DNA of 54,774 bases. It comes from a virus. Below are positions 1-54,774 of this stretch, in pieces. How positions within the stretch are numbered: the first letter of the stretch is position 1; each line of letters opens with the position of its first letter. The notes beneath the pieces are model-generated. The model had not been told where the DNA came from, ran no database searches, and was given only the letters and a program-made list of their open reading frames with translations. The stretch lies in the IMG/VR virus record IMGVR_UViG_3300049847_000273, positions 1-54,774 of that record, one strand, 5' to 3'. Position numbers and translations under genes: made by a program.

Positions 1-892
1 CCACAGTACCTTTTTAAAGGCTGTATCACATGCCTCACGTTCGTTCTAATAGATTAAAAACAAAAAAAGGTATATGATATCCATTTCGCACTACAACGTC
101 TTAAAACGCATGAAACACGCCTTATATCGAATGTTTAAAACAATGCAAATCGTGTGTTTTGCCTTTTTTCCTGCCTTATGCTATGTTTACATATGCTTCT
201 CACTTTATTAAATGCCTTTGTTTTGCGTTAAAATCGACAATTTGCCTTTTTAATCCATTTAACGTTATGTTGCATTATACGCTATGTATTGAGGTGTAGT
301 GTATATGCGTATTACTTCATTTAAGGCTAATTTAAAAGCATTTTAACATTTTACCAATACCATAGTACGTTGTTTAGGTATTTGCAAATAACGGTTTTTT
401 GACTGTTTTAGGCACTTTTTGCCCTTTTTAGCCGTTTATTCATTACTTAATATAGCCCTTGTTTTAGTCATTCTAATAAACGAACTTTCTTTAGTGGTAT
501 TATAGCCCTGCCCTTCTCTCTTTTCTCTCTCTAACGGCTTTCTTTTTAGCCTTGTTTGATATTGTTTGCAATAGCCTTTTAACCGATTGTTTGCTTGCTT
601 GAGTCTATTGCTATGCTTATGCATTGGTAGCGCCTATTGTTTAGGCTTTAATTCAATTGCTTATATTGCTTTGCCTATCCTATTGCCTTGCCCTCTCTAT
701 TCGTGCCTATGCTTTACCCATCATTTGCGCTTGCTATTCGCTTGGATGCACCCATCACACACAATTGATACTATTCATTCACTTGTATGTTGTTTACTGG
801 AAATCGATTTTTTAAAATTTTGAACAAAAAAAAAGCCCTAACTTTTGAAAAGTTAAGGCATAAAAAAACCGCCTATTATAGCGGTTTAAAAA
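1..892. other. Long region without a convincing gene
   Basis: I see no gene that I trust here. The plus strand is pyrimidine-rich and full of short words such as GCCTT, GCCTA, TATTGC and ATAGCC; GCC is several times commoner than GGC. The two open frames inside (minus 436-624, about 62 aa, Lys/Arg-rich; plus 587-823, about 78 aa, Cys/Leu-rich) lack protein-like composition and a promoter. The region lies downstream of the last leftward gene. If the sequence is circular or joined end to end it would sit just upstream of the terminase gene, a usual place for a packaging site or origin. That role is inference only. Confidence 0.5.
835..887 (-). terminator. Two hairpin terminators at the end of the leftward transcript
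   Basis: Stem AAACCGC (866-872) pairs with GCGGTTT (881-887) and on the minus strand is followed by a T run, ending the transcript of the gene at 893. A second imperfect stem (835-859, GCC..TAACTTTT with AAAGTTA..GGC) follows directly. Either could also act on the plus strand. Confidence 0.7.
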
Positions 893-1075
893 TTAATTTT
901 CATTGATTAATACTATTGTTTGTTTTATAAAATCAGGAGCTATAATCAACTTTCTTTCTTCTTCTTTTAAATAGAGCCTATCGCCTTCTATTCTTATAAA
1001 ATTTTCTGCTTTGAAAGTGTAAGCTATTTCTTTTTTTGATTTTCCGATCATTACTATCGTTGTTATCGTTTTCAT
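893..1075 (-). CDS. Small hypothetical protein (60 aa)
   Basis: A 60-residue protein of unrecognised family. It starts with a short hydrophobic beta-like stretch (KTITTIVMIG), then charged sequence with an acidic-basic patch (LKEEERKL) and a hydrophobic end. The start codon is the only reasonable Met. It lies 8 bases after the membrane peptide gene at 1084 in the same direction, so the two are probably co-transcribed from the promoter inside the 1221-1317 repeat. A hairpin terminator follows at once. No function can be proposed. Confidence 0.5.
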   Translation of the reverse strand: MKTITTIVMIGKSKKEIAYTFKAENFIRIEGDRLYLKEEERKLIIAPDFIKQTIVLINEN

Positions 1076-1083
1076 AATCTTAA

Positions 1084-1209
1084 TTATTTACAAATTATAG
1101 TTTCGAACTTTGAGTGGCTATTAGTCAACTCTATGCCCGCAAAAATTAGAAATAAAATAGATAAAGAAATAACTAAGGTAATTGCGATTTTTGATAATAA
1201 AGTTTTCAT
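1084..1209 (-). CDS. Small membrane protein (41 aa)
   Basis: The open frame can be extended to 1278, but that would run through the promoter -7 box at 1247-1254. The internal Met at 1209 (MKTLLSK) is therefore the likely start and gives 41 residues. Two Lys come first, then one strong hydrophobic segment (about residues 7-27, rich in I, L, V, S), then a short polar tail with one Cys. This is a single-pass membrane peptide or an uncleaved lipid-facing peptide; the family is unknown. It is the first gene after the first copy of the 97-base promoter repeat. Confidence 0.55.
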   Translation of the reverse strand: MKTLLSKIAITLVISLSILFLIFAGIELTNSHSKFETIICK

Positions 1210-1220
1210 AATATTGATTT

Positions 1221-1317
1221 TTGTCGTTTTTTGCTTTATTGCTTCACAAAGATACATAAGTTTATTTGTTATTTCCAAACTTTTTCTGAAAATAATTCAA
1301 AAAAACTTTTAAAGCAT
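1221..1317 (-). repeat. 97-base perfect direct repeat, copy 1 (promoter cassette)
   Basis: Identical over all 97 bases to 2217-2313. On the minus strand each copy begins just after a terminator hairpin, contains a full Bacteroidota promoter and ends a few bases before a start codon. It is a duplicated promoter region rather than a transposon: there are no terminal inverted repeats and no transposase. Confidence 0.9.
1247..1279 (-). promoter_or_regulatory. Bacteroidota-type promoter for 1209-893
   Basis: Minus strand -7 box TATCTTTG (1254-1247) is a perfect TAnnTTTG match, with TTTG at 1279-1276 and 21 bases between them. Confidence 0.75.
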
Positions 1318-1321
1318 GAAA

Positions 1322-1343
1322 AAACCGCTTGTTAAAGCGGTTT
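1322..1343 (-). terminator. Hairpin terminator
   Basis: Perfect 9-bp stem AAACCGCTT / AAGCGGTTT with a 4-base loop, followed on the minus strand by TTTTTTC. It closes the transcript of the genes from 2204 to 1347. Confidence 0.8.
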
Positions 1344-1346
1344 AGA

Positions 1347-1433
1347 TTAAAGATAAAAATAGATTGCGTGCATTATGATAGTCGCTATAATCGTGTAAAA
1401 ATAGAACATTCCGACGCTCGCTTGTCTTTTCAT
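1347..1433 (-). CDS. Membrane microprotein (28 aa)
   Basis: ATG at 1433 overlaps the stop of the upstream gene as ATGA, an arrangement typical of translational coupling. The 28 residues start MKRQASVGMFYFYT and continue as one hydrophobic, aromatic-rich helix to the end (last residues YFYL). It stops 4 bases before a terminator hairpin. The coupling and the positive-then-hydrophobic layout support a real single-pass membrane peptide, but I do not recognise a family. Confidence 0.45.
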   Translation of the reverse strand: MKRQASVGMFYFYTIIATIIMHAIYFYL

Positions 1434-1618
1434 TGGTTTTGGTTTTTAAAGTTAAAACTTTTCGCTGGTAAGTCCTCTCTAAAATTCTCAACAAAATGAT
1501 ATAATCTTGTTGCTACCTTGATTATTATTTCGTTGCCAAAATAATCATACAATGATTGACTTAGACTGTCAATACCATCCAATACTCTAAATACTAATAA
1601 CGTTTTTTTTGTGTACAT
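1430..1618 (-). CDS. Small hypothetical protein (62 aa)
   Basis: A 62-residue protein starting MYTKKTLLVFRVLDG, with mixed hydrophobic and charged sequence and an Asn/Gln/Lys-rich end. It may form two short amphipathic helices; there is no clear membrane segment. It sits in a leftward string of short genes transcribed from the second 97-base promoter repeat, and its stop codon overlaps the start of the 28-residue membrane peptide. The family is unknown. Confidence 0.5.
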   Translation of the reverse strand: MYTKKTLLVFRVLDGIDSLSQSLYDYFGNEIIIKVATRLYHFVENFREDLPAKSFNFKNQNQ

Positions 1619-1622
1619 GATT

Positions 1623-1712
1623 TTATATTTTAAAAATTAAACTTGCTAATGTTCTAATTAAAAAATAGCTGCCCATTAGAATAGCTATTTTTATTTGTGT
1701 TGATTTTTTCAT
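1623..1712 (-). CDS. Membrane microprotein (29 aa)
   Basis: ATG at 1712 overlaps the end of the upstream gene (stop at 1714) almost exactly. The product starts MKKSTQIKIAIL and is one hydrophobic helix with a basic start and a Lys near the end. Placement with no gap between two other leftward genes supports translation. Its length is too short for any family call. Confidence 0.4.
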   Translation of the reverse strand: MKKSTQIKIAILMGSYFLIRTLASLIFKI

Positions 1713-1713
1713 T

Positions 1714-1914
1714 TTAAACCTGATCCCAAATTGACTTTAACGCTTGTTTTTTTGTAGTTCCAAAACAAGTTTCTCCTGATTTAATAGCGTCGATTTTTGT
1801 CATGTCAGTGACCAAAATAGATATTTCTTTACCTCTTTTGATTACTATTGCGGTGTAATGCCCCGCCATTCTAAATTTAAGTGTAATTCTTTCGCTTAAT
1901 TGTTGTGTAGTCAT
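1714..1914 (-). CDS. Small hypothetical protein (66 aa)
   Basis: A 66-residue protein with regular alternation suggesting a small beta sheet (HYTAIVIKRGKEISILV) and a C-terminal helix ending KSIWDQV. It lies 5 bases after the secreted protein gene at 1920. It has no signal peptide or membrane segment and no recognised family. Confidence 0.5.
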   Translation of the reverse strand: MTTQQLSERITLKFRMAGHYTAIVIKRGKEISILVTDMTKIDAIKSGETCFGTTKKQALKSIWDQV

Positions 1915-1919
1915 TTTTC

Positions 1920-2204
1920 TTATTTATTAGAGTTAATAAAATTTTTGTACTGTACTGTATTTGTAAGCAAGGATAAGTTTTCGTTGTAAACCGTCTCACG
2001 ATCATTTTTTACATTAAAACTTGGGTCACTTTTTAATTTGGAATAAACGTAAATTGAAGCCTTTCCAGTTTTGCCATCTCTCACGCCTCTTTCGATAGCT
2101 ACTATCTTTTTTGTTTGCGGAACGTTGTTTAGGTTATTATTTTTTTCGGTTGCATTAGCTGCAATTGAGAAAATTAATCCGATTGTTAAAATTAAGCTTT
2201 TCAT
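1920..2204 (-). CDS. Secreted or periplasmic small protein (94 aa)
   Basis: The N terminus (MKSLILTIGLIFSIAANA) is a typical signal peptide with a likely cut after ANA (about residue 18). The remaining 75 residues are polar and Asn/Lys-rich, without cysteines. It is the first gene after the second 97-base promoter repeat. Phages use exported small proteins in lysis or superinfection control, but nothing here shows which, if either. Confidence 0.6.
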   Translation of the reverse strand: MKSLILTIGLIFSIAANATEKNNNLNNVPQTKKIVAIERGVRDGKTGKASIYVYSKLKSDPSFNVKNDRETVYNENLSLLTNTVQYKNFINSNK

Positions 2205-2216
2205 AATGTTTAAATT

Positions 2217-2313
2217 TTGTCGTTTTTTGCTTTATTGCTTCACAAAGATACATAAGTTTATTTGTTATTTCCAAACTTTTTCTGAAAATAATTCAAAAAA
2301 ACTTTTAAAGCAT
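2217..2313 (-). repeat. 97-base perfect direct repeat, copy 2 (promoter cassette)
   Basis: Identical to 1221-1317 base for base. It lies between a terminator (2318-2340) and the start of the secreted protein gene. Confidence 0.9.
2243..2275 (-). promoter_or_regulatory. Bacteroidota-type promoter for 2204-1347
   Basis: TATCTTTG on the minus strand at 2250-2243 with TTTG at 2275-2272 (21 bases apart), inside the second repeat copy. Confidence 0.75.
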
Positions 2314-2317
2314 AAAA

Positions 2318-2340
2318 AAAGCCTTGAAAAACAAGGCTTT
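2318..2340 (-). terminator. Hairpin terminator
   Basis: Perfect 9-bp stem AAAGCCTTG / CAAGGCTTT, followed on the minus strand by a T run. It ends the transcript of 2703-2351. Confidence 0.8.
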
Positions 2341-2350
2341 TAAATGGTTT

Positions 2351-2446
2351 TTATTTTTGTATCAATACCGATAAAATGACGGTTAAAATCAAAATTAACG
2401 CAAAAGGCGTTGTTTTTTGTTCAAAGGTTGGTTGTCGCTTTCTCAT
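2351..2446 (-). CDS. Membrane microprotein (31 aa)
   Basis: ATG at 2446 overlaps the end of the gene at 2449 within a few bases. The product starts MRKRQPTFEQKTTPF (basic, polar) and continues as one strong hydrophobic helix (ALILILTVILSVLI) to the end. Its stop lies 10 bases before a terminator. It resembles the 28- and 29-residue peptides further left in layout but not in sequence. Confidence 0.45.
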   Translation of the reverse strand: MRKRQPTFEQKTTPFALILILTVILSVLIQK

Positions 2447-2448
2447 GG

Positions 2449-2703
2449 TTAATAAAAGAAATAAGTTATTTTTTTTTGTGATTTGTCAGGACTTACAGAG
2501 GTATGAATTGTGCAACCTAAATCAAATTTTACTCCTTGTCTAGTTTTTTCAAAACCTCCCAAACTTTTAAAAAATTTCTTAGTTTGAGAAGATAAGTACT
2601 TTTTTTTAAAATCGTAGTCCTTTGTATCTTTTTCAACTGAAATTAGTTTATAATTTTTAGCCACTAACTCAAAAATTTCTTGATAATAATTAAATGAAAT
2701 CAT
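2449..2703 (-). CDS. Small hypothetical protein (84 aa)
   Basis: The open frame extends to 2742 but then overlaps the promoter -7 box at 2740-2747, so the Met at 2703 (MISFNYYQEIF) is the likely start. The 84 residues are Lys-rich, with FKSLGGFEKTRQGVKF in the middle and one Cys. No membrane segment and no known family. It has its own promoter and is followed by a coupled membrane peptide and a terminator. Confidence 0.5.
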   Translation of the reverse strand: MISFNYYQEIFELVAKNYKLISVEKDTKDYDFKKKYLSSQTKKFFKSLGGFEKTRQGVKFDLGCTIHTSVSPDKSQKKITYFFY

Positions 2704-2739
2704 GGTTTTATCGTTTTTTATTATTGCATTATTGCACCA

Positions 2740-2768
2740 CAAAAGTACAAGCTTATTTTAAATAAACA
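2740..2768 (-). promoter_or_regulatory. Bacteroidota-type promoter for 2703-2351
   Basis: Minus strand TACTTTTG (2747-2740), a perfect TAnnTTTG, with TTG at 2768-2766 (18 bases apart). Confidence 0.65.
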
Positions 2769-2814
2769 ATAGAAAAACTTAAAATAATTAAAAAATCTTT
2801 TTATAAAATTAAAA

Positions 2815-2836
2815 AAGTCCTTAAAAATAAGAACTT
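2815..2836 (-). terminator. Hairpin terminator after the spike gene
   Basis: Stem AAGTCCTTA / TAAGAACTT (9 bp, one G-U pair), then TTTTTT on the minus strand. It ends the gene at 2854. Confidence 0.65.
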
Positions 2837-2853
2837 AGCAAGGATTAAAAATT

Positions 2854-3345
2854 TTACTTTAAATAGATATTTTCGCTTTTACAATCGCTTAAATCTATAT
2901 TTATAGGTGCATTTACATAAGTGCCTCCTATTGAAGTTATAGCCGTTTGAACCTTTAAAAATTCGGTATTAATATCATTTTTCAACTTTTGCAAATCTTG
3001 ATCTAATGGTTCAAAAAGTACCGCTTTATTGGTTCCTCCGTTCAGGATCATTTTACCGTCATTTTTCAAATAGATTTCAGCTTTAAATAATCCAGTATTC
3101 GGATCAATCGAGAATAGTCGGCTGGCACCAGGAGCGCAAACCCTATCACGTTGGATATATCCAATTATTACCGCTTCGTCAGAATTTGAAGTTTCGGCAA
3201 AAATGGCCGTCATTCCTTCAGGAGCTGCACTATCAAAACCAAAAGGACTTATTTCTTTGGCCGTTTTTGGTCCGAACTGGATCACTTTTAATATTCTTTG
3301 TCCGTTCTCAATTATTACGCTTTTAACCTTGCTTAGTGTTATCAT
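2854..3345 (-). CDS. Baseplate spike-like protein (Mu gp45 type)
   Basis: A 163-residue protein with the layout of Mu gp45-family baseplate spikes: an N-terminal OB-like beta region (residues 1-90, including ILKVIQFGPKTAKEISPFGF and the turn AAPEGMTAIF), then beta repeats with LKNDGKMILNGG, a pattern typical of needle-like trimeric spikes. It would sit at the tip of the contractile tail and pierce the cell surface. It is separated from the other baseplate genes by a 2-kb cluster of small genes with its own promoter and terminator, so the cluster looks inserted between hub and spike. No promoter was seen directly upstream. Confidence 0.65.
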   Translation of the reverse strand: MITLSKVKSVIIENGQRILKVIQFGPKTAKEISPFGFDSAAPEGMTAIFAETSNSDEAVIIGYIQRDRVCAPGASRLFSIDPNTGLFKAEIYLKNDGKMILNGGTNKAVLFEPLDQDLQKLKNDINTEFLKVQTAITSIGGTYVNAPINIDLSDCKSENIYLK

Positions 3346-3430
3346 AGTAGCTTATATTTTTAATGTAAAATTACACTTAATCAAAATGTTGTTTCAAAAA
3401 AAAAAAATATTTTTTTCCTGCAAAAAAAAA

Positions 3431-3459
3431 ACCTCGCCACAAAATCAATTGGGCGAGGT
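3431..3459 (-). terminator. Hairpin terminator
   Basis: GC-rich stem ACCTCGCC / GGCGAGGT followed on the minus strand by ten T residues: a strong terminator for the small-gene cluster 5446-3480. Confidence 0.85.
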
Positions 3460-3479
3460 GGAAAAAAAGGAAAAAACGA

Positions 3480-3719
3480 CTAAACCTTTTTTAATATCTT
3501 TTCGGCGTGGTTCAAGTCTTCTAACCTTTGCATAAGTACCGTTTTTTCTTGCTGGATTCGCTCAATTGTCTTGTTGACTACCAAACTTACCAAAATTGAT
3601 TTTTCGAAGTTAGAAAGGCTTAAAATCATTATTTCGTTTGTGATAAATTCGGCCTTTTCGTTTATCACGTCTTCGGTTGATTTTTTTTTGAATATTCTCA
3701 CTTTACTTTTTTTAAGCAT
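3480..3719 (-). CDS. Small coiled-coil hypothetical protein (79 aa)
   Basis: A Lys-rich start (MLKKSKVRIFKKK) precedes helical, coiled-coil-like sequence with KTIERIQQEKTVLMQRLEDL. It overlaps the upstream gene by 8 bases and is the last gene before the terminator. No family is recognised. A DNA- or RNA-binding role would fit the basic start but is not shown. Confidence 0.5.
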   Translation of the reverse strand: MLKKSKVRIFKKKSTEDVINEKAEFITNEIMILSLSNFEKSILVSLVVNKTIERIQQEKTVLMQRLEDLNHAEKILKKV

Positions 3720-4128
3720 TTAAAAAATTAATTTTCTCAATTATATTACTCATAAAAGTGTCGCGAATTTCGCCATTAGAATTGTCTAATACAATTCTAT
3801 TTTCATAAATATCAATGACTCTATAATTACGGATTTTTATATGTTTCATTTGTTTTAATCCATTTAAAGTGATACCTAAATCAATAGGTAACTTTAAAAT
3901 ATCGTGTTTTATGATTTTCATTTTTTTTATTTCGTTATTAATTTCGGTTAAAGTTTTTTTTCTGAAATCATTTATTGACGCTATGTCTGCAAAATCAAAT
4001 TTTTCCCTTTTCATAAAAGTGAGTCCGATAGTTCCCGCTATGAAATAAATTTTTCCCCGTAGATGCTCAATTGAAGCACTATCTAATATGCTTTTGCAAT
4101 AGTCTAATTCTATTTGTGAAATTTTCAT
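3712..4128 (-). CDS. Hypothetical protein (138 aa)
   Basis: A soluble, helical protein (138 aa) beginning MKISQIELDYCKSIL. It contains several Lys/Ile-rich stretches (KTLTEINNEIKKMKIIKHDIL) and a beta-like C-terminal part. The start overlaps the stop of the upstream gene by 4 bases (ATGA). Its first residues MKIS match the upstream gene's MKIS start. No family is recognised. Confidence 0.5.
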   Translation of the reverse strand: MKISQIELDYCKSILDSASIEHLRGKIYFIAGTIGLTFMKREKFDFADIASINDFRKKTLTEINNEIKKMKIIKHDILKLPIDLGITLNGLKQMKHIKIRNYRVIDIYENRIVLDNSNGEIRDTFMSNIIEKINFLNA

Positions 4129-4442
4129 AATATTGATTTTATGTTTACCAGTATTTCATCCACTACATTTTTAACGGTTCCGTTTAAAGATTTGTGAAAA
4201 TTCCACTTTCCGGACCACGAATTATGGCCAATATCTTCAGTGACTTTTTCAACGTCTATAAATCTACCATACAAAGAAAAACAAACTCCATTGTCTTCAT
4301 CAATACGTAGGTACAATGTTCCGAATTTTGTTTCTAAATCGAACTTTAAAGGATCACTAATAAAAGCTATTGCCCCTAAACCAGTTAACGAAATTTGCGT
4401 TTTAGAAACGAATGCTACACTATCTTTTTTTGAAATTTTCAT
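4125..4442 (-). CDS. Hypothetical protein (105 aa)
   Basis: A 105-residue, mostly beta protein beginning MKISKKDSVAFVSKTQISLTG. It contains KFGTLYLRIDEDNGVCFSLY and NSWSGKWNFHKSLNGT, and no membrane segment. It lies between the acidic protein gene at 4455 and the gene at 3712, with short overlap downstream. The family is unknown. Confidence 0.5.
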   Translation of the reverse strand: MKISKKDSVAFVSKTQISLTGLGAIAFISDPLKFDLETKFGTLYLRIDEDNGVCFSLYGRFIDVEKVTEDIGHNSWSGKWNFHKSLNGTVKNVVDEILVNIKSIL

Positions 4443-4454
4443 AACTCGTAAATT

Positions 4455-4841
4455 TTAAAATTCGTCTTCGTCTTCTTCTTCTTCGCTTGGTTCACGCAAT
4501 TCCCACGTGTACACGTCTTCGGACCAACTATCAAAACCTTCATTAATTGCGTCCTCACTGCAAAATAATTCCATACTAGAAATAGAATAATCGGCATCAC
4601 CGTCTTCATTACATAGAACTCTACAACAATCCAAATCGTACCATCCAGTTTGTTCAACGCCGTCTTCTAATTCAGTCAACCAAACTATATTGTTTGATTT
4701 TTCCCAATTGTCATTGGTCATGTTTTGCGCAAATTCTTTTTTTGCTTCGTCAAATGAAGTAGCATATATGCTGCCTACTTCTTTAAAACTTTGTCCGTCT
4801 CTTTTTCTGAAAATTGGGTAGTGGGTGAAATTTGTTTCCAT
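4455..4841 (-). CDS. Acidic hypothetical protein (128 aa)
   Basis: A strongly acidic protein, ending in EPSEEEEDEDEF. It is Trp- and Cys-containing, with about 4 Cys (LDCCRVLCNEDGD) that could bind metal. Very acidic small phage proteins are often DNA mimics or inhibitors of host DNA-binding enzymes; that is a possibility only. An open frame at 4439-4657 lies in another frame of the same DNA and is not coding. Confidence 0.55.
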   Translation of the reverse strand: METNFTHYPIFRKRDGQSFKEVGSIYATSFDEAKKEFAQNMTNDNWEKSNNIVWLTELEDGVEQTGWYDLDCCRVLCNEDGDADYSISSMELFCSEDAINEGFDSWSEDVYTWELREPSEEEEDEDEF

Positions 4842-4858
4842 GATTTTTATCGTTTTTT

Positions 4859-5446
4859 TTAGTTGTTAAATTGTTTACCGTTTGCCAAATAATCTTGATC
4901 ATTATCAATTAATGATTCTATTATGAATTCGTCACTTCTTTGATATTCTATATCGGAATAACCTTGATTCTCTAAATCTTTACATAATTCAATATAAAGA
5001 CTTTCTATATTTTCACAAACTTTTGTAACAATTTCGTTTATGTTTTGATAATCATTTTTGTATGATTCTAAACTATAATCAATATCGCTTTTACTTGCAT
5101 AACAATATCGGCCGTTGTTACCCGTGTTTTTAAAACTACAATTATCTAAAATTGCTTTTGCGGTTTTTTCTTTTTCTGAACCTAAAATTTCTAAAAAAAA
5201 GGACAAAAGTATTTTTTCGTCAATTTTATTACAACTAAAACTTAAGCCGTCACCTTGAGAATAAGATAGACTATACTCTATTCTTATATCGTCATAAAAA
5301 CCTGCATTTTCAATTTGTTCTTTTGCGTTGTCATAAAAGTAGTCTAAAGAAATTTCGTCTTTATTTCTACAAATTTCAATCGCCACTTGTTTTGCGTCTT
5401 CGCTTAATTCCTCAAATTTGTAAACTTTTGTTCTTACTGTTCTCAT
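4859..5446 (-). CDS. Conserved phage protein with YKFxELSxxAK start (195 aa)
   Basis: The N terminus VYKFEELSEDAKQVAIE and the middle SYSQGDGLSFS match a widespread phage and plasmid family of unknown function that I recognise by these two motifs. The protein is acidic and soluble, 195 residues. It is the first gene after the promoter at about 5515 and heads an early-type cluster of five genes ending at 3480. The cluster position between baseplate hub and spike suggests a gene insertion. Confidence 0.6.
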   Translation of the reverse strand: MRTVRTKVYKFEELSEDAKQVAIEICRNKDEISLDYFYDNAKEQIENAGFYDDIRIEYSLSYSQGDGLSFSCNKIDEKILLSFFLEILGSEKEKTAKAILDNCSFKNTGNNGRYCYASKSDIDYSLESYKNDYQNINEIVTKVCENIESLYIELCKDLENQGYSDIEYQRSDEFIIESLIDNDQDYLANGKQFNN

Positions 5447-5511
5447 TTTTTTTCACGCCTTTTTGTTATCGAGAAGCGTCTAACTCCGTTGGTTAATGAA
5501 TTATTACATCG

Positions 5512-5541
5512 CAAAGATAGAAAGGTTTTTTAAATAAACAA
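5512..5541 (-). promoter_or_regulatory. Bacteroidota-type promoter for 5446-3480
   Basis: Minus strand TATCTTTG (5519-5512) with TTG at 5541-5539 (19 bases apart). The region upstream also matches the 2760 promoter (TATTGTTTATTTAAA). Confidence 0.75.
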
Positions 5542-5586
5542 TAGAAAAATTAAAAACTTTTGGAAAAAACTTTGTTTAAAACAAAG

Positions 5587-5608
5587 AACCCTTGAAAAAT
5601 CAAGGGTT
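5587..5608 (-). terminator. Hairpin terminator after baseplate hub
   Basis: Perfect 9-bp stem AACCCTTGA / TCAAGGGTT, then TTCTTTGTTTT on the minus strand. It ends the tail-baseplate transcript. Confidence 0.75.
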
Positions 5609-5625
5609 AAGAGTGATAAAAAATT

Positions 5626-6810
5626 TTACAAAATATCTTTTCTGTTCATGTATTGGTGATCTTCCTCGTTTAAATGTTCCTCAATATGGTAGTCTGGATC
5701 GCTATGATTAAAGAAGATATTTCTAATCTTTGGGCCACCTGTGAACGCCTCAGGAATTAAGCAGCTTATTTCAGTTGTTTCTTCTTTGTGGTCAATATTA
5801 AACGTGATAGTTTCAATCATAAATCGGTTATACGCATAACAGTATATATAATGATTATGCACGTTTATAATATCGCATGGAACCAAATTCAAAAATTCTT
5901 GGGTTCCTTGTAACTTCAGATTTAACGTAATACCTCGTAACTCGGCCGCCAGTTCGTTGTCGGCTCCGTCTTTCACGTCCGTGTCTGGTCCCGAAGTAAG
6001 GATCTTTGTTGTTGGCCTGAATTTAGGTATTAAAGTGTTAATAGCTTTGTCGGCCGTTGATACTCCCGCATTTTCGTCACTAGGTTGGCGCACTACATTA
6101 ATTTCAGAATGAAGTCCTTGGCCATTTACTTGAAAGTCCATACTTATAGTATTTCCCTTGGTAAAGAAATAGGCGGGTTTTGCGTCATAATCAATAGTAA
6201 ATAGTAACACTTCGCCTTTATTAGTGTGTGATAACAATAAGTTTTTTTGGCTTGCTAATTTGGCTAAATACTGTTTTACAGTTTCAGTAGGGCTTGCGCT
6301 GGTCCTGCCAAAAACTTGACTTGCTTTTGCTTTTAGTTTCTCATATTTTGAACGGTCAGAAAAAAATTTTTTTTTATTTTTTGGTAGTGGATCATAAGCC
6401 TGTTTGCTTCCTGTATCGGCAATTACCAAACCGATATTGTATAAGCTGCATAACCTGGACGCAATATCTTTTAGGGACCTACCAGTACTTTCTAGCGGGT
6501 AATCTTTTACCGGAATAGTCACGTCTTCGAGAATACCGCTCAGGGAGTAGCCCGAAATAGTCACCAGGTGCCTGCCCATGTCGCTCTGAAAATGATGATT
6601 CAAAATTGTCCCCGTGAGCATCAGCCTATTGTCGTTGTTGAAAATTTCCACCCGCTTGTACTGTAGTGGCTTGAAAATCTCTTGGTGTTCTTGGTTTTGA
6701 GCAGCAAATCTTGATTGAAACGTAAAAGTTGAAGCTATGGAATCTAGCTTCAAACTTACGTTTACACTTGTGAAAAAGTCTATGTTGTGTCCGTCTATCT
6801 TTATGACCAT
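5626..6810 (-). CDS. Baseplate hub protein (Mu gp44 / late control D type)
   Basis: A 394-residue protein starting MVIKIDGHNIDFFTSVNVSL. It has the sequence pattern of hub proteins of the Mu gp44 / T4 gp27 group: N-terminal beta domain (FTFQSRFAAQ, YKRVEIFNNDNRLMLTGTI), a middle alpha-beta domain with the helix SLKDIASRLCSLYNIG, and a second beta domain. The hub is a trimer that connects the tail tube to the spike. It follows the gpN-like gene as in Mu and is the last gene before a terminator. There is no lysozyme domain. Confidence 0.7.
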   Translation of the reverse strand: MVIKIDGHNIDFFTSVNVSLKLDSIASTFTFQSRFAAQNQEHQEIFKPLQYKRVEIFNNDNRLMLTGTILNHHFQSDMGRHLVTISGYSLSGILEDVTIPVKDYPLESTGRSLKDIASRLCSLYNIGLVIADTGSKQAYDPLPKNKKKFFSDRSKYEKLKAKASQVFGRTSASPTETVKQYLAKLASQKNLLLSHTNKGEVLLFTIDYDAKPAYFFTKGNTISMDFQVNGQGLHSEINVVRQPSDENAGVSTADKAINTLIPKFRPTTKILTSGPDTDVKDGADNELAAELRGITLNLKLQGTQEFLNLVPCDIINVHNHYIYCYAYNRFMIETITFNIDHKEETTEISCLIPEAFTGGPKIRNIFFNHSDPDYHIEEHLNEEDHQYMNRKDIL

Positions 6811-6845
6811 GATGTATGATTTATTGTTTCAAAAAAAAAAAAAAA

Positions 6846-8069
6846 TTATTTTATGTACACTATTTTTCTATCCTTTTGAATGGTAAATAGCTCGTTGAGA
6901 ATGATGTTATTTCGTTTCAAAAATAATTCTATATTCTCATCATTTGCATCTAAACCAACATATCTATGGACCAATAGCATTGCGTTTGTTTTCTTGGTTG
7001 TGTACACGATTCTTTCTCTTTTGGCACTAAATGTCAATTTGAATAAATTAGCCAAAGTAAAGGTTACCATTTTACCTAATTCATGTTGTACCGTGGCATC
7101 CGGACTGTAGCTTTTATTCACGTCATAGATTGAAACTTTTTTCTCATCCAAAACTTTCTTATAATCCTCGTGTATGTCATTGAGTTTGGTGTACATTTTC
7201 TCAATATCGGAAACCAAAACATAATCTGTTGGCAAAGGATTTACCATTGCATCACACATTGAAGCTATTGTGCTTGCTCCAATTGATTCAAAATGCTTTT
7301 TATCTACCAAAGTATCAATTGAATCTTTTAATCGCTCATACGTCCCCTCATAGCTTGCTATCCTTCCTGCAATTGCTTTTTCATATCTTGATGGTAAGTC
7401 CAAAAACTTTTGAATGCTTTCAATAGCAACTAACGGACCATCTAATAAATTATCAATTGCTTTCAGTCCTTTGTTCAATGCGTTTTGGAATTGGGAATAG
7501 GTGTCGTTATCCTGTAGCTTTTTGGCGTTCCCTGCAATAGTCAAAATGTTTACTTGGTTTTTGGCAATATCAGCAGAACTAAATTTGGTATTGTTTACGT
7601 ATGATTTTGAAGCAGCCAAATAAACCGAATCGTGTAGGTCTCTTGAATTGTCTTTGATAGAATAATTTCTAGCAGGGTAATCTACCGGAATACTTTCCCA
7701 AAAATCAACGGTTACTTCTGTTGAGTTTAGAAAACTGTCCTTTCTCTTAATGGATAATGGTTGGCCAACAATCCTTCCGTAGAACGGGTGTATGACAATC
7801 CACGGCCTTGGATCATCGGAGGAATTTTCAAAGATGTTCGCTTGGGTAATATTGTCCTCGCCTTCAAAGTAAAAAACCAAGGGGAATTTCCCTGACTTTG
7901 GCTTCTTTCTATCTACTAGCGTACCATACACACTTATGAACTCAAATGATGAGGTGTTGAACTCCTTGTCTTTCTCGCTGTCTGAGCTTTTGAATAGTGG
8001 CAAAAACTCATTGCCATCACCTGTGATAATCTTAAACGGTATATTGTCTATCCTGTCTTTCCAATTCAT
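6846..8069 (-). CDS. Baseplate protein, Mu gpN-like (DNA circularisation N-domain type)
   Basis: 407 residues. The first about 130 residues (MNWKDRIDNIPFKIITGDG, HPFYGRIVGQPLSIKRKDSF, STEVTVDFWES) match the N-terminal domain of Mu gpN-type proteins, which link the tail to the baseplate hub. The rest is helical and coiled-coil-like. It lies directly upstream of the gp44-like hub, the same order as in Mu. The assignment rests on these motifs and gene order. Confidence 0.6.
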   Translation of the reverse strand: MNWKDRIDNIPFKIITGDGNEFLPLFKSSDSEKDKEFNTSSFEFISVYGTLVDRKKPKSGKFPLVFYFEGEDNITQANIFENSSDDPRPWIVIHPFYGRIVGQPLSIKRKDSFLNSTEVTVDFWESIPVDYPARNYSIKDNSRDLHDSVYLAASKSYVNNTKFSSADIAKNQVNILTIAGNAKKLQDNDTYSQFQNALNKGLKAIDNLLDGPLVAIESIQKFLDLPSRYEKAIAGRIASYEGTYERLKDSIDTLVDKKHFESIGASTIASMCDAMVNPLPTDYVLVSDIEKMYTKLNDIHEDYKKVLDEKKVSIYDVNKSYSPDATVQHELGKMVTFTLANLFKLTFSAKRERIVYTTKKTNAMLLVHRYVGLDANDENIELFLKRNNIILNELFTIQKDRKIVYIK

Positions 8070-8102
8070 GTTGTTGTTGTTTTATGGTGAAAAAATTTTT
8101 TT

Positions 8103-8339
8103 TTATTTTTGATTAGCCACGATTAAATCAATATAGTCTTTTACCGTTATAACATTCGGATATTTCCAATACGGTAAAATAATCCTAAAATGAAACATTA
8201 ATAATACATCAAATATTTCAGCAGGAGACCAACCTGTATATTCAGTAATATCTGTTTCTAATGTAATATCTCCTTTAACTAATTCTTCATCGGAAAAAAA
8301 TTCTATTACATAATCTTTTATTTCTTCAAAACTTTTCAT
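8103..8339 (-). CDS. Acyl-carrier-like small protein (78 aa)
   Basis: 78 residues with the outline of a carrier-protein fold: helix, then TLETDITEYTGWSPAEIFDVL, then a closing motif TVKDYIDLIVANQK like the end of acyl carrier proteins. Where true carrier proteins have D-S-L at the phosphopantetheine site this one has W-S-P, with Ser38 in the right place. It resembles the DUF1493 type of divergent carrier protein. Its place between tail genes is unexpected. It could be a non-modified structural relative. The fold call is tentative. Confidence 0.45.
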   Translation of the reverse strand: MKSFEEIKDYVIEFFSDEELVKGDITLETDITEYTGWSPAEIFDVLLMFHFRIILPYWKYPNVITVKDYIDLIVANQK

Positions 8340-8358
8340 TTTTATTTTTTTTAATTAT

Positions 8359-9102
8359 TTATTTTAATGCTTTATCAAAATGATATTGTGCGTTCTTGGC
8401 ATAAAAGCCTTCCATTAGTTTTTGAGTAGATTGCGCCGCTTCTCTGTTGAAATGTGTTGCTTTGGCTCTTGCTTGTTTACGCTTTCTGTCTCTCATCAAA
8501 AACTCTAGTTTAAAGGTGTTTTTACTTGTAGCAAAATTCCAACTTATTTCTGTTACTTGTACTAAGAATCTACCTTTTTTTGTAGTAACAAAGGTTGGTT
8601 TTTTTTCTTCATAACTAGATAACATATTCATAGTATTAGAAACACTTTTTTTAGTACGAACTCTACCTTTTACTAAATTAGATTTACTATATCTTGAACT
8701 TTTTCTAACAAGCCTTTTTTGGCTACCCGATATTCTCGTTTTTGGCATATACATTAAGCCATCATCATCCGTACCTCCAAACTCGTTATTCTCCATACCC
8801 TGTGGCACTTTAGAACCTTTAATGCCATCCTTGTCAATAAAACCAACTGTAGCTTTCATCTGCTCTATGTTTCTACTGTATTTAGCTTTTTCAACACCTG
8901 TAAACTTCTTGAATACTGTTTTATTTCTTACGGTCATGTTTTTATTAGCAGACTCGTAAATAGCTTTTTTCTTCATATGAAATGCTCCATCCGATAATGT
9001 TGAACGCACCGCATTGGGAAAAGCATATTTGTTCAAACGCTCTAGTTTATCCGTCAAAACTATCGCAGCATTCGTGTTTACATTAAATACAAAATTTGCC
9101 AT
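8359..9102 (-). CDS. Probable virion protein (minor tail protein Z-like)
   Basis: 247 residues, strongly basic, with a helical start (LTDKLERLNKYAFPNAVRSTLSDGAF) as in minor tail protein Z or tail-completion families. Next comes a Lys/Arg/Ser-rich middle (SGSQKRLVRKSSRYSK). It lies in the tail cluster but next to the inserted antirepressor genes, and it has a promoter-like box TAACTTTG (9132-9125) in front. Its first five residues, MANFV, match those of the tail tube protein. Function is inferred from place and composition. Confidence 0.45.
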   Translation of the reverse strand: MANFVFNVNTNAAIVLTDKLERLNKYAFPNAVRSTLSDGAFHMKKKAIYESANKNMTVRNKTVFKKFTGVEKAKYSRNIEQMKATVGFIDKDGIKGSKVPQGMENNEFGGTDDDGLMYMPKTRISGSQKRLVRKSSRYSKSNLVKGRVRTKKSVSNTMNMLSSYEEKKPTFVTTKKGRFLVQVTEISWNFATSKNTFKLEFLMRDRKRKQARAKATHFNREAAQSTQKLMEGFYAKNAQYHFDKALK

Positions 9103-9224
9103 AAAAAAATATTTTTTTTTATTACAAAGTTATAAATAACCGATTACAAACGACTACAAATGTTTAACTACCTACTATTTGGAACATTTCATTTTAGATT
9201 TGTAAAAATTTAAAACACAAAATT
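9103..9224. promoter_or_regulatory. Divergent promoter region with TACAAA repeats
   Basis: Between the leftward tail gene and the rightward antirepressor. Rightward -7 box TAGATTTG (9195-9202); leftward TAACTTTG (9132-9125). Three TACAAA words at 9123-9128, 9145-9150 and 9155-9160; the last two form a 10-base direct repeat (GATTACAAAC / GACTACAAAT), which puts them on one face of the helix as an operator would. Confidence 0.5.
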
Positions 9225-9932
9225 ATGGGAGATTTAATTAAAATTACAGAAAAAGACGGCAAGCAATTAGTAAGCGCAAGAGAGCTACACAAATTTCTTC
9301 AAGCAGGAAGCAATGTAAATACTTGGTTTAAGAATCAAGTTGAAAGAGCTATGTTAGATGAAGAAATAGACTTTATTCAAATTTATGAAGAAAGTACTGG
9401 AGGCAGACCTTCAGTTGATTATGCTTTATCAATATCATCAGCAAAAGAAATAGCAATGCTTAACGGTGGAGATAAAGGGAAACAAGCTAGGAAGTATTTT
9501 ATTCAAATGGAAAAAATAGCCAAAGACCTTCAAGAAATAAACCCAAAAGTTCCAACCACATTTAGAGAAGCTTTGCTGTTGGCAGCCGAACAACAATTAG
9601 TAATTGAGCAACAAGCTTCACAAATTGAAGTAATGAAACCAAAAGAATTATTTTTTGACCAAGTAACAGGAAGCTCAAACGCTTTTGATATGGTAGATGT
9701 AGCCAAAGTTTGCAATCTTGGTGTTGGTCGAAATACGTTGTTTAAATTTTTACGTGACATACACGTTTTGAGAGAAAACAATACGCCTTATCAGCAATTT
9801 GTAGATTGTGGTTATTTTAGAGTAATAGAATCAACATATAACAAACCAGATGGTAGCGTACACATCTCTTTAAAAACAGTAGTTTACCAAAAAGGAATTG
9901 ATTTCATAATTAAAAAATTTAAAAATAAATAA
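9225..9932 (+). CDS. Phage antirepressor (AntA N-domain + KilAC C-domain)
   Basis: 235 residues. Residues 1-85 (LVSARELHKFLQAGSNVNTWF, then YALSISSAKEIAMLNGGDKG) are the AntA antirepressor domain. Residues about 115-230 (EALLLAAEQQLVIEQQ, SNAFDMVDVAKVCNLGVGRN) are a KilAC DNA-binding domain. Such proteins counter a CI-like repressor or regulate early genes in temperate phages. It is one of only two convincing rightward genes in the window and sits among tail genes, so it looks like an inserted accessory unit with its own promoter and, after the next gene, its own terminator. Confidence 0.85.
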   Translation: MGDLIKITEKDGKQLVSARELHKFLQAGSNVNTWFKNQVERAMLDEEIDFIQIYEESTGGRPSVDYALSISSAKEIAMLNGGDKGKQARKYFIQMEKIAKDLQEINPKVPTTFREALLLAAEQQLVIEQQASQIEVMKPKELFFDQVTGSSNAFDMVDVAKVCNLGVGRNTLFKFLRDIHVLRENNTPYQQFVDCGYFRVIESTYNKPDGSVHISLKTVVYQKGIDFIIKKFKNK

Positions 9933-9951
9933 TCATTTAAAAACATGCACT

Positions 9952-10230
9952 ATGAATAATGAATTAAAAAAAAATATAGGATCAGATGATAAAAAAAAAT
10001 ACTTTGAATCGATACCAAAAAAACACATAACACAAAATAACCACATTTTAAAGGTTTATTGGAACTATGCTGAAGATAAATGGAACTTAATTGAAATGGG
10101 AGCAAAAATAGAATCAGGTCATTATAAATCTTATGTAGTACCTGAACATTTATTATTAAAAAGTAGTAGGTTAGTTAGAATTGCTTGGAAAATACATCTC
10201 ATAATAGAAAAAATAAAATCAAAAATATAA
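9952..10230 (+). CDS. Hypothetical protein (92 aa) linked to the antirepressor
   Basis: A basic 92-residue protein with a Lys-rich start and a helical, basic C terminus (RIAWKIHLIIEKIKSKI). It lies 19 bases after the antirepressor on the same strand and ends just before a two-way terminator, so the two genes form one unit. The middle (LKVYWNYAEDKWNLIEMG) looks like a small beta domain. The family is unknown. Confidence 0.5.
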   Translation: MNNELKKNIGSDDKKKYFESIPKKHITQNNHILKVYWNYAEDKWNLIEMGAKIESGHYKSYVVPEHLLLKSSRLVRIAWKIHLIIEKIKSKI

Positions 10231-10235
10231 ACAAA

Positions 10236-10261
10236 AAAGCCAATCTTAACTGATTGGCTTT
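10236..10261. terminator. Bidirectional terminator between converging genes
   Basis: Stem AAAGCCAATC / GATTGGCTTT (10 bp) flanked by A run on one side and T run on the other. It serves the rightward antirepressor unit and the leftward tail fibre gene. Confidence 0.85.
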
Positions 10262-10271
10262 TCTTTTTCTA

Positions 10272-11423
10272 TTACAATATCCACCTCTTAGCGACTTCTC
10301 CGGAACCAAAATAGGTTTTACCATTGAAGCCAAATAGGTTTCCAACTACACTACCAAAATCCCCTATTGGCGTTTTTACCCCAGTATTCAAGTGGAATTT
10401 ATTGAAAACTCCATTTACCAAAGTAAATAGTAAATCACCTTGCACCACAGCATTGGATGTTTTTTGGAAACTAGCATTCAAATTAGCAGTAGAAACCAAA
10501 GCCAACGTACCTGCCACGGGATTGTAATTGTACTTCTTAACGATGTAATCATTTACAGAAGCATTCGCATCATTGGTGATGTAGATTGTGCCTTGTTTTG
10601 CATAAACGTAAGGAGAGTTATTCGCTGTTGTGCTAAAAGTAATCCCCGTAACGGCTGTAGAAACGCTCAAATCAGATAGCGCAAATTGTCTAAAGAAATA
10701 GGTGGTAGTCGAAGGAATAAAACAAAAGCACAAAGCATATCCGTTGCTTATAATAATATCATTCAATATTACATTACCATTGCTAACATTTGCTCTGATT
10801 ATCGCTTCCAAATCTACCACGCTTGGCGTATCACTCAATAATTTGCCGTCTGTTTGGTAGTACAATTTATCACTATCATTGAAGGACAAAGGCATTCCCA
10901 TTACCGTAAACAATTGGTCAGATGCTTGGTCTAGTAACGACAAGGAATAAGCTTTTACTCCTGATTGGTCTAGTATCAACAATAACTCATCAGAAGCCTT
11001 GAATCCAGTTGAAGTAAAAGGATAGGTAGTTGACCCACTTCCTTTGAATGTGTAACTAGCACCTGCTACATACAAATCAGCAGCCTTGGCGAAAAAAAAA
11101 TATTTATTTGGCAAAAGTTCTATTGGTAACGGAATACTCCAAACCGACCCTAAACGTGTCAAAATTTGCTCAACGTCATTGAGTTTGTTGGGTAGTTTTT
11201 GAAAGGCTTCTATTATTTGGTATCCGTTGGTTTCCCCATCTTCTAAACCGTTGGCCGTCATTCCTACTTTCTCCAATAACTTGTAGTGATTTACCAAATG
11301 GTCATTGTACACTTCTCTTACTACAGGTGTGCCATCATTGGAAGCTGTTTCATTTATTATGGCTCCGAAAGGATGATTAGCACTAACCTCTCGTACAAAT
11401 GTTTGTTGTTGTAATGTTTTCAT
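10272..11423 (-). CDS. Tail fibre or tail tip protein
   Basis: 383 residues. N-terminal domain (NETASNDGTPVVREVYNDHL, then NGYQIIEAFQKLPNKLND) shares its plan with the neighbouring protein at 11434, including the motif NGYQII. The C-terminal part is beta-rich with several aromatic repeats, and it ends GKTYFGSGEVAKRWIL, suggesting a beta-propeller-like receptor-binding domain. Being the last gene of this tail block, downstream of the baseplate genes, fits a fibre. Receptor unknown. Confidence 0.6.
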   Translation of the reverse strand: MKTLQQQTFVREVSANHPFGAIINETASNDGTPVVREVYNDHLVNHYKLLEKVGMTANGLEDGETNGYQIIEAFQKLPNKLNDVEQILTRLGSVWSIPLPIELLPNKYFFFAKAADLYVAGASYTFKGSGSTTYPFTSTGFKASDELLLILDQSGVKAYSLSLLDQASDQLFTVMGMPLSFNDSDKLYYQTDGKLLSDTPSVVDLEAIIRANVSNGNVILNDIIISNGYALCFCFIPSTTTYFFRQFALSDLSVSTAVTGITFSTTANNSPYVYAKQGTIYITNDANASVNDYIVKKYNYNPVAGTLALVSTANLNASFQKTSNAVVQGDLLFTLVNGVFNKFHLNTGVKTPIGDFGSVVGNLFGFNGKTYFGSGEVAKRWIL

Positions 11424-11433
11424 TTTTAATTTT

Positions 11434-12537
11434 TTAAATATACATAATTACAAATCTTATAGCCCATTGAGATGTATCACCAATTATAACGTGGTTTGCA
11501 GAAGCACCATCAGAGGTCCATGCTTGTGCAATAGTAACCTGATCTAATACAAGTACTCGAAATAAATCATAAACCGATTGTTTAAACTGCACCCCAATAC
11601 CTTGTTCTGCTGTTCTACCAGCATCAGCTGGATATGGTGTAGGTGCTGTAACAATATCTCCTACTGAATATCCGCTATTTGAAACTTTACACTCTAAAAA
11701 CACATTTATCCCCTGTAAAATAGAGCCTACAGGAAGTCCTGTATAGGCTGTAAATTGTCGATTAGCAATCCAAGAATCTAATTTTATAATTTTAGTTTTA
11801 ACTACAGATGATATATCATCTATTTTCTTTTTATCTTCCTTTGACAACAAGCCATTTTGTGCATCAGGATCACCTGTTGGCTTTGCTAAATATGTTGGAG
11901 AATCTGCTCCATTAACTCTTTTTACAAAAGCCGTTAGGTTACTCAATGGCGTTGTTGCTTTAGTATCTATTGTCCCTGCATCTTCTTCCGCTTGCGTAGC
12001 CTTTTTCAAGTAATTAAGAAGTCCAACCATATCATCCAAACTAACATGGTCTGCAATCCTAACAAGCTCTATTCCTGAGGCTGTTTTTATCATTCTCACG
12101 TACTCATTGTTTTTGAATGCACCTTGCTTAGTAAATGCCACAGTTAATCCATCTGAGCCGCTTATTTGAGTTTGTGAAGCTACATTGACTGCTGATTTCA
12201 CAACAACGCTCTCGCCTTCCTTCATAAACGAAATCTTTACAGGAACATACAACACTCCTGCCACATCGGTCAAGGGCAAAACATAATCATTCTTGGAGGC
12301 CAAAGCTACTAATGCATCTATGATTTGGTATCCGTTTTGAACATTGTCGGGCAAATCATTTGGCGTGATACCATACAATCTCATTAATCTTGCAATGGTT
12401 TGGTGCAGGTCTCCATTGGTTCTTTCGTTTACGCCTGTTCCGTTTCCTGACCCATCATTGTCTTTAATTCTTCCATCTGGAAAATTTACTAAATCTGAAT
12501 TGTCCACTACGTTTGGACTACTATTTAATGCTCTCAT
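11434..12537 (-). CDS. Tail fibre protein
   Basis: 367 residues. An N-terminal attachment-type domain with GYQIIDALVALASKNDYVLPL is followed by sequence containing LSKEDKKKIDDISS, a helical segment common in phage fibre proteins, and a C-terminal compact domain ending SQWAIRFVIMYI. It sits right after the gp48-like baseplate gene, the usual fibre position in Mu-like phages. The shared N-terminal motif with the next gene suggests that both bind the same baseplate site. Confidence 0.6.
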   Translation of the reverse strand: MRALNSSPNVVDNSDLVNFPDGRIKDNDGSGNGTGVNERTNGDLHQTIARLMRLYGITPNDLPDNVQNGYQIIDALVALASKNDYVLPLTDVAGVLYVPVKISFMKEGESVVVKSAVNVASQTQISGSDGLTVAFTKQGAFKNNEYVRMIKTASGIELVRIADHVSLDDMVGLLNYLKKATQAEEDAGTIDTKATTPLSNLTAFVKRVNGADSPTYLAKPTGDPDAQNGLLSKEDKKKIDDISSVVKTKIIKLDSWIANRQFTAYTGLPVGSILQGINVFLECKVSNSGYSVGDIVTAPTPYPADAGRTAEQGIGVQFKQSVYDLFRVLVLDQVTIAQAWTSDGASANHVIIGDTSQWAIRFVIMYI

Positions 12538-12547
12538 ATTGTTTTGT

Positions 12548-13348
12548 TTAGATGTAATTTATAAAGGTGTAAGCAACCAAATGCGCAGGCTTTAATGTCA
12601 AAACCAATTCACGAAATTCTTGTTGTCTAATTAGTGGTACCGATGCAGGCTCTCCCAAAACTTCTCCGCCAATAAAGAATGTAGCCCATTCACCAGCTCC
12701 TACGCTATAAGGTTCATTTGGTGTAGAGAGATTGGCTATAATACCAAACTCACTAGCTCCATATTGCATCCCAATACCATACTGAGAATCACCTCCATAC
12801 ACCACATTGTTTGTCGCATTTCCCGTGATGTCCTCAGGTGTTTTATACACCCACTCTCCCGTGCTTAAGTCAAAGAATTTATTTTCATGCAAAAAAACAT
12901 TAAAGCCTGCTAGTTGTAATTGCGCTTCTATGTAATCAATGTGTTGTCTTGCTTTTACATTACGGCCAAAGCTCATTTTTCTTAGAATTGCTTTCTTTCT
13001 CAACTCTAAACTCAAATTAGGATTGGTAGTGATTCCCAAACGATATTCCCACAACTCACAATCTTTTTCGTCAAAGTAAATGTTGTCAGGAAGATTTGAA
13101 TTTAATGTTGACTTTCCATCCTCAACCACTCGAATGAAACTTTTATTAATTGCTTCGTGTAGGTTGAAAAACACCCCATCCTCAGGTAAGTTAAATGCCC
13201 TACCTGTTGGGTATAATTGCAAAGCCAAATCCGACATTAATGTTTGTAAACTTTGGCTTTTGGAAACAGGTAATCTGTGAGGTGTTTTGAATCCATGAGG
13301 CGTTTTCATCCCATGCATTGTGCTTTTTTCTGTTACTTCATATCCCAT
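12548..13348 (-). CDS. Baseplate wedge protein, Mu gp48-like
   Basis: 266 residues. The stretch LALQLYPTGRAFNLPEDG near residue 40 and the later DEKDCELWEYRLGI and LRKKAILRKM are typical of the Mu gp48 / YmfQ family. The gene starts at the last base of the gp47-like gene, and the order gp46-gp47-gp48-fibre is that of Mu. N-terminal residues 1-30 (TMHGMKTPHGFKTPHRLP) are an unusual His- and Pro-rich extension. Confidence 0.7.
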   Translation of the reverse strand: MGYEVTEKSTMHGMKTPHGFKTPHRLPVSKSQSLQTLMSDLALQLYPTGRAFNLPEDGVFFNLHEAINKSFIRVVEDGKSTLNSNLPDNIYFDEKDCELWEYRLGITTNPNLSLELRKKAILRKMSFGRNVKARQHIDYIEAQLQLAGFNVFLHENKFFDLSTGEWVYKTPEDITGNATNNVVYGGDSQYGIGMQYGASEFGIIANLSTPNEPYSVGAGEWATFFIGGEVLGEPASVPLIRQQEFRELVLTLKPAHLVAYTFINYI

Positions 13349-14541
13349 TATATTACAAAGGTTAGGTTTCTTAAATAAGGTACATTACCCAAATCAAACT
13401 CATAACTAGATACTGAATTCCCATCTACCAAAATAGTCAATTGATTGAAGAAATTTCCATTGGTCAAAGCATCAGTAACCACGCCTTGAACTTTTCCGGA
13501 ATACAAAATATCATTTTTGTTTCTCAATAAATCAGCTCCTGCGATAAATGGTCGAATGTTGTATAACATGTCTTTGATACTGCTTTTAATCACGTCTTGT
13601 ATCGCAGGTGTATTCATGTTTAATCCTTTTATGTTTACATCCACAGGCACTAAGGTAATCGGACTTGTAATCACATTGGCTTGGATAGGTCTTCTTCCTC
13701 TTTCGTTGTCGGGTTTACTTACATCAGGGTCTTGCTCAATCACCACGGATACTTGATTCAAAGTAGCTGTGGTGGGTATCCCGTTCCCGTTTAAGCCGTC
13801 AATACCATTTTCTAAAGTAGCTTCAACATAAACATCCACTATTCCCGGATTTGCATCTCTAACGTAAGGATACACTAATCGAACGCCTTCCGCATCACTA
13901 GCCCATTGTCTGTAATCCGATTTCGCACCTCCTTGTGGTTCCAACTGAATGGCTCTTAGTATTGCTTCTCTGTAGTTTTCTGTGGTTTCCCCCGAAATTG
14001 GCTGTCTAGTTACAGCAGTAATTGTAATGGTTTTATCTAACCCAATAACAGGCTCTGTGATGGTCAATTTATCCCCAACATTCAAATTATAGGTAGCTCC
14101 ACCACCTAAAGACCTAATCTCTATCGCAGCAGTATCCTCTGAATTATCTACGTTGTAATCATAATCCAAAACATACATTTGCCCTGCATTTAAAGCATCC
14201 TCATTTGATTTAAAAGTAAGTTCGGATCTCATAAAAGAACCTTGCACTCCAGTAACAGAAGCATTGAAAACTCCTATACTGTCCGAAAAAGGGGGACGGT
14301 TCAAGTAAATTGCCCCTAGTCTTTCTAGCGTACCACCTTGGTCTGTTGTATTGGCTGTATCAGGAAAAACATTGTCTTGTATATTACTCAAATACAGATA
14401 CAAATACTTTAATTGTGCCGAAATCACCAAACTAAAAGCATTCAATGTTCGTTTCAAATCATCATCAGACAAATTCAGTTTGTTTCTAAAATCATCCGTT
14501 AGTTGTTGCTGTAATTCTACAATACTTGGAATTGGCTTCAT
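13348..14541 (-). CDS. Baseplate protein J-like (Mu gp47 type)
   Basis: 397 residues. Motifs GGATYNLNVGDKLTIT, NYREAILRAIQLEPQGGAKSD and YPYVRDANPGIVDVYVEA are characteristic of the baseplate J family that forms the wedge ring around the hub. The protein sits between gp46-like and gp48-like genes as in Mu. There is no sign of damage and the length is usual for the family. Confidence 0.85.
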   Translation of the reverse strand: MKPIPSIVELQQQLTDDFRNKLNLSDDDLKRTLNAFSLVISAQLKYLYLYLSNIQDNVFPDTANTTDQGGTLERLGAIYLNRPPFSDSIGVFNASVTGVQGSFMRSELTFKSNEDALNAGQMYVLDYDYNVDNSEDTAAIEIRSLGGGATYNLNVGDKLTITEPVIGLDKTITITAVTRQPISGETTENYREAILRAIQLEPQGGAKSDYRQWASDAEGVRLVYPYVRDANPGIVDVYVEATLENGIDGLNGNGIPTTATLNQVSVVIEQDPDVSKPDNERGRRPIQANVITSPITLVPVDVNIKGLNMNTPAIQDVIKSSIKDMLYNIRPFIAGADLLRNKNDILYSGKVQGVVTDALTNGNFFNQLTILVDGNSVSSYEFDLGNVPYLRNLTFVI

Positions 14542-14542
14542 G

Positions 14543-15022
14543 CTAAATTATTTTATCAATTATTAATGTGTTCTTGGCGTTGTCATACACAAATTCCAAC
14601 ACCTTGTCCTCTTGGTTCGTTTTCGATGTAAATTTAACAGTTATTGCCAAACTATCCACACCCGTAATAGAAACATCAGCAGAATACGTTAGCAATGATG
14701 TCAAGTAACTCAAATCCTCGTTTACAGCTTGAAGTACCGCAAGCCTTCCCGAACTACTTATTGGGTTATTCTTGATGGCTCGCTCAGTCAAAGAATTGAA
14801 TTGTCTTGTTTCTTTATCCTTCCAAACTAAACTATTTCCCCAATAGTCAAATCGTTCTTCGTTCTCAATGTATTTTGGCTTTGTATTGGCTTCAATATTG
14901 CCCCCAAATAAAGCCAAATACACTTGTTGACACAAAGCTTCAACCATCACCAAATCGTTGTTTAAAATGGACAAATCACCGCCATTTCCTGTTTCGTATA
15001 ATAATAAGTCTGTTGTTTGCAT
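14543..15022 (-). CDS. Baseplate protein, Mu gp46-like
   Basis: 159 residues with LLLYETGNGGDLSILNNDL at the start and FDYWGNSLVWKDKETRQFNS in the middle, both typical of the gp46 / gp25-like baseplate proteins. It binds the baseplate wedge in contractile tails. It lies directly before the gp47-like gene. Length is as expected. Confidence 0.8.
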   Translation of the reverse strand: MQTTDLLLYETGNGGDLSILNNDLVMVEALCQQVYLALFGGNIEANTKPKYIENEERFDYWGNSLVWKDKETRQFNSLTERAIKNNPISSSGRLAVLQAVNEDLSYLTSLLTYSADVSITGVDSLAITVKFTSKTNQEDKVLEFVYDNAKNTLIIDKII

Positions 15023-15024
15023 AA

Positions 15025-16953
15025 TTATTTACCTCTTTGTCCTTGATTTGGAGTTAAAACTACTTTTGTTCCGTTAGGTTTTTGATATTCCATATCTTTA
15101 ACTACATCAAAAGGGTCGTTTAAATTTATGTTCAAAGTACCATTTGCAAACATTTTAGTGAGATCCTTCATCACCTTATCATTTGAACCTGCTAAATTTT
15201 CTTTTGTCATAGACCCCATTACATCTTTAAATGCAGTGTCAGAATCAGAAACTACTTTTGGAATAATTAACTTACTAGGCATTGAACTTAAAGAACTAGA
15301 TGATTTTAAAGTATTATTCTTTATAAACTCTGATTGATGAGCAGATACAGCCATAGCACCTTGCTCCCCTCTTAATTCAGCTATTGTTTTACCTGTTTTT
15401 TTGACACTTTCTAAGTCCATTTTAAATTTCTTCATATTAGCAACTATCCTTTCATTAGATCTTGCTATTTTTTGCTCCATACTTTCGTATGCCCCTGAAA
15501 CAACTTTAAAATGTGTTACTTTGTCATCTGCGAATCTTTTAGATGTCTCATTGTTTCTATACATCATATACCCAAGATAAGCTACCCCAGCAGCTACAAT
15601 CGCCAAAGGAATAGCCCAAGCCGCTAAAGGAGCCGTTCCTGACAACAACATACTTGTATAAGATTTTCCACTTACAGCAGCGGCTAATTGTGTTAATCTA
15701 TAGGCTTTTAAAGCCTTATTTGCTATTGAAGTAGCAAATGAAAAAGCATCCATCAATAATACTATTGTTTTCCATCCTGCAAAAGCAACTACGCCAATAG
15801 TAATAATATTTATCAATGCCCCCATATTATCAGTAATAAAACCAAGTAGAGACTTAGCTACTTTTAAACTTGCATTTGCTTCATCAGAAGAAACAATAAA
15901 ATTTGTAAAACCTGCTTTTAATCTTTTTATAGCATAGGATAAAGTATCTGTATTTTTAGCAGCTTGTTCTTGAGCTTTATTTGTATTCTGAATTGCTGTT
16001 AAAAAACGTTCTAAATCATCAAAGTTTTGAAATAAAGTTGCTCCAGTTTGTATTCCCGTTTTCTTGAAGAACATACCCATTGCAGCACTATTTCCTTCCA
16101 ATTTTTTAAGTTCTTTCAACCTTGTAACTAAATCCAATGTTTTATCACCAAGAATTTTTGTATTCACTCCTGCTTTCTGTAATGCTTTTGTTTTGTTTTT
16201 ATCAAAAGCCCCCACCATATTAAGGTCAACCATAAGGTTTCTAATACCTCTACCAACACCTTCTATCCCTAATGATTTTGTCAAAGTCTGAACTAAAGCA
16301 ATAGATTCTTCTACTCCAACATTTGCTAGTCTTGCTGTACCTCCAAATTGCTTTAATAAATCTGCTGTTTGAGAAATACTAATACTACCAACTATTTCTC
16401 CAGCAGACAATTTATTAACAACTCTATTAGCATCATTGGCAGCCAAACCATATATGTTCAAAACACCAGTCAAAGAATCAATAGCAGGCTCTAATTCCAT
16501 TCTAGCAGCTTCCGCCATTAAAATACTATTCTTAGTTATTTCTTTTAATGCGTCTGGCTTATCTAAATATTCAGACATTTTTGACCCAACAATTTCAAAT
16601 GATTTAGCAACATCTATCGCACTTCTTTGTGATGTTTTCGCCAAATCTTCTATTTGCTTATTCATTGCTCCTACCTTAGTTCCAGTAACAGCCGACAAGC
16701 TATGTATTGCTGTTTCATAATCCATAACGTCTTTACCAGCATAATAAAAAAGTGAAGCTATACCACCACCTAAAGCTAACTGAGACAAATTATTCATTGA
16801 ACTCCATAAGCTATTCAACCTCCTATCAACACGGTTAAATGCAGAAGCATTAGCCGTAGCAAACCTAGAAGTTTTAGTTGTCATTTTGTCAACAACATCA
16901 CTAAACCTATCCACGGCAGTAAAAATAGTAGGTACTCTCATTGCTTGTGCCAT
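15025..16953 (-). CDS. Tail tape measure protein
   Basis: 642 residues, with the N-terminal layout of TP901-type tape measure proteins (GKDVMDYETAIHSLSAVTG, then EIVGSISISQTADLLKQFGG and a conserved FKKTGIQTGATLF). Two hydrophobic segments lie near residues 375-405 and 440-470. It sets tail length and moves to the cell membrane at infection. At 642 residues the expected tail is fairly short. A hairpin terminator lies between it and the upstream chaperone. Confidence 0.85.
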   Translation of the reverse strand: MAQAMRVPTIFTAVDRFSDVVDKMTTKTSRFATANASAFNRVDRRLNSLWSSMNNLSQLALGGGIASLFYYAGKDVMDYETAIHSLSAVTGTKVGAMNKQIEDLAKTSQRSAIDVAKSFEIVGSKMSEYLDKPDALKEITKNSILMAEAARMELEPAIDSLTGVLNIYGLAANDANRVVNKLSAGEIVGSISISQTADLLKQFGGTARLANVGVEESIALVQTLTKSLGIEGVGRGIRNLMVDLNMVGAFDKNKTKALQKAGVNTKILGDKTLDLVTRLKELKKLEGNSAAMGMFFKKTGIQTGATLFQNFDDLERFLTAIQNTNKAQEQAAKNTDTLSYAIKRLKAGFTNFIVSSDEANASLKVAKSLLGFITDNMGALINIITIGVVAFAGWKTIVLLMDAFSFATSIANKALKAYRLTQLAAAVSGKSYTSMLLSGTAPLAAWAIPLAIVAAGVAYLGYMMYRNNETSKRFADDKVTHFKVVSGAYESMEQKIARSNERIVANMKKFKMDLESVKKTGKTIAELRGEQGAMAVSAHQSEFIKNNTLKSSSSLSSMPSKLIIPKVVSDSDTAFKDVMGSMTKENLAGSNDKVMKDLTKMFANGTLNINLNDPFDVVKDMEYQKPNGTKVVLTPNQGQRGK

Positions 16954-16976
16954 ATCTTTTTTTGTTTTAGAAAAAA

Positions 16977-17009
16977 ACCCATTAATAGCTATTACTACTA
17001 CTAATGGGT
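16977..17009 (-). terminator. Hairpin inside the tail operon
   Basis: Stem ACCCATTA / TAATGGGT (8 bp) followed on the minus strand by a T run. It lies between the chaperone frameshift product and the tape measure gene, so it may lower expression of the tape measure or only partly terminate. Confidence 0.6.
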
Positions 17010-17016
17010 CTAATGG

Positions 17017-17184
17017 TTATTTTTTGTTTTGTTTATTAATACGAACTAGCTCGTCATACCAATATAAAAGCCCTTCAAAGTCCAAATCATCACAGTACAT
17101 ATTTCGTATTGTTTTTGGACTCCAATGATGATAGTCCACTAAGCTTTTAATTATGTTATTTAAGCTATCCGCATCACAACTACG
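17017..17184 (-). CDS. Frameshift extension of the tail assembly chaperone (about 56 codons)
   Basis: Downstream of the stop of the gene at 17180, an open frame shifted by +1 (equal to -2) continues for 56 codons without its own start. It contains SLNNIIKSLVDYHHWSPKTI and DDLDFEGLLYWYDELVRI, which looks like real protein. The switch would occur at the run GTTTTTTCG (about 17191-17183) right at the stop codon. Tail chaperones of most contractile and flexible-tail phages are made as a short and a frameshifted long form, and Mu uses a -2 shift. The extension lies between chaperone and tape measure, exactly the known position. Confidence 0.75.
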   Translation of the reverse strand, partial: RSCDADSLNNIIKSLVDYHHWSPKTIRNMYCDDLDFEGLLYWYDELVRINKQNKK

Positions 17185-17599
17185 AAAAAACAGAAGCGAC
17201 TGAACTTACAACATCGTAATCGTAACGGCTCATTAAATCCAAGTAGGCTATCGGTTGTCCGATAATATGAGCCACCATTCTTAATTGTAAATTCATCGGG
17301 TCCACTCTAACATCAATACCCTTTGCAATGTTTGCCAAATTGGTTGGCTTGATTCTCGTTACAAAGTTTAATTCGGATAAAGTAACATCCCCTGATTCAT
17401 TCTTAATTGGGTTTTTCAATGTGTATTTTGGCACTTGATTCTCATCAAAAACTAAATACCCATCTACAATTGCATCCAAAATATCAGAATATAATCCTTC
17501 TAATTCGTCTTTCTGAGCTGGTTTCTTTACCCATTGATTGATAAATACTTCCAAATCATTTAATGCAACTTCCTTACTTACTACACTTGCTTTTTTCAT
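17180..17599 (-). CDS. Tail assembly chaperone, short form
   Basis: 139 residues, soluble, helical. It lies between the tail tube and tape measure genes, the fixed position of tail assembly chaperones. It ends at a slippery run that allows a longer product (see 17017-17184). Motifs such as LSELNFVTRIKPTNLANIA and MRMVAHIIGQP-like sequence (LRMVAHIIGQPIAYLDLM) fit the chaperone group. It should bind tape measure during tail assembly and not be part of the virion. Confidence 0.7.
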   Translation of the reverse strand: MKKASVVSKEVALNDLEVFINQWVKKPAQKDELEGLYSDILDAIVDGYLVFDENQVPKYTLKNPIKNESGDVTLSELNFVTRIKPTNLANIAKGIDVRVDPMNLQLRMVAHIIGQPIAYLDLMSRYDYDVVSSVASVFS

Positions 17600-17617
17600 T
17601 TTAGTTAATTCTAGTTA

Positions 17618-18028
17618 TTAAGTTATTTTATCTAATTCTCGGTTCCCCGCTAATTTTAAGGTCAATGTACCTGCGTTGGTGTCTAACTGAATATCACCAA
17701 TTGGTCTCCCAACTCCTTTGTAGGTTACCCCTGCAATGTTGCTGATTGTCCAAGTTCCCATAGAAGGACTTGCTGCCAATTTATTCAATGATGAAAATTC
17801 AGCATCTGAAATCATATCAACTGCAATAGGACCTTCAATACTCCAACGAACTCTATTCAATTGCGACATCATTTGACCGTCTGAGGTTACTTGATTTGCA
17901 TCATCATTTCCTCGAATACCGCCTCTGTCTATTGTGAAGCTCTCGTTGGCTTTAGGATAGAATCTGTATGTACCTGATACGTGGCTACAAACAATTTCCG
18001 TTACGTCTCCAAAAACAAAATTTGCCAT
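17618..18028 (-). CDS. Tail tube protein
   Basis: 136 residues, beta-rich, with the length and place (directly after the sheath gene) of the Mu gpM-type tail tube. Motifs: YRFYPKANESFTIDRGGIRG and RVRWSIEGPIAVDM. It forms hexameric rings that stack into the inner tube. Confidence 0.8.
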   Translation of the reverse strand: MANFVFGDVTEIVCSHVSGTYRFYPKANESFTIDRGGIRGNDDANQVTSDGQMMSQLNRVRWSIEGPIAVDMISDAEFSSLNKLAASPSMGTWTISNIAGVTYKGVGRPIGDIQLDTNAGTLTLKLAGNRELDKIT

Positions 18029-18046
18029 ATTTTTTTACTTTAAAAA

Positions 18047-19564
18047 TTAAAATCCTGCGCTTGCAGTTGTACTTTCTATTCTTGCAATTCCGGTACGTTT
18101 GTACTTAAATGCGGTTTCAAATCTGTTTGGATTAGTAGTAGAAATTGAAACGACCAAACTTGATTTAGAGAAACTCGGATCATTGATTAATGCTTTTTGA
18201 GCTACATCATCAAACAAATCAAAAACAATGGATTTCCACTCTTTTGGTTTGATACAACCATCAACATCTATTGATTGCTCATCTCTTACCAACGTCTTGT
18301 CTTTCAAGAATCTAGATTCCAATGTTCTGTAACCATCTGACATATTGAAATCAATGTTCAAGTTTCTAGGATAAGCATACTGTAATGGCAACTCTCCCGC
18401 TGGATGATAAGTAGTAACCAAATCTTGAACTTGATACGCTCCGTTTACCAACATTACTGTTGAGCATCCTTTTTTTACCAAGAAATCACGGTTTACATAA
18501 TCTTTCAAATCTCCAATATCTCCATTTGAAGGAATTGGCATATCAGGATAGTACAAACTATTCACATCCAAGTTTGGATTGTTTTGAAAAGTTGGTGCTA
18601 CCAAAGCCACAACGTTTGCAGCAGCTTCATAGGTAAATCCTTTTGAGTTTGGCGCAAGGCAAAGAGCGTTTGTTACTTGATTGATTCTTGAAGCATTGTC
18701 AGTAATGGTCGATAGAACTGTTTTATCGCCTGAGACGTTTCCTGTGTAAGCCACAAACGGCTTGAAGATTAGTCCTGAGTAACGTCCTGTTGGATTTAAT
18801 TCAGAAGGCACTCCGTTGAATACCTCCAAGTCAGGTAATTTATCTGAATAAGGATTAATAACCTCTGTGTACCAATCATCTCCAAACTGAGCTAATGTAG
18901 GTGCTAAATCAACTGCTCCTGTACCCTGTGTTTGCGCTGTTTGAGAATAAGAAACTCCTGCTGCGTTTAACCCAAAATCTACAGATACATTAATCTCAGC
19001 ACTTGTAGCTCCTTTCCATTTTGAAGTCATAGTCACAACACCTAATGCTGATGTAGCTGTTACTGGCGCGCCTAATACTCCATTGATTGCATCTTTCATC
19101 TTGGTAGCAATCATTGTTGGTGTATCGCCTGATGCAACTGAGAAGGAATAGGTTTGGAAATCTACTGAAGAACGTCCATTGATGATTACGGTGTGAGTCG
19201 CATTTGCTGTTGCTGTTCCTACTACTGTCCAATCTCTTGTTGAAACTGTAGCTCCACCGTTTGTAATTTGTGGAAAAACAATTGTTGGAATTCCACCAAC
19301 TCCATCACCCGTTTTAGGTCTAAGGATTCTCATTATTGAGTGAATTGGTGAGCCATAACCGTAAAGGTCTCCAGCTTCTGTTGCGCTTGTAACCTCTCTT
19401 TTTGTTACCGCAAGCCCTGCCTGATTAGCAGTATTGGCTTCTCCAAACACCGCAATGATATGTGGCAAGTTTTGGGTGTCGTTATTGGAAAAATACTTTT
19501 TAATTGCATATCCACTAACTCTTGAAATCCTATCAAGACCAACTGCCGTTGAAATTGTAGCCAT
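18047..19564 (-). CDS. Tail sheath protein
   Basis: 505 residues. Contains ALCLAPNSKGFTYEAAANVV and, near the end, KEWKSIVFDLFDDVAQKALI, which match the conserved C-terminal part of contractile sheath proteins. Residues about 120-200 (TVIINGRSSVDFQTYSFSV) form an extra beta domain of the type also seen in the decoration protein at 21870. It proves that the tail is contractile. Confidence 0.9.
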   Translation of the reverse strand: MATISTAVGLDRISRVSGYAIKKYFSNNDTQNLPHIIAVFGEANTANQAGLAVTKREVTSATEAGDLYGYGSPIHSIMRILRPKTGDGVGGIPTIVFPQITNGGATVSTRDWTVVGTATANATHTVIINGRSSVDFQTYSFSVASGDTPTMIATKMKDAINGVLGAPVTATSALGVVTMTSKWKGATSAEINVSVDFGLNAAGVSYSQTAQTQGTGAVDLAPTLAQFGDDWYTEVINPYSDKLPDLEVFNGVPSELNPTGRYSGLIFKPFVAYTGNVSGDKTVLSTITDNASRINQVTNALCLAPNSKGFTYEAAANVVALVAPTFQNNPNLDVNSLYYPDMPIPSNGDIGDLKDYVNRDFLVKKGCSTVMLVNGAYQVQDLVTTYHPAGELPLQYAYPRNLNIDFNMSDGYRTLESRFLKDKTLVRDEQSIDVDGCIKPKEWKSIVFDLFDDVAQKALINDPSFSKSSLVVSISTTNPNRFETAFKYKRTGIARIESTTASAGF

Positions 19565-19576
19565 GTGTTTTATTTT

Positions 19577-20194
19577 TTAATTGTTAAATACTAATTGAAA
19601 TCCTTTGTTAGTAGCATCTAATGTTACCAAAGTATCGTTGCCTAATAACGGAATACCCGTCCATAAATCTTGATTTTCTTGAATTCTAACCGAGAATACC
19701 ATCCTTGCAAATCGAATAAATCTAGCATCGTAATTTGAGTGATTACCAAAGTTTGAAAAGTCAATGTCAAATTTGAATGATTCTAAATATTTACCCCCTA
19801 TGAGTCCTGGTGGTAAACCTAATGTCAGATACTTTCCGCTTGACAAAATGTATCGAATCATCCCTACATACAAAAAAATTTTATCTCTCGCTTCTAAACT
19901 AGGTTGTAGTGTTGAGGAAGCTGCTCCTGAGGCAAAAACGTCAATGATATAAGTGGTGTCGCCTTGTGAGTCTTTTGTGGTGTAACCCTTGTAATCGGCT
20001 CCTGCTAACATCACTGTAATCATTACATCTTCTGATTTATCAAACGGCTCTTGTCTTTCTAAAAAAACACCGAAATCACTTGTGAATCCTTGTAACACTT
20101 TTTGATTGGTTAGCTCGGTAAGCAGGATTTCTCCAATTCTATTCTGAACTATCTCGAAGCCTTGTCTTGGTATTGACTCTGTAATTATCGCCAT
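19577..20194 (-). CDS. Tail terminator-like protein
   Basis: 205 residues. Location before the sheath, and the content (FEIVQNRIGEILLTELTNQK at the start; mixed alpha-beta), suggest a tail terminator or tail completion protein that caps the tail end joining the head. I do not see a decisive family motif; gene order is the main support. Confidence 0.5.
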   Translation of the reverse strand: MAIITESIPRQGFEIVQNRIGEILLTELTNQKVLQGFTSDFGVFLERQEPFDKSEDVMITVMLAGADYKGYTTKDSQGDTTYIIDVFASGAASSTLQPSLEARDKIFLYVGMIRYILSSGKYLTLGLPPGLIGGKYLESFKFDIDFSNFGNHSNYDARFIRFARMVFSVRIQENQDLWTGIPLLGNDTLVTLDATNKGFQLVFNN

Positions 20195-20197
20195 TTT

Positions 20198-20581
20198 CTA
20201 TTGTTTATAATCGCCTAATATCAAACAAATCATTCCTAACGTTTCATCGGGAAAACTCTCTCTCACATAATAGTTTTTCACGATACCTGAGCTGTCTTTG
20301 TACGAAACTAAATGTCTTACTAAAGCAATCTCTTGATTTGCATTTCTTACGGGATACCCTTTAGCCACCAAGACTGCTTCGTCTATGGTGGCTCGGGCAT
20401 TTTTGGTATTTACTTGGTTTCCATCGCTATCAAATGAAATATGGTGTTTAACCGCCCATCCTGTGATATTTATAGTCAAACTTCTGTCAGGTGTACTCAT
20501 CTCGATTTCCTCTTGGTAACCTGTTTTGTTTACGTACATCTTAACGTCTCGTCTTACTATGTCTAAAAATGGACTTGGCAT
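20198..20581 (-). CDS. Head-tail connector protein
   Basis: 127 residues, between the capsid and tail genes. Beta-rich, with RDVKMYVNKTGYQEEIEM and TINITGWAVKHHISFDSDG. In head-tail modules this slot holds the stopper or head completion protein, so that is the likely role. It lies 4 bases from the next gene. Confidence 0.5.
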   Translation of the reverse strand: MPSPFLDIVRRDVKMYVNKTGYQEEIEMSTPDRSLTINITGWAVKHHISFDSDGNQVNTKNARATIDEAVLVAKGYPVRNANQEIALVRHLVSYKDSSGIVKNYYVRESFPDETLGMICLILGDYKQ

Positions 20582-20587
20582 AACATT

Positions 20588-20785
20588 CTATTTTTTAGCT
20601 TTCTTGGATGCTGGTTTTTCTTCTGATTCCTCTTTTTCTTCATCTTGCACTTGTTCGATAAAACCTTCTTTTATCAACTCGTAAGCAGGACTACACAATT
20701 GAGATTCATCTACTATATCACCGTGTTCTGCAATACCGTTGTTTTTAACGGTCATAGCAATTGGTATAACTCTATACTTTGCCAT
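20588..20785 (-). CDS. Small head-tail module protein (65 aa)
   Basis: 65 residues: a compact N-terminal region (YRVIPIAMTVKNNGIAEHGD, then SPAYELIKEGFIEQV), followed by a Lys/Glu-rich tail ending in KKAKK. It is directly downstream of the capsid gene. Similar short proteins follow the capsid gene in many Bacteroidota phages, but its role is unknown. Confidence 0.5.
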   Translation of the reverse strand: MAKYRVIPIAMTVKNNGIAEHGDIVDESQLCSPAYELIKEGFIEQVQDEEKEESEEKPASKKAKK

Positions 20786-20787
20786 GA

Positions 20788-21867
20788 TTAAAGAACTTGT
20801 AAGGTGTAGATTTTATCAATTGTAAAAGGAACAACCAAAGGAGCAGATGTCAACTCAATTGTACTAGAGATTGTTTTCACATCGCTATAAGCACGAATCA
20901 AGTAATCCGCTTCAACAATTGCAGGAACATCTACTGAAACTCCACCGATTGTGCTTGTGTTCATGGTTGGCAAACCTCCGAAAATTGTTTTTCCTTGGAA
21001 GTCGTCCGGTAACATGATTACCTTGTTGTTTGCCAAGTAATACTGAGTTGAACCGTTAGCATCAGTATATTTCTCGTTGTACGTCCAAAGGTTTACTACG
21101 AAATCACCTGCTGCAATTCTACCTTGTAAGGCAAAACCTGTTGACTCAGTAAATTGTGGCATTCCAACATTGATTCTTTGGATTTGCTCAACTATGTTTG
21201 GTCCTTGTTTAGTGATTTGGTCTGTTGCGATAAAAGCAGCAAAAGCATCACCTCTCATTACCACGTTTACAGCTGCCCCATAAGAGTTACCAACGTTTCT
21301 TAAGAAAGTCATACCTGCTCTCAAATCGTCAATTGGTTTCGCTGTTGTAGGATTACTCCATAAAACAGGTGCTACTACCATAGAAGATGCTTTACGGTTG
21401 TAGTTGATGTTGTCTCCGTTTACCAAGGTTACGATACCTGTTTGAAGAACATCAGCTTGTTGTTTACGGATTGCACGAACTATTTTGTCTCTGTTTTTGC
21501 TGATTGCTTTAACTGCATTTTTAGCAATTACGCTGTTCACTTGCATATTGTCCATTCCAACTCCCATTGCAACTGTATTCATGTACACTTGGTCTCTTTG
21601 GAAGTCATAATCCTCTTTGAAGTAAGGTGGAATATACTTGTGTTCTGAAACTCTTGAAAACTTGTTTTTATTTCCTTCTGTGAAACGAATTACGTCAGAA
21701 GCAATAAGGTCATTGTCTCTTTGAACTTCTACATCAACTTCAAACGTTGGTGTTGTTTCTTCAGGGAACCAAGCAGAAAATCCAGAACGTACCGGAATAT
21801 CTTCTTCAAACTTACCAACAATCTTTGATGTTAGCGCTCTACTGTGTTGAATTCTATCGATTGGCAT
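20788..21867 (-). CDS. Major capsid protein (lambda gpE type)
   Basis: 359 residues, the usual length for the lambda E family. Motifs: EDIPVRSGFSAWFPEETTPT, NKFSRVSEHKYIPPYFKEDY and VNVVMRGDAFAAFIA. It forms the head shell. The gene order protease - decoration - capsid is that of lambda C-D-E. Confidence 0.85.
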   Translation of the reverse strand: MPIDRIQHSRALTSKIVGKFEEDIPVRSGFSAWFPEETTPTFEVDVEVQRDNDLIASDVIRFTEGNKNKFSRVSEHKYIPPYFKEDYDFQRDQVYMNTVAMGVGMDNMQVNSVIAKNAVKAISKNRDKIVRAIRKQQADVLQTGIVTLVNGDNINYNRKASSMVVAPVLWSNPTTAKPIDDLRAGMTFLRNVGNSYGAAVNVVMRGDAFAAFIATDQITKQGPNIVEQIQRINVGMPQFTESTGFALQGRIAAGDFVVNLWTYNEKYTDANGSTQYYLANNKVIMLPDDFQGKTIFGGLPTMNTSTIGGVSVDVPAIVEADYLIRAYSDVKTISSTIELTSAPLVVPFTIDKIYTLQVL

Positions 21868-21869
21868 AA

Positions 21870-22640
21870 TTAGTTGTTGAATTTAGTCATTTCAGTTACG
21901 TTGTTCAAAACGAAACCTAATGCGGTTAATATATCTTTTAATGCTTTGTTACCCACTATCGTGTCTAATGTAACTCCTAAAGGCAAAATCAACATTGAAG
22001 CATCAATATCACCTGACATAGCATAATTGGCACTTACACTAGCTGCTGGAGCTAAAGTTGTGATTCCGTTTGAAACTTTTAAGATTCCAATTACGTTGGC
22101 TAATGTTGCAGGAGTTGCAGGAGAAAATCCTTCATCGACACCTGTTGTACCATTGATAATTGTAAAAGTTGGTGTAGTACCTGTACCTGTAGCAACTAAA
22201 TCTGTTTTGTTTCCAACTGTTGAAGCTGTGAATACTACAGAATCAAGCAATGCTCCCGAAGCTGGTCCTGTTGCATAAGCAGTCAATGCTCCTGAGTAAG
22301 TACCTGTTGCTGTACCCGCACCTGTTGTAGCACCAACGGCTAAGTTTGCAAAAGCAGTGGCTAATTGAGCGGCAGTTGTAGCTCCTGTTGAAGTATAAGT
22401 AAGCCCTGCGATAATCATTGTTTGACCTGCTGTTAAAGCTACGAATTTAGCTGTTGCAGTCTCAAATGTACCTGAGTTTCTTACTACTAAAATTCCATCA
22501 TTTGCATCTAAAGACTCCCCAAGGTTGTTGATGAAAACACCTGAATTGTATCTATTTCCAAATGTGAAGATGTTTTGATATAAATAATCGACTGTTGACT
22601 GATTATTAGTTATCCCCCTTTGTGTTGCGTAAATAGGCAT
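21870..22640 (-). CDS. Head decoration protein with inserted beta domain
   Basis: 256 residues. It occupies the place of lambda gpD. The ends (MPIYATQRGITNNQS and the C-terminal AMSGDIDASMLILP) look like a decoration protein, while residues about 70-165 (AGQTMIIAGLTYTSTGATT, then FTASTVGNKTDLVATGTG) form a Thr/Ala/Gly-rich Ig-like domain related to the extra domain of the sheath. Such added domains often make virions adhesive, for example to mucus or cell-surface sugars; not shown here. Confidence 0.65.
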   Translation of the reverse strand: MPIYATQRGITNNQSTVDYLYQNIFTFGNRYNSGVFINNLGESLDANDGILVVRNSGTFETATAKFVALTAGQTMIIAGLTYTSTGATTAAQLATAFANLAVGATTGAGTATGTYSGALTAYATGPASGALLDSVVFTASTVGNKTDLVATGTGTTPTFTIINGTTGVDEGFSPATPATLANVIGILKVSNGITTLAPAASVSANYAMSGDIDASMLILPLGVTLDTIVGNKALKDILTALGFVLNNVTEMTKFNN

Positions 22641-22652
22641 ATCTGTAAATTA

Positions 22653-22985
22653 TTAAAGTTTAAAGTCAAAAGCTGCTTTGATTTCAGCTTGGTTTTCTGT
22701 AGAGATAGCTCCCAATTCAGTTGTGGTTTCAGCAGTTACAATCGAGCTTGCGCTGTCTTGTTTCATGTCGTCTAGCATACTCATGGTAGCTAATTTTGCT
22801 TGAAATTTGTGAGCCTGAGCATTCGTAATTTCTAAGCCACTTTCGATTCCAGCTTGAACCGCATCAGGATCAGCTTTTGAATACGCCATCCATGATTCAA
22901 CTCTGTCTTTCTCTTTTGCCATGCCCTCGTTTACGATTTCAGCATAAACACTAGGATGCTCTTGTTTGAATTCCTGTTTTGTCAT
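22653..22985 (-). CDS. Nested scaffold protein (internal start of protease gene)
   Basis: An in-frame Met at codon 308 (position 22985) starts a 110-residue charged helical protein equal to the C terminus of the protease gene. In lambda the scaffold Nu3 is made from such an internal start in gene C. The break in character (Asn/Ser-rich linker just before, then scaffold-like sequence) supports this, but expression is not shown. Confidence 0.5.
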   Translation of the reverse strand: MTKQEFKQEHPSVYAEIVNEGMAKEKDRVESWMAYSKADPDAVQAGIESGLEITNAQAHKFQAKLATMSMLDDMKQDSASSIVTAETTTELGAISTENQAEIKAAFDFKL

Positions 22986-23906
22986 TGTGTTTGAATTTGA
23001 TTTAATATTTGATTTTTGTTTACTCGGTGTATTCTTTATTGTATTGTTTGATAAAATTTTATTCACTACTTCATCAAAACTTGCTATTCCATCTATGAAT
23101 GTTCCAACGGCATCTTTGCTAAAAACGGTATGACCATTGTCGAATTTACTTCCTGCTAACTGCGGGCGATTAGACAACACGCTTGATATGAAATTTTCGT
23201 TTATTGGGTCTAACAACTCGTTAACTATCATATCGTAATTATCGTTGTTTAGAGCTTCCTCAAAGGCTTTGTTCTTGGAAGTGGATTTGGTAGCGTATAA
23301 GACAACGGTTTTTTCTCCGTCTTGATCCACATTCCCATGTGGCTTTCCGCTGAACTGAATCATTGTCCCTACACTACCTACGATATTCATTCCATCCTCT
23401 GAGTAAATCTCGGTGCAAGCTGATATAATTCCGTAGCAAGCCGACCCTGCCATTCCTCCTTTTTCTACTAAAGCATATACAGGCTTTGTTGCTTTCACTT
23501 GGTTGATTGTATCTACCATTAATTGCACTGCTCCAGTAGCTCCTCCTCCTGAATCGGCTTTTACAATGAAACCTTTGATTCTATTGTCATTAGCCATTTT
23601 CAGCATTCTTGATGACAAATCTTTGGTTCCGTAACTTGATGCTCCACCGTTTTTTGTGATTGGACCATTCAAATTGATTATTCCAATGCCTTCAAATTCA
23701 CTAGAGTTATTTAATTCATAAGACTCTTGAATAATTCTAGTGTCTCCCTTAATTTCCAAAAGACTAACAGAATTTAATTTAGAATCAGGATTGTCTAATG
23801 CTACTCCATTTTGAATGTTTTTTAAGATTGAAGATAAATGCATTAAAGATACTGAATCAATGCTCCAGGGCTGTCCGTATATTTCTTTTGCTAATGGGAA
23901 ATTCAT
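22653..23906 (-). CDS. S49-family prohead protease with C-terminal scaffold
   Basis: 417 residues. Residues about 70-285 are an S49 / SppA-like serine protease: INLNGPITKNGG, ADSGGGATGAV (from 117) and GMAGSACYG (151-159, Ser155 likely nucleophile). The rest, from about 308, is a charged helical scaffold-like part (MTKQEFKQEHPSVYAEIV). This protease-scaffold fusion with a nested scaffold is the lambda gpC/Nu3 layout. It is the first gene of the capsid-tail operon, after a leader with a hairpin (23934-23969). Confidence 0.85.
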   Translation of the reverse strand: MNFPLAKEIYGQPWSIDSVSLMHLSSILKNIQNGVALDNPDSKLNSVSLLEIKGDTRIIQESYELNNSSEFEGIGIINLNGPITKNGGASSYGTKDLSSRMLKMANDNRIKGFIVKADSGGGATGAVQLMVDTINQVKATKPVYALVEKGGMAGSACYGIISACTEIYSEDGMNIVGSVGTMIQFSGKPHGNVDQDGEKTVVLYATKSTSKNKAFEEALNNDNYDMIVNELLDPINENFISSVLSNRPQLAGSKFDNGHTVFSKDAVGTFIDGIASFDEVVNKILSNNTIKNTPSKQKSNIKSNSNTMTKQEFKQEHPSVYAEIVNEGMAKEKDRVESWMAYSKADPDAVQAGIESGLEITNAQAHKFQAKLATMSMLDDMKQDSASSIVTAETTTELGAISTENQAEIKAAFDFKL

Positions 23907-23933
23907 GTTTTTTATATTTAGAATTGAAACAAA

Positions 23934-24047
23934 AAAAGAGCTATCCGTCCAAAAACAGGTAGCTCTTTTACTAATTCACTTTCGATGTTATCACAACATT
24001 AAAATTTTATTTCCTTACAAATGTAAATATTTTTTAATTACAAACAA
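23934..24047 (-). promoter_or_regulatory. Promoter and leader hairpin of the capsid-tail operon
   Basis: Minus strand order: TTG (24047-24045), TACATTTG (24025-24018), 19 bases apart; inverted repeat ATGTT-N5-AACAT (23985-23999); hairpin AAAAGAGCTA / TAGCTCTTTT (23934-23969) followed by a T run; then the start of the protease gene at 23906. A terminator-like hairpin between promoter and gene implies attenuation or antitermination. The same order occurs at 47996-48090. Confidence 0.7.
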
Positions 24048-24072
24048 TTATTTTATTATTTAACATAAAAAA

Positions 24073-24171
24073 ACCCATCTCTTTGTGTTACCAAGGATGG
24101 GCTTTCGTTTTAATTAACCTAAAAATATTTTATGACTTCACAAATGTAGTTTTTTAATTTTAAATTTCAAA
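24073..24171 (-). promoter_or_regulatory. Upstream promoter and terminator before the capsid-tail promoter
   Basis: A second promoter (TTTG 24171-24168, TACATTTG 24148-24141, 19 bases apart) reads left into AATTAACC (24112-24119) and then a hairpin CCCATC / GATGGG (24074-24101) followed by seven T residues. The -33 box overlaps the end of the gene at 24160. This transcript would stop before the capsid promoter unless antiterminated. Confidence 0.6.
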
Positions 24172-24528
24172 CATATTTAATGTTCCTTTTGTTTTTGCAT
24201 TTTGCTGTTGGCGCAACTTGAACTCTTTACTAATCCAAGTTTTCAAATCCCTGCCATGAGCTACTTTGTGTCTTGACTTTGTGAATCCGTGATGAAAAAT
24301 CAACCCTACTCTAGATAGATTACAGAATACTGCTCCGTAAACATTTACTTGAACAGGAATTGGATTTCCTGAGGCATAATAAGCCTCTTTCAAGTCATCC
24401 GAACTAAACCATTTGAACTGTGTTTTTACCCATTGTTCAGCAAAAGCAAATATTCTATTGAAGTCTTGTTTGTTTCCATATATTACGCTTTCAATAGCTT
24501 CCTCTTTAGTTTGGATTTCCTTTCTCAT
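24160..24528 (-). CDS. Hypothetical protein of the recombination module (122 aa)
   Basis: 122 residues, basic, with FRQQ-type helical end and the central part SRVGLIFHHGFTKSRHKVAHG rich in His. It overlaps the exonuclease gene by 4 bases (ATGA), so it is part of the recombination operon. The His-rich segment followed by RDLKTWIS could be a nuclease-like or zinc-binding core; I cannot assign it. Confidence 0.5.
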   Translation of the reverse strand: MRKEIQTKEEAIESVIYGNKQDFNRIFAFAEQWVKTQFKWFSSDDLKEAYYASGNPIPVQVNVYGAVFCNLSRVGLIFHHGFTKSRHKVAHGRDLKTWISKEFKLRQQQNAKTKGTLNMFEI

Positions 24529-25253
24529 GTACCTAGAATTTTCTCAGCCATCATTACTCTCTTGGTTAGTGCTATGACATCTTCTGTTGGAACATCAAAC
24601 TCAAACTTTACGCAGTTTGGCCATTGTATGTTTCCTGGAATATACGGTAGCTCGTACAGCTCTTTTTCGTATATCCATCGAACCTGCCAATCCATCATGC
24701 CTAGCTTTTCCATAGCGAAATCTGTATTGGATAACTTCTCTCTAACAGCAATCAATTGTTGTTCTGTAGGTGTAAAAGCTATGATTTCTGCTTTAGAGAA
24801 GCCAAGTAAGATAGCGTTTGAAACCACTTGCCAATAAATCTCTTTGTTATTGGCTTTTATCCTATTCAAGTCCTCCAACATCAAATCCCTGGATAGTTCG
24901 TAAAAGGCTTTTGGATAGAAGCATTTCATCTCTACAGCCTTGTTTGAAGTCTTAGCATCAGGCGATCCCGTCCAGTAAGGATACTTAGGATGCACTATTG
25001 TTTCCACCGAACACAAGGAATACTCCAAACCCATTTCTTCCTCAAAACCGATAACCTCCATTACTTTTCCCCAAGTCAAAGGTTGAGAATGCGCTCCCAA
25101 ATCTATGGAGCGACCCAAACATCTTTCTGCTCGTTTTTCTTCAATGTAAGTTATTGCAGGTGCGCCAAAACCACCTTCACCACGCCCATCTGTCATTAAC
25201 TTCCAAATGTTACTTGAAGTAAACCTGCCGATTCTATTTTTATTTGCTATCAT
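24525..25253 (-). CDS. YqaJ/lambda-Exo-type recombination exonuclease
   Basis: 242 residues. It has the PD-(D/E)XK nuclease signature: GSPDAK (96-101, Asp99), then VEMK (107-110, Glu108 and Lys110), preceded by the helix with KVMEVIGFEEEMG. Such exonucleases resect double-strand ends to give 3' tails for a single-strand annealing protein. The RecT gene is two genes upstream, which supports the pair. Confidence 0.8.
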   Translation of the reverse strand: MIANKNRIGRFTSSNIWKLMTDGRGEGGFGAPAITYIEEKRAERCLGRSIDLGAHSQPLTWGKVMEVIGFEEEMGLEYSLCSVETIVHPKYPYWTGSPDAKTSNKAVEMKCFYPKAFYELSRDLMLEDLNRIKANNKEIYWQVVSNAILLGFSKAEIIAFTPTEQQLIAVREKLSNTDFAMEKLGMMDWQVRWIYEKELYELPYIPGNIQWPNCVKFEFDVPTEDVIALTKRVMMAEKILGT

Positions 25254-25256
25254 ACG

Positions 25257-25694
25257 CTAGTTTTTTATGAATGTTCCATCTACTGTTTTGCCTTTTCTGT
25301 CTTTGATTTCGTTCCAAGCTATGTTAGCACATTCAACTAAATCCAACTTCAATTTATATGATATATCTCTTAAAGAATGAAATTTATAATAAAACTCATC
25401 AGCTATTATTGAAGAAATTACAGCCCAATCAACATAGTCATTATAACACTCCTCATCAATAATAAAGTTATTGATGTTTTCATTTGTTTGTTTCGATAAA
25501 ATAACCAAAACAACAAAAATATCCCCAATAGCATCTTTCTGAAGCGATACATCTTTTTTCAAAATTGCACTTGCCAATTCTCCGCATTCCTCAACAAGTT
25601 TCAAACGTTGCTTTGGAGCACAATCTTCTGTGTGAATGTTTCGTTCTTTTGCCCAATTGATAATTAGGGATTGTAACTCATTTAAACTATACAT
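25257..25694 (-). CDS. MazG-like nucleotide pyrophosphohydrolase
   Basis: 145 residues. The motif KLVEECGELASAIL (33-46, EExxE) and DAIGDIFVVL (from 54) are the metal-binding motifs of the all-alpha NTP pyrophosphohydrolase (MazG/dUTPase-like) group. It hydrolyses nucleoside triphosphates; in phages it may lower ppGpp or clean up modified nucleotides. It lies between RecT and exonuclease genes and overlaps the RecT gene by 8 bases. Confidence 0.75.
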   Translation of the reverse strand: MYSLNELQSLIINWAKERNIHTEDCAPKQRLKLVEECGELASAILKKDVSLQKDAIGDIFVVLVILSKQTNENINNFIIDEECYNDYVDWAVISSIIADEFYYKFHSLRDISYKLKLDLVECANIAWNEIKDRKGKTVDGTFIKN

Positions 25695-26538
25695 CTTTAG
25701 GTAATTTTGAGGTTAAGAATTTAATTGCCTTGTCGTAGGAAACTGACTCTTTTTCTTTGATGATTCTTTTTGTGTAAGTCACTTCTTCATCTGTAATTAG
25801 TTCTTCTGTCTTACTTAGCAAATCAATCAATACTTCTAGCTTGTTGTCCTCGTTGTCTTTTATTTCTACGTGAGGTACATCAGAAACATCTCCATCAGAA
25901 ATATCAGTTCCTTTGATAGTATTGTACAACCATCTTTTTGCTTTTCTCTCAGCCTTACCAATCAAAGCATCATAGGAAGTGTACTCATTGGATTTTATTG
26001 GGAATTCAATTTCTTGTTTCTTGGCTACTTCTCCATCAAACTGCCAATCAATACGAACTTTTACATAAGCTACTTTTTGACCTAATGGCTGTTGGATACT
26101 TGTATAAGTGAAATTCTTTTTCAATCCTTTCATTTTATCCAATAAAGCACCAAATCCCTCTCTTGTTGGATACATATTACCACCAATAATATTAAACTGA
26201 TTTCCTGTAACTTCTAACCCTAAGAATGTCGCTTCAATCAAACACTCTTTTACAATATCCATTGGATAGCCAGGACCTTTCTCAGTAACCCATTTCCCTC
26301 CTTGTTGCTTTTTAACCGTATCTTGGTCGGTCTTGAATCCAAGGCTTGTTCCTTGCAATGCCATAATAGGCTTCATATATTCATCAGACAATTGTTCTTT
26401 GATAATATCTATCGCTGAACTCATTACAAATGCTTTCTGAAACCCATTTACATTTGACGCTAATACCGTTGAAATCTCAGTATCTATTACTTTGGATATT
26501 GACAAAAACTTGTCTCCTGCTTTTACTAAATTTGACAT
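25687..26538 (-). CDS. recT: RecT-type single-strand annealing protein
   Basis: 283 residues. Sequence blocks PMALQ-like start (KPIMALQGTSLGFKTDQD), MDIVKECLIEATFLGLEV, FNIIGGNMYPTREGFGALL and RKAKRWLYNTIKGTDISDGD match the RecT family that anneals complementary strands during phage recombination. Paired with the exonuclease at 24525. Length is as expected. Confidence 0.85.
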   Translation of the reverse strand: MSNLVKAGDKFLSISKVIDTEISTVLASNVNGFQKAFVMSSAIDIIKEQLSDEYMKPIMALQGTSLGFKTDQDTVKKQQGGKWVTEKGPGYPMDIVKECLIEATFLGLEVTGNQFNIIGGNMYPTREGFGALLDKMKGLKKNFTYTSIQQPLGQKVAYVKVRIDWQFDGEVAKKQEIEFPIKSNEYTSYDALIGKAERKAKRWLYNTIKGTDISDGDVSDVPHVEIKDNEDNKLEVLIDLLSKTEELITDEEVTYTKRIIKEKESVSYDKAIKFLTSKLPKDV

Positions 26539-26541
26539 AAT

Positions 26542-27831
26542 TTATAGGTTTTCTAATTCGGTTAATAATTGCTTGTGTAAATAAACAACTCTGTTGGAAG
26601 CTTCAATTGAGAACGCCTTTATTTCTTCGTTTTTAGAGTCAAAGAACATTGGGAAACTTATCAAGCATTCGTTTAGAGTGTTTTTATAGATCTCTTTGTC
26701 CTGAGCCAATCTCTTAAATCTAGCCTTGTTCTCTTTATTTAATCGTTCTGCATCTTCTTTTGCTAACTTTTCGTCAATGGCTTTTTGCTTTTCGGCTTCT
26801 TCTAAATCTGATTTATACTTTTCAATATACGATTTTGCATCTGTAATAATATTTTCAAAGTCAATAGCATCGGCATCATATATTTTACCTTGCCTTAAAG
26901 CGTACTTTTCTACACCATTTAAACTCAAATAAAATCCGTCATTTTCTTTGAAAACAAAACCTATCTCAGCTAATCTATTTTTACGAATATCAAAAATAGC
27001 TTCCTTGTCCGCTTTAGCTTTGGCTTCTTTTTCTGCATTCTCAGCTATCAATCTTTCCTCAGCTTCTTGCTTTGCTAATTGCTCGGCTTCAAATAAAGAT
27101 TTTTTAGACTCTAAAATCATATCGTAGTGCATTTCACTCAGTTCTGATAGTTTTGTTAAATCTACTTGCTCTCCGTAAGCTACATAAGGCACAATCTCAA
27201 CAAGTCTTTTGTTTTGAAGTTCCAATCTCTCGTTTTCTAATCGCTGTACTTCTTTTTCTTGAATGTCGGCACACTTCAAATCCCAAGATGATTGTACTCT
27301 TGTTCTTGCTTGCTCGAAAAGAATATCAAATTCTTCATAATCGAAATCAACATTTACAAGTCCATCCAACATTGTCTTGTGCAATTCCACATTTTTAATT
27401 GTTGTTCCCTGGATGATGGTGTAGCTATCGGATTCAAACGTATCAATCTTAGCTTTTATCTTTTCCATACGCTCTTGCTCTAAACGTTCTTTTTCGGCTT
27501 TCTCGGCTTCTTTTATCGCTTCGTATCGTTTTACCTCGCTTTGCTGTTTTTCTTCGTGAGGCAACGTAATAGCAATCAAATTCTCGGTTTCAGTCTTCAC
27601 TTCTTTTCTGAACGATGTTAGCTGTGAAGCAATCACCTTGTCTTGCTTTTCTAATTCCGTTCTACCTTTCAACAATGCTGTTCTTGACTTGCAAGCTGCA
27701 TCATACGTTTTTGAATCCACAATCTCTACATAAGGATTGTCCGCTACCAATTGTTGTTGCTTTTCTTTCCAACCTTGTAGCTCTGGAAGGTTCGAAACTT
27801 TTAAGTCTTGTAATTGCAATGATTTTTCCAT
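26542..27831 (-). CDS. Coiled-coil protein of the RecT operon
   Basis: About 429 residues from the Met at 27831 (MEKSLQLQDL); the longer frame to 27867 would overlap the upstream gene. Strongly helical, with long Glu/Lys/Arg runs (AEKERLEQERMEKIKAKID, AKQEAEERLIAENAEKEAK). It resembles DUF1351-like phage proteins that accompany RecT or Erf genes. An assembly or regulator role for recombination is likely but not defined. It lies 4 bases upstream of recT. Confidence 0.6.
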   Translation of the reverse strand: MEKSLQLQDLKVSNLPELQGWKEKQQQLVADNPYVEIVDSKTYDAACKSRTALLKGRTELEKQDKVIASQLTSFRKEVKTETENLIAITLPHEEKQQSEVKRYEAIKEAEKAEKERLEQERMEKIKAKIDTFESDSYTIIQGTTIKNVELHKTMLDGLVNVDFDYEEFDILFEQARTRVQSSWDLKCADIQEKEVQRLENERLELQNKRLVEIVPYVAYGEQVDLTKLSELSEMHYDMILESKKSLFEAEQLAKQEAEERLIAENAEKEAKAKADKEAIFDIRKNRLAEIGFVFKENDGFYLSLNGVEKYALRQGKIYDADAIDFENIITDAKSYIEKYKSDLEEAEKQKAIDEKLAKEDAERLNKENKARFKRLAQDKEIYKNTLNECLISFPMFFDSKNEEIKAFSIEASNRVVYLHKQLLTELENL

Positions 27832-27844
27832 TTTAATTCTTTTT

Positions 27845-28045
27845 TTAGTTAAATAATGTTTCAGCAATATGCTCTACGAATAATTCAATCTTGTATCTTA
27901 CATTGAATATCTTAAATCCTAACGACTTTCTAAAAACAGCTACTTCATCAGCGTATAAAAACTCATAAGGCATTCCGTGAAATTCTTTGTTGTAAATGAG
28001 ATGCTTCTCATAATACAGCTTCAAGGTATCCTCTTTTCTACTCAT
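27845..28045 (-). CDS. Small hypothetical protein (66 aa)
   Basis: Met at 28045 (MSRKEDTLKLYYEKHL) is the likely start; the upstream extension overlaps another small gene. The 66 residues contain aromatic-rich NKEFHGMPYEFLYADEV. The start overlaps the stop of the 48-residue gene within 8 bases. The family is unknown. Confidence 0.5.
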   Translation of the reverse strand: MSRKEDTLKLYYEKHLIYNKEFHGMPYEFLYADEVAVFRKSLGFKIFNVRYKIELFVEHIAETLFN

Positions 28046-28184
28046 CGTAATTTTTATAAAGGTTAGACAATGGCCTATCGTAATCAGGATAATAAATAGG
28101 CTTTTGGTACTTCGTAACAACTAACTCCTTTACTTTTGGATAGCCGTCTTCTCTGATTTCTTGGATGGATTCAAAATCTGTCAT
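28038..28184 (-). CDS. Small hypothetical protein (48 aa)
   Basis: An unbroken 48-codon frame from ATG at 28184 (MTDFESIQEIREDGYPKV) to TAG at 28038, with Tyr/Asp-rich end. Its start overlaps the stop of the gene at 28181 (ATGA) and its stop overlaps the start of the next gene. These tight overlaps strongly support translation. No family is recognised. Confidence 0.55.
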   Translation of the reverse strand: MTDFESIQEIREDGYPKVKELVVTKYQKPIYYPDYDRPLSNLYKNYDE

Positions 28185-28369
28185 ACGTTTTTGGTTTTTT
28201 CATTGATACAATAAATTCTTTTGTAATTCTTAACAGTTAGTTCAAACTGCGCTAGAGCTTCTTTGATGGATGGTGCCGATATTTCAGCTTCGTAATCTAC
28301 GCACTGATCGTATTCTTCTTTCCAGTAATAAACAATATAAGACCTTACCCCTACAATTTGCTTACCCAT
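28181..28369 (-). CDS. Small hypothetical protein (62 aa)
   Basis: 62 residues: beta-like start GKQIVGVRSYIVYYWKEEYD, then the helix IKEALAQFELTVKNYKRIY. It looks like a compact single domain with two Cys. It is 1 base after the HTH gene at 28371 and overlaps the next gene's start, so it belongs to the same operon. Unknown function. Confidence 0.5.
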   Translation of the reverse strand: MGKQIVGVRSYIVYYWKEEYDQCVDYEAEISAPSIKEALAQFELTVKNYKRIYCINEKTKNV

Positions 28370-28370
28370 C

Positions 28371-28616
28371 TTAACAAGATTTTACAAAGTCCTTGAAGTC
28401 TATATCGTACTTCTCCAAAAACTCAAAGATTACTCTAACCGACTTTGGTGCTTCCTTACCCCAATCTGTCAATGTTACTGAACTGATTCCAAATTCCTCA
28501 GCAAAAGAAACACCTGTTATCTTTATACCCTTTTCTCTCTTTAGTTTAGCGAATACATTCTGAGCATCGATAAACACTTTCTTTACCTTTTTAGGCTTTA
28601 CTGCTTTTTTTGACAT
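28371..28616 (-). CDS. Small HTH regulator (81 aa)
   Basis: Met at 28616 is the likely start; the extension to 28673 overlaps the promoter. A basic start (KAVKPKKVKKVF) precedes a helix-turn-helix-like region (KITGVSFAEEFGISSVTLTDW), with features of phage Cro/CI or Bacteroidota-type HTH. First gene of the recombination operon (28616-24160) with its own promoter, so it may control this operon. Not certain. Confidence 0.5.
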   Translation of the reverse strand: MSKKAVKPKKVKKVFIDAQNVFAKLKREKGIKITGVSFAEEFGISSVTLTDWGKEAPKSVRVIFEFLEKYDIDFKDFVKSC

Positions 28617-28639
28617 AATTAAATATTTAATGTTTGATG

Positions 28640-28669
28640 CAAATATATAATTTTTATTTAATAAACAAA
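28640..28669 (-). promoter_or_regulatory. Promoter for the RecT operon
   Basis: Minus strand TATATTTG (28647-28640) with TTTG at 28669-28666, 18 bases apart, in a very AT-rich stretch just after a terminator (28713-28740). Confidence 0.75.
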
Positions 28670-28712
28670 GCATTACTTTTAAATTATTAACTATTTATGA
28701 TAATAAATAAAA

Positions 28713-28740
28713 AAAGCCAATACATTTAAGTATTGGCTTT
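28713..28740 (-). terminator. Hairpin terminator
   Basis: Perfect 11-bp stem AAAGCCAATAC / GTATTGGCTTT followed on the minus strand by a T run. It ends the HNH gene transcript. Confidence 0.85.
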
Positions 28741-28751
28741 GTAATTTGTTT

Positions 28752-29246
28752 TTAAAATTGTATTGCTTTTTCAATTAAAAAAGAAATATGTTTTTCTTTT
28801 GTATCTAACAACACCCCTTCCTTATTTTTAAATATTAAAAGATTTTCATCAAGAATTAAGTGGGTATGAGCTTGTCTATGCTCTTTTATTTTCAAAACAA
28901 CAATATCTTCTAAATACTCTTTATTATAATTCCAATGATGTAATTCAAGGCCTTTTGGAATATTTAATTTTTTATTTAAACCCTTATACACCTTGCTTTT
29001 CTTCCAAGGCTTATCTTTATCCCATTCTAGCTGTTTAGATTTATAATTAAGCTTAACATATTTATCTCTATGCCTCTTTCTTTCCTTTTCCAATCCTTCA
29101 GGAGTTGAAATTAATTGCTCTAATCTTTTTGCTACATCAATTTTAGCGCAATTTTTACACTTATTCAAATGACCATCTTTCATTTGCTTGTGAGGGTAAT
29201 ACTCACTTAATGGTTTTTCTAAACCACATTTAAAACATTTTTTCAT
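28752..29246 (-). CDS. HNH endonuclease with zinc finger
   Basis: 164 residues. N-terminal zinc finger CFKC (4-7) and CKNC (30-33), with [19 protein letters not shown] typical of phage zinc-finger HNH proteins. The HNH core is [10 protein letters not shown] (99-108), followed by H123, H127 and H129 ([10 protein letters not shown]). Such free-standing nucleases are often homing enzymes in phage genomes. It has its own promoter and a structured leader upstream, and its own terminator, so it looks like a mobile unit inserted between ssb and the RecT operon. Confidence 0.75.
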
Positions 29247-29356
29247 AATTTACAAACAACCCCCTGATGAGTACCGCCAAGTAAACTCAAAAGAGGGTGT
29301 TAATTAAACTTTAATCTTGGCGGATTTCTCTACAAAGATATAAAATTTTCAATAAA
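29247..29356 (-). promoter_or_regulatory. Promoter and structured leader of the HNH gene
   Basis: -7 box TATCTTTG on the minus strand (29340-29333); no good -33 box. The 70-base leader carries an inverted repeat CCGCCAAG / CTTGGCGG (about 29268-29322) enclosing some 40 bases, and a run CCCCCTGAT before the start codon. Confidence 0.45.
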
Positions 29357-29779
29357 CTAAAACGGCAGTCCATCATCATCTACTTGTGTTGTTGCCGAAG
29401 GTGGACTCGGTTGCGGTTGAGCTACTGTTGCAACTTGTGGATAAGCACTGGCACCATTATTTGATGTTTCTGTTTTGGCACCTCCAAACTCTATCTCATC
29501 TACAATACACTTTAGTACTGCGTGAGTCTGTTGGTTTTGGGCCTGATACGTTTCAACTTCTGCTCTACCTTGTACGATAACATACGTTCCTTTCTTCAAA
29601 TAAGGCGATATAGCGACATTATTTGTGAAACGTGAACATCTTACCCAAGTCGTTCTTGTTTCTTCCTTAAACTTATCCGTTGTGGCTATACTGAAGTTTA
29701 TTACTTGCATATTACCACTTGGCAAATCATTTACTGTAGCATCGTTTCCCAAAAACCCAGCTAAAATTAGTTTCCTCAT
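29357..29779 (-). CDS. ssb: Single-stranded DNA-binding protein
   Basis: 140 residues. OB-fold region residues 1-105 (LAGFLGNDATVNDLPSGN, VINFSIATTDKF, WVRCSRFTNN, KGTYVIVQGRAEVETYQ). Then a Pro/Gln/Ser-rich linker and the acidic tip DDDGLPF, which recruits replication and repair partners in SSBs. It binds single-stranded DNA during phage replication. It sits 8 bases after the methyltransferase gene in the same operon. Confidence 0.9.
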   Translation of the reverse strand: MRKLILAGFLGNDATVNDLPSGNMQVINFSIATTDKFKEETRTTWVRCSRFTNNVAISPYLKKGTYVIVQGRAEVETYQAQNQQTHAVLKCIVDEIEFGGAKTETSNNGASAYPQVATVAQPQPSPPSATTQVDDDGLPF

Positions 29780-29786
29780 TGTTGTT

Positions 29787-31172
29787 TTATTTTAAATTTA
29801 ATTTCTTGATTATTTCTACCAAAACACCTACACAGATACTGTTACCAGCTTGTTTGTAGGCTTGACTGTCGCTGACATCCCAAACAAAATCTTTTACTCC
29901 TGGAATCCCAAAATTAAAGTCCATCAGTTTGAAGCACTCAATTGGCAAAAGCCTACGTATTCTTTGTTGGCTGTAAACGCCCTGATTACATTGAGTATCT
30001 AAAGTTTGACTTACTTTTTTACCAACTCTACCACGTCTTGTTTCTGAATTAGGATTTGAGAAGTTTATAGAATCTTCTTCTTCTTCTTCTGCTATGTCAA
30101 AGCCTTTTGAATTGTTGGTTGGAATCACAACCACATTATCCTTCTGAACTGTAGTCAATGTATTTGAAGTGCCGTTTTCGTTTATTTCAAGCATTTGCTC
30201 GGTTTCTAATCCTGATTTACGGCTTTTTGGGTTTTGTGGATTACGACCTCGTATTGCTCCTATTTTTATTCCTTCGCCTTTATTAGTTGATAATGTTGGA
30301 CTAACTCCTTCATCGCTATAAACATTTCCATTCATTCCATTTCCTGAAGGATTCACATTTGCTAATCTTATGATATTATCTGAAATATCTAATGATTTTG
30401 AACTTGATGTGATTGTAGATGCAACACTTTCTTCATCTTTAAAATTGATGTTTCCGTTATTAAAGTTAGAAGCTCTTGAATCAAAATAATTCAGCATTTT
30501 ATCACTCAAAAAATACTTTTCATCTACTTGATATTCCAATACATCTTTTAGTCTTTTTTCTAGCGGAAATGGCTTTGGGAACACAAAATTATTATCCTCA
30601 TCATCACGAATACCAATGATAAAAATACGCTCTCTATTTTGAGGAATTCCGTAGTGTTTAGCATTTAGTACTTGGTAGTAAATATGGTATGGCACCGAAT
30701 CATCACAAGGAAAAAATGTATGCAGTCCGTTTACTGATTTTCCGCCTAGATAGTTTATCCACTCTTGAAACGTTCTTCCGTATTCTGCTTTTGGATCAAC
30801 TTTGTCGTGAGATAGTAATCCTTTTACGTTTTCAAAAATAAAATACCTTGGTTTATTTTTTTGGATAAATTCCAATGAATTGAAAAACAAAATACCACGC
30901 TTATCCTCTTTACCTAATCGCTTTCCTGCTAAACTGAATGATTGGCAAGGAGGCGATGTCATATAGACGTCTAAACTTTCTTTTGGTATTTCACGTTCGT
31001 AAACATCTTTTGGGAAATACCTTGGAGTACCATAATTTAACTCAAATGTTTGTCTTGCGTACTTATCCATGTCACAAGCAAATAATTCATCATACTCAAT
31101 TCCTAATCTAATTAATGATTGATTAAATGCGCCTACTCCTGAAAAATCAGAACCTATTTTTATTTTTGTCAT
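29787..31172 (-). CDS. DNA (cytosine-5) methyltransferase
   Basis: 461 residues. All main C5 motifs are present: I (SDFSGVGAFNQSL, 8-20), IV with catalytic Cys76 (SPPCQSFSLAG), VI (ENVKGL, 114-119), VIII (QNRERIF, 178-184) and X (QAGNSICVG near the end). The long middle part (about 220-400) contains a target-recognition region with several similar segments (SNTLTT, SPTLST, SQTLDT), a pattern known in multi-specific phage methyltransferases. It probably protects phage DNA from host restriction; no matching nuclease gene is next to it. Confidence 0.9.
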   Translation of the reverse strand: MTKIKIGSDFSGVGAFNQSLIRLGIEYDELFACDMDKYARQTFELNYGTPRYFPKDVYEREIPKESLDVYMTSPPCQSFSLAGKRLGKEDKRGILFFNSLEFIQKNKPRYFIFENVKGLLSHDKVDPKAEYGRTFQEWINYLGGKSVNGLHTFFPCDDSVPYHIYYQVLNAKHYGIPQNRERIFIIGIRDDEDNNFVFPKPFPLEKRLKDVLEYQVDEKYFLSDKMLNYFDSRASNFNNGNINFKDEESVASTITSSSKSLDISDNIIRLANVNPSGNGMNGNVYSDEGVSPTLSTNKGEGIKIGAIRGRNPQNPKSRKSGLETEQMLEINENGTSNTLTTVQKDNVVVIPTNNSKGFDIAEEEEEDSINFSNPNSETRRGRVGKKVSQTLDTQCNQGVYSQQRIRRLLPIECFKLMDFNFGIPGVKDFVWDVSDSQAYKQAGNSICVGVLVEIIKKLNLK

Positions 31173-31645
31173 TATAGTTCACTTTTTTTTATTCCGGAAA
31201 TATTACTGTATTGATATTGTTTTGATAGTTTAGGGTTTGTTTCTAGCTCGCCATTGTGCTTTAAACAACAAGCTCTCAAATATCTTTTGTCAATAAGTAG
31301 CGGAATATTGTTTTCTTTTGCCCATTCGTCTGCAAATCCTTTTCTTTTCATTAGATGTTCTACGGTATTGGCTACATTTGTGCATCCATCTATAAAACAC
31401 TTGAATTTTGCTTCCGATAAAACTTCTATTCTAACCTTTTGATAAACAGTATTCAATTCCTTTCTTTTCTCACTCACTTTCGGAATAGAATACTTTTTCT
31501 TTGGCTTATCAGGGTTCATTGATTTCAATTTAAGGTTTATAGGTTTTGCATACTTAAATTGACAATTAGCGGAACAGTATTTCTGAAATGAATTATAAGG
31601 TTGAAATTCTGTTCCGCATTTGCATTGTTTTAGCTTAGAGCGCAA
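31172..31645 (-). CDS. NinG/Rap-like recombination nuclease
   Basis: 157 residues. Zinc-finger start CKCGTEFQPYNSFQKYCSAN (C8, C10, C24, C28) as in lambda NinG (Rap). Later an HNH-like part: VEHLMKRKGFADEW and ACCLKHNGELETNP. NinG proteins act on branched DNA in phage recombination. It overlaps the next gene by one base and lies between the RusA-like and methyltransferase genes. Confidence 0.65.
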   Translation of the reverse strand: MRSKLKQCKCGTEFQPYNSFQKYCSANCQFKYAKPINLKLKSMNPDKPKKKYSIPKVSEKRKELNTVYQKVRIEVLSEAKFKCFIDGCTNVANTVEHLMKRKGFADEWAKENNIPLLIDKRYLRACCLKHNGELETNPKLSKQYQYSNISGIKKSEL

Positions 31646-32213
31646 CTCTCATGTTGTTAAGTCCTGACTCCTCTTGTTCCTCTTGACTGATTAAATCCAT
31701 CAAATCAGGTTGAGCTTTTTTGTTCTTGAAAAGATACATCCAAACTTCTTGCTGAATGTCATCAAACAAATCTGTTGCCTTGGCATTAATATCCTCGTTT
31801 TCATCCGTGAATCTAATCGTTGGAGATGTAAGCCCCACCTTTCCTGATTCGGTGCTTCTACTGCCAGTTATTTTAATGCCTAGATACTGCTCCTTACCTA
31901 CTAATACAACTCCATTCACATTGTACCTGTCAATTTCTTCTTTGTAGCCTCTGATGGCTTCTTTTAAAGCCTCATCGTTTTTACGGCAATTCTCTATAGC
32001 TAATTCCCAACCGTCCAACGAATCCATGCTAACAGCAAACAACTCTTTGAGTTCGTCTAGCTTGTTGGCAATATCAGGATGTGGCAACGTATCGGATTCT
32101 ACCGTAAACAACTCATTGTTGTTGCCTTTTTGCCAAAAGGAAATGTTCAATCCTTTTTTACTGTTGAGTTTTACTTTTTGCAAGTCAAACTCCTCTAATG
32201 TCAACTTTTTCAT
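31635..32213 (-). CDS. Hypothetical replication-module protein (192 aa)
   Basis: 192 residues, acidic (DENEDINAKATDLFDDIQQE), mixed beta and helix. The part NGVVLVGKEQYLGIKITGSR and the closing helical region suggest a nucleic-acid-related protein often found next to phage recombination genes in Flavobacteriia. I do not recognise a defined family. Overlaps the NinG-like gene by 11 bases. Confidence 0.5.
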   Translation of the reverse strand: MKKLTLEEFDLQKVKLNSKKGLNISFWQKGNNNELFTVESDTLPHPDIANKLDELKELFAVSMDSLDGWELAIENCRKNDEALKEAIRGYKEEIDRYNVNGVVLVGKEQYLGIKITGSRSTESGKVGLTSPTIRFTDENEDINAKATDLFDDIQQEVWMYLFKNKKAQPDLMDLISQEEQEESGLNNMRVAL

Positions 32214-32225
32214 ATTTATGGGTTT

Positions 32226-32471
32226 TTAAATTACTTTGGATAAAATGATGTAAATATCGTTTACTGTTTTGGCGTACTCAAAATCTTGATCCACTAAATT
32301 ACAACTAAATGCTTTTTCTAGTTCGCAAATTAAATCAATTACGTCTAGGCTGTCCATTCCTAGTTCGTCTTTCAGCAATGAATTGCTTTTTATTTCTGAA
32401 TGTGGCACATCATTTAGGTAGGATAGCCAATCTACTACTACGTCCTTTTGGTCTTGGGTTAATTCTGTCAT
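32226..32471 (-). CDS. Acyl carrier protein
   Basis: 81 residues with the full carrier-protein pattern: helix I, then LLKDELGMDSLDVIDLICELE (phosphopantetheine site Ser41 in D-S-L) and the closing helix TVNDIYIILSK. A host ACP synthase should be able to attach phosphopantetheine. It is placed between the RusA-like and a hypothetical gene in the replication module. No fatty-acid or polyketide enzyme gene is near, so its partner must be a host enzyme or a phage protein. The N terminus ELTQDQKD resembles ELTQEQKD in the gene at 32991. Rarely reported in phages. Confidence 0.85.
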   Translation of the reverse strand: MTELTQDQKDVVVDWLSYLNDVPHSEIKSNSLLKDELGMDSLDVIDLICELEKAFSCNLVDQDFEYAKTVNDIYIILSKVI

Positions 32472-32482
32472 ATTTCTTTTTT

Positions 32483-33016
32483 TTATTTGAAAAATAAATC
32501 TAACTCTTTTTGTTCTGATTTGACTACTCCGTAAATACGAAATATCATTTTATGCTCGCCTTTTACAAACTTTAGCTTTATCTCGTCTACACACTTTGTA
32601 TTGTCATCATTTATCGTTCTAGTAGTGATGATTGGCTTTTTGTGTTTTAAAGCTCTTACTATTTGTTGTTGCGTTGGTGTTTTCAATATATCCAAAACCA
32701 ACTTAATCCAAAAGTTTGCTTTATTGTCAAGGTCGATGTGCTTGGTGCTGTGATACTCAAACTCCAACCTTAGCTTCTCCAATTCCGGTAATCTTTCAAA
32801 GTACGGATACAAATACTCCTTGCTCTCTTGGATTATCTTTGATGTCAAATGGAACGATGTTCTGTCTGAGTAAAATAGGTTTCCAGTTAAATAGAATTCC
32901 TGCTTTGTAACCAACTTACCTTTTGAATCAAATTTCTGTTTTTTATACTTTAACGTCCATTTCGAGGGCGGGTCTAAAAGTACAATTTCTTTAATTAGAG
33001 GATATTCCTGATTCAT
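32483..33016 (-). CDS. RusA-like Holliday junction resolvase (probable)
   Basis: 177 residues. The middle has HIDLDNKANFWIKLVLDIL and later TRTINDDNTKCVDEIKLKF, which match the RusA pattern (D-x-D-N then D-D with a following basic residue). RusA-type enzymes cut four-way DNA junctions made in recombination. The protein is somewhat longer than classic RusA (120 residues) because of an N-terminal extension. It fits with the nearby NinG-like, RecT and SSB genes. Confidence 0.6.
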   Translation of the reverse strand: MNQEYPLIKEIVLLDPPSKWTLKYKKQKFDSKGKLVTKQEFYLTGNLFYSDRTSFHLTSKIIQESKEYLYPYFERLPELEKLRLEFEYHSTKHIDLDNKANFWIKLVLDILKTPTQQQIVRALKHKKPIITTRTINDDNTKCVDEIKLKFVKGEHKMIFRIYGVVKSEQKELDLFFK

Positions 33017-33236
33017 ATTTTGTGTCTTTAATTCCTAATTCAAACATTTTTTTTATCAACTTTTGCATAGCTGTTGCATGGTCATTTTCCTCCCTTAGTT
33101 TTTCGTATTGATTATTTGCGTCTTTCAAATTCCAAATAACACATCTGCTCTTTTCAAGCCAATGGATTAATTGCCTATTCAAAGTCCAATCATCCATTCT
33201 GTAATCCTTTTGTTCTTGGGTTAATTCTACTTTCAT
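32991..33236 (-). CDS. Small hypothetical protein (81 aa)
   Basis: 81 residues, helical and charged, starting MKVELTQEQKDYRMDDW. The first 25 bases of its coding part match the start of the ACP gene at 23 of 25 positions, giving nearly the same N-terminal motif, although the rest is unrelated. It overlaps the RusA-like gene by 26 bases. Function unknown. Confidence 0.5.
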   Translation of the reverse strand: MKVELTQEQKDYRMDDWTLNRQLIHWLEKSRCVIWNLKDANNQYEKLREENDHATAMQKLIKKMFELGIKDTKYESGISSN

Positions 33237-33466
33237 TGTTTTTCTTTTAGTTTGTTGTAGTAAAAAATTACTGTTAATGCTATGGATTCATTTAAGTCGT
33301 TTGCTGACACTTTTTTGTTAAACCGAATCTTTTTACCGTTTGTATCTACTTCGATAAACCATTCGCCTAAAACAGATACAGGATACACTTTAATTCCGTT
33401 TTCATGCACAAAATAAATCTGCTCAGGACTAGCCGTTTTTCTGAAGGAACTCGATTTCTTTTTCAA
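33233..33466 (-). CDS. Small hypothetical protein (77 aa)
   Basis: 77 residues, basic start MKKKSSSFRKTAS, then a beta-like region (NGIKVYPVSVLGEWFIEVD) and a C-terminal helix (ESIALTVIFYYNKLKE). Overlaps genes on both sides by 4 and 38 bases, showing close packing of the operon. No family recognised. Confidence 0.5.
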   Translation of the reverse strand: MKKKSSSFRKTASPEQIYFVHENGIKVYPVSVLGEWFIEVDTNGKKIRFNKKVSANDLNESIALTVIFYYNKLKEKQ

Positions 33467-33875
33467 GTGATTCTTTTTCTTTTTGATGCTTGTTTTGCAG
33501 TTGAATAATCTCTAATTCTAGTTTTTTCTTCTCTGACAATAGTTGCGAATTTCTCTTTTCTGTTGCTATGTATTCTGCCACAGCAGACTGAGATATGGTT
33601 TCTAGGTTCATGCAATAAGACTGTAATCGCCAAACGGATTGTAGTAGTAGAATAATCTCATCTTTTCGTTTATCGCCATCCTTTAAAGCCGTAGCCCATT
33701 TTGTAAAAGCATCACCCAAAAATAAAAAGTCTTGTTCCTTTTGGTTTAAAGCTATCCATTGCGCTGTATCGGCAAAATCAAAACGCTCTCTTTTTCTCTT
33801 GATGTATTCAAGATGCAAATTGGCTTGTTTTAATTCTAGTTGTTTTGCCATTTCTAACTGTTCTTCTATTGTCAT
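33429..33875 (-). CDS. Coiled-coil hypothetical protein (148 aa)
   Basis: 148 residues, almost all helical. Residues 105-145 (SEKKKLELEIIQLQNKHQKE) form a clear coiled coil. It lies between the ATPase and small genes in the replication block. It may be an adaptor for the ATPase; no family is recognised. Confidence 0.5.
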   Translation of the reverse strand: MTIEEQLEMAKQLELKQANLHLEYIKRKRERFDFADTAQWIALNQKEQDFLFLGDAFTKWATALKDGDKRKDEIILLLQSVWRLQSYCMNLETISQSAVAEYIATEKRNSQLLSEKKKLELEIIQLQNKHQKEKESLEKEIEFLQKNG

Positions 33876-33886
33876 CGTTTTTGATT

Positions 33887-34870
33887 TTAAAATGGAATAT
33901 CGCTGTCTTCCTCGTCTAGTGATTCTGATACTTCCTCATACACTTGGGTGCCGATTGGCTTGAACTTCTCTTTCTTAGCATATACTTTTTCGCCTTGGTA
34001 CATCCAATAAAACTTTGCTAAGTTCCTGTCGAAATAAAGTTCTACTTTTCCAACACTTGCTACGCTCTTTGGTTTGGCTTTGGTAATCATCACATCTACT
34101 GCGTTGGGATGTCCACTTTGCCTATGGACGGTAATCATACATTTTCCTGAATCATACCACGTTCCTCCTCCTTTCAAATCGTATGGCGTTGGAGGTTTTC
34201 TTTGGCCGTCTTTATCGGCTTCTGTTTTTACAGGGTGAATAATGGTAAAGAAATGCATCTTGTGTAACTCAGACATTGAATTTCGGTAACTCAACACGTC
34301 ATCCAAATATTTATCATCCCTTGCAAAACCTTCTCCCTCCATCCCTACTCCATGCTTCATGTCTTTCCAAGAATCTATTGTAGCTGTTTGTATTCCTCCA
34401 TCTACATCTTTGTTCATTTGAGCTGCAATATCCCAAAACTCATAGGGTGTAATTTTCACCTTAAGATTGTCTTTGACCATAATTCTAAAATGATGTAACA
34501 CCCAATCTAAATTACGATCCACTTCTTGTTCTGAAATATAATTGGAATTTACAAAACGTTTATCAAATGTCTTTCCGGAAACTTTATGAATTAGGATTGC
34601 AACAATTTCATTTTTATCTCCAACATCCGGAACGTAAAGCAAATGTTTCCATCCATAAAACAAAGATGTGTTCAAAAGTAATTCAAGAAGGAATTCGCTC
34701 TTACCTGATCCAGGAAAACCTGTAATATCTGTAACCCCTGGAAGTGCCATGCTATATTTTTCATCAAGCAAAGGAAACCCTAAATAACACCCTCTTAAAG
34801 CACCGCTTTCCCTATAAACCATCATACCATCTCTGATACTGTTGTCAACTATTGAAAATCCTTCTTTCAT
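33887..34870 (-). CDS. RecA/DnaB-fold ATPase
   Basis: 327 residues. Walker A GFPGSGKSE (51-59) and a RecA-like core with KHLLYVPDVGDKNEIV; a later hydrophobic strand HFFTIIHPVKTEADKDG may carry Walker B functions. This layout matches phage-encoded DnaB-like or RecA-like ATPases that load or move on DNA. Its C terminus is acidic and ends DSDIPF, much like an SSB acidic tip. Gene order with SSB, RusA-like and RecT genes supports a replication or recombination role. Confidence 0.75.
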   Translation of the reverse strand: MKEGFSIVDNSIRDGMMVYRESGALRGCYLGFPLLDEKYSMALPGVTDITGFPGSGKSEFLLELLLNTSLFYGWKHLLYVPDVGDKNEIVAILIHKVSGKTFDKRFVNSNYISEQEVDRNLDWVLHHFRIMVKDNLKVKITPYEFWDIAAQMNKDVDGGIQTATIDSWKDMKHGVGMEGEGFARDDKYLDDVLSYRNSMSELHKMHFFTIIHPVKTEADKDGQRKPPTPYDLKGGGTWYDSGKCMITVHRQSGHPNAVDVMITKAKPKSVASVGKVELYFDRNLAKFYWMYQGEKVYAKKEKFKPIGTQVYEEVSESLDEEDSDIPF

Positions 34871-34879
34871 TTCTTGTTT

Positions 34880-35281
34880 TTAGTAATTAATATGGCCATC
34901 CGTTTTACCTATTATTGGTTTCATTCTCAATGTGCCACTTGCTTTAGCTTTTCTAATCCAATTTTTCAAGGTTAGAAACCAACCCAATTCAGTTGTTGTA
35001 TTCCCTTTTTCGGACCAAGCTAGAGCTTCCTCAATGTAGATTTTCAAATCTACTCCTGCATATTCCTTCACAAATTTCTTATCGAACGAAAGCTCTTTTC
35101 GTAGCTCTTGGTAATCACTCCACTTACAATCTCTGAAATATATTTTAGACGATTGCTTGGCCGACACCTCTACCTTCAACAAGTCTTTTATCTTGAATTT
35201 GATTTCTTTTATTGTTGGCTCTTTGTCGTTGGCCTTTTCGTAGGCTAAAATCCAACTTTGAAGTTTTTTTAGTTTTTCCAT
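34880..35281 (-). CDS. Hypothetical replication-module protein (133 aa)
   Basis: 133 residues, basic and helical (KLKKLQSWILAYEKANDKEP, IKFKIKDLLKVEVS). The pattern of short winged-helix-like segments would suit a DNA-binding loader next to the ATPase gene, 9 bases downstream. Tentative. It ends KPIIGKTDGHINY. Confidence 0.45.
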   Translation of the reverse strand: MEKLKKLQSWILAYEKANDKEPTIKEIKFKIKDLLKVEVSAKQSSKIYFRDCKWSDYQELRKELSFDKKFVKEYAGVDLKIYIEEALAWSEKGNTTTELGWFLTLKNWIRKAKASGTLRMKPIIGKTDGHINY

Positions 35282-35283
35282 AG

Positions 35284-35517
35284 TTAAAAAGGTAGTTTGT
35301 TTTTAGGTATTTTTTCTAATTGACTTCTTAAATAAGTCAAAGACTTAAATTTGCCGTTAATGATATAGCCTATACAGTTATTATTTGTGACTTGTTTTAT
35401 TAATCTACCACTCTTGGAATTGTAACAAAGTCCGCAAGTGGTAAATAAATAATTATTCGCAATTTTTAAACGGTATTTACAAGTGTAATGTACTGTGATT
35501 GTTACTGTTGCGCTCAT
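35284..35517 (-). CDS. Small protein with possible zinc site (77 aa)
   Basis: From the Met at 35517 (MSATVTITVHYTCKYRL). Beta-like first half, then YLFTTCGLCYNSKSGRLIKQ with C-x-x-C, and a basic end. It overlaps the 39-residue membrane peptide gene in another frame at its start and is only 2 bases from the next gene, so it joins the cassette array to the replication operon. Unknown function. Confidence 0.5.
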   Translation of the reverse strand: MSATVTITVHYTCKYRLKIANNYLFTTCGLCYNSKSGRLIKQVTNNNCIGYIINGKFKSLTYLRSQLEKIPKNKLPF

Positions 35518-35596
35518 AGTAAATGTAGTTGTAGCCAATAGTTAGCAGTAATGCTATGAAGTAGATTCGTTTTTTTCTTTCAACAATTGGTTGCAT
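35477..35596 (-). CDS. Membrane microprotein (39 aa) at the left end of the cassette array
   Basis: ATG at 35596, TAA at 35477. Basic start MQPIVERKKRIYF, then a hydrophobic segment IALLLTIGYNYIYYE, then a polar tail. It lies just after the spacer 35637-35723 and overlaps the next gene in another frame. Could be the sixth cassette gene. Layout and position are the only support. Confidence 0.45.
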   Translation of the reverse strand: MQPIVERKKRIYFIALLLTIGYNYIYYERNSNNHSTLHL

Positions 35597-35634
35597 AATA
35601 TTTTATTTAATTTGTTAGTGTAAAAAAGCCGAGA

Positions 35635-35727
35635 ATATAACATACGCTTGTAGCTATATGCTAGAAACTCCCTGCTATTATTCACGATTGCGGTGGCATA
35701 CAGCTACAAGCTTTCCCGTTATAAGTG
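35635..35727 (-). repeat. attC-like palindromic spacer S5
   Basis: Imperfect palindrome: arms GCTTGTAGCTATATGC (about 35645-35660) and GCATACAGCTACAAGC (about 35697-35712) inside ATAAC/GTTAT ends. On the gene strand it begins at the stop codon of the cassette 5 gene (TATAACGGG) and ends GTATGTTATAT. The core words differ most from the other spacers. Confidence 0.6.
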
Positions 35728-36030
35728 ATTTTCTGAAAGACGAAACTCAACTAAAGTAGAAATCCACGTTTCGGAATAATTATGTGTAGTTCCGTCTTTA
35801 AAAAAAACTTTATAAATAACGCTATTTGCTTTTTCGTTAATGTGGCTATATTCTAACTTTTCAATTGGCTTTCTTTCGTTTTTATCGCCATAGCGAGTAA
35901 ATGTTTTTTCAATTTTTATTTTATCAATATTGCCTCCATATTTAAAATATTCGTGTAACCCAATCTCCTTATAAAAACCACTTATAACAGTCGTTTGTGG
36001 TAATTGGGTTTCTGTCTTTAATTTATTCAT
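35719..36030 (-). CDS. Cassette 5 gene: hypothetical protein (103 aa)
   Basis: Met at 36030 (MNKLKTETQLPQTT) is the likely start; the extension to 36102 runs into the spacer. 103 residues, basic, with a beta-rich body (SHINEKANSVIYKVFFKDGT). Stop codon TAA is the first part of the next palindrome. No membrane part and no known family. Confidence 0.55.
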   Translation of the reverse strand: MNKLKTETQLPQTTVISGFYKEIGLHEYFKYGGNIDKIKIEKTFTRYGDKNERKPIEKLEYSHINEKANSVIYKVFFKDGTTHNYSETWISTLVEFRLSENHL

Positions 36031-36084
36031 TGTTTTGTATTTGTTATGATTAGTGATTATTAGGTGATTCGGCTTACTTTTACG

Positions 36085-36115
36085 CACTAACCACACAAGC
36101 AAAACGTTAGGGCAA
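36085..36115 (-). repeat. Shortened attC-like spacer S4
   Basis: Only about 31 bases: CACTAAC (36085-36091), ACACAAGC, then GTTAGGGCAA (36106-36115). It has both core ends and part of the inner box found in S3 (ACACGCTACAAGC) but lacks the stem between. It looks like an attC site that lost its middle. Confidence 0.55.
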
Positions 36116-36118
36116 ATA

Positions 36119-36556
36119 CTACATTTTGCTCATTAAAGAGCAATAATTTTCAATTGCATTTTCAAAGGTATTTCCAAAAGCATAGTTTTCGCTTTCTTGT
36201 AGATTTATAAAATCTAAACCATGACAGCAAAATTCATTACCGTCTTTTTCTACTTGTATTTTCCACCATTCTTTTTGAACATTACTTTTATTACACGAGT
36301 CACATACAAATGTTCCTCCGTAAGAAAAAGGGAAACAATCTGATTTCTCACATTTGAAAACGTATGTAAATGCTATTCCATCTTCTTTTGCCATTTTTTT
36401 AGCGTATTCAAAACCTTGCGTTTCTAAATACCATTGTCCAACATTTCCATAATCAGCTTTTTTTGGTTCTGAACCTCCATTAATAAACTGATTAAATCCT
36501 GCACAAGTTGAAGGACTAGCTTTAATTAAATCTTGAGCAAATTTTAAATTTTTCAT
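36119..36556 (-). CDS. Cassette 4 gene: cysteine-rich hypothetical protein (145 aa)
   Basis: Met at 36556 (MKNLKFAQDLIKASP). 145 residues with 8 cysteines, including KCEKSDCFPF and FVCDSCNKSN; the two CxxC-like pairs plus the later CC suggest a zinc-binding fold. No family is recognised. Stop is followed within 3 bases by the R''-like core TTGCCCTAAC, as in integron cassettes. Confidence 0.6.
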   Translation of the reverse strand: MKNLKFAQDLIKASPSTCAGFNQFINGGSEPKKADYGNVGQWYLETQGFEYAKKMAKEDGIAFTYVFKCEKSDCFPFSYGGTFVCDSCNKSNVQKEWWKIQVEKDGNEFCCHGLDFINLQESENYAFGNTFENAIENYCSLMSKM

Positions 36557-36583
36557 AATAATTTTTAGTTTAATAATACGTAC

Positions 36584-36724
36584 TTGCCCTAACACACGCT
36601 ACAAGCAAGCTCGGCAATTGACTGTATTTGTTAATAATTTTGTACTTGTTTATATTTGTTTTTTAACCGAAAGATTACGCCTCTTTAATCCCAACCTGCG
36701 TGTAGCGCGGGAACGTTAGGGATA
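36584..36724 (-). repeat. attC-like palindromic spacer S3
   Basis: About 140 bases. On the gene strand it starts TATCCCTAACG..GCGCTACACGC and ends TGTAGCGTGTGTTAGGGCAA; outer and inner boxes are mutually inverted. The loop is AT-rich and contains AACAAGTACAAAA and ATTAACAAATAC words shared with S1. Confidence 0.75.
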
Positions 36725-36740
36725 ACCGCCTAGATTGTGG

Positions 36741-36977
36741 CTAAAGCCTATCTCCTTCTGTATCTCCAGAAGTATCTTGTCTTATCATTTTTTCAGTACC
36801 TTCTCTTGGAGTAAATGTTACATTTTTTCCTGCCTTTAAGTGCGAACCTCCTTCTGTATGAATATATTTATTGCTAACAGACAAAACTTTTGCACCTTTG
36901 TAATTTGTTCCTGTTAAGTTTGCTTCTAAATAATCTCTTTGAAATGAATTTGCATTTCCGCTAATTTTTTTTGACAT
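36741..36977 (-). CDS. Cassette 3 gene: hypothetical protein (78 aa)
   Basis: 78 residues, basic N-terminal (MSKKISGNANSFQRDYLEAN), Gly-rich middle (GGSHLKAGKNVTFTPREG) with a repeated beta pattern, and ending RQDTSGDTEGDRL. No membrane segment, no Cys. Family unknown. Upstream junction GTTAGGGATA and post-stop core TATCCCTAAC are exact reverse complements. Confidence 0.6.
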   Translation of the reverse strand: MSKKISGNANSFQRDYLEANLTGTNYKGAKVLSVSNKYIHTEGGSHLKAGKNVTFTPREGTEKMIRQDTSGDTEGDRL

Positions 36978-37012
36978 AATTTCAATTTTTATTTGATTAA
37001 TGTTTCGTGGTA

Positions 37013-37095
37013 TATCCCTAACACTCGTTACACGCTCCAGCCGAAACTATCCAGCGTGCTAGGCTGGCATCGTGTAGCGAGGGGCCGTTGTAGGC
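37013..37095 (-). repeat. attC-like palindromic spacer S2
   Basis: About 83 bases, the clearest palindrome of the set. On the gene strand: GCCTACAAC..CCTCGCTACACGATGCCAGCC, loop of about 20, then GGCTGGAGCGTGTAACGAG..GTTAGGGATA. Inner arms match over most positions with a one-base bulge, as in classical attC sites with an unpaired base. Confidence 0.8.
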
Positions 37096-37100
37096 AATGG

Positions 37101-37289
37101 CTACGATTCCGTTTCAATTGAACTATTTTTAGATGCATTTTTAAGGCATCCAATTTTAAACGCATCATTGTAATAGGATAATAACCCCATCACTTCAAAA
37201 TCTGAAAAACCATCTACTTTAAAAGATGTTTTAGTTCCATCTTCATTTACTTCTTGTTTTATTACAATTTTTTTAATTTCTATTTCCAT
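37101..37289 (-). CDS. Cassette 2 gene: hypothetical protein (62 aa)
   Basis: Met at 37289 (MEIEIKKIVIKQEVNEDGTK); the extension to 37409 would translate the spacer. 62 residues, beta-like start, then helix DFEVMGLLSYYNDAFKIGCLK. Such short proteins resemble small phage-host proteins but no family is recognised. Stop is 5 bases before the core GCCTACAAC. Confidence 0.6.
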   Translation of the reverse strand: MEIEIKKIVIKQEVNEDGTKTSFKVDGFSDFEVMGLLSYYNDAFKIGCLKNASKNSSIETES

Positions 37290-37318
37290 AATTACTTTTA
37301 GTTTTAAAACCCGCCACA

Positions 37319-37453
37319 GCCTACAACAGCAGTTACAAGACAAACGGGCATTTGTTATTAATTTTTTAATTGTTTTGTACTTTTTAGTTTTGGTTTTTAA
37401 TCGAAGCATAAGGCGTACTTTTCCTTAACTACCGTTATGCTTTAACGTTAGCA
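37319..37453 (-). repeat. attC-like spacer S1
   Basis: About 135 bases. On the gene strand it begins with TGCTAACG and GCATAACGG and ends TTGTAACTGCTGTTGTAGGC. The stem is weaker than in S2 and S3. The AT-rich loop contains GTACAAAACAATTAA and ATTAATAACAAATG, similar to S3. Confidence 0.55.
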
Positions 37454-37459
37454 GTAATA

Positions 37460-37771
37460 CTACGAAAATCGTAAATTAAGACTACATAATCCGCAAATAA
37501 TACCCAATATAAATATTATCAAAATACGTCTTGCATGATTTGATTCTAATCTCCATTCATCAGCTATATTAGTATAAATAAGAAAAAAAATAGTATAAAT
37601 AAAAAATACTAAAAGCGCAAATTGTCTTAATTGTATATTTTCTTTTAGTTCAAATATCCATTGCCAAGGGTTTTTAAATTCAAATATTAAAAAAGACCTT
37701 ACTAAATAAGATACCCAATAAATGCCGTTTGATATTAAAAAAATATCTTTTACTTTGTTTTTAGTTGTCAT
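37460..37771 (-). CDS. Cassette 1 gene: membrane protein (103 aa)
   Basis: 103 residues with three likely hydrophobic segments (about 12-31, 51-67 and 82-98; e.g. FALLVFFIYTIFFLIY and RILIIFILGIICGLCS). It may be an inner-membrane protein; family unknown. First gene of the array, behind the array promoter. The stop codon lies 7 bases before the core TGCTAAC. Confidence 0.6.
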   Translation of the reverse strand: MTTKNKVKDIFLISNGIYWVSYLVRSFLIFEFKNPWQWIFELKENIQLRQFALLVFFIYTIFFLIYTNIADEWRLESNHARRILIIFILGIICGLCSLNLRFS

Positions 37772-37801
37772 AACATATTTATTTTTAAAAATCCGTACTA
37801 T

Positions 37802-37808
37802 TGCTAAC
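37802..37808 (-). repeat. Upstream junction core of cassette 1
   Basis: GTTAGCA on the gene strand, the reverse complement of TGCTAAC after the stop of the same cassette (37453-37447). The region further upstream (to about 37880) contains GTGTTAGTACC and the short hairpin CCTG..CAGG and might include an attI-like or residual site. Confidence 0.5.
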
Positions 37809-37934
37809 GTTTTAATATTAATTGTTTTGTGTTAAAAAAAATAAACAAAAAAAGTCATGCATTCCCTGGTTCGGCAGGTACTAACACAACTTTTTCTGTT
37901 TACTATTTATATCTGCTTCCGAACTCAGACACTG

Positions 37935-37964
37935 CAAATATATAGTTTTATTTTAATACACAAA
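37935..37964 (-). promoter_or_regulatory. Promoter of the cassette array
   Basis: Minus strand TATATTTG (37942-37935) with TTTG at 37964-37961, 18 bases apart. It reads into the array and lies just downstream of the terminator of the lysis genes, as an integron Pc promoter would. The 283-base gap 37772-38054 holds this promoter, a roughly 150-base leader and that terminator. Confidence 0.75.
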
Positions 37965-37991
37965 ACTTTTATTTGTTTTTTTTAATAAAAA

Positions 37992-38014
37992 AAGCCTAGC
38001 TACTACACTAGGCT
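37992..38014 (-). terminator. Hairpin terminator after lysis genes
   Basis: Stem AAGCCTAG / CTAGGCTT (8 bp) followed on the minus strand by a T run. It separates the virion-lysis operon from the cassette array. Confidence 0.75.
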
Positions 38015-38054
38015 TAATTCGAGGTTAACTACTCCTCTTGAACCAAAATGAAAA

Positions 38055-38621
38055 TCATTTTTGCTTTTCAATTCTTATAACTCGGCTTTCACCGCACTCA
38101 TCAAAGACTTTTGCTGTCATTTCTTTTCTTCCTAGCCACCTTGTTTTTATTCCTAAAAACTTCCACTCTCTCCTTTGCCAATAAGCTACAGCATCCATTT
38201 TGTTTTTGAATTGGCGATTTTGAATGATCACTCCTGAACTATCTACATAACCCCTAATGACCAAACATTTTGAACTGTCAACAAAAGGTCCAACTGGATA
38301 TTTTTTTATTAAAGTGTCTTTGTAATTGTATTTTACCGTGACGATTTCTTTGATTCTATCCGTTTTAATTCCAGCTTCTGCGAGCTTGTTTTTCAAATCG
38401 GTATTCTCATACTCAAAATGTTGTTTTAATTCATTAGCACTTAGAATTTGTGTTGAAAAACGCAAACTATCTGCTTTTCGCAATTGTTCTGCATTCGAAG
38501 ATAAACGTTCATTTTCTGCTTTTTTAAACTCATTGTCTTTGTAAAGCCAAACAACCCAAATAATCAAAGCCGTTATTCCCAGCAGCTTGATGTTTTTTAT
38601 GATTAAATCTAGTGTAATCAT
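38055..38621 (-). CDS. Spanin-like membrane-anchored protein (188 aa)
   Basis: 188 residues. One N-terminal transmembrane segment (LLGITALIIWVVWLY, about 13-27) followed by a helical coiled-coil region (FKKAENERLSSNAEQLRKA) and a C-terminal domain with PVGPFVDSSKCLVIRG. It overlaps the amidase gene by 4 bases. This layout and position fit an inner-membrane spanin or lysis accessory protein; it could also be a phage structural protein. Confidence 0.55.
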   Translation of the reverse strand: MITLDLIIKNIKLLGITALIIWVVWLYKDNEFKKAENERLSSNAEQLRKADSLRFSTQILSANELKQHFEYENTDLKNKLAEAGIKTDRIKEIVTVKYNYKDTLIKKYPVGPFVDSSKCLVIRGYVDSSGVIIQNRQFKNKMDAVAYWQRREWKFLGIKTRWLGRKEMTAKVFDECGESRVIRIEKQK

Positions 38622-39163
38622 ATCATATTTTCGTATTTAATTACAATGTCTGCTATGTCTTTGGCTAATTGTTCTTTATTTTCTTGATAAGCTTCAATAT
38701 CGCTTTTGTTTGAAATAAAGCACAACTCTAATAAACAAACAATTCCACTTTCTCGCATTAAACCTAATCGACCTCTATGGCTTTGCGCTTCGTTTATAAT
38801 ACCTCTATTTTTAATTCCAAGCCTAAAGGCTGTTGCTTCTACTAATTCTTTAGCAAATGCATTGTCTAGTCTATCCGCATCCATACTTACAAGCGAAGTA
38901 CATCCTGTTGCGGTTGGCTTGTCGGAAGCATCAAAATGAAATTCTAAAACAACTGATGCGCTACCTGTTTTTATTCGTTCTAGGTATTGCGCTAGTCTTT
39001 CATCGTCATTATCTGATGTATAAGGTACGTTTTTAGCTTTTAGCTCACTTATTACTAAGTTTCTAAATTCAACCGCTAAATTAGCTTCTGTGTAGCCGTT
39101 GCCTACTGCTCCGCTATCTGTTTTAATTCCATTTGGGTTATGCCCTGCCGAGATGAATACCAT
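38618..39163 (-). CDS. N-acetylmuramoyl-L-alanine amidase (endolysin)
   Basis: 181 residues, Amidase_3 type. Zinc ligands: His8 (ISAGHNPNG), Glu26 (YTEANLA), His76 (LEFHFDAS); catalytic Glu146 (CLLELCFISN). It cuts the amide bond between the sugar and peptide of the cell wall and lyses the host. It follows the fibre and holin-like genes and precedes the spanin-like gene, a usual lysis block. Confidence 0.9.
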   Translation of the reverse strand: MVFISAGHNPNGIKTDSGAVGNGYTEANLAVEFRNLVISELKAKNVPYTSDNDDERLAQYLERIKTGSASVVLEFHFDASDKPTATGCTSLVSMDADRLDNAFAKELVEATAFRLGIKNRGIINEAQSHRGRLGLMRESGIVCLLELCFISNKSDIEAYQENKEQLAKDIADIVIKYENMI

Positions 39164-39181
39164 AGTTTTTAATTTTTTTGT

Positions 39182-40015
39182 TTATAAATCTAAATCAACA
39201 TTTGTTCTCTTACTTCCTTGCATTTCTACAACGACTCTATCTACTGTATCGTTTATGTCTCTAAATATTACTGTTGCAGTATTATTTCCATTATCTAAGA
39301 TGTCTGTCTTTCCAGATGCCACAGATGCAAGTAAACGCATCACTTCGGCTGCCGTGTAAGTACCCTCTATTATTTCACTCCAAGGATTGCCAGAACTCCC
39401 CGCACCGTTCAACTTTTCTCCCATAGTACCGTTTACTTGGTATTGACTAGCGATACTATTCCATACTGCTTGTGCTAAGTTTTCAGGCGACAACAATGAA
39501 GATGAACTAAAGGTTGCAGATACAAAGGCTTTTGTACCTCCATTATCCCCTACTAATGTGTTTTGATTAGTTATTTGTGCAACTGAGAAAGCAATAGCTC
39601 TTAATGCTCCGCTTAAATTGTTGGATTGGGCTAATGTTGATGCTAACTCTAATTTACCTACAACTGTTGCGCTTAAATTATTAATTTGAGATAGTGTAGC
39701 AATTGCACCTACAACTAATGCTAGATTAGCTTGAAATATATCACCTTGACCTGAAACTGCGCCTTGTACATTTATCCCTGCTGATAATGATAAATTTATA
39801 TTGTTTCTACCATCCAAATCATTAAATATAGAAACACCTCCATTTTTTTGTGGCAATACCCAACCCTTTTTATATCCATCAGGAACGCTTGATAATTGAT
39901 TTGCTCCCTCACGTATATGCCAATTATCAACAAGTCTAACATCGGCAGATAATAATCCGCCAATATTAGAACCATTGATTCTATGTAAAAGAGTTCTGTT
40001 ACCTATTAACCCCAT
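39182..40015 (-). CDS. Probable virion appendage protein (277 aa)
   Basis: 277 residues. N terminus (NRTLLHRINGSNIGG, VRLVDNWHIREG) and the long Ala/Asn-rich beta-like middle suggest a trimeric fibre. The C terminus, LSPENLAQAVWNSIASQYQ and later YTAAEVMRLLASVASGKTD, matches a conserved C-terminal block in many phage structural proteins. Its start overlaps the gene at 40006 by 10 bases. Confidence 0.55.
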   Translation of the reverse strand: MGLIGNRTLLHRINGSNIGGLLSADVRLVDNWHIREGANQLSSVPDGYKKGWVLPQKNGGVSIFNDLDGRNNINLSLSAGINVQGAVSGQGDIFQANLALVVGAIATLSQINNLSATVVGKLELASTLAQSNNLSGALRAIAFSVAQITNQNTLVGDNGGTKAFVSATFSSSSLLSPENLAQAVWNSIASQYQVNGTMGEKLNGAGSSGNPWSEIIEGTYTAAEVMRLLASVASGKTDILDNGNNTATVIFRDINDTVDRVVVEMQGSKRTNVDLDL

Positions 40016-40875
40016 ACTGTTTGTATATTTCCGTAAATGTTAGTTGAAGCTGCTGTTGCTGATCCTGCAAAATATAACCAAACTAAACAAGCTCCATCTT
40101 GAATTACAGGTAAACTTGGAAGTTGATTAACCAAATCACGTTCTGCAAAAACCCCTGCTGTTGTAATTGGAATTGTTGTAATTGGTCTACACAAAACTAA
40201 TGCAGCAGTTCCCGAACCACTAGCAGCCGATAATGTCAATGATTGTACTGAACGAATACCTGTATCACCTGATTGTAAAGGCAAAAATGGCCCATAATTG
40301 TTCGCTGCAACTCCACTATGTGTAATGTGTGGTGTAATCGCTGATGCTGTTCCTGCTACTGTTACAGGTAACGCTCTACCTGCTGTTCCTGTTTGATTTG
40401 TGTAGGATATTGAGATATTATGGGCTGTTGCTCCTGTTGTAGTTTGAGTCACTAGAAAAGCTCTTAATCCTGCACCGTCTGTATATCTAGTTAATGTGCT
40501 TGTGTTTACTAACGTTTGAGCTGTTGCTAAGTTCATATTAATACTAGGGTAGTACAAACACATATCTACTAGCATTAATGTAGCTGGTACTGCTGTAGCT
40601 ACTGCACTAACTGCACCTGTGTTTAAAATACTTTTAATATCAGGAGTGACGTTTCCTCCGTGATAAATACCAAATCCTGATGCTTCATTAGGCACTTGCG
40701 CATTTAACGCTGTTCCCGAAAAGGTATTAGCGATAGGAATACCTGCTAAAGTTGATAAATCATACCAACGACCTGCTGTATATGCTGCTGCACCCGTTAT
40801 TTTATTCCAATCATATCTACTTGTTTTTCCAACAGATAACGAATTTATTAATTGGTCTTGTGATTGTATTGCCAT
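40006..40875 (-). CDS. Virion protein, paralogue of 40877-41698
   Basis: 289 residues, beta-rich. Shares many blocks with the next upstream protein: RYTDGAGLRAFLV versus RYTSGEGVRMFIV; FLPLQSGDTGIRSVQS versus FLPLQGNDKGVRAVES; ALVLCRPITTIPI versus SIVLVKPLYSTLI. The pair is therefore a tandem duplication with strong divergence. Probably a capsid or appendage surface protein. The exact role is unknown. Confidence 0.6.
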   Translation of the reverse strand: MAIQSQDQLINSLSVGKTSRYDWNKITGAAAYTAGRWYDLSTLAGIPIANTFSGTALNAQVPNEASGFGIYHGGNVTPDIKSILNTGAVSAVATAVPATLMLVDMCLYYPSINMNLATAQTLVNTSTLTRYTDGAGLRAFLVTQTTTGATAHNISISYTNQTGTAGRALPVTVAGTASAITPHITHSGVAANNYGPFLPLQSGDTGIRSVQSLTLSAASGSGTAALVLCRPITTIPITTAGVFAERDLVNQLPSLPVIQDGACLVWLYFAGSATAASTNIYGNIQTVWG

Positions 40876-40876
40876 T

Positions 40877-41698
40877 TTACCATATTGTTTTTAGTAACCC
40901 TGTTATTGGCTGTCCTGCGATTGAACCATTGGGTAAAGTTATGAAATTTAAGTACGCTCCTTTTTCTATTTTTGGCATTAATGCACTATCTGTGATAGTA
41001 TTACTTTCTACGACTGCTGTATTTTCTCTTATTAATGTAGAGTATAGCGGTTTTACAAGAACAATTGATGCCAAACCACCATTTGGCGCATTAAAAGTTA
41101 TTGACTCTACCGCCCTAACGCCTTTATCATTTCCTTGTAATGGCAAAAAACATCCAAATGATGCTTGTTGAGATGTTCCGTGAATAAAAGAAGCAATATT
41201 TACTGCTGTATTAGATAAAACATTTCCTGTTGTTCTTCCTTGTACGCCATCAGAATTAGTATATGTAACATTAAAAGTTGCTCCACCTATGTATGGATAT
41301 TGAGCAACAATAAACATTCTAACTCCTTCTCCGCTTGTGTATCTAGGCAAAGCAACGGTGTTATCCATTTGTTGTGTATCAACACTATCCATATCCACTT
41401 GCGGATAGAATAATAAGTAATCACACAATAATAATGATAATGGTGCTAATGTAGTTGTGTAGCATAGAGTTTCAAATATAAAATCCGAATTTCCATAATA
41501 CATTCCTTTACTACCTTCTAATGTAGTTGCTGTAAGTTCAATTCCTGAATAAAAGTTAGGTGATGGATTTCCTGATGCCATAGATAAATCTGCCCAAACA
41601 CCTGCTGTAGTAGCTTGTGAAGATACTTTTCTGAAAGAAGCAACGTTTTGTCTTCCTAAATCTATCGAATCAATTATATCTTTAGTCCTGTTTATCAT
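40877..41698 (-). CDS. Virion protein, paralogue of 40006-40875
   Basis: 273 residues with the same block order as the next gene (WADLSMASGNPSPNFYSG versus WYDLSTLAGIPIANTFSG). Its first 17 bases overlap the end of the small Cys protein gene. Ends in ..LLKTIW, comparable to ..NIQTVWG in the paralogue. Confidence 0.6.
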   Translation of the reverse strand: MINRTKDIIDSIDLGRQNVASFRKVSSQATTAGVWADLSMASGNPSPNFYSGIELTATTLEGSKGMYYGNSDFIFETLCYTTTLAPLSLLLCDYLLFYPQVDMDSVDTQQMDNTVALPRYTSGEGVRMFIVAQYPYIGGATFNVTYTNSDGVQGRTTGNVLSNTAVNIASFIHGTSQQASFGCFLPLQGNDKGVRAVESITFNAPNGGLASIVLVKPLYSTLIRENTAVVESNTITDSALMPKIEKGAYLNFITLPNGSIAGQPITGLLKTIW

Positions 41699-41831
41699 TA
41701 ATAGTTGATTTACTATAAACTGTTACTTCTACATCAGCTACAATTGGAGCTTCGCAATTACATATTTTTATTGGTTCTTCATCGGGTAAAACGATAACCA
41801 AATTTTTACATTCTGAACAAAAAAACTTCAT
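41682..41831 (-). CDS. Small zinc-ribbon-like protein (49 aa)
   Basis: ATG at 41831, TAA at 41682, 49 residues. Starts MKFFCSECKNLVIVLPDEEP and has CNCE later: four cysteines in a CxxC..CxC layout that could bind zinc. It fills the gap between two structural genes, 1 base after the upstream one and overlapping the downstream start by 17 bases, which supports translation. Confidence 0.6.
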   Translation of the reverse strand: MKFFCSECKNLVIVLPDEEPIKICNCEAPIVADVEVTVYSKSTINDKQD

Positions 41832-41832
41832 A

Positions 41833-42243
41833 TTATGCTTCAGATGCAACTAACGCTCCCGAAGAAAATTGGGGCTGGATTTGATTACTTACAGTCAATG
41901 GCGAACTTAATGCTCCAAAATAAATAATTTGACCTGCACCTGTTAAACTTGTTCCTATTGAAACGTGAGTTAAAATATTAGAACCACCTGTGCATTGTGG
42001 AAATTGTATTAAAGCTGTATTAGAAGTTGAACCTCCACTAGCTACGGTAAAACCTGTTGCCGCAGTAACAGCTACTCTTGCATATCCTGTATATGTAGCT
42101 TCATTTGTAGTTTGACTACCTCCGATGTTTGGAGAAGCAGTATGGAACGCTATGTATCTTGTAATTCCACTTCTCCAAGCGGGGTCAATTCCTCTTAATA
42201 GAGCATCCAATGTTTCATTAGATGTTGTTGTACTTTTTGACAT
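41833..42243 (-). CDS. Virion protein (136 aa)
   Basis: From the Met at 42243 (MSKSTTTSNETLDALLRGID). The stretch TNEATYTGYARVAVTAATGF and NTALIQFPQCTGG match a family of phage structural proteins common in tailed phages (E-x-x-Y-x-G-Y-x-R). Likely part of a fibre or decoration. Family name not certain. Confidence 0.6.
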   Translation of the reverse strand: MSKSTTTSNETLDALLRGIDPAWRSGITRYIAFHTASPNIGGSQTTNEATYTGYARVAVTAATGFTVASGGSTSNTALIQFPQCTGGSNILTHVSIGTSLTGAGQIIYFGALSSPLTVSNQIQPQFSSGALVASEA

Positions 42244-42272
42244 AATATTTATTTTAAATTGATATTTGTTTT

Positions 42273-42503
42273 TTACCACCCACTCGGGTAGTAAGTATTT
42301 ACAGTACCTCCCCCTTGTGATTCAATGATTTCTATATTAACTATTGTAGTTATTTCTTGTACGGTCAAAGATAATGAATTATTTATTTGTTGAACATTCA
42401 AAACCGTAGTTTGGTTATTTTCAGTTATTTCTACAGAAATGTTTGTAGGGGACTCCACTACACCAATATTAACTTGCTCTATGTTTTCAACTACTTCTAT
42501 CAT
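42273..42503 (-). CDS. Small beta-repeat protein (76 aa)
   Basis: 76 residues made of repeated Val/Ile/Glu/Thr strands (IEVVENIEQVNIGVVESPTN), ending in GGGTVNTYYPSGW. Looks like a small fibrous or triple-beta protein, perhaps a tail fibre attachment or chaperone-like part. It overlaps the next gene by 4 bases. Confidence 0.5.
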   Translation of the reverse strand: MIEVVENIEQVNIGVVESPTNISVEITENNQTTVLNVQQINNSLSLTVQEITTIVNIEIIESQGGGTVNTYYPSGW

Positions 42504-42841
42504 TGTTCCTCTGAGATATTTTGAATTACTTTCACAAATCCTTTCATGTATGTTTCTACATCGTCATTAGCAAAATAGATGCGAACATCGTATTCGTAGT
42601 TTTGTGGCTCTGGAGCAAAATCAACTATTTTTTGAAGAACAATGTCCCCTGTCAATAAGTCGTTATTTGTTATGTTTAGCCCAGTTTTCCATTCGTGAAT
42701 TATCTCTCCGTAAGCCTGTTTTCTTATTTGGCACAAAACTGTTGCTCCGGTAATATCGAAATTGAATTTAATTGGTAAGGACGCAAAAGTGCTTCCTCTG
42801 TAGTGATCTTTGAAATCGTATTTTGCTGGAATTACACTCAT
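42500..42841 (-). CDS. Ig-like virion protein (113 aa)
   Basis: 113 residues with the layout of baseplate/upper tail proteins of the BppU-like type: YDFKDHYRGSTFASLPIKF, ITGATVLCQIRKQ, then NYEYDVRIYF near the end. Probably an adaptor between fibre proteins. Moderate support. Confidence 0.55.
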   Translation of the reverse strand: MSVIPAKYDFKDHYRGSTFASLPIKFNFDITGATVLCQIRKQAYGEIIHEWKTGLNITNNDLLTGDIVLQKIVDFAPEPQNYEYDVRIYFANDDVETYMKGFVKVIQNISEEQ

Positions 42842-42842
42842 T

Positions 42843-43085
42843 TTACTGTTTTTTACGTATTAAAATTCTGTTTACTAAAACAATTAATAAAGCCGTGTAA
42901 AGAATTGTACTTGAAAAACTATGTTTGTAAAAAATTGAGGCTAATGAGCCTACTATAACCCATCCAAAACATATTTTCAAAATCCACTCATACTTAATTG
43001 TTTTCACATCTTCAATCTCAATTATTAAATTTGTAAGTGCTGAAATCGCTATCCCTAGCAAAATCAAATTGTTTATCGCTTCCAT
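42843..43085 (-). CDS. Small membrane protein 1 of holin-like group (80 aa)
   Basis: 80 residues with about three hydrophobic segments (ILLGIAISALTNLIIEI, KICFGWVIVGSLASIFY, TILYTALLIVLVNRILI) and a basic end RKKQ. One of three consecutive small membrane proteins. Overlaps the next by 13 bases. Probable holin or holin partner. Confidence 0.55.
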   Translation of the reverse strand: MEAINNLILLGIAISALTNLIIEIEDVKTIKYEWILKICFGWVIVGSLASIFYKHSFSSTILYTALLIVLVNRILIRKKQ

Positions 43086-43363
43086 TGGTCAATTTTTTTT
43101 AATAGAATGTTCTGCATCCCAGTTATTCCTAAATATCCTATCAAAACCGCAATGCCTAAACGACTTTGCTCATTTGATAAACCCAATAATTCAGAAGCTA
43201 AAGGTGTTAAATAAATAGCACCTCCAACTCCTGTAAAAATTGCGCTGGCTCTTTTAACGAATGTCATGTTTTTACCTGTAATACCAGCAATAGAACCAAT
43301 TAAACCAGCAATAAGCAATTTCGTTTCAATTCCAATTTGTAATAATATTTCTTGTAGGTTCAT
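43073..43363 (-). CDS. Holin-like membrane protein (96 aa)
   Basis: 96 residues with two to three hydrophobic segments (TKLLIAGLIGSIAGITG, FTGVGGAIYLTPLAS, GIAVLIGYLGITG). Length and pattern fit holins, which pierce the inner membrane for the amidase. Among the three neighbours it is the best holin candidate. Confidence 0.6.
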   Translation of the reverse strand: MNLQEILLQIGIETKLLIAGLIGSIAGITGKNMTFVKRASAIFTGVGGAIYLTPLASELLGLSNEQSRLGIAVLIGYLGITGMQNILLKKIDQWKR

Positions 43364-43644
43364 TTAGTGGATTGATTTTGTCCGAAGTAATACCCGAACA
43401 TGATTAATAATAATTTTTCAATAAGAGAAAATAGTGAGGCTCTTGCGTTTTCGCTTAATAAATCTCGGTTAGCAAAAAATATCTTATCCGAAACAAAAAG
43501 CAATACGAATACAATTAGAATTGTAAATAACGCTCGTGTCATAAAGAACTTTTCATCTAGTACATTTGCTATTTTGCCGTTGAAGTAAACTACTCCAACG
43601 GCTATAAATATAAAGGCTAGTATTTCTGATACATATTCGCTCAT
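43360..43644 (-). CDS. Small membrane protein 3 of holin-like group (94 aa)
   Basis: 94 residues, with hydrophobic segments at about 7-22 (EILAFIFIAVGVVYF), 38-52 (ALFTILIVFVLLFV) and a third near the end (LLLIMFGYYFG). Overlaps neighbours by 4 bases on both sides. Holin, antiholin or other membrane function. Confidence 0.55.
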   Translation of the reverse strand: MSEYVSEILAFIFIAVGVVYFNGKIANVLDEKFFMTRALFTILIVFVLLFVSDKIFFANRDLLSENARASLFSLIEKLLLIMFGYYFGQNQSTK

Positions 43645-43901
43645 AAGGATTCAGCTTGTTTTTCCAAGCCTAATTGCTCTAAAATATAATCTAAAACCAA
43701 AGTATCATCCGTACCCCATTTGGAGTGTATTTCTTCGGGGATGTCTAGATTACCATCGGCTACTTTTTGATTGTCTTCGTTAAGCAATACCCAATAGGAT
43801 TGCGATGTTTTTGCACCTAAATCGAATCTAACTGTAATATCGATTTCTGTTGCTTCTTCTTGCGGAAATCCCGCTTGGGTTGGTTGAATTTTTGTTTTCA
43901 T
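43641..43901 (-). CDS. Small hypothetical virion-module protein (86 aa)
   Basis: 86 residues, acidic, beta-like (EIDITVRFDLGAKTSQSYWV) with a helical end (DYILEQLGLEKQAESL). Short soluble proteins of this type accompany fibre genes in Bacteroidota phages. Role unknown. Confidence 0.5.
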   Translation of the reverse strand: MKTKIQPTQAGFPQEEATEIDITVRFDLGAKTSQSYWVLLNEDNQKVADGNLDIPEEIHSKWGTDDTLVLDYILEQLGLEKQAESL

Positions 43902-43970
43902 TTGTTTTATTTATTTTACCAAGTTGTTAATGCCGTACGTACCCATGTATTTGTTGGATCATTGTTTTTG

Positions 43971-46088
43971 TTATTGTGTTAGGTCGTATTGAAAAGTTAT
44001 AACTCCAGTTCCTACAGATATGTTACTAGGTATATAAGTTGCAGATACTGTAGTAGTAGCAGTTGATAAAACCCTAGTTGGATATAAAGCAAATCCAGAT
44101 GAGGATGTTAAAGTACCTGAGCCTACAGAAATAGACGAGGCTGTGGCTCTTGTTTGTGGAATAGTCGCTGTGAATATTGTAGTTGTTGTTGCTGCTGTTG
44201 GAGTTATGTTTATCGGAATTGTAACTGATATTATATTTCCAACTTTAATCCAACTTGCTAATCCGTTAGCTGTTACAGACGAAACATTCTGTATAGCTGT
44301 AAACGTTGGCGTATAAGTCCCACTCGTAGCCACCGCACTAACCGCCCCCGTAACAAAAGCCGTAGTAGCAATTTGCGTAGTATTATCCCCTAGAGTAGCC
44401 GTTGGTGCTGTTGGCACTCCTGTAAGCGCAGGACTTGCTAAATTTGCTTTCAAACCGTTATTCCCATTGAGCTTATTAATAGCTTGCAGTATAGTATCGG
44501 TAGCAGCAACCGTTCCCGCACCACTCACGTAACCTGTAATAGGTGCCGCAATAGCTCTTGCATTGGTATAGTACAAGTTTGTAAGCTCGGGTACGGCTGC
44601 CGAGTTTAGCGTTTGCCAAGTTTTGTCGCCTCTGTAATATTGTAATGTAGTTCCTGCTGTAATGGTGTTTTCTTTTGCCGTGATCTGCCCTTGTATCTTA
44701 CCCATTGCAGCTAATAGCGTATCGGTTGCAGCAAGTGCTGTATTCGACCCCGCTGTATAACCTGTAAGTAATGACCCCCTAACACTCGTTTCGAAGTCTA
44801 CAACCGTCCCAGTTCCTGTCTGGTATTGCGTTACCAATCCTCCTGTAACTTTCCAAGCAGTTGCTATTGCAGAACCGTTTACTTGTAGCTTATCTGTTAG
44901 GTTGTCTGTGGTTGTTCCTACTAGGAGGTTGCCTGCGCTTGTAACTCTTAATCTTTCAGCTTGGTTTGTCCACACAGTCAGCCATTTGTTCGCGCCACTT
45001 CCGTAAATCATCGAATCTAAATCATTCACACCTCCAGCAAAAGAAACTGGAGCTTGGTCGTTTACCCTTAAGCTACTAGCTATTAAAGGAGAATTTACTG
45101 TAACAGTACTCCCATTATCAAAAACCTGACTCGGCACAACCCCCCCAGCACCAAACTTAGTCAAGTAGTTAGCTGTGCCTGAGATGGTGTTTTGTTTACC
45201 ACTCAAAGCCCCGTTTACAGCATCTACGCTTGGAGCAAGAATACTACTAGCTGATAGACTGTTCTGAACTTCTGTTACATTGCCTGTGCCAAACAAAGAC
45301 TGTCCGCCAACTGTTTTTAACTGCAAGGCACTCACTCCGCTATCCAACTTAATCGTTACACTATTCACAACTGCAACTGTACTACTTTCAATAAATGCGC
45401 TTATTTCTGTTCCTGACGCAATTATAGGAGCGTAAGGCGATGCACCTGTAATTGTAAGGCTTGTAAATCTCGGTACCGTGTATAATATTCCTGTTCCAGT
45501 AGCAACGTTATTAAGCCCTAGCTTAATCCTAACTGTGGTCGCTTGGTTTGAAGTGTTTGTAAAATTAATTGACCATTGTAGCGTTGGGCTAGTCATTGAC
45601 TGTGTAGTGGTAATAATCGCCAACATTTTAGTAGGCGTGTTGGCTACTAAATTTTGAACTGTTGAGTTCGTAGCTGTGGGTGCATAAAGTCCTGAATCAC
45701 GTTTTACGGGAATTAATTGTCCATCTAAACCAACGCCTACTAGGTAATCAGTATAACCTGCCAAGCTGTTTACAACTGCGCTAGGTGCGTCTAATAGAAC
45801 ACCTGTACTTCCTTTTATGCTAACGTGGTCATCATTAGTTTCGATTGCGCCAAGATTGTTGCCTGAAACGTCTAAGATTGGTAATGAGTTTTCAATTCCT
45901 GATTTATTGACAAAATCTCCATCAAAACTTTTTTGCCAATCGATTAACAAATTGGGTTGAGAATTTAAACCAGTAATGTTTTGGTAAGCAACCCCATTAT
46001 ACTCTACAACGGTATTGAGTTTATACCTTCTATTGGAATCCCAAATTAATGTATCATTGGATAAACTAAGCTTTATTTTCTTCGCCAT
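43971..46088 (-). CDS. Tail fibre protein (705 aa)
   Basis: 705 residues. N terminus is a binding domain with YKLNTVVEYNGVAYQNITG. The C-terminal third contains the classic fibre repeat block SPALTGVPTAPTATLGDNTT, with QIATTAFV just after, and YLTKFGAGGVVPSQV earlier. Many Thr/Ala/Val-rich strands suggest a trimeric beta fibre. It starts 23 bases inside the portal gene, so both are translated together. It likely determines host binding. Confidence 0.75.
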   Translation of the reverse strand: MAKKIKLSLSNDTLIWDSNRRYKLNTVVEYNGVAYQNITGLNSQPNLLIDWQKSFDGDFVNKSGIENSLPILDVSGNNLGAIETNDDHVSIKGSTGVLLDAPSAVVNSLAGYTDYLVGVGLDGQLIPVKRDSGLYAPTATNSTVQNLVANTPTKMLAIITTTQSMTSPTLQWSINFTNTSNQATTVRIKLGLNNVATGTGILYTVPRFTSLTITGASPYAPIIASGTEISAFIESSTVAVVNSVTIKLDSGVSALQLKTVGGQSLFGTGNVTEVQNSLSASSILAPSVDAVNGALSGKQNTISGTANYLTKFGAGGVVPSQVFDNGSTVTVNSPLIASSLRVNDQAPVSFAGGVNDLDSMIYGSGANKWLTVWTNQAERLRVTSAGNLLVGTTTDNLTDKLQVNGSAIATAWKVTGGLVTQYQTGTGTVVDFETSVRGSLLTGYTAGSNTALAATDTLLAAMGKIQGQITAKENTITAGTTLQYYRGDKTWQTLNSAAVPELTNLYYTNARAIAAPITGYVSGAGTVAATDTILQAINKLNGNNGLKANLASPALTGVPTAPTATLGDNTTQIATTAFVTGAVSAVATSGTYTPTFTAIQNVSSVTANGLASWIKVGNIISVTIPINITPTAATTTTIFTATIPQTRATASSISVGSGTLTSSSGFALYPTRVLSTATTTVSATYIPSNISVGTGVITFQYDLTQ

Positions 46089-47670
46089 CTTTATCTGTTT
46101 TTTTTGGTTCTATTTGTTCTACAGGTATTTTCTTTTTTTCTTCTAGGTTTTTGCTGAAATTTTCATCCCATTGACCGTATCCTAGCTGCTCTGTAGCTTG
46201 TTCTCTTGAAATCAATGCTGATGTATCATCTATTCCTAAAGCTTCTCTTATAGCTTTGATTTCTTTTAGTGGGTCAATATGTGGCATATTCTTACCTGTA
46301 AATCTACATTGTGCATAACTCTCAGTTACCATAATGTTTTTGTTTCTTACTGAAGCAATATATTCCGGAGCATCAATTTTGTTTCTTAATATTTCAAACT
46401 CCAACCAAGCTCTGAAAAATGGAACGTAAAACTCATTGGCTGTTTTTTCTCTGTGAATATCTACCACATACCCCCAAGCATTAATAGCGGCTCTTGATGC
46501 TGAATAATTAGAATTATACATCTGCATTGCTACCTCAGGCGGAACATCTAATCCGGCTGAAATGATATTGAAAACATTGCCATGAAAAACCCCAAAATCA
46601 CTCTCTATATCGGTATGAAATGATTTCATTGTGGACCCGATTGGCATATTGAAGGTTTGGTTGGATGTGGTTTCTGTAATTCTATTTGCAAGCCCATCCC
46701 CCAAAACTGTAGCGTCTCCCAATTGCGTTGTTGGCTCCCCTCTTTTTAAAGCTACTGTAGAACGATAAATATCTTCTCCTGTAGAGCTTTTATCATGTTC
46801 TATGTAGTTGAATATCTTGGCCGCTTGTTCTGCTTTCCCAACCGCAGCTTCGGTGTATCTGTCTAGTTTGGCAATCTTTTCTAATGACTGTGAAATTGCA
46901 GGTACCGCTCTAATGTGGTCAGGGCTAATTTTGTTGCCACTTACCATCCAAGCCATTGTTTTTTTGGACTTTTCTCCTTTGGCTTCTATCCTTTCAAAAA
47001 CAGAAGTTAATTCGTCTTTTTTCATAGAGCAAACATAATACGCTACATGATTTCCTTTTGGGTCTATCTCAATGCCATATTCTATTCGATTTCCTCTTGT
47101 TTTGGCCTTTTCGTGAAAATCAGAATCCACTCCTGGATTTTTTATGTGTTCCCCTGATACTACTTGTAGATTAGGGCCATTATCATCAAATCTCAAAACA
47201 CATAGCATATCGCCTCCCAAAAACTTCCCTTGAAAAGCATCCATTGCTAATTCATGTAGTGATTTGTCTTTTGAAAAGCTGCACTCTTTTGATTTGGCAT
47301 ACACCATAAATCTTGCCTCTACTAATCTTTGAAAATTGGTGCTATCAAAACTAATCCCTTCAGATTCTAAAACCACTTTGTTTGGCTCTGATTGTAACTT
47401 CAATCCGCTACCTACTACCCAATAAAAAAACTTAGATGAAATGACTCTAACTACATCGCTTTTAGTGTAAGCATCATAGGATCGTATTCTTAATACATTG
47501 TAATCCGGAACGTTTTTAATTGGTATCCCTAACTCTCCCAATGTTTTCTCTCCATCCCAAACCCTAGCAACGGGTGTATAGTTTTTTCCATAAACCAAGT
47601 TGTCTTGATATACAGCCGAGGAAACCTCCTCTTTTTTGTTTCTTGTAATGTTAAATCCAAATATATTCAT
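46066..47670 (-). CDS. Portal protein (lambda gpB type)
   Basis: 534 residues from the Met at 47670 (MNIFGFNITRNKK); earlier codons lack support. Contains VLRIRSYDAYTKSDVVRVIS and VVGSGLKLQSEPN, then GNRIEYGIEIDPKGNHVAYY, and EVAMQMYNSNYSASRAAINA, typical of lambda-type portals. It forms the ring by which DNA enters and leaves the head. Confidence 0.85.
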   Translation of the reverse strand: MNIFGFNITRNKKEEVSSAVYQDNLVYGKNYTPVARVWDGEKTLGELGIPIKNVPDYNVLRIRSYDAYTKSDVVRVISSKFFYWVVGSGLKLQSEPNKVVLESEGISFDSTNFQRLVEARFMVYAKSKECSFSKDKSLHELAMDAFQGKFLGGDMLCVLRFDDNGPNLQVVSGEHIKNPGVDSDFHEKAKTRGNRIEYGIEIDPKGNHVAYYVCSMKKDELTSVFERIEAKGEKSKKTMAWMVSGNKISPDHIRAVPAISQSLEKIAKLDRYTEAAVGKAEQAAKIFNYIEHDKSSTGEDIYRSTVALKRGEPTTQLGDATVLGDGLANRITETTSNQTFNMPIGSTMKSFHTDIESDFGVFHGNVFNIISAGLDVPPEVAMQMYNSNYSASRAAINAWGYVVDIHREKTANEFYVPFFRAWLEFEILRNKIDAPEYIASVRNKNIMVTESYAQCRFTGKNMPHIDPLKEIKAIREALGIDDTSALISREQATEQLGYGQWDENFSKNLEEKKKIPVEQIEPKKTDKDGEENKA

Positions 47671-47680
47671 GGTTGTTTTT

Positions 47681-47974
47681 TTATAAATTACCACCTCTTA
47701 AAACCCTTACTCTACCATTTAATCTGTTGATGTACATTTGTCGTAATCGCTCATATCCTGTCATTGCATTGGCGATGTCGTTCACTGATCGGTATTCAGT
47801 TCTCACCTTCATCATCCCGTCATCAAATTCATATTGTTTTATGTGTCCTGACTCAATAGCAGCTAACATTGTGGATTCAAGACCTACTATAATTGTATCA
47901 TAGGCAATTATTTTGGCTTTTATAGAATCTCTTGACTCAATATACTCTGATATTGTGGTATAATTTGCGTTCAT
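47681..47974 (-). CDS. gpW-like head completion protein (97 aa)
   Basis: From ATG at 47974 (MNANYTTISEYIESRD). The C-terminal half has GHIKQYEFDDGMMKVRTEY, then MTGYERLRQMYINRL and ends RVRVLRGGNL, the pattern of lambda gpW, which closes the head after packaging. It lies between the terminase region and the portal gene, the place of W in lambda. It heads an operon with an unusual leader. Confidence 0.65.
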   Translation of the reverse strand: MNANYTTISEYIESRDSIKAKIIAYDTIIVGLESTMLAAIESGHIKQYEFDDGMMKVRTEYRSVNDIANAMTGYERLRQMYINRLNGRVRVLRGGNL

Positions 47975-47995
47975 AATTATCGTGGTTTTTAACAA

Positions 47996-48090
47996 ACAAA
48001 GGAGTATCCACTATGTAAGCAGATACTCCTTTGTCTAAAATTCAATCAATGTTCTCACAACATTAACAATTATTATTCCCTACAAATGTA
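47996..48090 (-). promoter_or_regulatory. Promoter and leader hairpin of the gpW-portal operon
   Basis: Minus strand TACATTTG (48090-48083; upstream TTTG at shorter spacing than normal), inverted repeat ATGTT-N5-AACAT (48049-48063), then a perfect 13-bp stem ACAAAGGAGTATC / GATACTCCTTTGT (47996-48034), then the gene. Spacing matches the capsid leader at 23934-24025 within 1-2 bases. Confidence 0.65.
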
Positions 48091-48109
48091 ATTAAATTTT
48101 CAAACAAAA

Positions 48110-48152
48110 AAACCACTAGAAAAAATCTAGTGGTTTCAAATTGAATTAACCA
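48110..48152 (-). terminator. Hairpin terminator before the gpW-portal promoter
   Basis: Perfect 11-bp stem AAACCACTAGA / TCTAGTGGTTT (48110-48137) followed on the minus strand by T residues; AATTAACC (48145-48152) lies just upstream, as at 24112-24119. Confidence 0.75.
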
Positions 48153-48212
48153 AAAAACAATTATAGAGATAAGGTGCTGTAAAATTAGTATTTTTGATTA
48201 ATAATAAGTGAT

Positions 48213-48380
48213 TTATTTTTTACCTTCTGAAACGTCTTTTCTCATTTCATGGCAAAGGTTTTTTATCTCTTGCAAAACCTTTCTTAATCGTGTTCCTGCG
48301 CTCTTGTTTCCTGCGTTGAACTTTTGTCCTTCTAACTGTGCTGTAGCGTTTAATTCTGCTAATTTTTCTAATTTTTCCAT
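48213..48380 (-). CDS. Histone H1-like small protein (55 aa)
   Basis: ATG at 48380, TAA at 48213. The 55 residues start MEKLEKLAELNATAQLEGQK and contain AGTRLRKVLQEIKNLCHEMR, the pattern of the short histone H1-like (Hc1-type) proteins common in Bacteroidota. Such proteins bind DNA and condense or shield it. Here it could help pack phage DNA or affect the host nucleoid. It lies 6 bases after the gene at 48386. The plus-strand open frame over the same bases is a shadow. Confidence 0.75.
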   Translation of the reverse strand: MEKLEKLAELNATAQLEGQKFNAGNKSAGTRLRKVLQEIKNLCHEMRKDVSEGKK

Positions 48381-48385
48381 GTTGA

Positions 48386-48640
48386 TTACTTTTTAGGTGA
48401 TAATTTTTTTACTGTTGATGCTTGTTCTTGATTTGGTTGTTCAGGAACATTAGCAGACTGAACTTCATTGGCTAGTCTTTGCGTCTCCTCTAAGAACGCT
48501 TGTATTGCTTGTCTTGAAATGATTACAGCCTGATTCAATTGTCCTGCACTGTTCAAATCATAAGACCCTTTTTGTTGGCCAATCTCGACCCCTTGGATTA
48601 AAGCACTTATTGCGCTTGCTAAAGATTCATTAATTTCCAT
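48386..48640 (-). CDS. Hypothetical protein (84 aa)
   Basis: 84 residues, helical, Gln/Asn/Ala-rich (SRQAIQAFLEETQRLANEVQ), ending in KKLSPKK. Soluble, no Cys. Located with the histone-like gene between the RNA locus and the portal operon. Unknown function. Confidence 0.5.
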   Translation of the reverse strand: MEINESLASAISALIQGVEIGQQKGSYDLNSAGQLNQAVIISRQAIQAFLEETQRLANEVQSANVPEQPNQEQASTVKKLSPKK

Positions 48641-48654
48641 TTTTATTTATTTAA

Positions 48655-49121
48655 AGTTATTATATAAAAAACTTTTATGTTGCAAATAGCATAAATGCCA
48701 TTTTGCAACATTTATAACTAACCTTGAATTAGTTATCAAGCACTATCTACACTTCCTTGTTGCTCCAATTTCTTATTAACTTCTCCTTAAATTTAGAAAA
48801 CACTTTTTCTTTTCAGGAATGGATTCTTAGGTTACTGTTCTACTTCCTTTCGGTTTGCAACACTCGTTGTCAAGTTAAGACATTGCGAGATTTTTTAACA
48901 GCATTAGATATGCACTTTTTGGATTACTCCACCGCCTACTAAAAATCACTTTTTATACGGTTCTTATTTTTCAGTCAAGAGGTAAAACTTTTTTGGAAAG
49001 CCTGTAAAAGGCGAAATCCCTCAATCTTAGCTACGTGGAGGACTAAAATCAAGGGATTATCTATTTTTTATTTTTCAATCTTTCAGAAATAGATAATCAA
49101 ATCTATTTCCACGTAGATTGA
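48655..49121 (-). ncRNA. Candidate large structured RNA (about 470 nt)
   Basis: No open frame on the minus strand here, but a full promoter (49128-49160) points in. The RNA start forms P1: CUACGUGGA (49113-49105 region) with UCCACGUAG (about 49039-49031). Inside is GAUUAUCUAUUU / AAAUAGAUAAUC (12 bp). AAUCCC inside P1 can pair with GGGAUU beyond it, which would form a pseudoknot. GCC..GGC follows. The 3' part ends in hairpins UAACUAA / UUAGUUA and AUGUUGCAAA / UUUGCAACAU (48677-48711), then T-rich DNA. This size and placement recall the large phage RNAs such as ROOL and GOLLD, but I see no proof of homology. Confidence 0.55.
48677..48711 (-). terminator. Strong hairpin at the end of the RNA locus
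   Basis: ATGTTGCAAAT / ATTTTGCAACAT plus inner GCATAAATGC: a nearly perfect 35-base hairpin, followed 4 bases later on the minus strand by a T run (GTTTTTTATAT). Confidence 0.65.
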
Positions 49122-49127
49122 TTGAAG

Positions 49128-49160
49128 CAAAAATACAAAACTTTATTTTATAAATCCAAA
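49128..49160 (-). promoter_or_regulatory. Promoter of the RNA locus
   Basis: Minus strand TATTTTTG (49135-49128) with TTTG at 49160-49157, 21 bases apart. The -33 box overlaps the T run of the terminator of the upstream gene. Confidence 0.7.
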
Positions 49161-49162
49161 AA

Positions 49163-49200
49163 AAAAGACCAAAACAATACAAAAAAAGTTTTAGTCTTTT
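49163..49200 (-). terminator. Hairpin terminator
   Basis: Stem AAAAGAC.AAAAC / GTTTT.GTCTTTT (one mismatch), followed on the minus strand by a T run. It ends the small-gene operon 51285-49211. Confidence 0.75.
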
Positions 49201-49210
49201 GATTTTCAGC

Positions 49211-49435
49211 TTATTGCGAAGTATTTTTCAGCACTTCATCAATTAGAATAACATCATTAGCGTAAATATTTGGATTTTGTTTTATGTATTCGATACCTAG
49301 CCTTTGTGCTTGTTTGAATTTGTCGTACAGGAAAATAATGTTGTGTCGCTTCATTGTAATTGTCTGCTTGAATGTCGCATAATTTTTAAAATGCTCTGTT
49401 TCGGCTAATGCTTTTTTGAATTCTTGTTCGTTCAT
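49211..49435 (-). CDS. Small hypothetical protein (74 aa)
   Basis: 74 residues, helical, basic, starting MNEQEFKKALAETEHFKNY, with YDKFKQAQRLGIEYIKQNP. It overlaps the upstream gene by 4 bases and is the last gene before the terminator in front of the RNA locus. Family unknown. Confidence 0.5.
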   Translation of the reverse strand: MNEQEFKKALAETEHFKNYATFKQTITMKRHNIIFLYDKFKQAQRLGIEYIKQNPNIYANDVILIDEVLKNTSQ

Positions 49436-49617
49436 TTTTTATCGTTTTTTGTTATCTCGTTTTTAAAGGTTTTGTAATCCATGTTTACAGTAATTACTTG
49501 TCTTAATACCTCATAGACATCCCCTAGTAGTAGATATGGAATCCCTAGATGCTCCACGCAATACGTATCCTTGATTTGTTCTATTGCTTCTTCTAATAAC
49601 TCTTGGTCTGATTTCAT
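49432..49617 (-). CDS. Small hypothetical protein (61 aa)
   Basis: 61 residues, starting MKSDQELLEEAIEQIKDTY, with acidic helix, then EVLRQVITVNMDYKTFKNE. Overlaps neighbours by 4 bases on both sides, as in a translationally coupled operon. No known family. Confidence 0.5.
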   Translation of the reverse strand: MKSDQELLEEAIEQIKDTYCVEHLGIPYLLLGDVYEVLRQVITVNMDYKTFKNEITKNDKK

Positions 49618-49916
49618 ATTACTTCTTCTTTATTGGTTGCGAAATAGTAATTCTGTAACTCGTGAACAAAATCAAATCTGTGCTGCTCAACATTAAAATT
49701 GCCTTTGTAATACAAATTATCATATTTTTTAAAACCAAATAAAAGCCAATACACATCTGTAAGTGGTAACGGGTCTATTTCTTCTAAATCTGCATATTCA
49801 CACGTAATGCTATTAAAGCAAACATAATCCTCTCCAATAGCCGTTACTATCTGCGGCTCTCTTGTTTCTTTTGATAGGATAAAATTTCCTAGTCTTAGTT
49901 CTTTAGGGTCTATCAT
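49614..49916 (-). CDS. Small conserved protein, ELRxGN family (100 aa)
   Basis: 100 residues. KELRLGNFILSKETREPQ at the start, DPLPLTDVYWLLFGF in the middle and VHELQNYYFATNKEEV near the end match a small protein family common in Bacteroidota phages. A second member is at 50899. Function unknown. Overlaps the next gene by 4 bases. Confidence 0.6.
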   Translation of the reverse strand: MIDPKELRLGNFILSKETREPQIVTAIGEDYVCFNSITCEYADLEEIDPLPLTDVYWLLFGFKKYDNLYYKGNFNVEQHRFDFVHELQNYYFATNKEEVI

Positions 49917-50292
49917 AATTAGTTTTTAGTATTTTGTTAATAATTCCTTCAATTGCACTCAAATTAAGCTCCTTAGCTTGCAATGCTTTACAGATAAATG
50001 ATTGATCCAATAGATTGAAGTCCATCATATAATGCACATTTTGCTTTATCACGTCATAGAAGTGATTGGTACCATCCTCAGCCACCTGATAAAACTCGTT
50101 GTACTTCTTTGTTTCTTTATCCAATGCTGGATAAATTGCCTTTAATTGAGAAGCTAGTTTCTTATTTCCAAACTTTGCATCTAAATTATTGAGGTCATCC
50201 AAATCCTCAATCATCAATTGGACTTTTACATACAAGCTGATTGTTTTGTTGGCGATTAATTGTTCCTTCTCTGTGAATTCTAAGTTATTCAT
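49903..50292 (-). CDS. Hypothetical protein (129 aa)
   Basis: 129 residues, helical, soluble; starts MNNLEFTEKEQLIANKTI and contains LDDLNNLDAKFGNKKLASQ. It overlaps the next gene by 14 bases. No family is recognised; no membrane segment. Confidence 0.5.
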   Translation of the reverse strand: MNNLEFTEKEQLIANKTISLYVKVQLMIEDLDDLNNLDAKFGNKKLASQLKAIYPALDKETKKYNEFYQVAEDGTNHFYDVIKQNVHYMMDFNLLDQSFICKALQAKELNLSAIEGIINKILKTNYDRP

Positions 50293-50310
50293 TCCTGATT
50301 AATGTTTTAG

Positions 50311-50802
50311 TTAAAAATATACGTTGATTCCTAGTTTGATGTAATTAAAAGAGTCAAACCCAAGTTTAACCCCAACATCCTTTGTGATTTCCTTGCTAAA
50401 ATCAATACCTACTATTGGTTTTATAAACACACTATCATCCTTGTGGTATTGCGTTCCATTGTACTCAAAATTCATCTTTCTTCCATACAAAGCACCTCCA
50501 AGTAGGTAGGATACTTTTATACCCTTTAAATAACCAAATGAAACTAATCCATACATAGTAAACCATTTTTGCGTAACGGTGTTGATTTTATTTTTCAAAT
50601 CCCACTCTGAAATGTCTCCTGGTTTAAATTCTCCTAAACCTCTTGTGGCTTCGTTGGTTCCCGCGAATCCTGCACCTGCTTTTTCTGTGAACATAATTTC
50701 AGCACCAAAAGATTCTGATGAGCCTGTGTAGAAAGTGAACGTTGCTTTTTGTGCTTGTGTGCTAATCGATAGCATCACAAGAATTGCTAGTATTGTTTTC
50801 AT
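50311..50802 (-). CDS. Outer-membrane beta-barrel-like protein (163 aa)
   Basis: 163 residues. Signal peptide MKTILAILVMLSISTQAQ (cut near residue 17). The mature part alternates short beta strands (ATFTFYTGSSESFGAEIMF, MYGLVSFGYLKGIKVSYLL, YIKLGINVYF) and ends in Phe, the usual C-terminal signal of outer-membrane barrels. A phage-coded barrel could change the host surface, for example to block a receptor. In a temperate phage this might give superinfection exclusion; not shown. Confidence 0.6.
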   Translation of the reverse strand: MKTILAILVMLSISTQAQKATFTFYTGSSESFGAEIMFTEKAGAGFAGTNEATRGLGEFKPGDISEWDLKNKINTVTQKWFTMYGLVSFGYLKGIKVSYLLGGALYGRKMNFEYNGTQYHKDDSVFIKPIVGIDFSKEITKDVGVKLGFDSFNYIKLGINVYF

Positions 50803-50898
50803 AATTTATCCAAAATTGTTTAATTGATTCAGGGATTAATTCCCATTTTATTTTTTTTACTCTTGATAGTATTAATGCTTTTTGGTTTTTTGTGTATT

Positions 50899-51285
50899 TT
50901 ATAATTGTAATTCTTTGTTAGTTAATGCAAAGTATAGGTTCTGAAGTTGATGAACGTGTTTAATATTTTCTAGAATATTACCCCTCCAAAAAATCCATTT
51001 TAAGTCATTTGCAAATTCAAAGTCATTTAACCAAAAATCTTTATTATCACCTTTGTACTTTAAAAACCCTAATTTCAACAACCATTCTTCTGTTAATGGT
51101 ATTGGTTGTAAATCTTCTCCATACCAAGTAAGCGGATGAAAATTTTCTCCGTGTTCTGGGTGAACCATAGCGACTTTTATAAATTTTTCTGATAAACTTT
51201 CAAAAGCATCTATTCTAAAAGGCGATTGGTCTTCTCTCGGAACATTTACATAATTCCCAATTCTTAATTCATTTGCTTGTATCAT
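50899..51285 (-). CDS. Small conserved protein, ELRxGN family (128 aa)
   Basis: 128 residues with NELRIGNYVNVPREDQSPF, PIPLTEEWLLKLGFLKY and VHQLQNLYFALTNKEL: a second, longer member of the family seen at 49614. The shared three-block plan shows common descent. First gene after a promoter, downstream of the terminase. Function unknown. Confidence 0.6.
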   Translation of the reverse strand: MIQANELRIGNYVNVPREDQSPFRIDAFESLSEKFIKVAMVHPEHGENFHPLTWYGEDLQPIPLTEEWLLKLGFLKYKGDNKDFWLNDFEFANDLKWIFWRGNILENIKHVHQLQNLYFALTNKELQL

Positions 51286-51314
51286 AATCGATGTTTTAAG
51301 TGTTATTACTTCGA

Positions 51315-51344
51315 CAAATATATAGCTTTTTCTTTTAAAACAAA
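51315..51344 (-). promoter_or_regulatory. Promoter of the small-gene operon after terminase
   Basis: Minus strand TATATTTG (51322-51315) with TTTG at 51344-51341, 18 bases apart, in very AT-rich DNA. Confidence 0.75.
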
Positions 51345-51389
51345 ATATTTTTATAAAAAATATGGTTTTTATTTAAAAAAGATAACTTT

Positions 51390-53426
51390 TTACATATTTA
51401 TAGCGTCACAATAATGTAGCCAAGTGATGTCTTTGTTCCTAGAATCGTACAATTTTAGGTCAGATATAAATATTTCTCTAGCTGCTAAATTGTACACCGC
51501 AACGTCAAAAAAGTGGTTGTTTTCCCTTTTTTTCTTCCATGCATACCCAATTTCCACATCATTTTTGGTTACAGGAACTCGATGTTCTGCTTCATAATGC
51601 GAAAAATAACTGTTGAGATTGTATTTTCCCTCAGCAGGTTGTGGGAAATTCATGTAGCCATCGGGTTGTGATCCGTCAAGACCCATTTGTAATGCCATAT
51701 TATTAGCGATTGTGTCTTTGATTAGGTTTACATCCAAAAGGTATAAAAGGCCTTTGTTTTCCCTAGAATGTGTAATCATTGGGCTGTTTTTGCCTAGTTT
51801 TCGGTAATTATCCTCACCTAAACCTTTTACCCCGAATACTTTTCGGTCTTTTATTGAGGAAATAAAGTTGTTGGCCAACTTAGTAAAGTGTCCTGTATCG
51901 ATAACCGTGATGTCAATATCGTAGTACATTCCGGATTGGCCTTGTAGTGGAGTGTAGATAATGTCTTTTAGAATATCCCAAACGCTGTTTTTTACTCCAT
52001 GCGTGTAAGTGAATCGAACTCTATCACTATCCTTGTCCATATCCTTTTTGGTTTTGTTTTGGGTTCTTTTAAAGGTACCAATGGAGCCGTGTTTAATAGA
52101 ATACGTTTGGCCACAAGATGTATGTGCTATAATTTCCCAATCCAAACGAACGTCTTCAATTCTATTATCATAATCCATGATACCCCCAAGGTCACACGCC
52201 AAACTAATCAAAGCTATTTTTCCGTTGTCATCTCTCTCACAAGTTTGGTCGGGAACAACCCCTATCTCATAATTACGGATATTATTCATCAGGCTAATTG
52301 CTCTTGGGCTTTTACCCCTATCCTCCCACAACTCCCCTAACTGAACGTTGGTGAATGTTTTTAGTAATCCTATATCCACAGGCTCATTTGGCGGACAAGC
52401 TTTCAAAAACTCGTGAACTAAACTCACCCAAGAGTTAAATCCTGGAGGATTACACAAAGCATTAAACGAATAGCTTCTGTACTGCGGCTGTTTCGGCTTG
52501 GCTGTTGGAATCCATTTACCTGTTAGGTTCAAATCATACTTTTGTTTGTAATCTATCCTGCCACCGCAATTTTGGCACTCGTAATGCACCGATTTTTCTA
52601 TCAACACATTATCTTGGTCCAGCTCCCATTTAATCCCTCCAAACGTTCCGTTGTCTCTCTCTACTTTCCAAAGGATAGGGATGTATGTTTTACAATGCGG
52701 ACATTCCCAATTCCATTGTCGCTTATCACCATCGTTGTACACCTCCTCAATATTAGAAACTCCCTTGGTTGTTGGAGATGAGATGTACACTATTTTCTTG
52801 GTGTCACCGTAAGACTTCGCCCTAGCTTCAACCAAACTTCTAATCGAACCCTCTTTTTTATCCGTTCTTGGAGCGTCATCAAACTCATCGGCCAAGATAA
52901 ACTTTGCGGAATAAAAACGTAAGCTACTTGGCTTGTATGTCGAGCAGGTCAAACTTCCTCCGGAAAACTCTTTCTTGAAATCAGTATCTCCCGTACGTTG
53001 ATTTGCTTTTTTTATGGAATTAGGTCTGATATAATCTTTCATTCCTGAGTTTTGGATAATCGGGTCCAATCTATCTCGGACTGTATCCCTAACTAATTTT
53101 TCCGAACCCGAAAAGAAAAGTGTATTCGCTGGACATTGTGAAATAATATATGGAATCATTGGCACCACAACCCCTGCTGTAAATCCTGACTGAGAACATT
53201 TCATTACTGCGGAAATCTCAACATCTGAGCTAGGGCTTAGATTGTCTATTATCTCTTTTGAATACGGTGATCTATCGTAACTGAAAAAACCCGCATATCT
53301 CGACTCAGCCGATGTTAGAAATATATTTTTCTCAACCCATTCCGATGGCTCCAATCGAACCGGATCAAAGTCATAAATACTGTCTTGTATTTTTAGGACA
53401 TTATCTTTGTATAATTCGTGTAGCAT
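51390..53426 (-). CDS. terL: Terminase large subunit (GpA type)
   Basis: 678 residues. ATPase: Walker A-like KCSQSGFTAG (76-85) and Walker B FILADEFDD (176-184). Zinc ribbon CPHC (242-245) and CQNC (284-287), typical of the lambda GpA family. Nuclease region has LACDLGGIMD and a later DITVIDTGHF. It packs DNA into the head. 3 bases after the small subunit gene. Confidence 0.9.
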   Translation of the reverse strand: MLHELYKDNVLKIQDSIYDFDPVRLEPSEWVEKNIFLTSAESRYAGFFSYDRSPYSKEIIDNLSPSSDVEISAVMKCSQSGFTAGVVVPMIPYIISQCPANTLFFSGSEKLVRDTVRDRLDPIIQNSGMKDYIRPNSIKKANQRTGDTDFKKEFSGGSLTCSTYKPSSLRFYSAKFILADEFDDAPRTDKKEGSIRSLVEARAKSYGDTKKIVYISSPTTKGVSNIEEVYNDGDKRQWNWECPHCKTYIPILWKVERDNGTFGGIKWELDQDNVLIEKSVHYECQNCGGRIDYKQKYDLNLTGKWIPTAKPKQPQYRSYSFNALCNPPGFNSWVSLVHEFLKACPPNEPVDIGLLKTFTNVQLGELWEDRGKSPRAISLMNNIRNYEIGVVPDQTCERDDNGKIALISLACDLGGIMDYDNRIEDVRLDWEIIAHTSCGQTYSIKHGSIGTFKRTQNKTKKDMDKDSDRVRFTYTHGVKNSVWDILKDIIYTPLQGQSGMYYDIDITVIDTGHFTKLANNFISSIKDRKVFGVKGLGEDNYRKLGKNSPMITHSRENKGLLYLLDVNLIKDTIANNMALQMGLDGSQPDGYMNFPQPAEGKYNLNSYFSHYEAEHRVPVTKNDVEIGYAWKKKRENNHFFDVAVYNLAAREIFISDLKLYDSRNKDITWLHYCDAINM

Positions 53427-53429
53427 AAT

Positions 53430-54734
53430 TTATGATTTACGTTCTCCTCTACCTCTTGTTTCCGTGTATTCTTGTAAGTACAGCTCAATTTCTTGATTGG
53501 CATTTACCTTGGCCGTTTCCACTATCTTTTTAAGCATTGCATTATGAGCATTGGTAATTCTAACCAAATCAGCTCTTGTGCCTCCCAAAACCTCTACGCT
53601 TATTGTGGCCAAGTTCTCCATCTCAATGCTAAATGTCTTGAATATTTGTTGTAGATTTATTTTAAGCAGGTTTGAAGTAATGTCCAAAGGCAAAGTATTA
53701 CCCGCAATTTTCTCTAATTGTATTTGTTTTAACTCAGATTGTCGCTCCACAAACAACACATCGGCTTCTTTTTTTCTTAATTCAAGCTCCTGAAACGTTC
53801 TTCTGTGCTTTTCCAACCGTTTTTTTTCCAACTTTTCAGCAGGACTTTCCACCACCTTTTCTACCTCAACTTTTTGGATCTCTGTATCTTCAGAAATAAA
53901 AGTATTATGAACTAAAGAGCATCTTAGTATAAAATCTTCCACACTCATATTACTTTTCATCCAATTACAAGTACTGCAACAAGGAACGCAATTGCTTTCG
54001 ATATAACCTATGTCATTGTTTTTTCTATCAAACCCAACCTTCTCTATTTGCTCTCCACAATAATAACAATCGGCAAAAACATATTTTTTAAAAAAATCTA
54101 AAGACAATTGAAAATCAAGGTTTCTTGATGGTGATTTTTGTTTGTATTTTAAGTAAATTTCGTTTGCTATAAAGTCAACATCTCCATTTTCTATTCTTTC
54201 TTTTCTTTTTTGTCTGCAAGAGTAATTAACTTTTGACCTAACCGATTTTTTACATTTATCACTACAATAAGAAAGACTTCTATTTGAAACAGACAATTGA
54301 TAATCTTCCCCACATTCTTTGCAAATTTTATTTTTGTTTTGCGACGAAGCAATGTTAACTGAACCCTTGATTTTGCTAGGTTTTTCATTTTCGGGTTTTT
54401 TGGAATTTTCACCCTCAAAACTACCCGTTTTTGCCACAGTAGAAACACCACTTTTCGGCACATTTTCATAAATAATAGTTTTTTCTTTGTTTTTTATTGT
54501 TTTATTATGTTTTTTATTTACATTTGTATCGTTAGCAACCTGCTTATAGTAATTCTCAAACACACTCAGGTCGCCTCCGTTAATCGAAACTACATAAGCA
54601 TAGTTTGTTACATCTTCAACATTGATTAACCCGTTCTCAGATTTAATCAATTTTCCCCTGACAATGCGCTGTCTAACAGTAACACCGTTAACTCCAAGCA
54701 CGTCACCAAAATCTTTTACCGTTACATATTTCAT
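53430..54734 (-). CDS. Terminase small subunit with inserted HNH-like domain
   Basis: 434 residues in three parts. Residues 1-60 (VTVKDFGDVLGVNGVTVRQR) are an HTH region like the Nu1-type small subunit. Residues about 136-280 carry a zinc finger (C138, C141, C157, C161) and an HNH-like core (CYYCGEQIEKVGFDRKNND from 223; then C252 C253 C256 N257). The last 130 residues are helical, fitting the oligomer part. The HNH core has Asp236 in place of the first His. Next to terL; an HNH domain inside terS is unusual and looks like an in-frame insertion. Confidence 0.7.
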   Translation of the reverse strand: MKYVTVKDFGDVLGVNGVTVRQRIVRGKLIKSENGLINVEDVTNYAYVVSINGGDLSVFENYYKQVANDTNVNKKHNKTIKNKEKTIIYENVPKSGVSTVAKTGSFEGENSKKPENEKPSKIKGSVNIASSQNKNKICKECGEDYQLSVSNRSLSYCSDKCKKSVRSKVNYSCRQKRKERIENGDVDFIANEIYLKYKQKSPSRNLDFQLSLDFFKKYVFADCYYCGEQIEKVGFDRKNNDIGYIESNCVPCCSTCNWMKSNMSVEDFILRCSLVHNTFISEDTEIQKVEVEKVVESPAEKLEKKRLEKHRRTFQELELRKKEADVLFVERQSELKQIQLEKIAGNTLPLDITSNLLKINLQQIFKTFSIEMENLATISVEVLGGTRADLVRITNAHNAMLKKIVETAKVNANQEIELYLQEYTETRGRGERKS

Positions 54735-54749
54735 TTTAGTCCTTTTTAG

Positions 54750-54772
54750 TTTGTTACAGCAAATGTAACAAA
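54750..54772 (-). promoter_or_regulatory. Promoter -7 box with overlapping operator-like palindrome upstream of terS
   Basis: TTTGTTAC-N7-GTAACAAA, a perfect 8-bp inverted repeat, covers the minus strand box TACATTTG (54767-54760). The -33 box would lie beyond the window. A repressor bound here would block the terminase promoter. Confidence 0.55.
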
Positions 54773-54774
54773 TT

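Follow-up and report, generated by a model that had tools for sequence, protein, structure and literature searches.

The stretch of viral DNA that we analysed, hereafter the window, comprises the 54,774 nucleotides of the IMG/VR record IMGVR_UViG_3300049847_000273. It derives from a virus of Flavobacterium-like bacteria, and its terminase shares 60% identity with the one of Flavobacterium phage FL-1. Five gene cassettes and a truncated sixth occupy the minus strand from position 37808 to about 35480, and their features are given here in the direction in which the genes are read:

37935..37965, minus strand: promoter-like elements, presumably of the Bacteroidetes type, before the array (TTTTG at 37965-37961 and TATATTTG at 37942-37935; read from the sequence)
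37799..37808, minus strand: upstream core of cassette 1, GTTAGCAATA, preceded by a short AT-rich stretch and not by a hairpin
37460..37771, minus strand: cassette 1 ORF, 103 aa, hydrophobic, by eye resembling a membrane protein, with all family matches below cut-off
37447..37456, minus strand: downstream core of cassette 1, TACTGCTAAC (sequence, core matching)
37328..37446, minus strand: hairpin S1, the 5' part of cassette 2, with a weak inner stem
37318..37327, minus strand: upstream core of cassette 2, GTTGTAGGCT (sequence, core matching)
37101..37289, minus strand: cassette 2 ORF, 62 aa, no known family
37087..37096, minus strand: downstream core of cassette 2, TGCCTACAAC (sequence, core matching)
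37023..37086, minus strand: hairpin S2, the 5' part of cassette 3, folding well as circle form
37013..37022, minus strand: upstream core of cassette 3, GTTAGGGATA (sequence, core matching)
36741..36977, minus strand: cassette 3 ORF, 78 aa, compared with its homologue in locus L035
36715..36724, minus strand: downstream core of cassette 3, TATCCCTAAC (sequence, core matching)
36594..36714, minus strand: hairpin S3, the 5' part of cassette 4
36584..36593, minus strand: upstream core of cassette 4, GTTAGGGCAA (sequence, core matching)
36119..36556, minus strand: cassette 4 ORF, 145 aa, with homologues in loci L001-L004
36106..36115, minus strand: downstream core of cassette 4, TTGCCCTAAC (sequence, core matching)
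35989..36105, minus strand: hairpin S4, the 5' part of cassette 5, weakly folding, in which ORF 5 starts (ATG and first codons)
35979..35988, minus strand: upstream core of cassette 5, GTTATAAGTG, inside ORF 5
35719..36030, minus strand: cassette 5 ORF, 103 aa, whose leader MNKLKTETQLPQTT comes from the hairpin and is fused to the cassette body
35718..35727, minus strand: downstream core of cassette 5, CACTTATAAC (sequence, core matching)
35642..35717, minus strand: hairpin S5, the 5' part of the truncated cassette 6
35632..35641, minus strand: upstream core of cassette 6, GTTATATTCT, without a visible downstream partner ahead of the 133-aa gene
35477..35596, minus strand: ORF remnant of cassette 6, 39 aa; onward from here recombinase and attI-like site are absent

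The promoter-like elements are assigned by the consensus of Bacteroidetes promoters, and their activity is a prediction. Neither Pfam nor PHROGs gave anything above cut-off for the five cassette proteins of the window, Rfam returned nothing at the gathering threshold, and a megablast of the region against the INPHARED phages found no match.

The initial annotation had described this region as an array of five genes in which a cassette's upstream core is the reverse complement of the core behind its own stop codon. All eight core words that it gave for cassettes 1 to 4 are in place on the minus strand and the pairing holds for these four; a fifth pair (GTTATAAGTG at 35988-35979, CACTTATAAC at 35727-35718) had been overlooked, as had the truncated sixth cassette that starts with GTTATATTCT (35641-35632). 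For cassettes 1 to 5, the own cores match at 9, 9, 10, 10 and 10 of 10 positions, the complementarity of R'' to a cassette's own R' that marks IntI-type integrons. Cross pairs average 5.6 of 10. Random gene-sized intervals of the window reach at least 9 in 0.46% and 10 in 0.14% of cases, and when the cores of just these five cassettes are permuted (5x5), the own pairing ranks top with 48 of 50, the best other pairing reaching 44. Past the core, in cassettes that were picked by matching cores, position 11 is mismatched, in most cases as G.T, and 3-4 more pairs follow; the G.T is present in window cassettes 1, 2, 4 and 5.

Folding was computed as DNA, which cannot separate attC-like hairpins from terminator or transcription hairpins. 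The annotation had proposed to fold S2 and S3; S2 folds well in its circle form (z -4.8) and S3 less so (z -2.6), the fold of S4 is no better than those of shuffles (z -0.4), and the inner stem of S1 is weak. Window cassette 3 and a cassette of locus L071 gave attC-like folds. An inner stem of at least 6/7 is present in 171 phage hairpins, which thus have the L''/L' stem with unpaired spacers of an attC site.

With the RecA-like gene next to the array as query, we found 27 related viral loci. Unchanged genes in unchanged order among relatives had been named as evidence against mobility; the five cassette genes of the window are missing from all 27. Directly before the 133-aa gene, four relatives (L007, L008, L009 and L012) carry other small genes, which likewise have core pairs of their own, in the order cassettes, tyrosine recombinase (267-276 aa), 133-aa gene and RecA-like gene, and the gene upstream of the array in L012 is the same as in the window (62% identical). 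As other cassettes occupy the same place in these four phages, we regard the site as a variable cassette locus of this phage family. The copy in the window has probably lost its recombinase end; a tyrosine recombinase (PF00589) has no match anywhere in the record, and the attI motif described below is absent from the window. Its hairpins stand at five junctions and PF00589 finds nothing in the record, so that the window can be classed as a CALIN (at least two attC sites, no integrase nearby).

Scanning viral sequences with the L012 recombinase gave 77 loci, picked by protein similarity only. Near the recombinase and on its strand, 228 cassettes lie upstream versus 4 downstream, at least one cassette being present at 55 loci; among cassettes picked by matching cores, 185 with 10/10 cores are found on the recombinase strand versus 9 in reversed sequence. 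Between the last cassette and the recombinase lies an attI-like half-site, AAC|TAYTATATRTA, conserved in 56 loci. The R'' read at this attI has a partner of at least 9/10 at 88% of 52 loci versus 12% when R'' is swapped between loci, and this is the one set of counts made without selecting cassettes by matching cores. An attI beside a recombinase and joined to cassettes is hence a feature of the sister phages and not of the window, and together with the recombinase it sits at the downstream end of the array, not upstream as Pc and attI do in integrons, which corrects the initial annotation. A row of cassettes also ends at the integrase of a named isolate, Polaribacter phage Leef_1.

The phage recombinase has no IntI-specific insert, as this insert is defined in PMC9668308, and possesses the catalytic residues known for the family. 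The IntI model TIGR02249 scores 137-164 bits against the sister-phage recombinases, in two split stretches and with a cut-off of 265; the best family match is NF040815 (XerA_Arch), likewise below its cut-off, and all family cut-offs are missed. PHROGs labels the protein an integrase. In a phylogenetic tree, 51 of 54 phage recombinases form one clade (support 99/96) apart from IntI and from XerC/D, and those of Leef, Freya and L106 have long, uncertain branches. In host genomes the protein is rare, with 1 of 396 Flavobacteriales at E <1e-62. The cores, earlier described as close to but not exactly GTTRRRY, do not follow this consensus: in cassettes picked by matching cores, 129 of 228 cores have T at position 5, and positions 6-10 are nearly free. 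For this reason, and because the insert is missing from the recombinase, the phage system is not an IntI integron; the earlier integron-like reading holds, with this correction.

Which gene a hairpin belongs to was decided by comparing cassettes, picked by matching cores, across loci. Homologous genes in different loci have the 5' hairpin alone in common in 8 pairs and the 3' hairpin alone in none; conversely, of pairs of similar hairpins, 12 of 127 are followed by a common gene, whereas a common gene precedes them in 0 of 57. A cassette found in L053 and L071 is 93% identical from the preceding AAC region exactly to its own AAC, past which the next hairpin follows in L053 and the attI half in L071. 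The canonical orientation, in which a hairpin is owned by the preceding gene, was rejected on the sharing of similar hairpins and on this breakpoint, and with it falls the annotation's view of the spacer as follower of the gene before it. Its caution about ordinary terminators without exchange is answered by homologous cassettes in other contexts, which lose similarity at the AAC boundary. Some homologous genes (two pairs) stand behind different hairpins, which may have come about by divergence alone or by exchange, now and then, on the GTT side.

Cassette genes are read towards attI, and not away from it as in IntI integrons. Spacer asymmetry points one way in 165 of 171 phage hairpins and is reversed in 7 of 7 chromosomal ones (L126-L128), and the position-11 mismatch of the R stem, G.T on the gene strand in phages, appears mostly as its opposite-strand counterpart in the chromosomal set, a side of the comparison that consists of few cassettes from three genomes. 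Judged by these marks, the cassettes are inverted relative to both attI and attC.

The hairpin also appears to contribute coding sequence. In 59 cassettes an ATG lies 30-66 nt before the core with a frame open through the core, and in 23 of them the 90 nt that follow the core contain no in-frame ATG. A near-identical leader, MNKLKTETQLPQ, occurs in the window, L033 and L034, each time fused to a different body; in window ORF 5 there is no methionine beyond the leader, the body having none of its own. The cassette 3 protein has an 85% identical homologue in L035, in a cassette with a different core pair. Homologues of cassette 4 are flanked by cores in L002 and L004, with one mismatch in L003, and occur as an ordinary gene in L001. 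When genomes were scanned with cassette 4, the sole finds were a Mu-like prophage region of Chryseobacterium (L036) and a single contig filed under a Nanoarchaeota MAG (L037); no cores were seen around the homologue in the latter, which looks like phage DNA and may be misbinned. The prophage-like region of Chryseobacterium sp. MFBS3-17 (L036, 4880-7180) holds a methyltransferase cassette with a core pairing of about 20 nt, and two of its ORFs have the leader MENKQKS..QQCNVS in common.

We consider it probable, at about 85%, that Bacteroidota phages encode an integron-like system for gene capture and that the window carries its cassette array, in a copy devoid of the recombinase end. The array, the pairing of its cores, the attI motif, the association with a recombinase, the unit boundaries and the marks of polarity are read from the sequences themselves, and from them the following working model can be drawn. 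An intact locus consists of repeated units of hairpin, GTTRNNNNNN, gene and NNNNNNYAAC, followed by the attI-like half AAC|TAYTATATRTA and a 267-aa recombinase, all in the same direction. One cassette is a hairpin, a core, a gene and a core, with AAC at each boundary. Once it is circularised, pairing of its two cores across the hairpin would give an attC-like structure of single-stranded DNA with a 10-bp R stem, the position-11 mismatch, 3-4 pairs, an asymmetric spacer and an L stem, and the recombinase would insert the circle beside itself at AA|C (G|TT on the other strand). Seen from attI, this is integron geometry with the ORF reversed, each gene being read from its own hairpin, which often supplies the start codon, towards attI. 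From sequence comparison we infer that cassettes move as circles, that these sites are substrates of the recombinase, and that it is the coding strand which recombines.

An ordinary CALIN, in which a phage has picked up cassettes of a host IntI integron that are mobilised in trans by the host's IntI, is an alternative explanation. In its favour, IntI is above cut-off in 105 of 395 sampled Bacteroidota genomes, and IntI1 has been reported to recombine an attC of Polaribacter phage P12002L in E. coli (PMC9892861). This frequency of IntI is higher than we had expected. However, arrays of the sister phages adjoin their own non-IntI recombinase and its attI, GTTRRRY is missing from the cores, and the polarity of the cassettes is reversed, which together make a borrowed host array improbable.

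Still less plausible is a recombinase that serves lysogeny next to a coincidental array, although PHROGs names it an integrase and the authors who described the Polaribacter phages Leef, Danklef and Freya took it as a sign of temperate life (PMC8776804). A lysogeny module would have a fixed attP and no array; here the array lies directly at the recombinase, the cassettes are almost confined to its upstream side, and the conserved half-site adjoins a variable one, which is part of the last cassette. Non-mobile gene-terminator repeats, or transcription signals that pair by chance, would fit the stable hairpins of some spacers, between which and attC sites DNA folding does not discriminate. Yet it is the distant cores of a cassette that pair, not just bases within one hairpin, and the breakpoints fall exactly at AAC while gene content varies at one locus, so that we assign this explanation a negligible probability.

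The gene-capture system favoured here has several relatives. CALINs in phages have already been published: the arrays of P12002L (Qi et al. 2023, PMC9892861) are likewise integrase-less arrays of Bacteroidota phages with methyltransferase cassettes, and their attC sites were noted to have divergent directions; in the parts of that paper that we consulted, neither a cognate recombinase of the phage nor an attI is described, and inverted cassettes are not mentioned. Both P12002L arrays (L122, near 29250 and 37270) continue with the same sequence after AAC, AACGGATAAAACAAG..., possibly a second type of attI with no recombinase. Chromosomal arrays that we found in Weeksellaceae (L126, L127 and L128) have an XerA-type recombinase, 43-46% identical and also without the IntI insert, the R stem of 10 bp, mismatch and 4 bp, and ACATATA before G|TT in the attI half in common with the phage system. 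They differ in that the recombinase lies upstream with attI at the 5' end, the genes are canonical and read away from attI, the hairpins are uniform and VCR-like (116-118 bp), and spacer and mismatch polarity is reversed. With IntI integrons the phage system shares an attI beside the recombinase, attC sites with paired R and L boxes and the own R''/R' match; the insert, GTTRRRY and the direction of the ORFs set it apart. XerA, XerC and XerD resemble the phage recombinase in family match and catalytic residues, but it is linked to cassette arrays and its clade is separate from XerC/D.

It is likely that Bacteroidota phages possess a separate class of integron, with a XerA-like recombinase lacking the IntI domain, an array that ends in attI on its 3' side, attC sites that recombine through the coding strand, and a hairpin, often with the start codon, before each gene. 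Among open PubMed Central papers, to which our search was confined, we found no earlier description of the dedicated recombinase, its attI or the inverted polarity, and priority is uncertain. Such phages would gain a dedicated platform for gene capture rather than borrowed cassettes. DNA methyltransferases make up 5 of 10 searched cassette proteins (mostly long ones), which suggests a role of the cassettes in counter-defence. The IntI domain is put in question as a hallmark of cassette recombination, the inverted cassettes would be a naturally occurring inversion with which the choice of attC strand can be tested, and our data suggest that some phages called temperate for an integrase may not be so.

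Ahead of the array, the window (37960-37840) and L012 (3250-3370) have a leader with GTTCGG...CCGAAC-type pairing, the motif TTAGTACC and a T run, which may be a regulatory RNA or attenuator; among the loci examined, the motif occurs nowhere but in the window and in the L012/L038 contig. Elsewhere in the window, a C5-methyltransferase gene (29787-31172) resembles by eye cassette genes of L039 and L041 (SDFSGVGAF), and this gene may be a cassette in some genomes and an ordinary phage gene in others.
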